In this document: positions 1 to 39,072 of the stretch, one piece after another
Position numbering within the stretch: the stretch's first letter is position 1
Layout: every line of letters starts with the position of its first letter
NCBI GenBank assembly: GCA_027023805.1
Contig: JALVUF010000025.1
Coordinates: 1-39,072 of the forward strand
Origin: Helicobacteraceae bacterium
GTDB taxonomy: Bacteria; Campylobacterota; Campylobacteria; Campylobacterales; Sulfurimonadaceae
Length of the DNA stretch: 39,072 nt
Direction of reading: 5' to 3'
Program-made: the position numbers and the translations under genes
Notes under the pieces: model-generated
The model's input: the letters and a program-made list of their open reading frames with translations, nothing else
Told to the model about the DNA's origin: nothing
Database searches by the model: none

Positions 1-2
1 AG

Positions 3-812
3 ACAATTAAAAACAGTAAACTTATTACATGTAAGGACTTTCACATCTCAAGCGCTTTTACATCAAGATTTTTTCGAAAAATTGCAACAACAAAATCAAA
101 CAAAAAAAATTCTTTTTTCATTCGAAAATTATCGGTTTTAATTGCTATACTTTTTATAATTGGCTCATTTTGCTTTACGGTAGCACCATTTTTTAACATA
201 TATAATCTTATACATATTCAGACAAAAACGATTAATTATATATATTTTATAGGCTCGATTTTTTTTACATCTGCCTCATATTTACAATATCTTCAAGCCA
301 TTAATGCTGATATAACAAATAAAAATCACTTAAGTAAAGAGCCGCAGCCATGGGAATGGTTTAAGATAAAAACCCAAAATCTCGGCATCCTCTCTTCGTT
401 TATACAATTTTTAGGAACGCTTCTTTTTAATCTTGACACATACAGCGCTACACTAAAGCATACAAGCACACAAGCGCAATATTTTGTAATATCTATGCCG
501 GATATGATAGGGTCTGTATTTTTTCTGTTATCATCTTTTTTAGCCTGGCTTGAAGTTTGTCACGATAATGCAATGCAAACTTTTCGTTCAGTTTTATGGT
601 GGATTATATGGCTAAATATCATAGGCTCAATATTTTTTCAATTATCTGCTATAGCTGGACTTTTTACAAATACACTTAATCTACAGTTAGTAGCTGCATA
701 TTGTACAATGTTTGGAGGTGTAGCATTTTTTATCGCATCTTACCTTTTAATACCGGAGAGTAAAATTGGATATAATTACACCCAAGCCAAAGGATTTAAC
801 TATGGAAAATAA
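3..812 (+). CDS. Polytopic membrane protein, YrhK-like (5'-partial)
   Basis: The reading frame is open from the window edge to the stop at 810-812. It has no in-frame ATG, GTG or TTG before position 495, so the gene starts upstream of the window and the visible 269 codons are its C-terminal part. Six hydrophobic segments alternate with short loops. Repeated Trp/Gly-rich motifs such as LGTLLFN, DMIGSVFFLLSSFLAW and WLNIIGSIFF resemble YrhK-domain inner-membrane proteins of unknown function; that family call is from memory. The last 11 bases overlap the start of the glutamate decarboxylase gene, which suggests translational coupling and a shared job, perhaps in acid or osmotic stress (inference). 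Its substrate, if it transports anything, is not evident. Confidence 0.7.
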   Translation, partial: TIKNSKLITCKDFHISSAFTSRFFRKIATTKSNKKNSFFIRKLSVLIAILFIIGSFCFTVAPFFNIYNLIHIQTKTINYIYFIGSIFFTSASYLQYLQAINADITNKNHLSKEPQPWEWFKIKTQNLGILSSFIQFLGTLLFNLDTYSATLKHTSTQAQYFVISMPDMIGSVFFLLSSFLAWLEVCHDNAMQTFRSVLWWIIWLNIIGSIFFQLSAIAGLFTNTLNLQLVAAYCTMFGGVAFFIASYLLIPESKIGYNYTQAKGFNYGK

Positions 813-2187
813 AAAGAATAACAACAATTTACTGCTACCTGTTTATGGAAGCAAATGGGATATACGTCCCGAACCAGACAATAAAATACCGCAAAACTCT
901 ATGCGCAGTGATGAGGCGTATCAGATGATTTATGATGAGATGAACCTACAAGGAAATGCAAATTTAAACCTTGCTACATTTGTAACGACATGGATGGAAC
1001 CTGCTGCTGAGAAACTTATGACACTTGGTAGTAGATACAACCTTATCGATGAAGACGAGTATCCAAGACTCAAGACAATTGAAGATCGTGTAATTAAAAT
1101 GGAAGCTGAACTTTTTAATGCCCCAAAAACCGTAAAACCTACAGGAGTTACTACTGTAGGTTCTTCTGAGGCGATTATACTAGGTCTTTTAGCACACAAA
1201 TGGACATGGCGGAAAAAACGCCAAGAAGCAGACTTGGATTACTATAAACCAAATATAATTTTTGGTGCGGATGTTCATACCTGTTGGGAAAAATTTGCCA
1301 GATACTTTGACGTTGAGATAAAAATAATTCCAATGAAACCGGGAAAATATACTATAGATGCGGATGATGTAAAACCTTTACTTGATGAGAATACTATTGC
1401 AGTAGGAGCGATAGTCGGTACAACATTCACGGGACAAGTAGATGATGTTAAGAGTATTAACGATATGCTTATACAGTATGAAAAAGAAACGGGGAGATAT
1501 ATTCCAATCCATGTTGATGCTGCAAGCGGTGGGTTTGTATTGCCTTTTATCATGCCGGAGTTTGAATGGGATTTTAGATTAGAGCATGTTAGGTCCATCA
1601 ATGTATCAAATCATAAATTTGGATTGGTTTATGCGGGCATGGGTTCATTGATTTTTAAAGATCACTCGGACTTACCGCAAGAGCTTCCATTTGAGATAAA
1701 TTATTTAGGCGGCACTATGAGTAATTATAGTTTAAATTTCTCAAAAAGTAGTTCAAACCTATTGGCACAATATTATAATTTTCTTCGCTATGGTAAAGAT
1801 GGCTATCATCACATAGTAAATGCAGTTATGCAAAATGCACACTATTTGGAAAAAAGGCTTGTTGAGAGCGGATATTTTGAAATATTAACAGATACAAAAT
1901 TTCTACCGATTGTGGTTGTTAAGCTAAAAAATGAATACACATTTACGGCATATGATCTTTCTATGTCATTAAAAGAGTTTGGCTGGATTATACCTGCATA
2001 CTCGCTACCAAAAAATAGTGAAAAGATAGTTGTACTTAGAATGGTTGTTAAAGAAAACTTTACACATACATTTGCTCAAAAGCTTCTAACTGATATTGAC
2101 AAAACGATAAAATATCTTATGCGTGAACCTGTAGAAATAAAAAAAGATGTAAAAGTATCAATTACAAAACCCCATGGTGTCTGTTAA
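802..2187 (+). CDS. gadB: Glutamate decarboxylase (PLP-dependent)
   Basis: This enzyme converts L-glutamate to GABA plus CO2, consuming a cytoplasmic proton; in enterobacteria that supports acid resistance. The 461-residue protein matches the usual family length of about 466. PLP-fold marks are SSEAIILG near residue 121, HVDAASGGF at 237-245 (the Asp that pairs with the PLP ring nitrogen) and SNHKFG with the Schiff-base lysine at about K272. I chose ATG 802 over the in-frame TTG at 766 because AAGGAT sits 6 bases before it and the family begins close to this point. It overlaps the upstream membrane-protein gene by 11 bases. No glutamate/GABA antiporter is visible nearby, so the partner transporter would be elsewhere or be the upstream membrane protein. 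The C-terminus is PHGVC. Confidence 0.95.
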   Translation: MENKKNNNNLLLPVYGSKWDIRPEPDNKIPQNSMRSDEAYQMIYDEMNLQGNANLNLATFVTTWMEPAAEKLMTLGSRYNLIDEDEYPRLKTIEDRVIKMEAELFNAPKTVKPTGVTTVGSSEAIILGLLAHKWTWRKKRQEADLDYYKPNIIFGADVHTCWEKFARYFDVEIKIIPMKPGKYTIDADDVKPLLDENTIAVGAIVGTTFTGQVDDVKSINDMLIQYEKETGRYIPIHVDAASGGFVLPFIMPEFEWDFRLEHVRSINVSNHKFGLVYAGMGSLIFKDHSDLPQELPFEINYLGGTMSNYSLNFSKSSSNLLAQYYNFLRYGKDGYHHIVNAVMQNAHYLEKRLVESGYFEILTDTKFLPIVVVKLKNEYTFTAYDLSMSLKEFGWIIPAYSLPKNSEKIVVLRMVVKENFTHTFAQKLLTDIDKTIKYLMREPVEIKKDVKVSITKPHGVC

Positions 2188-2210
2188 AAAGTTTTAAATA
2201 CCTATAAAAA

Positions 2211-2413
2211 GGCAAACGGTCAACACTCCAGGGAGACCGTTTACACTTACAATAATAACATATAAATCTTACAAATAGCTTTAGGGACCACTATTCACAG
2301 AGTGTTGTAACATGTGAATTTCTTTTTGTTTTAAGTATAAATTTATATAAAACTAACCTGAAAATACATATTTTTTTCACTACTCTTACAAGCCCTGTTT
2401 TTCGGGCTTTTTT
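2211..2413 (+). ncRNA. Candidate small RNA with two loop-complementary hairpins
   Basis: In the gap between gadB and the convergent pseudouridine synthase gene there is a -10-like TATAAA at 2203-2208, then a hairpin at 2214-2242 (8 perfect base pairs, AAACGGTC with GACCGTTT, 13-base loop). A second hairpin follows at 2294-2318 (6 base pairs, TTCACA with TGTGAA, also a 13-base loop), and then an intrinsic terminator at 2390-2413. Loop 1 holds AACACTC (2222-2228) and loop 2 holds GAGTGTT (2300-2306), which are exact complements, so the loops could kiss or form a pseudoknot. I could not match it to 6S RNA, SRP RNA, tmRNA or a known riboswitch. It could instead be a structured 3' untranslated region of the gadB transcript. 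Confidence 0.45.
2390..2413 (+). terminator. Intrinsic terminator
   Basis: AAGCCC at 2390-2395 pairs with GGGCTT at 2404-2409 around an 8-base loop, and the 3' arm runs into TTTTTT. The U-tract lies only on the plus strand, so this ends transcripts from gadB or the candidate small RNA, not the convergent pseudouridine synthase gene. Confidence 0.8.
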
Positions 2414-2463
2414 GATATATTAATATCAAATATAATATATACTTTTATAGATATAATTCACCC

Positions 2464-3381
2464 TTAAAAGTTATTCACATTTTCTTTGCAAACCCCTACA
2501 AAGTCTAACTTGCTTTGTATCTCATAATCAATATCTCTATAGTGAAAACTTAACATGTCGGCATGCAAAAGCAGTCTTGCAGATCCAGTCATTTTAATTC
2601 GTTTATCAATATCTAGCTGCTTGTCAAGATATTGTGCTGTTACACTCTCTTGCGCACCGTACAGAGGATCTCCGACTATTGGATGTTTCACGTGAAACAA
2701 ATGTACTCTAATTTGATGTTGTCTTCCAGTGCGTGGAAAACACTCAATTAAAGTCATATCTAAATTTTTAAAATACGTTATAGGTTTAAAATAGGTCTCT
2801 GAACTTTTACCGTCATTATCAACTTTTACTATAGAGCGGATAATCGGTGATGACTTGTCTTTAAAAACTTTAAGCGGAGCATCACATGTAAACTCTTTTG
2901 ATATTTCACCAAAAACAAATGCCAGATACCTTTTTTTAATGCTTCTATTTTCAAATAACTTCTTTAAATCTCTTTCACTCTCTTTGCTTTTAGAACATAA
3001 TACAAGGCCGCTAGTTTCCATATCTAAACGATGGACAATATTTGCTTTGTTTCCGTATTGATATTTTAACTCATCTATTAGCGAATACGGCGTATACCTA
3101 TTTTGTGGATGAACCAGCATCTTATTTGGTTTATCATATAGCACAAAATCATCTGTTTCATATACCGGCTTCATCCCCTTGCTTATAGGCTCAAAACATA
3201 TGTATTCAATATCACCGCTAATCTCTTGAGCGCTGTTGGTCATAGGCTTACCGTTTATAAGAACTCTTCCTCTGGCTATCAGACTTTGAGCATCTTTTTG
3301 GGAATAGCCAAGCTCCCTTATAAAAAACAAAAACGCCTTTTGAGGATGTTGTACATGTAATGATTTTAATGCAAATGGCAA
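2464..3381 (-). CDS. RluA-family 23S rRNA/tRNA pseudouridine synthase
   Basis: This protein isomerises specific uridines in structured RNA to pseudouridine in the cytoplasm. An S4-like RNA-binding segment lies at about residues 18-65 (QSLIARGRVLINGKPM). The catalytic RluA domain follows, with HRLDMETSG at 117-125 giving the catalytic D120, and RTGRQHQIRVH downstream. The length of 305 residues fits RluC/RluD-type enzymes. The start is TTG at 3381-3379, supported by AAAGGGA at about 3386-3392 and by the absence of a better ATG before the S4 segment. The target uridine cannot be told from sequence, so no RluC or RluD symbol is given. The coding sequence carries a perfect parS palindrome at 2684-2699, where it encodes FHVKH. 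The gene is divergent from purB and convergent with gadB. Confidence 0.9.
   Translation of the reverse strand: MPFALKSLHVQHPQKAFLFFIRELGYSQKDAQSLIARGRVLINGKPMTNSAQEISGDIEYICFEPISKGMKPVYETDDFVLYDKPNKMLVHPQNRYTPYSLIDELKYQYGNKANIVHRLDMETSGLVLCSKSKESERDLKKLFENRSIKKRYLAFVFGEISKEFTCDAPLKVFKDKSSPIIRSIVKVDNDGKSSETYFKPITYFKNLDMTLIECFPRTGRQHQIRVHLFHVKHPIVGDPLYGAQESVTAQYLDKQLDIDKRIKMTGSARLLLHADMLSFHYRDIDYEIQSKLDFVGVCKENVNNF
2684..2699. other. parS: parS centromere site (ParB-binding palindrome)
   Basis: TGTTTCACGTGAAACA is a perfect 16-bp palindrome identical to the well-known bacterial consensus for chromosomal parS. It lies inside the pseudouridine synthase coding sequence, about 19.4 kb from the dnaA start, within the origin-proximal zone where parS sites usually occur. 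ParB/Spo0J would load here and spread to guide origin segregation with ParA. parA and parB are not in the window. Confidence 0.85.
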
Positions 3382-3457
3382 GATTAATCCCTTTAAAAGT
3401 CACTATTAGATATTATCTTATATTAATACGAATTTTAACATAATTAAGGTCACATAG

Positions 3458-4786
3458 ATGGTAGAAAGATATTCAAGAAAAGAGATGAGCTCAAAATGGA
3501 CAATGCAGGCAAAATATCAAGCCTGGCTGGATGTAGAAAAAGCTGTTGTCAAAGCGTGGGCAGAGTTGGGCAAAATCCCTCAAGCAGATGCAGAAAAAAT
3601 AATCAAAAATGCAACATTTAATATAAACAGGATAGATGAGATAGAGGCAATTACCAGACATGACCTCATAGCATTCACAACCAGTGTTTCTGAGAGTCTA
3701 GGAGATGAAAGCAGGTGGTTTCATTATGGAATGACAAGTTCTGATACTGTTGATACCGCCGTTGCTTTACAAATGAAATCATCTTTAGAGCTAATCATAA
3801 AAGATGTAAAAATGGTAATGGAGTCTATAAAAAAACGTGCTTATGAGCATAAGATGACTCTGATGGTAGGTCGTTCACACGGGATACACGGAGAACCCAT
3901 CACTTTTGGCCTGACACTTGCAGTATGGTATGATGAGATGAATAGACATTTATCAAACTTAGAACAAACGCTTGAAGTCGTATCTGTCGGTCAGGTAAGT
4001 GGAGCCATGGGTAATTTTGCTCACGCACCATTAGAGCTTGAAGAGCTTACATGTAAAGAACTAGGCTTAAAGCCGGCGCCTATATCAAATCAGGTGATTC
4101 AACGAGATAGATACGCCAGACTTGCATCTGCACTTGCTCTAATGGCCAGCTCAATTGAAAAGTTTGCTGTACAAATCCGCCATTTGCAAAGAACAGAGGT
4201 GTATGAAGCTGAAGAGTATTTTGCAAAAGGGCAAAAAGGCTCATCCGCAATGCCTCACAAGCGAAATCCAATCCTTACGGAAAATATAACCGGATTAGCT
4301 AGGATAATACGCTCATACTCAATCCCCGCTATGGAAAATGTCGCACTTTGGCATGAACGTGACATCTCGCACTCATCAACAGAAAGATTTTGGTTGCCTG
4401 ACTCGTTTATCACATCTGATTTTATGCTAAACCGTTTTAACAACGTCATAGCAAATCTAACTGTTTATCCACAAAATATGATGAGAAATCTAAATCTAAC
4501 AGGAGGACTTGTATTTTCTCAGCGTGTTTTGCTTGAATTGCCATTAAAGGGAATATCAAGAGAAGATGCCTACAAAATAGTTCAAAGAAACGCGATGAAA
4601 GTATGGGAAGAGATACAACAGGGGAAACCTACGGTCAATGACAAAGGTGAAAGCTTATATCTAAACCATCTCCTAAATGACAAAGAGTTAAGAGAGTCAT
4701 TAGATGAGAAAGCGATAAGGGAATGTTTTGATTATAGCTACTATACAAAAAATGTTGACAAGATATTTCAAAGAGTTTTTGGATAA
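3458..4786 (+). CDS. purB: Adenylosuccinate lyase
   Basis: PurB cleaves SAICAR to AICAR and adenylosuccinate to AMP, both releasing fumarate, in de novo purine synthesis. The 442-residue protein has the fumarase/aspartase superfamily layout. MTSSDTVDT is near residue 90, the catalytic-histidine segment GRSHGIHGEPITFG near 138-151, and the family signature GSSAMPHKRNP near 259-269. ATG 3458 is preceded by AAGGT at a suitable distance. The gene is divergent from the pseudouridine synthase gene across a 76-base promoter gap and is followed 100 bases later by nrdA on the same strand. Confidence 0.97.
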   Translation: MVERYSRKEMSSKWTMQAKYQAWLDVEKAVVKAWAELGKIPQADAEKIIKNATFNINRIDEIEAITRHDLIAFTTSVSESLGDESRWFHYGMTSSDTVDTAVALQMKSSLELIIKDVKMVMESIKKRAYEHKMTLMVGRSHGIHGEPITFGLTLAVWYDEMNRHLSNLEQTLEVVSVGQVSGAMGNFAHAPLELEELTCKELGLKPAPISNQVIQRDRYARLASALALMASSIEKFAVQIRHLQRTEVYEAEEYFAKGQKGSSAMPHKRNPILTENITGLARIIRSYSIPAMENVALWHERDISHSSTERFWLPDSFITSDFMLNRFNNVIANLTVYPQNMMRNLNLTGGLVFSQRVLLELPLKGISREDAYKIVQRNAMKVWEEIQQGKPTVNDKGESLYLNHLLNDKELRESLDEKAIRECFDYSYYTKNVDKIFQRVFG

Positions 4787-4886
4787 TTAATATAAGTTTT
4801 TATAATAAAATATATTCTCGCGCCCTAATTGGATTTTAATATATTTTAGACCATAATACCAAAGCTAAAGTCAGGAGAAAAGTACC

Positions 4887-7253
4887 ATGATAACTATCAT
4901 AAAAAGAAACGGTCGCCAAGAGCCGTTAGATATCACAAAGATACAAAAATATACCTCAGAAGCTGTAAAAGGTTTAGAAAATGTATCACAAAGCGAACTT
5001 GAAGTAGATGCCCAGATACATTTTCGAGACGGCATAACATCAAAAGAGATACAACAAACGCTCATCAAAACAGCTGTTGACAAGATAGACGTAGATGCCC
5101 CGCAATGGACGTTTGTAGCATCTAGACTTTTTTTATTTAATCTATACCATGAAGTAAACGGCTATACAGGATACGGTTCGCTTCAAGAGTATTTTGACAG
5201 AGGCGAAAAAGAGGGACGCATTCTTAAAGGGCTTCAAGACAAATACGATTTAAAAAGACTTGATAAGCATATCGTCCCTGAGCGTGATTTACAATTTAAC
5301 TATCTTGGGATTAAAACACTTTATGACAGATATCTTATAAAAGACAGACAGGCAAACCCTATAGAGCTTCCACAGCATATGTTTATGGCAATTTCTATGT
5401 TTTTAGCTCAAAACGAAAAGGATAAGCATGAGTGGGCGATAAAATTTTACGATATGGTGTCAAAATTTGAAGTAATGCTTGCAACTCCAACACTCTCAAA
5501 CGCAAGAACAACAAGACATCAATTAAGTTCTTGTTATATTGGTTCGACTCCTGACAATATAGAAGGTATTTTTGATGCTTACAAAGAGATGGCGATGCTC
5601 TCTAAATTTGGCGGCGGAATAGGTTGGGACTGGACTCAGGTGCGCTCAATCGGCTCAAGCATAGACGGACATAAAAATGCTGCGGGTGGGACAATCCCAT
5701 TTTTAAAGATAACAAACGATATAGCCATCGCAGTTGATCAATTAGGAACTAGAAAAGGTGCTATTGCCGTATATCTTGAACCGTGGCACATAGATATCAA
5801 TGATTTTTTAGATCTTAAGAAAAACTCAGGCGAGGAGCGAAGGCGAGCACATGACCTTTTTCCAGCCCTTTGGATAAATGATCTTTTTATGAAGAGAGTT
5901 GAAGAAGATGGCATATGGACTCTTTTTGATCCTTATGACTGTAAAGAACTTGCAAATTTATATGGCGATGAGTTTGAACGCAAATATATAGAATTAGAGC
6001 AAAACAGCGATATTATTCAAGAAAAAATTAAAGCAAAAAATCTATGGAAAAAAATCCTTCTAAGCTATTTTGAATCCGGTTCTCCATTTTTATGCTTCAA
6101 AGATAATGCCAATCGTGCAAACCCAAATAATCATTATGGGATTATACGAAGCTCAAACCTATGCACAGAAATCTTTCAAAATACACAGCCAAATCACTAT
6201 CTGATCAAAATTATATTTAATGACGGCAACATTGCAACATTTGAAGAAGATGAGATTGTAACAGTTGACGGGGGAATACAAAAACCTGCCAATAAAATAA
6301 CCTCTCTCGACTCTATAGCGGGGGAACAAATCTATATCGTTGAAAAAGAGAAGGTTGACGGTGCTACAGCAGTATGTAACCTAGCTTCCATCAATCTCTC
6401 CAAAGTAAACACGACAGCGAAAATAGAAGCGGTCGTACCCACAGCCATACGCGCGCTTGATAACGTGATAGATTTAAATTTTTATCCGCTGGAAAAAGTA
6501 AAGCGAACCAATATGAAAAGCAGATCGATCGGTCTTGGCGTAATGGGTGAAGCACAAATGCTGGCACAGTATGGTATCAAATGGGGTACTCAAGAGCATT
6601 TTGATAAAATTGATGAGATTATGGAAGCTGTCAGCTACAATGCCATATCATCTTCATCAGATTTAGCAGTAGAAAAAGGCAGATATCCTGAGTTTCAAGG
6701 TTCAAAATGGAGTCAGGGGATTATGCCTTGCGATCATGTAAGTGCAGAGGTAGCAAACCTGGTTGACAGAGGAGGACTGTTTGCGTCAGGTTATGACTGG
6801 GATACACTTCGTAAAAAGGTAAAAGAGCAGGGGATAAGAAACGGCTATCTAATGGCAATAGCACCTACTAGTTCCATCTCTATTTTAACAGGCACTACTC
6901 AGGCGATTGAGCCTGTATTTAAGCGCAAATGGTTTGAAGAGAACTTAAGCGGCTTAATCCCGGTAGTTGTACCCGAGTTATCGCCTGAGACATGGGAGTA
7001 TTATATACCTGCGTATGAGCTAGATCAAAGACTTCTCATCAAAGCTGCGGCAATACGTCAAAAATGGATAGACCAGGGTCAAAGCCTAAACATTTTTATA
7101 ACACTGGATAAAGCAAGCGGTAAGTATCTAAATGACATATATATGTTAGCTTGGAAGCTTGGTATCAAATCAACATATTATCTTCGCTCACAATCGCCTG
7201 AGAGTACAAATGATGTAGAAGACAGATCAATGGAGTGCGTAGGTTGCCAATAA
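4887..7253 (+). CDS. nrdA: Class Ia ribonucleotide reductase, alpha subunit
   Basis: NrdA reduces ribonucleoside diphosphates to deoxy forms using a thiyl radical delivered from NrdB (encoded at 17877-18899). An ATP-cone occupies about residues 1-90. The active site shows C216 (QLSSCYIG), the N424/C426/E428 motif in SNLCTEI and C497 (TAVCNLAS). The radical-transfer tyrosines are Y764/Y765, and the C-terminal redox pair C784/C787 is in ECVGCQ. Between C426 and C497 there are 71 residues against about 23 between the equivalent cysteines of E. coli NrdA, so roughly 48 residues are inserted; the total of 788 matches my memory of Helicobacter NrdA. AGGAG lies 9 bases before ATG 4887. Possible -10 elements are TATAAT 4801-4806 and CATAAT 4852-4857. 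nrdB is not adjacent. Confidence 0.96.
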   Translation: MITIIKRNGRQEPLDITKIQKYTSEAVKGLENVSQSELEVDAQIHFRDGITSKEIQQTLIKTAVDKIDVDAPQWTFVASRLFLFNLYHEVNGYTGYGSLQEYFDRGEKEGRILKGLQDKYDLKRLDKHIVPERDLQFNYLGIKTLYDRYLIKDRQANPIELPQHMFMAISMFLAQNEKDKHEWAIKFYDMVSKFEVMLATPTLSNARTTRHQLSSCYIGSTPDNIEGIFDAYKEMAMLSKFGGGIGWDWTQVRSIGSSIDGHKNAAGGTIPFLKITNDIAIAVDQLGTRKGAIAVYLEPWHIDINDFLDLKKNSGEERRRAHDLFPALWINDLFMKRVEEDGIWTLFDPYDCKELANLYGDEFERKYIELEQNSDIIQEKIKAKNLWKKILLSYFESGSPFLCFKDNANRANPNNHYGIIRSSNLCTEIFQNTQPNHYLIKIIFNDGNIATFEEDEIVTVDGGIQKPANKITSLDSIAGEQIYIVEKEKVDGATAVCNLASINLSKVNTTAKIEAVVPTAIRALDNVIDLNFYPLEKVKRTNMKSRSIGLGVMGEAQMLAQYGIKWGTQEHFDKIDEIMEAVSYNAISSSSDLAVEKGRYPEFQGSKWSQGIMPCDHVSAEVANLVDRGGLFASGYDWDTLRKKVKEQGIRNGYLMAIAPTSSISILTGTTQAIEPVFKRKWFEENLSGLIPVVVPELSPETWEYYIPAYELDQRLLIKAAAIRQKWIDQGQSLNIFITLDKASGKYLNDIYMLAWKLGIKSTYYLRSQSPESTNDVEDRSMECVGCQ

Positions 7254-7302
7254 GCAGACAAAACATCTGTGCGCATAAAAGTGAGTAAGAGCGGCTAACT
7301 GA

Positions 7303-7848
7303 TTATACTTTCTTTAAAAATTCAGTTTTCAGATATATCTTTGTACCATTTACCCGTCCTTCCACATGGCCGTCAACATCAGGGGCAAGAGTAATATTTT
7401 TTACAACAGTACCTCGTTTTGCTGTAAAACCAGCCCCTTTTACCTCCAAATCTTTTATTATGCTAACACTATCACCGGTATTTAAAACATTTCCATTGGC
7501 ATCTTTAATGACCTCTAAAGACTTCGGCTCATCATCCGCCCAATCCCTTACATCATCTTCAAGATAGAGCATATCAAGCTGATCTTGCCAGCCTAGTTTT
7601 TTAAGCAGTCTAACAACGGTAACTTGAACCGCCGGAACCTCACTCCACATACTATCATGAAGACAGTTCCAATAATTCTCATCCAAAGATCTGTTTTGCA
7701 TCTGCTCTTTACATGTAGAGCAGATGTAGATGGCTTTATCTGGAGTTTCATCTGAAGGATAAACTTCATATACAGATAAATCTTCCGTACTTGAACAAAG
7801 TTCACATCTGTTTTTGCTGCGATTTATTAACTCTTGTGTGATATTCAC
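7303..7848 (-). CDS. PhnA-like zinc-ribbon protein
   Basis: The C-terminal half (VIKDANGNVLNTGDSVSIIKDLEVKG and onward) matches the PhnA domain, an SH3-like fold named from the E. coli phosphonate locus but of unproven function. The N-terminal part has two CxxC pairs (CELC and CSTC) about 30 residues apart, probably binding zinc. I place the start at GTG 7848 because GGAG at 7858-7855 lies exactly 6 bases upstream, giving 182 residues. The ATG at 7860 has no ribosome-binding site, and the longer open frame to 7965 runs over the hairpin behind the porin gene and looks non-coding. No phosphonate genes are nearby, so a role in phosphonate metabolism is not supported. Confidence 0.85.
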   Translation of the reverse strand: MNITQELINRSKNRCELCSSTEDLSVYEVYPSDETPDKAIYICSTCKEQMQNRSLDENYWNCLHDSMWSEVPAVQVTVVRLLKKLGWQDQLDMLYLEDDVRDWADDEPKSLEVIKDANGNVLNTGDSVSIIKDLEVKGAGFTAKRGTVVKNITLAPDVDGHVEGRVNGTKIYLKTEFLKKV

Positions 7849-7948
7849 TATAAACTCCATAATAAAATATTTTGAAATTATAGCATAAGCAGCAAAGCGC
7901 ATAGGTGCACTTTGCAAAAATATAAGAAAGAAAGAATGAAATTTGCGC

Positions 7949-7977
7949 GCCCATAAAGGTGACAAATCCTTATGGGC
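7949..7977 (-). terminator. Hairpin behind the porin gene
   Basis: On the minus strand GCCCATAAGG pairs with CCTTTATGGGC, which has one bulged base, around an 8-base loop about 33 bases after the porin stop. T-rich but interrupted sequence follows, so it may act as a terminator or as an mRNA-stabilising structure between the porin and PhnA-like genes. Confidence 0.5.
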
Positions 7978-8009
7978 CGCTTGGTGCGTTTTTTGCAGCT
8001 TATGTCTTA

Positions 8010-9221
8010 TTAAAAGAAGATTCGAGCAGTCAGCATATAGCTGTTGCCGTTTGTGTTGGCTAGATATGAGTTTCGCTGATCGTCGTTAGTAATAACGTTT
8101 GCATACCATGTAATTTTGCTGTTTTGATGCCACGCCGCACCGTAAATATAGGTTCTGCGAGCTGTTTGTGAATCCGAAGCTATTTGCGTTTTTGGCTGCC
8201 AATAATCATATCTTGCAAAAGCATCAAACTGGTAATTATCTCCAAAACGTCCTTCTGTATTTACGCTATAACCTTCACCTGCCTTGCTTTGCCCATTACT
8301 CACACTTCCGCTTCCGTTAAAATTGGCTATTGAATTAATATATCCTCCTGCTATTAAAAACGGTGCGGTATTAAATACGGCGTGAATTGCATTAAACACT
8401 AAATTTTGATATGGTGTTGTACCTCCACCGGGCTGATAGTTTCTTGTATTGTATTGTCCGTAATATGAAACATTAAGATATGTTTTTTTCTTATTTTTAC
8501 CGTTTACGCCAAGCAGATGTCCGGTAATCCTCCACTCTCCGCTCATGCCCGTGCCTGCACCCGTACCGTTGCCGTTTGAATATTTTATAACATCGGCATT
8601 ATGGTAGCCTTCACCGTTATATAGTCCAAGCTGAGTTGTCACATACCTTGTTTTTGTGATAAAATCCACTCCTAAATCTGCCGAATTTGATAAATTAGAG
8701 CCATTTGTAGCTTCTAAGAAAGTTTTAGAGATAGAGCGAAACAACCATGAATTGTGTTCGGCATAATCATGCCAAGGACGATGCACCTGACCAATCTCAA
8801 CGCCGGTGTGTGGCAAGATATCCGCTAGATAAAGATAAGCATATTTAACACGAAAGTTCTTATCGCCCGTTGAGCTTGATATATCTGTGGTGACACGAAT
8901 ATAGTCTTTAGGATTTGGAAGAACATATGCTTTAACTTGAAGATATGCACGACGGATTTGAAACTCACTTAGGTTAGTTCCGCTTTCATCTTGTCCATGG
9001 TACGATCTGTTTACATGGTTGACATAACCTATATAAAGCTCCCCGCCAAATTTTAATTTTTTAGCTATAGAAGATGAAGCTATATCATTGACCGCAACAC
9101 GTCCTTTACCGGGCATAGTAAACACCTGTCCCGTTACTTTGTTTGTATAAAACTGTGTCGTGGCAGAAGCTGATCCGACTAATGACATAACTGCTAATGT
9201 TGATAATGCTATCTTTTTCAT
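8010..9221 (-). CDS. Outer-membrane beta-barrel porin
   Basis: The 403-residue protein begins with a clear signal peptide (MKKIALSTLAVMSLVGSASA, cleavage after about residue 20). It then shows alternating amphipathic strands rich in Tyr, Gly and Asn, and ends in the terminal Phe (ARIFF) typical of BamA-assembled barrels. The segments RRAYLQVKAYVLPNPKDYIRVTTDIS and KYAYLYLADI resemble the phosphate-selective porin (OprO/OprP) superfamily, so it probably passes small solutes through the outer membrane; the substrate is unknown. ATG 9221 has GGAG about 8 bases upstream. Upstream lies a striking cluster of GATTAC/GTAATC words (9242-9285), a likely control site shared with the divergent flagellar operon. 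Confidence 0.85.
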   Translation of the reverse strand: MKKIALSTLAVMSLVGSASATTQFYTNKVTGQVFTMPGKGRVAVNDIASSSIAKKLKFGGELYIGYVNHVNRSYHGQDESGTNLSEFQIRRAYLQVKAYVLPNPKDYIRVTTDISSSTGDKNFRVKYAYLYLADILPHTGVEIGQVHRPWHDYAEHNSWLFRSISKTFLEATNGSNLSNSADLGVDFITKTRYVTTQLGLYNGEGYHNADVIKYSNGNGTGAGTGMSGEWRITGHLLGVNGKNKKKTYLNVSYYGQYNTRNYQPGGGTTPYQNLVFNAIHAVFNTAPFLIAGGYINSIANFNGSGSVSNGQSKAGEGYSVNTEGRFGDNYQFDAFARYDYWQPKTQIASDSQTARRTYIYGAAWHQNSKITWYANVITNDDQRNSYLANTNGNSYMLTARIFF

Positions 9222-9241
9222 TTTTACTCTCCGTTAAAAGT

Positions 9242-9285
9242 GATTACGAAATTGTAATGCCGCAAGATTACAATTTGATTACAAT
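9242..9285. promoter_or_regulatory. Candidate operator: ATTGTAAT/ATTACAAT inverted repeat plus extra half-sites
   Basis: AAATTGTAAT (9249-9258) and ATTACAATTT (9267-9276) form a perfect 10-bp inverted repeat with an 8-base spacer. Extra GATTAC half-sites occur at 9242-9247 and 9277-9282, alongside the one at 9266-9271. The cluster lies between the porin start (9221, leftward) and the sigma-54 promoter of fliK (9291-9306, rightward). It may be a repressor or response-regulator site, or, if transcribed toward the porin, a leader hairpin. The regulator is unknown. Confidence 0.5.
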
Positions 9286-9290
9286 ATATA

Positions 9291-9306
9291 TGGAACAATA
9301 TTTGCT
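9291..9306 (+). promoter_or_regulatory. Sigma-54 (RpoN) promoter of fliK-flgD-flgE
   Basis: TGGAACAATATTTGCT fits the sigma-54 consensus TGG-A-C/N5/TTGCW, with GG at -24 and GC at -12 in exact spacing. Transcription would start near 9317, leaving a leader of about 24 bases before fliK ATG 9341. Middle-class flagellar genes in Campylobacterota are known to be RpoN/FlgR-dependent. Confidence 0.85.
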
Positions 9307-9340
9307 TATTTTATATAATTTTTGCAAAAAGGAAATGGTC

Positions 9341-10582
9341 ATGATAACGTTGATTGATAGCAAGTCACCTCAATCCGCTAAGTTTGTTACAAACAACATA
9401 AACAGCACGCCTCTTAAAGGCGACTCCTTTTTAAATATACTTGATAAGATATCAAAAAAAGATACACATCTACAAAAAAATAATATTTTACTGCTAAATA
9501 TTTTACCGCATGGCAGTATCAAAAAATTAGGTACATCAAAATCATTGATAGACAAAAAAAATATAAATGAACAATTACTAGCTCTTTTAGATCCAAGCTC
9601 GTTAAAATTTATCATACATAATGCAAAAAAAGAACTCTCAAGTATGATAAGAAATAGTTCATTGACAACGATAAAAGATATAAAACAGATGCCAAAAACT
9701 CTTAAAGGATTATTGCAACTAGCTAAAATATTAAAGATAGATATAAGCAAAATAACTTTAAAAAGCATAATAAATACAAAAGCATCACAAACAATTAAAA
9801 CAACAACAGTAGATTTAAAAAAATCAGCCGAACCAACGACAAAGGCAATGATAACACCAAAGGCAATGATAAAACTGCCTGCTAAACTACAAAAACTTAT
9901 GCAAACCAATCTTGCACATGTACCGCTGTTTAAAGAAATTAAAAAAAATACAGCTACTTTGAATCTGACAAATTACGTGACAAGTGACAAAACGCAGACA
10001 AAAGCTTCCGCCCAAAAAACTGAAATATCAATGCTGAGTGTACTACTAAATAAAGACACTTCTGCTACACAAGCCAAACCAAAATCAGATATACAAAACA
10101 ATCTTCAACAACCGCAACAAAATATTCAGCCAACTAATGCTTTACATGTAAATACACAACATCAAACATTTACCATAAAGGCGCATGAAGCAAAACAGAT
10201 GGTAAAATATCTAGCTCATAGCGTAAAACAAGCTATAGATGAGTATAAACCACCGTTTACAAAAATAAATCTTAAATTAAATCCAAAAAAACTAGGCGAA
10301 GTTGATTTAACCGTTATCCAGCGAGGCAAAAACTTACATGTAAACATTACATCTAACAACAATGCAGTAAATATTTTGTCACAAAACTCAAACGACTTAA
10401 AAGTACAACTTTCACAAAATGGAATGAATAATGCTACATTAAATTTTAGTAACTCAGGCAATATGTCAAATAGCCAGAACAGACAACATCAAGAAGATGC
10501 CAAGAAAATTTATCGGCAGCTTGATGAGCAAAATGAAGATTTTGCAAATTCTTTGGAAATTATCATTCCAAGATATATATAA
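9341..10582 (+). CDS. fliK: Flagellar hook-length control protein FliK
   Basis: FliK is a secreted molecular ruler that stops hook growth and switches the flagellar export gate to filament substrates. The first 300 or so residues are Lys/Thr/Gln-rich and low in complexity, as in FliK proteins. The conserved C-terminal hook-length domain is at about residues 300-370 (INLKLNPKKLGEVDLTVIQRGKNLHVNITSNN). I start at ATG 9341, with AAGGA 8 bases upstream; the longer open frame from 9197 would read through the sigma-54 promoter. The result is 413 residues. It is the first gene of fliK-flgD-flgE, 9 bases before flgD. Two copies of TTACATGTAA fall in this gene, both encoding Leu-His-Val. Confidence 0.9.
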   Translation: MITLIDSKSPQSAKFVTNNINSTPLKGDSFLNILDKISKKDTHLQKNNILLLNILPHGSIKKLGTSKSLIDKKNINEQLLALLDPSSLKFIIHNAKKELSSMIRNSSLTTIKDIKQMPKTLKGLLQLAKILKIDISKITLKSIINTKASQTIKTTTVDLKKSAEPTTKAMITPKAMIKLPAKLQKLMQTNLAHVPLFKEIKKNTATLNLTNYVTSDKTQTKASAQKTEISMLSVLLNKDTSATQAKPKSDIQNNLQQPQQNIQPTNALHVNTQHQTFTIKAHEAKQMVKYLAHSVKQAIDEYKPPFTKINLKLNPKKLGEVDLTVIQRGKNLHVNITSNNNAVNILSQNSNDLKVQLSQNGMNNATLNFSNSGNMSNSQNRQHQEDAKKIYRQLDEQNEDFANSLEIIIPRYI

Positions 10583-10591
10583 GGATACATC

Positions 10592-11263
10592 ATGACTACA
10601 AATCCGTTAAACCAAATAACACCTTCTATGGCCAAGACAACGCTGTCAACACCATCTAATCCAAATGCAGTGCTCAGCCAAAGTGCATTTATGCAGTTGC
10701 TTCTTACGGAGATGCAAAATCAAGATCCGACATCACCGATGGACAGCACCAAAATTCTAACACAAACATCGCAGTTAGCAACACTGCAATCAGCCGATAA
10801 AACAAACAAAACACTAACTGCGCTATCGCAATCTTTACAAAATGCTCAACAGTTTTCCATGATCTCATCTATCGGAAAACTAGCAACTCTTAAAGGCGGC
10901 AATGCAATAACTGCCGATGGCAAAGGAAGTTCACAAAATTTTAGTCTTTATTTTCCGACAGCAGTCAAACATGGAACCATCAATATAACAAATGATGCAG
11001 GAGATGTGGTTGACACTATCACACTCTCAAATACACCTGCGGGTGTATCATCATTTCTTTGGAACGGAAAAGATAAATCAGGCGCGGCTGTTCCTGCTGG
11101 AACATACAATATAAAAGCCTCATATACCAACACTAATGGAGTTGCTCAAACTACGCAGCTTGGCACATATCCCATAAGCGCGGTCAACTTTAACGGAACT
11201 ACCACAACGCTTCAGCTTGGCAATAAAGATGTTCCAATAACTAAAATAGCAGCGATATCCTAA
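10592..11263 (+). CDS. flgD: Flagellar hook assembly scaffold FlgD
   Basis: FlgD caps the growing hook and allows FlgE subunits to add, then is replaced by the hook-filament junction proteins. The 223-residue protein has the N-terminal FlgD signature: SQSAFMQLLLTEMQNQDPTSPMD, followed by a Gln/Thr-rich helix (TQTSQLATLQSADK). A C-terminal FlgD Tudor/Ig-like region follows, with FLWNGKDKSGAAVPAGTYNIKASYT, the usual FlgD Ig-like motif. It starts 9 bases after fliK, with AAGGA ahead of ATG 10592, and ends one base before flgE, a compact operon under the sigma-54 promoter at 9291. Confidence 0.94.
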   Translation: MTTNPLNQITPSMAKTTLSTPSNPNAVLSQSAFMQLLLTEMQNQDPTSPMDSTKILTQTSQLATLQSADKTNKTLTALSQSLQNAQQFSMISSIGKLATLKGGNAITADGKGSSQNFSLYFPTAVKHGTINITNDAGDVVDTITLSNTPAGVSSFLWNGKDKSGAAVPAGTYNIKASYTNTNGVAQTTQLGTYPISAVNFNGTTTTLQLGNKDVPITKIAAIS

Positions 11264-11264
11264 G

Positions 11265-12509
11265 ATGAATCAGACTATATATACCGGTATTATCGGACTT
11301 CAAGCAAACCAACAAGCCCTAAATGTGACTGCTAACAATATAGCCGGTGTAGATACCACAGGATTTAAAAAAAATCGTGCAGAATTTCAAAGTTTGTTTG
11401 CTAAGGCACTCATAGGGGCTAACGGTCCTGTAAACTCTACGGTAGGACTGGGTTCTGAAGTAGCCACAACACCACTTATGGCAACAACCGGTTCTATAAC
11501 AAATACAGGCGTTAATACAGATTTGGCAATAAGCGGCAACGGATGGTTTGGAGTTGAAGGCAACAATCAAGTAGCATATACAAGAGATGGAAAGTTTAGT
11601 TTTGATGCAAATGGCAATTTTGTAAACACACAAGGAGATTTTGTATTAGGCACAATAGCTGCGGGTATTAGTCAAAACGGCACAATCAATCCAAACACAA
11701 CTGTTTCATTGGGCAGTGTTTTGGATCAAGCACCTATTTCGTTACCGACACAAATGTCTTATCCAACCACACCCACAACCGTGGCTTCATTTTTTGGAAA
11801 TCTCGGAACTGCAAATATACCTCAAAGAGTCAGTGCCACAGCTATTGACAGTAAAGGCAACAAAAACAGTCTTCAGCTGACTTTCACTAAAAGCGCCAAA
11901 CAGCCGACAAGCGGTCTTTCATGGGATATAAACGCCACATTAAAATCAGCAACTAATAACGATACAATAAGCACTGGCACGGGAGTGGTTACCTTTAGCC
12001 AAACAGGCGCACTTATCTCATCAACACTGAAGTCGCTAAACAACAACGGAGCTCCTCTTGCAATAAATTTAGGCTCAGGCTACAACGGTATAGTTTCTAA
12101 CACATCAAATTCCGGCAATTTAAACAGTTCAGCCAACGGACAAGTTGGAGGAGCATTAACCGGATACAGCGTAAATAACAATGCTCAAATCGTTGCTTCT
12201 TTTTCAAATTCTAAGCAGCTTCCTGTTGCTCAAATAGCGCTTTTTCATTTTCAAAATGAACAAGGACTTCAAAATATGGGTGGTTCAAAATATGCGGCAT
12301 CAAACAATACTGGACAACCGTTTTTCTACACGAACAGTTTGGGTAAAAGTATTTTAGGCTCTAAGATATTAACAGGCAGTCTAGAGAGCTCAAACGTAAG
12401 TTACAGCACAAGCCTTACTAAGTTAATCGTTTTACAAAGATCATATGATGCCAACTCAAAATCTATAACCGTAGGAGATCAGCTTTTGAAAAAAGCTTTA
12501 CAGATGTAA
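11265..12509 (+). CDS. flgE: Flagellar hook protein FlgE (short form)
   Basis: FlgE subunits build the curved extracellular hook that joins rod to filament. This 414-residue form is close to the classical enterobacterial length. It has the N-terminal rod/hook helix (GLQANQQALNVTANNIAGVDTTGFKKNR), a beta-rich central domain, and the C-terminal helix (SLESSNVSYSTSLTKLIVLQRSYDANSKSI). ATG 11265 follows the flgD stop by one base with only a weak ribosome-binding site, so coupling with flgD is likely. Campylobacter jejuni also carries two flgE-type genes with fliK-flgD beside one of them (from memory). Whether this or the larger paralogue at 12561 forms most of the hook cannot be decided from sequence. 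Confidence 0.92.
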   Translation: MNQTIYTGIIGLQANQQALNVTANNIAGVDTTGFKKNRAEFQSLFAKALIGANGPVNSTVGLGSEVATTPLMATTGSITNTGVNTDLAISGNGWFGVEGNNQVAYTRDGKFSFDANGNFVNTQGDFVLGTIAAGISQNGTINPNTTVSLGSVLDQAPISLPTQMSYPTTPTTVASFFGNLGTANIPQRVSATAIDSKGNKNSLQLTFTKSAKQPTSGLSWDINATLKSATNNDTISTGTGVVTFSQTGALISSTLKSLNNNGAPLAINLGSGYNGIVSNTSNSGNLNSSANGQVGGALTGYSVNNNAQIVASFSNSKQLPVAQIALFHFQNEQGLQNMGGSKYAASNNTGQPFFYTNSLGKSILGSKILTGSLESSNVSYSTSLTKLIVLQRSYDANSKSITVGDQLLKKALQM

Positions 12510-12510
12510 T

Positions 12511-12526
12511 TGGAATGAAAATTGCT
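12511..12526 (+). promoter_or_regulatory. Sigma-54 (RpoN) promoter of the large flgE
   Basis: TGGAATGAAAATTGCT has the invariant GG and GC doublets of a sigma-54 promoter in exact spacing and a full TTGCT -12 element. It starts 2 bases after the flgE stop, with predicted transcription start near 12537 and AAGGAT before ATG 12561. The larger hook gene can therefore be transcribed on its own as well as by read-through. Confidence 0.75.
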
Positions 12527-12560
12527 TGTAAATACTTACTATTAATGAAAAGGATTTAAA

Positions 12561-14921
12561 ATGTTAAGATCACTATCATCAGGAGTTGCCGGACTTCAAG
12601 CACACCAAATAGCTATGGATGTAATATCTAACAACATAGCTAATGTTGATACCACGGGTTTTAAATACTCTCGTGCAAATTTTTCAAATCTTCTTTCTCA
12701 AGTTAGTCAGGTACCTACCGGCCCACAAGGAAACTTAGGTGGAACAAACGGTACTAGCGTAGGACTTGGAACAAATATAGGCTCAACAACTAAGATATTT
12801 TCTGAAGGTTCTATTACAACAACTGGTAGAAATACAGATGCCGCGATAAACGGTAAAGGATTTTTTATCGTAAGCCCTGACGGTGGAAAGACTTTACAAT
12901 ATACAAGGGATGGTAGTTTTCAATTTGATGCAGATGGCAACTTTGTAAATAACAGCGGTGAAATAGTACAAGGTTGGTTAAGAAACTCTACAACCAACAA
13001 AGTCGATACAACCGCTCCAATTGCGCCGATACAAATATCGCCTGCTCTAACAACTCCGGCACAACCAAGCTCAAAAATAACACTTCAAGCAAACCTAAAC
13101 TCAGGCAATGATGTTAAAAATTTTAGTGCTATAAGTGCGTTGGACAAATTTCCAAAGGCAGTAGATTTAAACAGTGATGGAGTGCTAAATAAAAGCGATT
13201 CACTCTCATCGCCGCAGACAAGTTATCAAAATTATCTAGGAACGACAGCTGCTGGAACTAAATATTACAGCGACAGTGGTACTTCAGACTATGTAAACGA
13301 AAATACATCATCTGATATTTTTTTAAACAAAAATGGTGTCAGACGCTCCCATGGCGAGAATATGGGCGTTATGACAAATGCCACCGGCACAGGTTTTGCT
13401 TTACAATCAGGAACAGTAGCGGGTCAGGGACAGGGCGAATGGATAGGATTTAGAAATGCAACAACAACAGGCAATTCAGTTGCCAGCGGTGCCATTACAT
13501 TAAATAGCGGTGATTTAACGCTAAACGGTATAGCCGTACCCGCCATCTCAACACCGAGCAGTAATACTGCTGCTCAAAACGCCCTTGCTATTGCTTCTGC
13601 AATAAATCAGGTATCAAAAAAATCCGGAGTAACAGCAGCAATCACAGGTACAAATAAAGATCAGATACAGCTAAATAATGACAACTCCCAAAACCTAAAA
13701 AATATTACAACAACCGTAGCTAATGCTACCACGACAACAGATACCGGATTATCAAGCGCAAATACAGATACTCCGATGAAACAGTTTAGATATACAACCG
13801 GAAGTCCCAATGCAGTAGGTTGGAATAGCAGTGCAAGTATATATTATTTTAATACAAGTGAAGACCTGCGCCAAGGTATGCAACATCTGCTTAGAAATCC
13901 TGGCGCAACAGCCTCCGAGCTTACAGACCCTTCATCAAACCATATTTTAGCTGATGGATCAGGACCATATGTCAGTGTCGATGCTTCGGGTAAATTTAAC
14001 ATATACAACCCTGACAGTACAGGATCCAACCCTACGCCATATAACTTAAATATAGGCGCATACGCAATAACAGATTCCAACACAACAGCCAACAGCGTTT
14101 TTAATACAAATATCCAGTCTATCAGCGGTACTTTGCCAGTCGGCTCCACTAGTTTTAGGTCTTCTCAGGCTTTTGAAGTACCTACCAGTTCATCAAGTAT
14201 AGATATTTATGATTCACTAGGCTCAAAGCATACCGTTACTATGCAGTTTACAAAAGCAAACGCCAGCCCCACAGCAGGAAGCACATGGGATGTTTTAATA
14301 AGTGTGCCTTCTCCTGCGGTTATAAACCCCGGAGGAGGGGCTACGGGCGTACCGTCAAATATGGTAGAAGGAAAAGTTACTTTTAATACTGATGGCTCAT
14401 TGGCAACATTTACACCTTCGAGCTTAAATTTTACCGCAAACAACGGCTCTACGCCAAACCAGAATATTAATCTTGATACCGGTACCGCAAACGGCTTTAA
14501 CGGGGTAACTAGCTTTAACAGTACATCAACTACAACAGGAATTAGTCAAGATGGATATACCGGCGGTGATTTAAAAGGTATTACTATCAACCAGACAGGA
14601 ACGCTTATCGGCTCATTTTCAAACGGTAAAAGTTTTGGTCTGGCTCAAATGGCAATAGCAACATTTGCCAATGACGGTGGGTTATCATCAAATGGAAGTA
14701 ATGTATATTCACAATCTGCAAACTCCGGCAACCCTATTATTGGTGTTGCATCAACAGGCAGTCGTGGATCCATTCAGGCATCTTCACTCGAATCATCAAA
14801 TGTTGATCTATCAAAATCTTTAACACAATTAATTGTTATACAAAGAGGTTATCAGGCAAATGCTAAAACTATTACAACATCAAACACGATGCTGCAAACA
14901 CTATTGGGTATTATCCGATAA
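12561..14921 (+). CDS. flgE2: Flagellar hook protein FlgE (large form)
   Basis: This 786-residue protein has the same terminal helices as the short FlgE (GLQAHQIAMDVISNNIANVDTTGFKYSR at the start; SLESSNVDLSKSLTQLIVIQRGYQANAKTI at the end). Between them is a central region about 370 residues longer, rich in Thr, Ser, Asn and Gly. This matches the long, surface-variable hook protein of Campylobacter (about 860 residues in C. jejuni, from memory), so it is the likelier main hook subunit. ATG 12561 has AAGGAT 5-6 bases upstream. It has its own sigma-54 promoter. Its last 11 bases overlap the end of dgt on the other strand. The central domain is probably the antigenic exposed face (inference). 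Confidence 0.9.
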   Translation: MLRSLSSGVAGLQAHQIAMDVISNNIANVDTTGFKYSRANFSNLLSQVSQVPTGPQGNLGGTNGTSVGLGTNIGSTTKIFSEGSITTTGRNTDAAINGKGFFIVSPDGGKTLQYTRDGSFQFDADGNFVNNSGEIVQGWLRNSTTNKVDTTAPIAPIQISPALTTPAQPSSKITLQANLNSGNDVKNFSAISALDKFPKAVDLNSDGVLNKSDSLSSPQTSYQNYLGTTAAGTKYYSDSGTSDYVNENTSSDIFLNKNGVRRSHGENMGVMTNATGTGFALQSGTVAGQGQGEWIGFRNATTTGNSVASGAITLNSGDLTLNGIAVPAISTPSSNTAAQNALAIASAINQVSKKSGVTAAITGTNKDQIQLNNDNSQNLKNITTTVANATTTTDTGLSSANTDTPMKQFRYTTGSPNAVGWNSSASIYYFNTSEDLRQGMQHLLRNPGATASELTDPSSNHILADGSGPYVSVDASGKFNIYNPDSTGSNPTPYNLNIGAYAITDSNTTANSVFNTNIQSISGTLPVGSTSFRSSQAFEVPTSSSSIDIYDSLGSKHTVTMQFTKANASPTAGSTWDVLISVPSPAVINPGGGATGVPSNMVEGKVTFNTDGSLATFTPSSLNFTANNGSTPNQNINLDTGTANGFNGVTSFNSTSTTTGISQDGYTGGDLKGITINQTGTLIGSFSNGKSFGLAQMAIATFANDGGLSSNGSNVYSQSANSGNPIIGVASTGSRGSIQASSLESSNVDLSKSLTQLIVIQRGYQANAKTITTSNTMLQTLLGIIR

Positions 14922-16014
14922 AATATCCGTAAAGTTCATTATGCAGCTTTATAGCATATCTATCGCTCATAGAAGCTATATAATCCGCTACGACTCTGTG
15001 TTTGTTCCTTACATGTAAAAGTTCTCTATAAAACTGCGGTAACATATTAGTATCATCCACCAAGGCTTTATAGAGACCTTTAACTGCCTGCTTTCCGGCA
15101 TACATCTTTCTTGCAATCTGCTTGCTTTTATACATCTTAACAAACAGTATCTTTTTTAACTTTTTTATTTGTGATTCTAACTCTTTATCAAAACCTACCG
15201 GCAACTCATCTTTAGCATCCACACTAGCACACAAAACTTTAGAATTATCTATTTTGTCTCTTGAATAATCTATCAAAGAATAAACCAGATGATTAATCAG
15301 ATGTGATGCAAAACGGTACCTAAACATCTCCTTGTTTTCTGCATCTATCCCTTCATCATGCACCTTATTTAGTATCAGCAATGCCAGTTTGCTCTCTTTT
15401 AAATCCTCAAAACTAATAAGATGCGAATTTACGCCGTCATCTATGTCATGACTGATATACGCTATCTCATCTGCACGGTCAACAACCATAGCCTCTATAC
15501 TTGGATGAGTATTAAGATTAAATACTTCATCTATATATTTTGGTAGAAACTTTTTATGGTATGGATATGAATGCTTGAGTATTCCCTCTAAAGTTGCAAA
15601 GGTAAGATTTAATCCATAAAAGTCTTTATATCTTTTTTCAAGATAGCTAACTGTTCTAAAACTTTGAAAATTATGCTCAAAACCATTTTTAAATCCATCA
15701 TCTTTTAAACATAAATCAAGTGTATCTCCACCAATATGGCCAAACGGTGTATGTCCTACATCATGAGACAGGGCTATAGCTTCGGCTAAATCTTCTTGCA
15801 AACCTAAATGACTTGATATAGATCTTGCGATTTGTGAAACTTCAAGTGAATGTGTAAGACGAGTACGAAAAAAATCACCCTCGTGATTTAGAAAAACCTG
15901 CGTTTTGTATTCTAATTTTCTAAAACTGCCTGAGTGGATTATCCTATCTCTATCTCTTGAAAAAGCAGATCTAAAGTCATCGCTTACTTGAAAGAACCTC
16001 TCAGTTGGTCTCAT
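14911..16014 (-). CDS. dgt: dGTP triphosphohydrolase-like HD-domain protein
   Basis: Dgt-family enzymes hydrolyse dGTP (some hydrolyse any dNTP) to deoxynucleoside plus triphosphate, trimming dNTP pools. The 367-residue protein carries the HD metal-binding motif set: H55 in TRLTHSLEV, H84-D85 in ALSHDVGHTPFGHIGG, and a later Asp in ISHDIDDGVNSH. The length and the start MRPTERFFQVSDDFRSAFSRDRDRIIHSGSFRKLEYKTQVF match the shorter Dgt type found outside enterobacteria. Its start overlaps the small lipoprotein gene by 4 bases, and it sits in an apparent thyX-lipoprotein-dgt operon, consistent with a role in dNTP balance. It overlaps flgE2 tail-to-tail by 11 bases. Confidence 0.92.
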   Translation of the reverse strand: MRPTERFFQVSDDFRSAFSRDRDRIIHSGSFRKLEYKTQVFLNHEGDFFRTRLTHSLEVSQIARSISSHLGLQEDLAEAIALSHDVGHTPFGHIGGDTLDLCLKDDGFKNGFEHNFQSFRTVSYLEKRYKDFYGLNLTFATLEGILKHSYPYHKKFLPKYIDEVFNLNTHPSIEAMVVDRADEIAYISHDIDDGVNSHLISFEDLKESKLALLILNKVHDEGIDAENKEMFRYRFASHLINHLVYSLIDYSRDKIDNSKVLCASVDAKDELPVGFDKELESQIKKLKKILFVKMYKSKQIARKMYAGKQAVKGLYKALVDDTNMLPQFYRELLHVRNKHRVVADYIASMSDRYAIKLHNELYGYFIG

Positions 16015-16241
16015 TGCGCTTTATCTACTTTAAAGATATCTTTTGGAGGTTTTGAGTTGGTATGATTGCCGTACCAGTCTTTGTTTACCTGTTTTTTATT
16101 ATACTCCACACACTCTTTTGGAATAGTTGCATTTGGATTTTTGCGTATTTGGTTGCACATCATAGGCGTTATTTTAACTTTGCCACATCCTGCTAAAAAA
16201 AATGGCATGGCCAAAATCAGTATAAGTAGATACCTCTTCAT
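16011..16241 (-). CDS. Small lipoprotein of unknown function
   Basis: The 76-residue product has a textbook lipoprotein signal: Lys-Arg start, hydrophobic stretch and lipobox LAGC with the lipidated cysteine at about residue 19. The mature part is only about 58 residues, charged, with two further cysteines (MMCNQIRKNP, KECVEYNKK) and a Pro/Lys-rich tail. It lies 2 bases after thyX and overlaps the dgt start by 4 bases, so it is almost certainly co-transcribed and translationally coupled with these two cytoplasmic nucleotide genes. I recognise no family. A role in DNA-precursor metabolism is hard to see for an envelope lipoprotein, so the operon may be simply compact. Confidence 0.8.
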   Translation of the reverse strand: MKRYLLILILAMPFFLAGCGKVKITPMMCNQIRKNPNATIPKECVEYNKKQVNKDWYGNHTNSKPPKDIFKVDKAQ

Positions 16242-16243
16242 CT

Positions 16244-17065
16244 TTATTTCCCCTTTTTGATGATTAAATCAAGATATTTTTCTGGTGTCGCTTTTATCAT
16301 CTCTTTAGCTAACATTTGTATCTGAAAATAGGCCGCACCGCTGTTGCGTAAAGAAAAATAATTTTTTAAACTTCTTAAATTAAAAGTTACCACCATATCA
16401 ACCTTCCAGTTATCTGTTACTATATGCTTAAAAGCGTCTCCGACATTACGTTTTTTCTTGCCGTTTTGCAGCTTTTCATAAAGCTTTTGCTTGTCATCTT
16501 TATAATCTTCAAGCAGCGGTAATGAGCTTTTGGCAACTGCAAGAGTATAAAAGTCTTCATTTTTACTTTTTTGGTAAAGCAACTTATCAAACATTGCACC
16601 TATCTCAATTTTGACATAATCTTTATCTGTGACAACTAGCATATCAAAACCCGATACCTTATCTATAAAAAAATCTTTATCATCCATACTTGCCACAAAA
16701 GCATTAATAAGCGAACTCATGGTATATCTTGTGCTTCTAACAGATATTGCCTGCAAACGGTGCCTTGCATGCTCTTGCAAAACACCTCTGCTAGTTCCAC
16801 GAATAAGATATGTAAGATTAATATGTTCTAGTATGCTATGATGAAAATATGTCCATGCAAGATCATCTAAAAGAGATGATTGTTTAATATCATTTATCTC
16901 TTTTAGCATCTTATCGTCCGGTAAAACAGATTCAAGATCTTTTATGACTCTGTTTTCACTACCTGAGAATGAATCATAACATGTCCTAGCGGCTGCTTCT
17001 GATACACCCAGCCCGCTTTCTTGCAATAAAACAACATCTGGGTTGCTATAAGAGATGCCGTACAT
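16244..17065 (-). CDS. thyX: Flavin-dependent thymidylate synthase ThyX
   Basis: ThyX makes dTMP from dUMP using methylene-tetrahydrofolate and reduced FAD, replacing ThyA. The signature RHRx7S is present at residues 101-111 and runs into the conserved STRYT. I start at ATG 17065 because AAGGTGG (17072-17078) lies 6 bases upstream and the conserved sequence begins here; the in-frame extension to 17107 crosses into an inverted repeat. The protein is then 274 residues, close to the ThyX norm of 220-270. It leads an apparent thyX-lipoprotein-dgt operon. A perfect 11-bp inverted repeat lies in its leader at 17091-17124. The ACATGTAA word falls in the ribosome-binding region. Confidence 0.94.
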   Translation of the reverse strand: MYGISYSNPDVVLLQESGLGVSEAAARTCYDSFSGSENRVIKDLESVLPDDKMLKEINDIKQSSLLDDLAWTYFHHSILEHINLTYLIRGTSRGVLQEHARHRLQAISVRSTRYTMSSLINAFVASMDDKDFFIDKVSGFDMLVVTDKDYVKIEIGAMFDKLLYQKSKNEDFYTLAVAKSSLPLLEDYKDDKQKLYEKLQNGKKKRNVGDAFKHIVTDNWKVDMVVTFNLRSLKNYFSLRNSGAAYFQIQMLAKEMIKATPEKYLDLIIKKGK

Positions 17066-17090
17066 GTAAACCCACCTTTCATTTATTTTA

Positions 17091-17124
17091 TGCATTACAA
17101 TAAGCAAAAGCCCATTGTAATGCA
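17091..17124 (-). promoter_or_regulatory. Perfect inverted repeat in the thyX leader
   Basis: TGCATTACAAT (17091-17101) and ATTGTAATGCA (17114-17124) form a perfect 11-bp inverted repeat with a 12-base spacer, 26-59 bases before the thyX start. In RNA this would be a stable hairpin just ahead of the ribosome-binding site; in DNA it could be an operator. The ATTACAAT/ATTGTAAT halves are the same word as in the porin/fliK operator at 9249-9276, in opposite order. Confidence 0.55.
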
Positions 17125-17206
17125 GTGGCTAAAGTCCCTACAACCCCCTAAAGCTACAAACAGTAAACTTGTTGAGAGAGTCGGTTAAAATTTAATATTT
17201 TGAATT

Positions 17207-17212
17207 ATTATA
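17207..17212 (-). promoter_or_regulatory. Possible -10 element for thyX
   Basis: A perfect minus-strand TATAAT just downstream of the pcm stop would start transcription near 17200 and give thyX a leader of about 135 bases. Campylobacterota sigma-70 promoters usually lack a clear -35, so only the -10 can be judged. Confidence 0.4.
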
Positions 17213-17220
17213 CAATAATA

Positions 17221-17859
17221 TTACTTTTGTGTGCCGCTAAGAATCGGAACAAAGTCACATTCTTCGATTTTATCCTCGACAATTCTGTTACCATGTTTTT
17301 GAAATCTTGTAATTATCTGCTTGTCATCTTGCCAAATCGGCGCTATTAAAATACCCGTATTACTTAACTGATCAAATATTTTACTGGGTATCTGGCTTAC
17401 TGCGGCTGAAAAAAGTATCCTATCATACGGCGCATATCCTATCCATCCGTTTTGTCCATCACTGTGCCTGGTATGAATGTTATGCGCACCTATCTGCTTA
17501 AAACGGCTACGTGCTTCATTTAAAAGATGTTCAATTCTCTCTACCGTAAATACACCACGAAAAAGATGTGAAAGTACAGCAGCCTGATAGCCGCTGCCAC
17601 ACCCTATCTCTAAAACCCTATCAGCACCCCGGGCATCTAAATACTGCGTCATCTTGGCAACTGTAAGAGGTGAACTTATCCACTGCTTTGCAGATATCGG
17701 AAGAGCGTCTAGCTTATATGCATGAAAGCCAAAACCCTTAGGAATAAAAAGCTCTCTATCTGTTTTTGCGATAGCATTAAACACATCAGTCGTTAAATTA
17801 AAGCGGTTATCTATCTCTTTGGCTAATCTACTGGCTTTTAAAGCTGTTATATTATCCAA
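17221..17859 (-). CDS. pcm: Protein-L-isoaspartate O-methyltransferase
   Basis: Pcm methylates the isoaspartyl residues that form in ageing proteins, using SAM, so that they can return to aspartate. The 212-residue length is typical. SAM-binding motif I is VLEIGCGSGYQAAVLSHL at about residues 81-98. The preceding segment ISSPLTVAKMTQYLD is the usual substrate-site region (family form IS.P..VA.M), and the acidic ERIEHL lies further on. The start is TTG 17859, with AGGA 6 bases upstream and no better ATG. It follows nrdB by 17 bases and appears to be the last gene of NRAMP-ruvC-nrdB-pcm. Confidence 0.93.
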   Translation of the reverse strand: MDNITALKASRLAKEIDNRFNLTTDVFNAIAKTDRELFIPKGFGFHAYKLDALPISAKQWISSPLTVAKMTQYLDARGADRVLEIGCGSGYQAAVLSHLFRGVFTVERIEHLLNEARSRFKQIGAHNIHTRHSDGQNGWIGYAPYDRILFSAAVSQIPSKIFDQLSNTGILIAPIWQDDKQIITRFQKHGNRIVEDKIEECDFVPILSGTQK

Positions 17860-17876
17860 TACTTATCCTAAGAGAG

Positions 17877-18899
17877 TTAAAAATCATCAAGATTTAAGCT
17901 TCCTTTTGAGTAATTTGTAACTTTTGCTTCAAAAAAATTCGTTTTTTGGTCATTAAACTTAGAAAAATCATTAACCCACTTGATAGGATTGCTGACATTA
18001 TAAATAGGGTCAAAACCGACAGATTTGAGTCTATCATCTGCAAGAAACTGTATATATTGTTCAACGATATCATCAGTTAATCCTAAAATTTGACCCTGGG
18101 TTATATATTTTCCCCAATCACTCTCTAGTTTAGTCGCTTGTTTAAACATCTCCACTACATCAGTTTTAAGCTTATCGGTAAAAAGATATGGCTTATCTCG
18201 CCTTAATGTATTTATCATGTTTTTAAAGAGAGTCAGATGTGTTACCTCATCACGCTGAATAAAACGTATCATCTGAGCAGAACCTAACATCTTTCCAGAA
18301 CGTGCCAACGTATAAAGATAGGTAAAACCGCTGTAAAAATAGATCCCCTCTAGTATCTGATTTGCAAATGCCGCTTTTAAAAGATTTGTCTCATTTGGCT
18401 CACGTGATAAAGTTTCATAAACAGCTGCAATTGCATCATTTTTTGATTTTAACATCATATCTTTACGCCAAAGATCATATATCTCTTTACTGTTTGATGA
18501 AATGCTATCAACCATAACCGCATAACTTTGAGAATGAAGCGCTTCTTCATAAGCCTGACGTACTAAAATAAGATTAACCTCGGGTGCTGTTATATAGGGA
18601 TTAATATTATCAATAAGGTTGTTTGTTTGGAGTGAATCCATAAAAATAAGCTGTGAAAGAGCCTTATCATAGGCTGTTTTTTCCGCATCTGTCAAATTTT
18701 TATAATCATTAGCATCACGCGTAAGGTCAACTTCTTTTGGAAACCATGTGTTATTTAACATAACCTCCCAAAGATTATATGCCCATTGATATTTTATGTT
18801 ATTTAGCTCAAAAATTCCCGTCGGATCCCCACCAAATATCTGTCTATCGTTTACATGTTCATGCGAGAGTGGATTATATATTTTTTTTCTATTTATCAT
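17877..18899 (-). CDS. nrdB: Class Ia ribonucleotide reductase, beta subunit
   Basis: NrdB holds the diferric-tyrosyl radical that starts NrdA catalysis. The 340-residue protein keeps all cofactor residues as I align them to E. coli NrdB: the first Asp in NNLIDNINP, Glu and His in EEALHSQSY together with the radical tyrosine of that motif, Glu in [11 protein letters not shown], and Glu/His in IQRDEVTHL. The C-terminal tail ([10 protein letters not shown]) is the acidic end that docks on NrdA. AAAGGG precedes ATG 18899. nrdA is about 11 kb away, so the two subunits are made from separate transcripts. Here nrdB lies 42 bases after ruvC in an operon led by a metal transporter, which may link metal supply to cofactor assembly (inference). 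Confidence 0.96.
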
Positions 18900-18941
18900 A
18901 TCAACCCTTTTAAGAATATTATCAAAAGTAAGCTAAAATAA

Positions 18942-19424
18942 TTATTTTTTTAAAAAAGTAATTCTTTGCGAATGTGTTATGGCAACTGCGATAGCATCGG
19001 TAATATCAAGCGGCTTTATCTCTTTTTTTATATTTAAAAGTCTTTTTACCATAAAAGCGACCTGAGTTTTATCTGCTTTTGCTTTACCCGTTAATGCTCT
19101 TTTTATTTGAAGAGGCGTGTATTCGGCAAAATTTCCAAATTCTTGTATAAGTTTTAGCATCAAAGCTCCACGAAATTGGGCTAATTTTATCACTGTCTTT
19201 GGGTTATGGGCATAAAACATACTCTCAACCGCTACCTCATTTATTTTAAAATTTTTAAACAGCCCCTCAATTCCCTCTGCCATTTGCGGGATTTGAAACT
19301 GCACATCTTCAGCTTTCATCTTAATGAGTCCGGCTTCAACTAAAGCAATTTTATTATTGTGTAACGAGACAATAGCATATCCCATATTTCTTGTACCGGG
19401 ATCTATTCCTAAGATATTTATCAT
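18942..19424 (-). CDS. ruvC: Holliday junction resolvase RuvC
   Basis: RuvC cuts Holliday junctions symmetrically with the RuvAB motor in homologous recombination. The 160-residue protein has the RNase-H-like fold markers: [14 protein letters not shown] with catalytic D8, the [12 protein letters not shown] segment with the catalytic Glu, [18 protein letters not shown], and [13 protein letters not shown] with the C-terminal Asp pair. The start ATG 19424 gives the standard N-terminus; its ribosome-binding site is weak, which fits coupling to the NRAMP gene ending 12 bases upstream. Confidence 0.95.
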
Positions 19425-19436
19425 TTTGCCAGTATA

Positions 19437-20654
19437 TCAAAAAACTGAGGTAACTCCGGCATATACTCCCATTAAGCTTGTAGAAACTACAACGATACCT
19501 ACAACAACTGCATAAAAAGTACTTAATTTATACTCTTTTGGTAATGCTTTTAATGCTAAAAGATATAAAAATCCAAGCACAATCGGTAAAAGTGCTGCAT
19601 TCATAACCTGTACGGCAACACTTAACGTGATAAGGTTTACCCCGGATACAACAACAATCCCACCGATAATTAACACCAAAGTATAAACAATATAAAACCA
19701 AGGAGCCTCTTTTGGATGGTCTTGCAGAGAATGTTTAAAACCGCCAACTTCCCCAAGTCCCCAAGCAGCTGCCAATGAAACAACAACAGCGGCAACAAGT
19801 GATGCTCCAATCAACCCAAGCGAAAATAAAATTATTCCGACTGTTTTACCTAGATATGGAGTTAAAGCATCTGCAATCTGCTGTACCGTATTTAATGATT
19901 GTCCCGGATGATATTTACCAATAGTGGCTGCTGTTGCAACTAAAATAGCTATCATGATAAGCTGTGTTACAACAGCACCTATTGCAGTATCCCATCGTGC
20001 CGCTTTTAAATGTTTTTCACTCAAACCTTTATCTACCACAGCGGATTGATGATAAAAAACCATCCATGGCATAATAACAGCACCAATATTAGCTACTGCT
20101 AAATAAATATATCCATGAGAGCGCCACGGAACTTCTGTTAAACCTTTAATCATAGCTGATACATTTGGGTGAGCCTGCCATGCTACAACTAAAAAAATTA
20201 ATTCAAAAGCACCAAATATTATAGCTATTCTCTCAACAGAGCGATATGAACCAGTCCATGCCATAACTGTCAAAAGCACAACAACAACACTTACACTTAG
20301 CCATGAAGGTATCCCAAAGAGCATACCTGCACCCGCTATACCGGCAAATTCCGTTATTAATGCTCCAATACATGCAACAGCCAAGGTTGACACTGAAAGC
20401 CATGCCCATTTTTGACCAAAATATTTTTTGATCAATTCACCATGACCTTGATTTGTCAATAGTCCAAGTCTAACAGCCAATTCCTGAACCACATAAACGA
20501 TAGGAATTAAAATTATTTGTAAAAGTAGCAGTTTATATCCCCAAACAGCTCCACTTTGTGCAGCCGTTATAACACTTCCGGCATCAGTATCTGCAAACAT
20601 CACAACAATACCGGGACCAAAAACTGCCATATAAGTTAACAATTTTTTATTCAT
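19437..20654 (-). CDS. Divergent NRAMP-family divalent metal transporter
   Basis: This 405-residue inner-membrane protein has about 11 hydrophobic segments and an N-terminus like NRAMP Mn2+/Fe2+ proton symporters (FGPGIVVMFADTDAGSVITAAQSG). The metal-site motif in helix 1, DPGN in canonical MntH, is D24-A-G-S here. In helix 6 the canonical MPH is M195-P-W. The Asp and Met ligands remain, but the Asn and the proton-linked His are changed, so this is a separate NRAMP subgroup and its ion (Mn, Fe, Mg or other) is uncertain. It is the first gene of an apparent operon with ruvC (12 bases on), nrdB and pcm. A Fur-box-like site lies 20-38 bases before ATG 20654, and AGGGA precedes the start. Confidence 0.85.
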   Translation of the reverse strand: MNKKLLTYMAVFGPGIVVMFADTDAGSVITAAQSGAVWGYKLLLLQIILIPIVYVVQELAVRLGLLTNQGHGELIKKYFGQKWAWLSVSTLAVACIGALITEFAGIAGAGMLFGIPSWLSVSVVVVLLTVMAWTGSYRSVERIAIIFGAFELIFLVVAWQAHPNVSAMIKGLTEVPWRSHGYIYLAVANIGAVIMPWMVFYHQSAVVDKGLSEKHLKAARWDTAIGAVVTQLIMIAILVATAATIGKYHPGQSLNTVQQIADALTPYLGKTVGIILFSLGLIGASLVAAVVVSLAAAWGLGEVGGFKHSLQDHPKEAPWFYIVYTLVLIIGGIVVVSGVNLITLSVAVQVMNAALLPIVLGFLYLLALKALPKEYKLSTFYAVVVGIVVVSTSLMGVYAGVTSVF

Positions 20655-20673
20655 TCTTAAATTCCCTATTTTT

Positions 20674-20692
20674 GATAATGATTATTATAATA
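20674..20692 (-). promoter_or_regulatory. Fur-box-like site upstream of the NRAMP gene
   Basis: GATAATGATTATTATAATA agrees with the 19-bp Fur consensus at 15 of 19 positions, including the whole GATAATGAT left half. It sits just upstream of the NRAMP start, where a ferric-uptake-type repressor would block transcription of the NRAMP-ruvC-nrdB-pcm operon. AT-rich sequence raises the chance of a fortuitous match. Confidence 0.55.
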
Positions 20693-20801
20693 TAATTTAT
20701 CTTTGGTTATATATAAACTATTCATCAAATTATATATCTTAAGCCTTATTTTAAGCCAAAATATTATAATGAAAAGCAGATATCATAAAAGGTTATAAAA
20801 T

Positions 20802-22070
20802 ATGATAAATACACAAGAAATTATAGAAGAATTAAAAATAGGATTTCTAGATCAAAATTGTAAAATTTTTTATAGTGATATCGATAAAAAACAAATATTA
20901 TTACATTATAAAGAGTGTATTGATGCCATTTCAAATTTAGATGAGGAAACAGCACTAAAAAAATGTAATTTACTTGCAAAACTTAAACTATTGCAATATA
21001 CCCCTTATACTATAATTTTTAATGAACTTGCCTTTATACAAAGCAAAATCTTAGATTCTTTACTAATTAATGACAATGCTGTGCAGCTACATAATTTTTG
21101 TAAATTATTTAAAAATATAGAAAATCAATTTGCAAAAATATTTTTAACAGAGTATATAAAAGAGCTAAAAAGAAAAAATAATATCAGATTAAGCAGTATT
21201 AATATCTTTAAGGAAAAAAATATTATTAAATACTATGCAGAGCATATTGTCTGGCTAGATAACCTTGCAGATGCGATAGAAAAATCTAATCTCGATATAT
21301 TTCCGATTATAGATCCAAAATTATGTAATTTTGGCAAATGGCTAAATACGAATGCAAAACTTACAATTTCTAATAACAGTCAACATAAAACACTTATACT
21401 TTCACATTTAGCTCTACATAGACTTGCAAATAAAATGCACTCTCTTTTAAAAGATAAAGATACAATTGAATATCTGTCTATATTAAATATGCTTAAAAAA
21501 TGTGAAACCATATCAATGGATATAGGTATAGAACTTTCATTTATAAAAAGTTCTGAATATATACAACAAGCCCATTATGACAAACTTACAAATATGTTAA
21601 ATAGAAACTATCTCGATGATATCTATAGCAGTGTCTTTAAAATGTCAAAAATTACAAATAAACCATTTTGTATATGTATGTGCGATATTGATGATTTTAA
21701 ACATGTAAATGATACTTATGGTCATGACTGCGGCGATGTAGTGCTAAAAACATTCGCAGAGTTTTTAAAAAATATATTTAGAGATTCTGATCATATTATA
21801 AGATACGGCGGAGAAGAGTTTTTAATCATATTTCCTATGACAAAGCTACATAACGCAAAAGCAACCATTGAAAAATGTATAAAAAATCTGGCAAAACTTG
21901 AAATAAAAACAAGAACAGATATCATACATATAACCGTTAGTTTCGGGCTAATAGAGATAAATCCAAATAACTCAGACAGATATGAATTTGATATAGAAAA
22001 TAGTATTCACATGGTTGATAAAAAATTATATGAGGCTAAGCGTAACGGAAAAAACAGAGTTCAAACGTGA
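20802..22070 (+). CDS. Diguanylate cyclase with a CZB-type zinc-binding domain
   Basis: This protein makes c-di-GMP from two GTP. The C-terminal GGDEF domain (about residues 255-422) has the intact active site GGEEF at 336-340, the substrate segment DIDDFKHVNDTYGHDCGD, and an inhibitory I-site RDSD at 327-330 with the usual 5-residue spacing. Ahead of it, about residues 145-210 look like a CZB domain: H148, C175 in LCNFGKWL, H202 and H206. Cys to third ligand is 27 residues and the last two His are 4 apart, as in zinc-regulated E. coli DgcZ (family knowledge). The first 140 residues are unassigned helices. No membrane segment is seen. It is divergent from the NRAMP gene and ends 63 bases before dnaA; AAAGG precedes ATG 20802. 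Confidence 0.85.
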   Translation: MINTQEIIEELKIGFLDQNCKIFYSDIDKKQILLHYKECIDAISNLDEETALKKCNLLAKLKLLQYTPYTIIFNELAFIQSKILDSLLINDNAVQLHNFCKLFKNIENQFAKIFLTEYIKELKRKNNIRLSSINIFKEKNIIKYYAEHIVWLDNLADAIEKSNLDIFPIIDPKLCNFGKWLNTNAKLTISNNSQHKTLILSHLALHRLANKMHSLLKDKDTIEYLSILNMLKKCETISMDIGIELSFIKSSEYIQQAHYDKLTNMLNRNYLDDIYSSVFKMSKITNKPFCICMCDIDDFKHVNDTYGHDCGDVVLKTFAEFLKNIFRDSDHIIRYGGEEFLIIFPMTKLHNAKATIEKCIKNLAKLEIKTRTDIIHITVSFGLIEINPNNSDRYEFDIENSIHMVDKKLYEAKRNGKNRVQT

Positions 22071-22090
22071 TTTTTAGAAATTTAATGATA

Positions 22091-22122
22091 TTATTCACAT
22101 TACAATTCACTTTCTATTCACG
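22091..22122 (+). other. oriC1: Origin part 1: three DnaA boxes before dnaA
   Basis: TTATTCACA (22091-22099), CAATTCACT (22103-22111) and CTATTCACG (22114-22122) share the TTCAC core of Campylobacterota DnaA boxes. They point the same way and are spaced 12 and 11 bases apart, about one helical turn each. They end 11 bases before dnaA ATG. In Helicobacter pylori the origin is bipartite, with box clusters on both sides of dnaA; this is the upstream cluster, and it may also serve dnaA autoregulation. Confidence 0.8.
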
Positions 22123-22133
22123 CAAGGCAGTAT

Positions 22134-23444
22134 ATGAATATCGGTTATGAAATATTAAACAGATTAAAAGATGAGATTCCAAATATTGAATATAACAGAT
22201 ATATAAAACAGCTCTCATATGATGAAAAGCGCTCATCAAGCGATAGAGCCATATATATTGCACCAAATACTTTGGTAGCAAATTATATTAAAACAAAATA
22301 TTCTGATAAAATAACTCATCTTTTTGAGGTCAAAACATCAAATAAAATAGTTGTTTTGATAACAACAAAAGAAGCAAAAAAAAATATCAAAAAAGTTGAA
22401 CAAAAAAGTATTGATAAAACAAAACACTCTCTTTTAAATCCATCTCACACATTTGATAACTTTGTCGTAGGCGGTTCAAACCAGTTTGCATATGCAGCTG
22501 CAAAAAGTGTAAGTGAAAAACCAGGGGATATATATAATCCTCTTTTTATATATGGCGGCGTGGGAATCGGAAAAACCCATCTTATGCAAGCTGTGGGAAA
22601 TGTTCTTCAAAATCAGGGTAAAGATGTAATATATACCTCTGTTGAACAATTTTTAAATGATTTTTTAAGACATTTAAGAAACGGAAATATGGATAGATTT
22701 AAAGACAAATATAGAAAATGTGACATTTTACTTATTGATGATATCCAGTTTTTAAGTAATAAAGATTCAATACAAGAAGAGTTTTTTCATACATTTGAAG
22801 CTTTAAGAAATGAAAAAAAACAGATAATTATGACTGCCGATAAACAGCCAAAAAAGATAGGCGGTCTTGAAGAAAGACTAAAAAGCCGCTTTGAATGGGG
22901 ACTTATTGCAGATATTCAACCTCCTGAACTTGAAACAAAAATAAATATTATAAAGAAAAAATGTGAAATCAATCGCATAAAATTAAATAATGAAGTAATC
23001 AATTATATAGCAACAATTATAGAAAATAATACACGTGAAATAGAGGGCATTTTATCAAAACTCCATGCTTATTCAAAACTTATGAATATAGATATAACAA
23101 TAGAATTTACTAAAAACGTTTTAAAAGAGCAGATAAGAGAAAACAGATCAAATATAACAATAGATACGATTATAAATATAGTAGCAAAAGAACTTAACGT
23201 AAAGCCTAGTGAGATAAAATCAAAAGGAAGATCAAGAAATATAGTTTATGCAAGGCGCGTTGCTATATATTTGTGTCGTGATCTGACAACAAACTCTACA
23301 ATGCCACAACTTGCACAATATTTTGGAATGAAAGATCATACCGCAATTTCACATACTATGAAAAAAATCAACGAACTTATAAAAAATGATGAAGATTTTA
23401 AGACAAAAATAGACGAATTAACAAATAAAATAACATCTTCTTGA
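22134..23444 (+). CDS. dnaA: Chromosomal replication initiator DnaA
   Basis: DnaA binds oriC, melts it and loads the replicative helicase. Four domains are visible in 436 residues: helicase-interacting domain I (about 1-80), a short linker, and the AAA+ domain with Walker A GGVGIGKT at 141-148 and Walker B ILLIDD at 198-203. The C-terminal box-binding domain carries ARRVAIYLCRDLTTNSTMPQLAQYFGMKDHTAISH. The length is normal for the phylum. ATG 22134 has AAGG upstream. The gene is flanked on both sides by DnaA-box clusters (22091-22122 and 23485-23574), which are likely origin and autoregulatory sites. Confidence 0.98.
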   Translation: MNIGYEILNRLKDEIPNIEYNRYIKQLSYDEKRSSSDRAIYIAPNTLVANYIKTKYSDKITHLFEVKTSNKIVVLITTKEAKKNIKKVEQKSIDKTKHSLLNPSHTFDNFVVGGSNQFAYAAAKSVSEKPGDIYNPLFIYGGVGIGKTHLMQAVGNVLQNQGKDVIYTSVEQFLNDFLRHLRNGNMDRFKDKYRKCDILLIDDIQFLSNKDSIQEEFFHTFEALRNEKKQIIMTADKQPKKIGGLEERLKSRFEWGLIADIQPPELETKINIIKKKCEINRIKLNNEVINYIATIIENNTREIEGILSKLHAYSKLMNIDITIEFTKNVLKEQIRENRSNITIDTIINIVAKELNVKPSEIKSKGRSRNIVYARRVAIYLCRDLTTNSTMPQLAQYFGMKDHTAISHTMKKINELIKNDEDFKTKIDELTNKITSS

Positions 23445-23484
23445 TAAAATTTTGTAAGACAATAAAAAAAAGATATAATATTAA

Positions 23485-23612
23485 TGTGAATAGATGTGAA
23501 TAGTAAATTTAATTTATTCACATACTTTAAATCTCTTACAACAGTAGTAAAGTAGTAGTTTTCACATATTCACCAGTACCTACTACTACATACTAAAATT
23601 TTAAAATATATA
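23485..23612 (+). other. oriC2: Origin part 2: DnaA boxes, DnaA-trio array and unwinding element
   Basis: In the 177-base gap between dnaA and dnaN there are two inverted boxes with reverse complement CTATTCACA (23485-23493, 23495-23503) and a forward TTATTCACA (23514-23522). A close pair of forward TTCAC boxes follows (23558-23566 and 23566-23574). A 5-base spacer (23575-23579) leads into CTACTACTA (23580-23588) and a further CTA at 23593-23595, then the AT-only stretch AAAATTTTAAAATATATA up to the dnaN ribosome-binding site. Box, short spacer, CTA repeats, then AT-rich DNA is the arrangement of the known basal unwinding system (DnaA-trios). Melting is therefore predicted at about 23590-23611. 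A mirror AGTAGTAG (23551-23558) lies on the other side of the paired boxes. Confidence 0.8.
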
Positions 23613-23621
23613 GGAGAAGAC

Positions 23622-24689
23622 ATGAAAATTGTTATAGGCAAATCAATTTTAGAAAATATACTTACATCTTCACAACCATTTTTGGAAAAAAAAGATACTT
23701 CTCAAATAACATCCCATGTTTACTTAAAAGCAAAAAACAATATATTAACAATAAAAGCTACTGATTATGAGATAGGTTTAAAAACAACTACAGATGAAGT
23801 TAAAATAACACATGAAGGTGAAATAACAGCCAATGGTAAAAAAATTTTAGATATTATCAGAATATTAAAAGATGCCGATATTGTTTTAGAGCACAAAAAT
23901 AATCAATTTCACATAACTCAAGCTCATTCAAGTTTTAAACTACCTATTTTTTCATCAAATGAATTTCCAAAATTTCCAGTTTTAGAAGAAGAATCAAAAA
24001 TATCTATTGATTCATACACTTTAATTCACTCCTTAAAACAGATAAGCTCCACAATAGATACAAATAATCCTAAATTTGAATTAAACGGAGCATTAATAGA
24101 TATAAAAGAAAATAATATAAATTTCGTATCAACAGATACTAGAAGACTTGCAATAATTCAATTTAAAAATGAATCAAAAAAAGAATTATCAATCATAATA
24201 CCAAAAAAAGCAATTCTTGAAATTCAAAAACTTTTTTTTGATAATATTGAAATATATTATGATAAAACATATCTTGTAATTCATTCAAAACAATATCTGT
24301 TTTTTACAAAACTAATAAATGGACAATTCCCACAATATGACAGAATAATACCAAAAGAAGTACAATATAATATCTTGCTTCCAAAAACTATAATGATTGA
24401 AGCTATAAAACAAATAACTACAATTTCAAATGATATGAAAATAATTTTTTATAAAGATAGAATTATTTTTGAAAATTTAAGCAATGACAATATAGAAGCA
24501 AAAACAGAGATATTACATGTAACAGAGTTTGACGAACCTTTTACTATAGCAGTAAATAGTAGATATATACTTGATTTTTTAAATAATATTGATTTAAAAG
24601 AATTTACAATAGGACTAAACCAATCAAATCTACCTTTTATATTACAAAGTGGAAATTTTAAAACGATTATAATGCCTATTGTCATTTAA
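23622..24689 (+). CDS. dnaN: DNA polymerase III sliding clamp, beta subunit
   Basis: DnaN dimerises into a ring that tethers the polymerase and repair partners to DNA. The 355-residue protein shows the three-fold repeated clamp domain plan. Typical stretches are VYLKAKNNILTIKATDYEIGL in domain 1, NPKFELNGALIDIKENNINFVSTDTRRLAI in domain 2 and the terminal FKTIIMPIVI (the family ends in a hydrophobic P-I/V tail at the partner pocket). ATG 23622 has AGGAG 5 bases upstream. Its promoter region overlaps the predicted unwinding element. TTACATGTAA occurs at 24513 within a Leu-His-Val triplet. Confidence 0.97.
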   Translation: MKIVIGKSILENILTSSQPFLEKKDTSQITSHVYLKAKNNILTIKATDYEIGLKTTTDEVKITHEGEITANGKKILDIIRILKDADIVLEHKNNQFHITQAHSSFKLPIFSSNEFPKFPVLEEESKISIDSYTLIHSLKQISSTIDTNNPKFELNGALIDIKENNINFVSTDTRRLAIIQFKNESKKELSIIIPKKAILEIQKLFFDNIEIYYDKTYLVIHSKQYLFFTKLINGQFPQYDRIIPKEVQYNILLPKTIMIEAIKQITTISNDMKIIFYKDRIIFENLSNDNIEAKTEILHVTEFDEPFTIAVNSRYILDFLNNIDLKEFTIGLNQSNLPFILQSGNFKTIIMPIVI

Positions 24690-24716
24690 ATCTTTTTCTT
24701 ATCTTATTTTAGATAA

Positions 24717-27068
<2,352 letters not shown>

Positions 27069-28451
27069 ATGTTATACCCGCAGAAAAAGGAGAGAGAAAA
27101 CAGATTTAAATTGGCTCTAAGGATGGGTCTTCCCATCTTTATTTTAGGTATATTGCTTACTTTTATAAACAGTTCACACTTGACATCCTCTTTTTATATC
27201 AGTTCAATTTTTCTTCTTGGTTTAATGATATATTTTTTCTTATATATGATTTATACAGGTTTTGATGAAAGAACAACAGATTTGGTAACGCACACATTCA
27301 CAAGAGAATATATATATAAATTATTAAAAAAAGAGATTATAAAAAGAGACTACTCTATTATTTTAATTTCAATAGATAATTTAAATACCATAAATACAAG
27401 ATATGGTTTAAAAAATGGAGATTTAGTTCTTTATGAAACTATCTTAAAAATAGATAATATATTATCTTCTAAAAAGATTAAAAATTATCCGATAGGTCAT
27501 CTAAAAGGGGGTGATTTTTTAATAGGATTAGATGGCAAACAAAAAAACTATAATAAAATATTTGAAATAGTATCTGTAAAATTATCAGATTTCAAAGTTA
27601 AAGATATAGAGGTAAAAGTAAATATTTCTATTTTAGACAATAAATTTTCAAAAAATATTGATTATATTATTGATAGACTTTTTCAGCTACAAAAATTAAA
27701 CAAGTCATCAAAAGATATTGTTAAAAATAATGATATAATAGATCAAGAAGATTTGGAAAAGTCAATTATAGAATCTGTTAAGAGAAATGATTTTTTAATA
27801 TTTTCGCAGGCTGTATTTAATAAACAAAATGAAGTAGTTATGTATGATTTATCTATTAGATTAAAAATAGATAACAAAACAATATTCCAAAAAACATATA
27901 TGTCTGTAATTAACAGACTAAATTTATCATATGAATATGATACGACGCTATTAAGTCAGATTGCTTTAAAATTATCAAATAACAGTAGCAAATATTGTTT
28001 TAATATATCTCCTACCACGCTTAGAGATTCGCGTTTTATACCATTTTTTAAAAATATATTTTTAACATATCCAAATATTAAAAAGAGAATTATATTGCTC
28101 ATATATGAGATTGATTTTTATACAAATGTTAAATATTTTAATAAGATTATTCAAAACATAAGAGCTATAGGGGCACTCGTAGTAATAGATAGATTATGTG
28201 AATATCACAGTAGTTTTTTGTATTTAAGAGAGATAGCTGTTGATATGGTTAGATTTGATTCAAAATATAGTAAAAAACTAAATCAATATAGTTATAAAGC
28301 TATATTAAAGGGTGTAAAACTAATTACTGATGAGTTAAATATTATTACATGGATTAAAATGATTGAAAATGAAGAGACTTTTAAACAGATAAAAGATATA
28401 AATATAGATATATTTCAAGGCAGATATTTAGAAGGTATGAAGGAAATATAA
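27069..28451 (+). CDS. Membrane protein with degenerate GGDEF and EAL domains
   Basis: Two transmembrane segments (about residues 14-34 and 41-62) precede a GGDEF-like domain (about 68-205) and an EAL-like domain (about 225-460). The cyclase signature has decayed to GGDFL at 147-151. The EAL triad is YDL at 259-261, and the usual DDFGTG is DRLCEYHSS at 374-382, while the closing IFQGRYLEG (family QGYxxG) survives. Both catalytic sites look dead, so a c-di-GMP-binding or protein-interaction role is more likely than synthesis or breakdown (inference). The ATG abuts the gyrB stop and queF begins one base after its stop, so it is made with gyrase and the queuosine enzyme. Confidence 0.8.
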
Positions 28452-28452
28452 G

Positions 28453-28833
28453 ATGAAATACGGTGAAAAAATAATTAAAGAATTTGATATAGAAAAAGAT
28501 ATGGAAATATGGCCAAATGAAAATAATAAAGATTATATTATTAAGTTAACATTACCTGAATTTAGCTGTTTATGCCCTAGAAGTGGATATCCGGATTTTG
28601 CAACTATATATATTGAATATTGTCCAGATAAATGGGTGGTTGAATTAAAAGCTATTAAACTGTATATCAATTCATTTAGAGATAGACACATCTCTCATGA
28701 AAACAGTGCAAATGAGATTTATGATGTTTTGCAGGCAAAATTACAACCAAAGTATCTGAAATTAACCGCAGATTTTAATCCAAGAGGTAATGTTCATACC
28801 ATTATAGAGATAGATAGTTCTTTAACCATTTAA
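28453..28833 (+). CDS. queF: 7-cyano-7-deazaguanine (preQ0) reductase QueF
   Basis: QueF reduces the nitrile of preQ0 to the amine of preQ1 with NADPH, a step of queuosine tRNA modification. The 126-residue protein is the single-domain (type I) form. The nucleophilic cysteine is C41 in [11 protein letters not shown], the acid partner is D48, and the substrate/NADPH-site motif [20 protein letters not shown] is at 64-83. It is the last gene of the gyrB transcript, one base after the degenerate GGDEF-EAL gene. Its final 32 bases overlap the convergent CCA-family gene. Confidence 0.95.
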
Positions 28834-30031
28834 TAGCGCCAGGTTTTGAAAAAAACAGTTCCCTTAATTGGGCATCATAAGCTTTATTTAAAATAACAGA
28901 AAATTCTTTAGATGGTTTTAGCCCAAGATTTATAAGATCTTTACCGCTTATTACAGGTTCTGGTTTTTTTGTAAGTACATCTAATTTTAAAGCCGTTGTT
29001 TTGATAGATTTGTATTCAACTTCTCTAGCCTTATTTATCAATAAAAGATGTTTAATGTTAACTGTGGTGCTTAATTTATAGATCTTATAATTTGTAATTC
29101 TTGACGAAGTAATATTTTTTAAGCTACTTTTGTGTAGAAAAAGGTTTTGTACCTCTTTTTTTATATATCCATCATTTGTGATTTTATCTAAAAATGTATT
29201 GGTTTCATATAATGATGGAAAATCAAAAACTATCACACAGAGCATCAATATAATATCTGTTTTTTTATCACCGGTTTTTAGTTTTACCATATTATCAAGA
29301 TATAAAAAGTTATTTTTCACATGTAAAAGCTCAGGAAAATAGATATTAAGATGCATCTGGGTAAATAGTTTAAAACCTGTTGACGGATTTTTGCTAAGCA
29401 GTAAAAGTTTTTGTAACTCCCCAGATATACGCTCTTTAGCAAGTTCATCTATATAGTGTTCATCTGCTAAAAACTTGCATTTTTGAAGTAAAGTATCTGT
29501 ACATGTAAGATTAAATCTTGCACAAAAAACTATAGCTCTAAACACTCTAAGAGGATCTTCTATGAACGAGTGTTCATTAATATAATTTAGTGTTTTATTT
29601 TTTAAATCTAAAATACCATTATATGGATCTAAAATTTTATCTGTTTTTGTATCGTATCCTATACTATTTATCGTAAAATCTCTTCTTTTTGCAGCTTGCT
29701 TATAATTAAAATTATCTATAAATGATACTTTAAAACCTTTATGACCGGATGATATCTTTTTTTCAACTCTAGCCAATGCAATATCAAGCATATATCCTTT
29801 TATATTTATTTTAAAAACTCCAAAACTTTTACCGACAAGATTTGCAAAACCAAATTTTTGAACTATTTTTTGCAGTATATCCGGATTTTTTATATTAAAG
29901 ACTTCTATATCTATATCGTTTGATTTTATGCCAAGTACGGCATCTCTTATAAATCCTCCGACAATAACAGCCACACCATATTTGTTAATTTCATCTAGTA
30001 TCGGTTTAATGGCATCTGGTATTTTTATCAT
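28802..30031 (-). CDS. cca: CCA tRNA nucleotidyltransferase / poly(A) polymerase family protein
   Basis: This class II nucleotidyltransferase should add or repair the 3' CCA of tRNAs. The head domain has [11 protein letters not shown] (about residues 23-33) and the metal-binding DIDIEVF (39-45). The neck has [12 protein letters not shown], the nucleotide-selecting motif, and [15 protein letters not shown]. The 409-residue length suits bacterial CCA-adding enzymes. CCA-adding, A-adding and poly(A) polymerase activities cannot be separated safely by eye. ATG 30031 overlaps the end of the histidine kinase gene by 4 bases, so it is the third gene of a response regulator-kinase-cca operon. The tail overlaps queF by 32 bases. 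Confidence 0.88.
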
Positions 30032-31419
30032 GCAACAATCGAACTTATATCAAAACCAAAGGATGAGCCAATATTTGGTTTACTTGTTATGATGAGCTTT
30101 AGATTGTTTAATCTTAAGATATATGTAACAATAGCTAGTCCCAGACCCATAGAATTATCCCAATTATTTGTTCTTACTCTGTAAAATTTTGTAGTAATTT
30201 TATCTATTTGATCTTTATTAAAACCTATACCATGGTCATTAACTGATAAAAAATTATTTTTTAGTGATATTTCAACGTCATCTTCTGAATATTTAAGTGC
30301 ATTATCGACAAGATTTGTTATAACTAACTCTAGCATGGTTTTATCAGACAAAATATTACACGTTTGTATATTTAATATAACATTTCTATTTTTATATTTT
30401 ACTTCAAGAGCATTTTTAACATCATGGCATATATCTGCAATATTAAAAACTACGGGAGAAATGGTAAAATTATTGTTTTCAAGCTTGATAGATAGAGTCA
30501 GTCTGTCTATCATATTTGAGATTTTTTGTGCATTTGAGAGTATCTTATCTAAAAATCTGTTGCGTATATTTATATTTATATTTTCATCTTCACGTATCGT
30601 TTGAGTATATCCGACAATTGCTGCTATTGGATTTTTAAATTCATGTGATATGGCTGAGAGTATATCATTTCTTTGTTTATTGATAAGCCTTAACTTAGCA
30701 TTATATTTGTTTTTTTTCTTTTCTCTACTTGCGAGTTTTTTTACTAGATTTTTAAGCAGCAGTGATATATATAAAAATTCGTTAAAATATTTTGTTTTTA
30801 TAACTGATTTATACTCTTTATCTGCTATTTTACTTAGATAATCTGTGATTTGATCTATATCATATTTTACCTTTTTACTCATTTTGTATGTTACAATTAA
30901 ACCAATAACTGCAAAAAGCAAAAATATAGATATTATCTTAGTATATAAAATAAAAAATTCATGATAAAAAACAGTTAAATTTTTCGCAATTCTTAGATAA
31001 AGATATTTATGTTTGTATTTTATATATTTTGCAAGATATAAAAATTTTTTATTTATTGTTTTTGAATTATGTATAGACAGCCCATACCCAATTTTTTTCG
31101 CCCATAAAAGCTCCGGTCTGTTTTTATAGTTTGATATTTTTATTTTATTAAAGTTGCTCTCAGCCAATATTGTGCCGTTTGAGCTTATAATTGTAACTCT
31201 ATCATTAGTTATTTTTTTAATATTATTTACAAATTTATTAAAATTTTTTGTATGAGTGAGCAGTTTGGCAGATAATGCAACTGATAATTTTAACTCATCT
31301 TTCATCTGATCTAAAAATATTGTCTGAAGTGTAAAATATCCGATAGTTGATATGGTTAAAAAAGTCGATAAATAGATAATTAAAAAATTATATAAAAAAA
31401 AGTTATGTAATTTATGCAT
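30028..31419 (-). CDS. Membrane sensor histidine kinase
   Basis: This is the sensor of a two-component system with the regulator at 31431-32105, which ends 11 bases upstream. The 463-residue protein has transmembrane helices at about 10-33 and 157-178 that enclose a periplasmic domain of about 120 residues. A linker follows, then the dimerisation/phosphorylation box AISHEFKNPIAAIVGY with H259. The ATPase core has the N box VITNLVDNALKYS, the G1 box VNDHGIGF and the G2-like GLGLAIVTYI. The signal is unknown: the periplasmic domain is Lys/Tyr-rich and shows no family I recognise. It is co-transcribed with the cca gene, to which it may be related only by position. Confidence 0.93.
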   Translation of the reverse strand: MHKLHNFFLYNFLIIYLSTFLTISTIGYFTLQTIFLDQMKDELKLSVALSAKLLTHTKNFNKFVNNIKKITNDRVTIISSNGTILAESNFNKIKISNYKNRPELLWAKKIGYGLSIHNSKTINKKFLYLAKYIKYKHKYLYLRIAKNLTVFYHEFFILYTKIISIFLLFAVIGLIVTYKMSKKVKYDIDQITDYLSKIADKEYKSVIKTKYFNEFLYISLLLKNLVKKLASREKKKNKYNAKLRLINKQRNDILSAISHEFKNPIAAIVGYTQTIREDENININIRNRFLDKILSNAQKISNMIDRLTLSIKLENNNFTISPVVFNIADICHDVKNALEVKYKNRNVILNIQTCNILSDKTMLELVITNLVDNALKYSEDDVEISLKNNFLSVNDHGIGFNKDQIDKITTKFYRVRTNNWDNSMGLGLAIVTYILRLNNLKLIITSKPNIGSSFGFDISSIVA

Positions 31420-31430
31420 TTAACATCTCT

Positions 31431-32105
31431 TCATCGTAAGGTATATCCAACACCGCGTACACTTTTAATATAATTTTTAGATTTTGTCGGATCTATCTTT
31501 TCTTTTAAACGGTTTATAGCCACATTTACAGTTTTATCCTGATAAATATCATCTAATCCCCATACTTTTTGTAATAAAAATTCTCTGCTTAAAACATTAT
31601 GTTGATTTTGTATAAATGTCAGCAAGAGATTAAATTCCAACTTTGTAAGCTCTACATCCATATTTTCCACTTTTACCGTATATCCACCCGGATCAAGTTG
31701 TATATCTTTATATTTTATAAGATTATTTTCGCTTAAGTGCTTAGTCCGTTTTAATATAGCTTTTATACGGTAAATTACCTCTTTTATATTAAATGGTTTT
31801 GTTATATAATCATCACCCCCGCGTAAAAACCCCTCTTCTATCTGTTCGTCGCTGTTTTTTGCGCTTAGATAGATCACAGGTATATCTAGGCCATTTTTTC
31901 TAAGTGTAGATATAAATTCACTTCCTTCGACACCGGGTAAGTTTCTGTCCATAATAATAATATCTACATCTTCTTCATCTAAGAGTTTTTTGACATTTTT
32001 TGTATTTAAGAATCCTATTACTTCAAAGCCTTCTTTTGTTAAAGAGTATTCAAGTAGTTCTAAAATATCGGCATCATCTTCAACTATGACAATTAACGCT
32101 TTCAT
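31431..32105 (-). CDS. OmpR/PhoB-type response regulator
   Basis: This is a DNA-binding regulator. The receiver domain (1-115) has the acidic pair E9-D10-D11, phospho-acceptor D53 in IIIMDRNLPG, S81 and K103 in YITKPF. The C-terminal winged helix (about 130-224) includes LTKLEFNLLLTFIQN and the recognition region TVNVAINRLKEKI and VRGVGYTLR. I start at ATG 32105, with AGGTG 6 bases upstream; the in-frame GTG at 32114 lies inside that spacing. The length is then 225 residues. It opens the regulator-kinase-cca operon and is divergent from typA across 119 bases. The target genes are not evident. Confidence 0.93.
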   Translation of the reverse strand: MKALIVIVEDDADILELLEYSLTKEGFEVIGFLNTKNVKKLLDEEDVDIIIMDRNLPGVEGSEFISTLRKNGLDIPVIYLSAKNSDEQIEEGFLRGGDDYITKPFNIKEVIYRIKAILKRTKHLSENNLIKYKDIQLDPGGYTVKVENMDVELTKLEFNLLLTFIQNQHNVLSREFLLQKVWGLDDIYQDKTVNVAINRLKEKIDPTKSKNYIKSVRGVGYTLR

Positions 32106-32166
32106 AAAAAACACCTATTTTTATATGATGATAGCAAAAAAGAGATAAATCAAAGCATATTTTTGA

Positions 32167-32172
32167 TATAAT
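32167..32172 (+). promoter_or_regulatory. -10 element of typA
   Basis: A perfect TATAAT (extended as TTGATATAAT) would place the typA transcription start near 32179, giving a 46-base leader that includes the hairpin at 32186-32206. Confidence 0.6.
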
Positions 32173-32185
32173 CGCGAAAATTTAT

Positions 32186-32206
32186 CTCCGTAGCACAAAT
32201 ACGGAG
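32186..32206 (+). promoter_or_regulatory. Hairpin in the typA leader
   Basis: CTCCGTA (32186-32192) pairs perfectly with TACGGAG (32200-32206) around a 7-base loop. The 3' arm ends 8 bases before the AGGA ribosome-binding site (32215-32218) of the TTG-start typA gene. It could tune translation; no poly-T follows, so it is not a terminator. Confidence 0.45.
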
Positions 32207-32224
32207 TATTACATAGGAAACAAC

Positions 32225-34033
32225 TTGCAAAAAATTAGAAATATAGCCGTAATAGCACACGTTGATCATGGTAAAACAACATTAGTTGACGGTTTGCTTG
32301 AACAATCAGGAACGTTTGGTTCTCACGAACAACATGAAGAAAGAGCCATGGATAGCAATGCGTTAGAAAAAGAAAGAGGTATTACAATTCTTTCTAAAAA
32401 TACTGCAATTCGCTATAAAGATTATAAAATAAATATCATCGACACTCCGGGTCACGCCGATTTTGGCGGAGAGGTTGAGCGCGTTTTAAAAATGGTTGAC
32501 GGTGTTTTGGTTTTAGTTGATGCCTATGAAGGTGTTATGCCACAAACAAAATTTGTTGTTAAGAAGATGCTGGCTCTTGGAAAAAAACCGATTGTAGTTA
32601 TTAATAAAATCGATAAACCGTCAGCTGATCCTGAGCGTGTGGTTGATGAGATGTTCGATCTTTTTGCAGCTATGGACGCAACAGAAGAGCAGCTTGATTT
32701 TCCTGTTATTTATACAGCGGCACGTGACGGCGTGGCTAAACTTGATATGGAAGATGAAGATGGAAATTTTAAGTGTATATTTGAAACAATTTTAAATGAG
32801 ATACCAGAACCTGAGGGCGATAAAGAAAATCCTGTTCAAGCACAGGTTTTTACACTGGATTATGATAATTATGTCGGGAAAATCGGTATTTCTCGCATCT
32901 TTAACGGAACTATTAAAAAGGGAAGTAATATCGCTTTGGCAAAAGCCAATGGTGAGATAGTAAAAGGGCGTATCACTAAACTTATTGGTTTTCTTGGTTT
33001 AAATAGAATGGAAATTGAAGAGGCGGAAGCCGGTGATATCGTTGCATTTGCAGGGATGGAAACCGTTGATGTAGGTGACAGTATTTGCGATCCTGTAAAT
33101 CCTATACCTTTAGATCCTATGCATATAGAAGAGCCTACTTTAAGTGTTGTATTTTCTGTAAATGATTCACCCCTTGCAGGGCAAGAGGGTAAACACGTTA
33201 CATCAAATAAGATAAAAGACCGACTAGAGTCTGAGATGCAAACCAATGTCGCTATGAATTTTGAAACTGTAGGAGAGGGTAAATTTAAAGTCTCAGGTCG
33301 TGGAGAGCTACAGATAACGATTTTAGCTGAAAATATGCGTCGTGAAGGTTTTGAGTTTGGAATATCTCGTCCTGAGGTTATCATTAAAGAGATAGAGGGT
33401 GTTAAGTGTGAGCCGTTTGAACACCTTGTTATTGATGTGCCTGAAGAGTTTAGTGGAAGCGTAATTGAGCGTCTTGGCAAGAGAAAAGCGGAGATGAAAT
33501 CAATGTTGCCTATGGGCGAAGGATTTCAGCGTATAGAGTTTGAAGTACCGGCACGTTCACTTATAGGTTTTCGTGGACAATTTCTAACCGATACAAAAGG
33601 TGAGGGAATTATGAATCACTCATTTTTAGAATTTCGTCCATATAGCGGAGGTGTTGAGTCACGGACATACGGTGCTCTTATTTCTATGGAGACAGGTGTT
33701 ACGCTGGCATACTCTTTATTTAATCTACAAGATAGAGGCGTACTTTTTATCGGACCGCAGACAAAAGTTTATGAGGGTATGATAGTTGGCGAACATGCGC
33801 GCTCAAATGATTTGAGTGTAAATCCTATAAAAGGAAAACAACAATCAAACGTACGTTCAAGCGGTGCTGATGAATCTATTAAGCTTGTTCCACCGCGAGA
33901 TATGAGTTTAGAGCGTGCGCTAGAATGGATAGAGGACGATGAACTGCTAGAGGTTACACCACAAAGCATTCGTATTAGAAAACGATATTTAACTGAAAAT
34001 GAACGCAAAAGATATTCACGCAAAAATAAGTAG
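32225..34033 (+). CDS. typA: Ribosome-associated GTPase TypA/BipA
   Basis: TypA is an EF-G-like translational GTPase that aids 50S assembly and growth under cold and stress. The 602-residue protein has the full set of G motifs: AHVDHGKTT at 11-19, [11 protein letters not shown] near 76-86 and NKIDKPSA near 131-138. The C-terminal TypA domain follows, with [24 protein letters not shown]. It starts at TTG 32225 with AGGA 7 bases upstream; TTG gives the standard N-terminus ([18 protein letters not shown]). The leader carries a strong hairpin. The gene is followed by a 26-bp perfect palindrome. Confidence 0.97.
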
Positions 34034-34034
34034 A

Positions 34035-34060
34035 ATTAGCCTTTACATGTAAAGGCTAAT
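34035..34060. repeat. 26-bp perfect palindrome centred on TTACATGTAA
   Basis: Each 13-base arm reads ATTAGCCTTTACA on its own strand. The palindrome begins 2 bases after the typA stop and lies between typA and the convergent lipoprotein gene, so as RNA it would form a hairpin that could stop both transcripts, although no T-run follows. Its centre is the 10-mer TTACATGTAA that recurs through the window. Confidence 0.6.
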
Positions 34061-34090
34061 AGCTGTTTAAAGCTTTAATATTGATTTATA

Positions 34091-34528
34091 TCAATAAGGT
34101 TCTACACTACTAATTCGTCTGCCATATTTTTTAACTATTCTAACTCTTTCACCTACATAAAATTCTTGACCTTTAACAATAGTCACAACATCTGTGCCGT
34201 TTTTTGTAAGTTTGATTGTGAGTTCCTGAGCATTTGCTTTGCCTAGTTGATTTCCGGCGTATGCACCGCCAAGTCCGCCTGCTAGAGTTGCCAATGTTGT
34301 TCCGTTTCCTCTTCCTATCATTGAGCCCAAAACAGCACCGGTAATCGCTCCTATAAAAGTTCCGGCTCCATTATCTTTAATTATGACAGATCTGATTGCA
34401 ATAATTTTGCCCGTTTCAAACGTCATAATATAATTAGTCGCATTAGGACCAACTTCAATCGCGCCTCTTTGTGCGCATCCTGATAACACTATAGCCGCAG
34501 CAAATATGAATATCTTAAAAAACTTCAT
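34091..34528 (-). CDS. Glycine-zipper outer-membrane lipoprotein (SlyB/17-kDa antigen-like)
   Basis: The 145-residue protein has a lipoprotein signal with lipobox LSGC (cysteine at about residue 18). A Gly-zipper pair of helices lies at about 56-95 (GTFIGAITGAVLGSMIGRGNG and LAGGLGGAYAGNQLGKANA), and a short beta-rich C-terminal part follows. This is the SlyB/Pcp/17-kDa antigen pattern: envelope lipoproteins that stabilise the outer membrane. A strong AGGAGG precedes ATG 34528. It is a single gene, convergent with typA and just downstream of the WD40 gene on the same strand. The exact function is unknown. Confidence 0.85.
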   Translation of the reverse strand: MKFFKIFIFAAAIVLSGCAQRGAIEVGPNATNYIMTFETGKIIAIRSVIIKDNGAGTFIGAITGAVLGSMIGRGNGTTLATLAGGLGGAYAGNQLGKANAQELTIKLTKNGTDVVTIVKGQEFYVGERVRIVKKYGRRISSVEPY

Positions 34529-34573
34529 GTAAAACCTCCTTTTTTAAGTTAGTATATCATAAAAATTTTAATG

Positions 34574-36691
34574 TTATGAGAAGAACTCTTTATATTGTTT
34601 GTATGTTACATGTTTTTGTGGTTCTTCGTTTTGTATTGTTAGACTATCTTGATAAAAGCTATTAAATAAAAAGAGCATCGATTTTATCTCTTCAATATAT
34701 CCAAACATATTATGAAGTTGCATTATCTTTTTTTTGATAAGATCTTTTGTTTTTTCATCATCTTTGGTAGCTTTTTTCATAAAATATTCCAATTTTTTAG
34801 AATACGCGGAGAGAATATATTTTTTTATTATTTCGCTTTTTGATTTTATGATAAAATAGTTTTTAAACAATTCAAGTAATCCGGATGTGTCGCCTTTATA
34901 AGACATGGCATCAGCTTTTTGTGTAATCTCATCCCATCGTTTCTGGTATTTTTTAACACAATCTAAATCTATATCGTAATCAAGACTGTCTATGATCTCA
35001 TATATTTTAGTTATATTGTCTGTTTTACAATAGTGAGTTAACTGCATCAAAAGAGTCATCTCATGTTTTATCTCTTTTACATCGTCTTCATATTCACCAA
35101 AATTTTCTAAAATTTCTATATATCCTTTTGCTTTTAAAAAATTAAGTTCAGAGAGGGCTTTGGTTAAATTGATATAGCAGTTATCCGCATATCTTGTTAA
35201 ATTTTCATAGATATCGGTTTCTTTTAAAAACGGATATTGTTTTATAAAATTAAATATTTCAGCATAATCTTTACTATCTAATTTTTTCTTAAATAGATTA
35301 AAAATCATCTTATCTTTTAATAACTGCTGTATCTGTTTTGTTTTAGACGGTATTCCTCTAAAATCTTTTAATAATTCCTTTACTATCTCATCTGAACGCG
35401 GATCTAAGATGATATCTTGAGCTTTATTGAACTTTTTACTCCAATCCCTCTCCATCTGTTCATATTCTTTTGTATCTATAAAAGATTTGTATCTAAGCGT
35501 AAGAGGATATGCGAGCGAATATCTTTTTTTTTGAACGTAATTTTTAAATTTTTCAAACTCCTCAAACTCACTTAAAATAGTTTTGATGATTGTTCTTTTT
35601 TTTGGTATGTTGTTAAAAGGCTCCAGTATTTTTTTAGCATCCTCCGTTTTTTGTTGTGAAAGCAAATCTTTCGCGATTTTAAGTGTTTGCTGCCATCTGT
35701 TTTCAATAGTTTGATAAGCTTTGCTATATATTACAAACGGAGAGATATCTAGTTCTTTGTAAAGCGCTGCGTAGTTTTTTTGTTCAAGAAGCAGATCATA
35801 TTTTTCCTCATCTATCAGCTTTTCTTTAAAGATATTGCCGTTTTGCAATCCTATATATAAAACACCCTCTTTTGTTATATACATATCCATAACAGCGGCG
35901 CTATATTTATATAATTTATTACAAAAAATATCTTCTTTTGTAAGATCATAGACTAAGATTGTGCCAAGTTTTGTCCCCACAAAGGCATATTCTCTTTTTG
36001 AATCAACTATCATTTTTGTAATATCATCAGGTACGCTAGGAAGCCTTTTTTTAACTTTTCTTTGTACAAAATCGTAAATAACCAAACCCCCGTCCTTTTC
36101 AGCGGATATAAATTTTCCTTTGTTTAAAAATTCAATATCAACAATATAGCTTTTATGAACCCTGCAGCGTAAAGGGTTTTTTAATGTATTTAGATTTGTT
36201 ACATAGATAACGCCGTCAAAGCTGCCTGTTGCTACAAGCTGTGTTGTATTTGTCATAGTAATTACCGTTACATAATCGGCATGTGCGGGAAGATTGTATA
36301 AAAAATGCCCATTTTTAAGATTAAAAATATATGTTCGTCCATCAACACCGCCGCAGATTAGATATCTGTTTGTGTTATTGATAAATACGGTCTCAACTTC
36401 ACCACTGTTTTTTGATACGGTATAGATAATTTTTTTATTTGCAACATCTAATACCATAACCTGATTCGTTTTTGATTTTGCTATTGCAATATAATGAAGG
36501 TCGCTTGAGATATACATTGTTTGCCTAAAGCTCTGCTCTTGATTGAGATTTGTTTTAAAACCGGAAGTTATTTTTAGGTTGTTTGCATTTAAAACCCTAA
36601 AAGTTCCATCTTCAGACAGTACTGCTAAAAGGTTATTTGTTTGATTGAAGGCAATTTTTTTTACGGCAGAATCTATTAGTATTTTATCCAT
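34574..36691 (-). CDS. WD40 beta-propeller protein with a long helical C-terminal half
   Basis: The first 290 or so residues are WD40-like repeats. Examples are ATGSFDGVIYVTNLNT, KFISAEKDGGLVIYDF and FVGTKLGTILVYDLT, each ending in a hydrophobic-Tyr-Asp strand, which gives about six or seven blades. The remaining 400 or so residues are charged and mostly helical, with repeated Phe-Lys-Tyr/Leu patterns but no family I recognise. There is no signal peptide or membrane helix, so it is cytoplasmic. WD40 proteins usually scaffold complexes; the partner is unknown. ATG 36691 has a weak GAAG ribosome-binding site. It is divergent from the RDD gene across a 245-base gap. Confidence 0.75.
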   Translation of the reverse strand: MDKILIDSAVKKIAFNQTNNLLAVLSEDGTFRVLNANNLKITSGFKTNLNQEQSFRQTMYISSDLHYIAIAKSKTNQVMVLDVANKKIIYTVSKNSGEVETVFINNTNRYLICGGVDGRTYIFNLKNGHFLYNLPAHADYVTVITMTNTTQLVATGSFDGVIYVTNLNTLKNPLRCRVHKSYIVDIEFLNKGKFISAEKDGGLVIYDFVQRKVKKRLPSVPDDITKMIVDSKREYAFVGTKLGTILVYDLTKEDIFCNKLYKYSAAVMDMYITKEGVLYIGLQNGNIFKEKLIDEEKYDLLLEQKNYAALYKELDISPFVIYSKAYQTIENRWQQTLKIAKDLLSQQKTEDAKKILEPFNNIPKKRTIIKTILSEFEEFEKFKNYVQKKRYSLAYPLTLRYKSFIDTKEYEQMERDWSKKFNKAQDIILDPRSDEIVKELLKDFRGIPSKTKQIQQLLKDKMIFNLFKKKLDSKDYAEIFNFIKQYPFLKETDIYENLTRYADNCYINLTKALSELNFLKAKGYIEILENFGEYEDDVKEIKHEMTLLMQLTHYCKTDNITKIYEIIDSLDYDIDLDCVKKYQKRWDEITQKADAMSYKGDTSGLLELFKNYFIIKSKSEIIKKYILSAYSKKLEYFMKKATKDDEKTKDLIKKKIMQLHNMFGYIEEIKSMLFLFNSFYQDSLTIQNEEPQKHVTYKQYKEFFS

Positions 36692-36750
36692 TTTCAGCTT
36701 CTTTATAGTTTTTCGTAAAGTATTGTATCAAAATCAAGAGATAACTTAAA

Positions 36751-36863
36751 GGGGCTAAGTTTTTAGGGGAAAGATAACCTAGCCTCACTTTAAATCTTTT
36801 AAAGGAGTGTATAAAATGAAAATCTACAAATATGTTTAAGGGGAGTAAACATAAATGAGATAA
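36751..36863 (+). other. Structured intergenic segment with two mini-ORFs
   Basis: The gap 36692-36936 holds a 7-bp stem (GGGGCTA 36751-36757 with TAGCCTC 36780-36786, one G-U pair). Next comes AAAGGAG (36801-36807) 8 bases before ATG 36816, which opens the 7-codon frame MKIYKYV ending at 36839. AAGGGGAG (36838-36845) follows, overlapping that stop, 9 bases before ATG 36855 of the two-codon frame Met-Arg (stop 36861-36863). Two strong ribosome-binding sites ahead of minimal ORFs suggest a leader-peptide or translational control region for the RDD gene, or the remnant of a decayed gene. No known riboswitch was recognised. Confidence 0.35.
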
Positions 36864-36924
36864 GAAATTATAAGAATATAAGGTTAACGGTTTGTAAACG
36901 CTAATAGGCTTTACTAAAATTAGA

Positions 36925-36930
36925 TATAAT
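36925..36930 (+). promoter_or_regulatory. -10 element of the RDD gene, possibly leaderless
   Basis: A perfect TATAAT ends 6 bases before ATG 36937. Normal start-site spacing puts the first transcribed base at or beside the A of the ATG, and no ribosome-binding site is present, so a leaderless mRNA is predicted. Confidence 0.5.
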
Positions 36931-36936
36931 TTTGCC

Positions 36937-37404
36937 ATGAGATGGCGCAAATTAAAACAAACAACACAGATAAAACCTAAACGAAAATCAGTGAAAAGGG
37001 TTTATTATGCCCGATTTTCCGATAGAATAAAGGCTCTTATTATTGATCTATTTATAATCTATATGCCTATTTTATATATTATGACATATGTTGTCTTTAG
37101 AGATAAAAAAACTCTTTTGATATCTAATATTGCACTTTTTAGCGGTATAGCATTATATGGCATGATTTATGCCGTATTTTTAGTAAAAACGGGTCAGACT
37201 CCAGGAAAAAAAGCATATAAGATTAAAGTAGTAGATTCCGTTACTTTTAAAAATATCTCTTTTTTTAGAGCAATATGCAGATTTGTAGCTTTTTTGTTTA
37301 CATGGATTACCATTGTCGGCATCTTTTTACCTTTTTATACAAAAAGAAGTCGTGCTTTGCATGATATTTTATGCAAAACAGTTGAGATAGAGGAAAAAAC
37401 ATAA
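36937..37404 (+). CDS. RDD-family membrane protein
   Basis: This is a 155-residue inner-membrane protein with three or four hydrophobic helices. It begins with a basic N-terminus and the RDD-family motif RFSDRIKALIIDLFIIY (Arg and Asp in helix 1). The usual GQTPGKKAYKIKVVD loop and a final LHDILCKT follow. RDD proteins are small membrane proteins of mostly unknown role; some work in Na+/H+ exchange. The start overlaps the promoter, as noted at 36925. The GTG of the next transporter gene comes 4 bases after its stop, so the two are probably co-transcribed. Confidence 0.9.
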   Translation: MRWRKLKQTTQIKPKRKSVKRVYYARFSDRIKALIIDLFIIYMPILYIMTYVVFRDKKTLLISNIALFSGIALYGMIYAVFLVKTGQTPGKKAYKIKVVDSVTFKNISFFRAICRFVAFLFTWITIVGIFLPFYTKRSRALHDILCKTVEIEEKT

Positions 37405-37408
37405 AGCC

Positions 37409-38542
37409 GTGCCGATAAAATTTTTACTTTCCGGTTTTTATTTTTTTTATTTTGCCATTATCGGTATATATGTTATTTTTATGCCAAAAGTCCTTCAAGG
37501 ACTCGGATTTAGCGGCGTAGATATCGGTGTAGTCTTTGCCACTGCACCCCTTGTTAGATTTGCCACCCCTTTTGCTTTTATAAAAGGATTAAAATTAACT
37601 CCAAAAATATTTAACTTCTCTTTATTGCTTTTGGTGCTTTCATCCGCTTTATTTTTTGTAGCAGTTAGAAATTTATATGCTCTTATCTTTGTAAATATAC
37701 TCCTTGGTATGGGACTTAGCCTGGCGCTGCCGTTTGTTGAGGTTATAGCACTTGAGATAATTACAAAGGAGCATTATGGCAAAGTAAGGTTGTACGGTTC
37801 TATAGGCTTTATAATAGTCGCGCTTTTGCTTGTCAGGTTTTTAAAAGGCGCAGATATTGCCATCTCTTTTTTAGTTGTCGTGTGCGTGCTTACGGCTGTT
37901 TTTGGATATTTTATTGCTTTGGGTCATACAACCGGTAGTACACAAAACAACCAAATACAAAAAAGCGGATTTGATATTAAAAAACATCGCAACTTATGGA
38001 TTGGGCTTGTATTGATGCAGATTAGTTTCGGGCCTTTTTATAACTTTTTTACCATTTATGAAACTGCTCATAAAATAAGTTTGCATATGAGTGTATATTT
38101 GTGGAGTTTTGGAGTAATTGCCGAGATTGTGATGTTGATGTTTCAGGGTAGATTGTTACGTCATAATTTGTTGTTTATTATAAAAATTACGGTATTATCG
38201 GCAGTAGTGAGATGGTTGTTGCTGTTTTTATACCCATACTCTTTGGCGGTATCGTTTTTTACGCAATCGCTTCACGCGCTCTCTTTTGCTCTTTTTCATA
38301 CCGCTGTTATCAGTTATCTTTTTGTATTATATAAAAATAAGCATCTAGCCCAGCAGTTTTATCTGGGCATGACTTATGGATTAGGCGGTTTTATAGGAGC
38401 TCTTTATTCAGGCTATATGTATGAATATTTTTCTAAATATCTGTTTTTAAGCGCATCTGTTATAGCGTTTGCGGCATTTGTTTTTTTAAGTTATCATGAA
38501 AAGTTAAGTTGCCATGAAAAGCAAGGTAAGCTAGAGGCCTAA
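37409..38542 (+). CDS. Major facilitator superfamily transporter, HcaT-like
   Basis: This 377-residue inner-membrane carrier has 11 or 12 hydrophobic helices. It resembles E. coli HcaT/LacY-like MFS proteins: YGKVRLYGSIGFII near residue 124, WSFGVIAEIVMLMFQGRLL near 230-248 and SAVVRWLLLFLYP near 262-274 line up with the HcaT sequence as I recall it. The substrate is unknown; the HcaT family was named for phenylpropionate but is broader. The start is GTG 37409, 4 bases after the RDD stop, so translation is probably coupled. The tail overlaps the convergent DUF309 gene by 12 bases. Confidence 0.87.
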   Translation: MPIKFLLSGFYFFYFAIIGIYVIFMPKVLQGLGFSGVDIGVVFATAPLVRFATPFAFIKGLKLTPKIFNFSLLLLVLSSALFFVAVRNLYALIFVNILLGMGLSLALPFVEVIALEIITKEHYGKVRLYGSIGFIIVALLLVRFLKGADIAISFLVVVCVLTAVFGYFIALGHTTGSTQNNQIQKSGFDIKKHRNLWIGLVLMQISFGPFYNFFTIYETAHKISLHMSVYLWSFGVIAEIVMLMFQGRLLRHNLLFIIKITVLSAVVRWLLLFLYPYSLAVSFFTQSLHALSFALFHTAVISYLFVLYKNKHLAQQFYLGMTYGLGGFIGALYSGYMYEYFSKYLFLSASVIAFAAFVFLSYHEKLSCHEKQGKLEA

Positions 38543-38863
38543 AAATAACCATTGCTTCTCATTGACTAAATCCTCAATACGGTTTTGTATGCGCAGATAT
38601 TTATTGTGATACACGGACTCTGTCTCACACAGCAGTATCTTATATTTTTTATATGTTTTAAACACTTTTATGGCGGGATCTCTTCTCCCTCGCTTGACAA
38701 GTTCAAAACTGACCGCCGCATTTATATATCCGCGTAAAAGCTGCATCTCGTCACTCTTTTCAAAACGCCTTGGAAACCAGATAGCTTCCAGTGCTTCGTG
38801 AGCATCAAAATAGCGCTCTTCATTTAGGCAGATTATAAAGTCATCTAAATATTTTTTATTCAT
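38531..38863 (-). CDS. DUF309 domain protein
   Basis: This small cytoplasmic protein of 111 residues shows the DUF309 pattern: YFDAHEALEAIWF near residues 15-27, then LLRGYINAAVSFELVKRGRRDPAIKVFKTY, two helices with the conserved His-Glu and Gly. The function is unknown. I prefer ATG 38863 because homologues begin near MNKKYLDDFI. A GGAGG lies 13 bases ahead, which is long, so an upstream start within the open frame to 38932 is possible. It is convergent with the transporter gene, overlapping by 12 bases. Confidence 0.8.
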   Translation of the reverse strand: MNKKYLDDFIICLNEERYFDAHEALEAIWFPRRFEKSDEMQLLRGYINAAVSFELVKRGRRDPAIKVFKTYKKYKILLCETESVYHNKYLRIQNRIEDLVNEKQWLFLGL

Positions 38864-38932
38864 CGATGTTACGTAACCTCCTAAATGGATACTTTTATCT
38901 ATTAACACATTTATAATCACATTAATAGGCAT

Positions 38933-39072
38933 TTTATCTTTTTAATAACTAAAATAGTATTAAAAACTCAGCCATTACTCAAACTTAACAAAGTTTTCAA
39001 ATAGGATTAAAATAAAATAGTATGTATTTGATTTTTGAAAAAATTGAGATATAACATAAGTATTGACAATGT
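38933..39072. other. Window end: non-coding AT-rich stretch
   Basis: No gene or stable hairpin is seen. The sequence ends in TTGACAATGT, a possible -35-like element of a gene that starts beyond the window. Confidence 0.3.

Follow-up and report, generated by a model that had tools for sequence, protein, structure and literature searches.

Can a replication origin that carries DnaA-trio-like letters on both sides of one pair of DnaA boxes open in either direction, or does the symmetry reflect something else? This question is raised by the gap between dnaA and dnaN in a 39-kb stretch of DNA (39,072 nucleotides, hereafter the window) on a contig of a 1.64-Mb Sulfurimonadaceae (Campylobacterota) genome. 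Within the gap, AGTAGTAG at 23551-23558 and CTACTACT at 23580-23587 are exact reverse complements 21 bp apart, forming the perfect 8-bp inverted repeat around two boxes that a first-pass annotation of the window had reported. That annotation proposed trio arrays on both sides of the boxes and opening in both directions or, failing this, a repeat that forms a cruciform or controls access to the origin.

The gap (23445-23621) is flanked by dnaA (22134-23444; Pfam Bac_DnaA, Bac_DnaA_C and DnaA_N) and dnaN (23622-24689, with its ATG at 23622; Pfam DNA_pol3_beta domains), and gyrB (24756-27068; Pfam) follows, all on the forward strand in the order dnaA-dnaN-gyrB. Cumulative GC skew, computed over the 39-kb window only, reaches its minimum at 24427 on a floor that is flat from 21 to 25.5 kb, and TTCAC clusters within the window are densest in the gap and just upstream of dnaA. 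The gene order, the box clusters and a skew minimum close to the gap all agree with the earlier placement of the origin here, for which GC skew had been named as the check. Three direct-orientation TTCAC boxes found by box search (22094, 22106 and 22117; 22094-22121, forward strand) lie just 5′ of dnaA, and further candidate DnaA sites with the TTCAC core occupy 23486-23573, giving the oriC1-dnaA-oriC2 arrangement known from S. denitrificans (PMC5043019). Bipartite origins have been described in the same work for A. butzleri and W. succinogenes. Chromosome replication in this sulfur-oxidising-type bacterium starts at an ordinary bipartite Sulfurimonadaceae origin, and the gap is its oriC2.

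Adjacency of ruvC and dnaA has been published for the class (PMC5043019) and is typical, while not strictly defining, for epsilonproteobacterial bipartite origins. In the window, ruvC is not beside dnaA; in the interval 18942-22070, genes for a CZB-GGDEF diguanylate cyclase and an Nramp-type transporter separate the two. A GGDEF-EAL protein is encoded directly 3′ of gyrB (27069-28451), and the dnaA-dnaN-gyrB block is flanked by two cyclic-di-GMP genes.

Read along the forward strand, the gap carries a promoter-like A-tract and GATATAAT (23463-23479, with TATAAT at 23474-23479), which is near-invariant in relatives, lies upstream of all oriC2 boxes and is likely the dnaN promoter. Two left-facing DnaA boxes come next (GTGAA at 23486-23490 and 23496-23500; 23486-23500 as a pair, oriented to the reverse strand and in near-invariant columns), followed by a third, right-facing TTCAC box (23517-23521) that makes up, together with the second left-facing box, an inverted repeat whose halves co-vary. 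Comparison with relatives identifies AGTAGTAA-AGTAGTAG (23543-23558) as the left arm of the inverted repeat in its lineage-specific form. To its right are the tandem TTCAC boxes of the unwinding module (23561-23565 and 23569-23573; 23561-23573 together), a 6-bp spacer (23574-23579) whose bases co-vary with the left arm in relatives, and the DnaA-trio array CTACTACTACATACTA (23580-23595), which reads 3′-GAT-GAT-GAT on the bottom strand and is also the right arm of the repeat. An A/T-only unwinding region (23594-23612) and a ribosome-binding site, GGAG (23613-23616), follow.

We took as a basal unwinding system at least three trios (3′-NAN-5′, mostly GAT) no more than 16 bp from a DnaA box, the limit that the published definition sets for a trio array (PMC8287927). 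The right half of the locus has this composition: two TTCAC boxes, the second at 23569-23573, then the 6-bp spacer, CTACTACTA (23580-23588) and AT-only DNA. Relatives retrieved with the window's DnaA, spanning Sulfurimonas, Sulfuricurvum, Sulfurimonadaceae and older “Helicobacteraceae” names, keep this module together with the outward-facing box layout in 150 distinct Sulfurimonadaceae leaders. The distance from the second box to the trios is 80 bp in 115 of the 150 and 79-81 bp in 144, and the A-tract/TATAAT element lies 5′ of all boxes in nearly every leader of the family. The middle of the segment between the second box and the trios is variable, mostly with 20-45 inferred substitutions per column. 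The first nine columns of the trios have 0-7, and the earliest of these have near-zero substitutions across the family. The right half is a standard DnaA-trio unwinding module as judged from its letters, and the annotation had recognized it correctly. A TATAAT promoter-like element was also seen close 5′ of the tandem boxes in leaders from two other Campylobacterota families (L228-L230, L269, L270 and L273), which differ in this from Sulfurimonadaceae, where it precedes all boxes.

S. denitrificans DnaA unwinds oriC2 in vitro (PMC5043019), and by analogy DnaA-driven melting would be expected at oriC2 of the window. DnaA bound to the two tandem boxes would extend onto the trio strand, upon which the AT-only DNA would melt and the origin would open rightward.

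The left array does not resemble a second module of this kind. On the forward strand there is no GTGA[AT] within 23559-23817, and the nearest box with a left-facing orientation toward AGTAGTAG lies at 23818 rather than within 16 bp to the right of the array. To our knowledge, the DnaA box near a trio array in characterized origins points at the array. Moreover, AGTAGTAG is found only in the window's genome (G000) and in its ~98% sister (G002/WFMO01000185). Six other genus mates lack it and read, for example, TTGGGTTGTTGTTG, with arms such as GGGTTGT or GGGT opposite spacers such as ACAACC. Because no box faces AGTAGTAG and the genus mates lack it, we reject this sequence as a mirror trio array, and the proposal of arrays on both sides falls; non-conservation of the left array is an outcome that the annotation had itself named as refuting. 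A functional mirror array that lets the origin open on either side has the trio-like letters of AGTAGTAG in its favor, but the boxes around which it would work point right only, and DnaA-dependent opening in S. denitrificans was reported solely at oriC2, at the DNA unwinding element (DUE) beside the DUE-proximal box (PMC5043019). We consider two-way unwinding highly improbable. Trio-like letters adjoining DnaA boxes are insufficient by themselves to call a second unwinding array.

If AGTAGTAG is not an unwinding array, its complementarity to the trios needs another explanation, and comparison across the family provides one. We set coordinate 0 at the first base of CTACTACTA and compared the left segment (-52 to -27) with the spacer and trios (-6 to +16). 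In predicted structures, 73 of 82 non-redundant leaders form at least five pairs between left arm and spacer or trios, versus 44.3 ± 4.1 (maximum 54) when left segments are shuffled, and an inner stem around the boxes forms in 59 of 82 versus 17.9 ± 4.1. Native arms also pair better than arms swapped between leaders in an alignment anchored on the trios, in which evolutionary events are fewer than sequences. With wobble pairs forbidden, the z score is -8.9 for 113 leaders, -8.4 for 82, -6.8 for 56 and -5.2 for 40 that are less than 55% identical. Reversing the arm as a control still gives negative z scores (-4.4 to -2.2), so some phylogenetic inflation remains. Composition-shuffled arms never reproduced the difference between native and swapped arms (0/98 and 0/100).

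In an unbiased scan of the leader, 595 pairs of 11-nt windows gave only two strong clusters, one joining -41 to -22 with -11 to +5 (z -6.1), which is the left arm and trio pairing, and another joining -92 to -76 with -65 to -49 (z -5.5), which corresponds to the second and third boxes. Against a tree-based phylogenetic null that preserves substitutions per column (298 simulations), the hairpin region was beaten in 2/298 when folded as mRNA-sense RNA and in 0/298 for the other variants, including Watson-Crick-only pairing and DNA energies, and an X-box3-Y control region gave no signal (z 0.35). Composition and the phylogenetic null do not explain the complementarity of the arms, as native arms outperform swapped, shuffled and simulated ones. 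The comparison thus shows a predicted inverted repeat around the DnaA boxes that the family keeps while its sequence changes, with a left segment some 20-50 bp left of the trios staying complementary to the spacer and first trios. RNAalifold yielded no consensus structure and fixed-column pair covariation is weak, the observed pairing being reached by 51 of 500 shuffles, which indicates that the register drifts. In other Campylobacterota families, 48 non-redundant leaders gave no clear hairpin excess (22/48 versus 19), and arm swaps there, where pairing was very weak, gave z scores of about -2 to -3. A candidate pseudoknot built on an AGAGTT/AACTCT helix was rejected; its z score is -5.0 among 113 related sequences, -0.5 among 56 non-redundant ones and 0.35 under the phylogenetic null.

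The repeat in the window uses a register that differs from the commonest one in the family. Perfect complements of the trios, 8-11 bp long, turn up again at other registers in L023, L092, L107, L141 and L147, and GTAGTAG is present in 5/91 leaders versus 0.4 expected. Given these complements in other lineages and the different arms of the genus mates, AGTAGTAG is probably one realization of a family habit. TAGG at -38 from the trio is present in 41/91 family leaders and 4/50 other Campylobacterota leaders and is conserved on its own. These are the most conserved bases of the left segment and do not follow changes in their partners, and some of the left element may accordingly serve as a protein site or other signal. 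It could then be argued that the locus combines a conserved TAGG protein site with trio complementarity that arose by chance in one lineage, since an inverted match of at least 8 bp to the spacer or trio appears in about 1% of shuffles of the window's own left segment, a chance that concerns the window alone. The bases flanking TAGG, however, co-vary with the spacer across the family, and we regard this explanation as improbable.

The second scan cluster is a repeat in its own right. The left-facing second box and the right-facing third box (23496-23521) form another family-wide co-varying inverted repeat. In all 10 leaders with a base other than A after TCAC of the second box, the third box carries the same base (GG in eight, CC in one and TT in one), while the fourth and fifth boxes often fail to follow. 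Either pairing or a matching of the two sites to a single DnaA pair may account for this co-variation.

Two co-varying hairpins lying side by side could act in RNA. Transcripts from the A-tract/TATAAT promoter would begin near the first box, and a leader of ~135 nt with two hairpins (second with third box, left arm with trio) could stabilize the mRNA or set dnaN expression. Nearly all leaders have the promoter-like element 5′ of the boxes, and the window's leader folds better than 200 of 200 shuffles (z -3.6). The pattern of substitutions nevertheless points elsewhere. Among 21 candidate pairs, Watson-Crick combinations are in excess (739 versus 674 expected), while neither G-U (139 versus 143.6) nor A-C (184 versus 187.5) is, and the trio strand folds no worse than the mRNA-sense one (z -4.0 versus -2.5). 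As Watson-Crick pairs exceed expectation but wobble pairs do so on neither strand, and as the mRNA sense is not preferred, DNA fits better than leader RNA. Neither arm co-varies with the ribosome-binding site, the leader has no match in Rfam, and it lacks the fixed structure with compensatory pairs and tolerated G-U that marks structured RNA. These results argue, without proving it, against a conventional structured leader RNA, which we consider rather unlikely. Some interplay between dnaN transcription and initiation is plausible nonetheless, because the A-tract/TATAAT element precedes all boxes in nearly every leader.

A pairing that acts in DNA could take place in the duplex or on single strands. 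Cruciform extrusion has an energy cost, and the arms of the window have only modest stability as single-stranded DNA (about -5.6 kcal/mol, z -1.9). With arms this short and loops this long, a true cruciform in duplex DNA is unlikely. The earlier proposal of a cruciform or access control holds in part: the repeat itself matters, as the swap, shuffle, scan and fold counts indicate for a family-wide hairpin-forming repeat with co-evolving arms, but a true cruciform is doubtful on energy. With leader RNA and cruciform both disfavored, foldback on exposed single strands is favored.

A process without function might also maintain the complementarity, and this is the main neutral rival to foldback on single-stranded DNA. 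Template switching during replication at an imperfect palindrome could copy the constrained trio arm into a free left arm, as hairpin upkeep by this route has been documented elsewhere (PMC8794818). The drifting register, the Watson-Crick-only pairing and the perfect 8-11 bp copies of the trios that recur, each specific to its lineage, are all in keeping with such upkeep. It fits less well with pairing kept in 73/82 genomes, with a left TAGG that holds a fixed position in 41/91 leaders with few substitutions, and with similar trios outside the family that have no left copies. On balance we think it rather unlikely.

The best explanation, to which we give an even chance, is that the locus holds a single right-opening oriC2 module and that AGTAGTAG is this lineage's left arm of a repeat kept by the family. 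We read the repeat as a putative family-specific hairpin-forming element of oriC2. That it acts on single-stranded DNA is the mechanism we think most likely among those considered, at somewhat less than an even chance. When the origin opens, or when strands are exposed at the start of replication, the two arms on one strand would fold onto each other as a hairpin whose loop and inner stem hold the DnaA-box pair. Such a hairpin would keep the trio strand from merely pairing again with its partner or, alternatively, would cover the trios until duplex DNA re-forms. More tentatively, Sulfurimonadaceae origins may have a second, sequence-fluid control layer, in which it is foldback pairing, and not a fixed motif, that governs whether the origin opens, re-closes or loads its second helicase. 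The hairpin of this layer would form on exposed single strands, hold the DnaA-box pair of the module and pair with the spacer and trios.

Outside Bacillus, it is an open question how the strands of a melted origin are kept apart and how the second helicase reaches the strand that faces the DnaA-trios. A foldback repeat with co-varying arms overlaps the trio module here, in a family for which in vitro work with S. denitrificans DnaA is established. In the hairpins of ABC-type primosomes (A-sites), a DnaA box lies within the stem of a single-stranded foldback; the foldback proposed for the window would likewise involve DnaA boxes but would place its box pair in the loop. In the open-access literature, we found no report that connects trios with a hairpin in these bacteria.

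The origins of S. denitrificans and other epsilonproteobacteria (Jaworski et al. 2016, PMC5043019) share with the window a dnaA-dnaN gap with TTCAC-core boxes and a DnaA-trio, box groups arranged tail to tail, an AT-rich DUE by the proximal box and oriC1 upstream of dnaA, but the main text of that report does not mention a trio/left-arm inverted repeat, and ruvC does not adjoin dnaA in the window. The basal unwinding system (Richardson 2019, PMC6669920; Pelliciari 2021, PMC8287927) likewise has tandem boxes, a short spacer, 3′-GAT-5′ trios and AT-rich DNA, whereas in Sulfurimonadaceae a family-wide inverted repeat overlaps the spacer and trios. In Bacillus subtilis, the strand opposite the trios also bears a second signal, the DnaD recognition element (PMC10201434), but that signal is a linear single-stranded DNA motif bound by DnaD, while the signal proposed here would be complementarity to a left arm.
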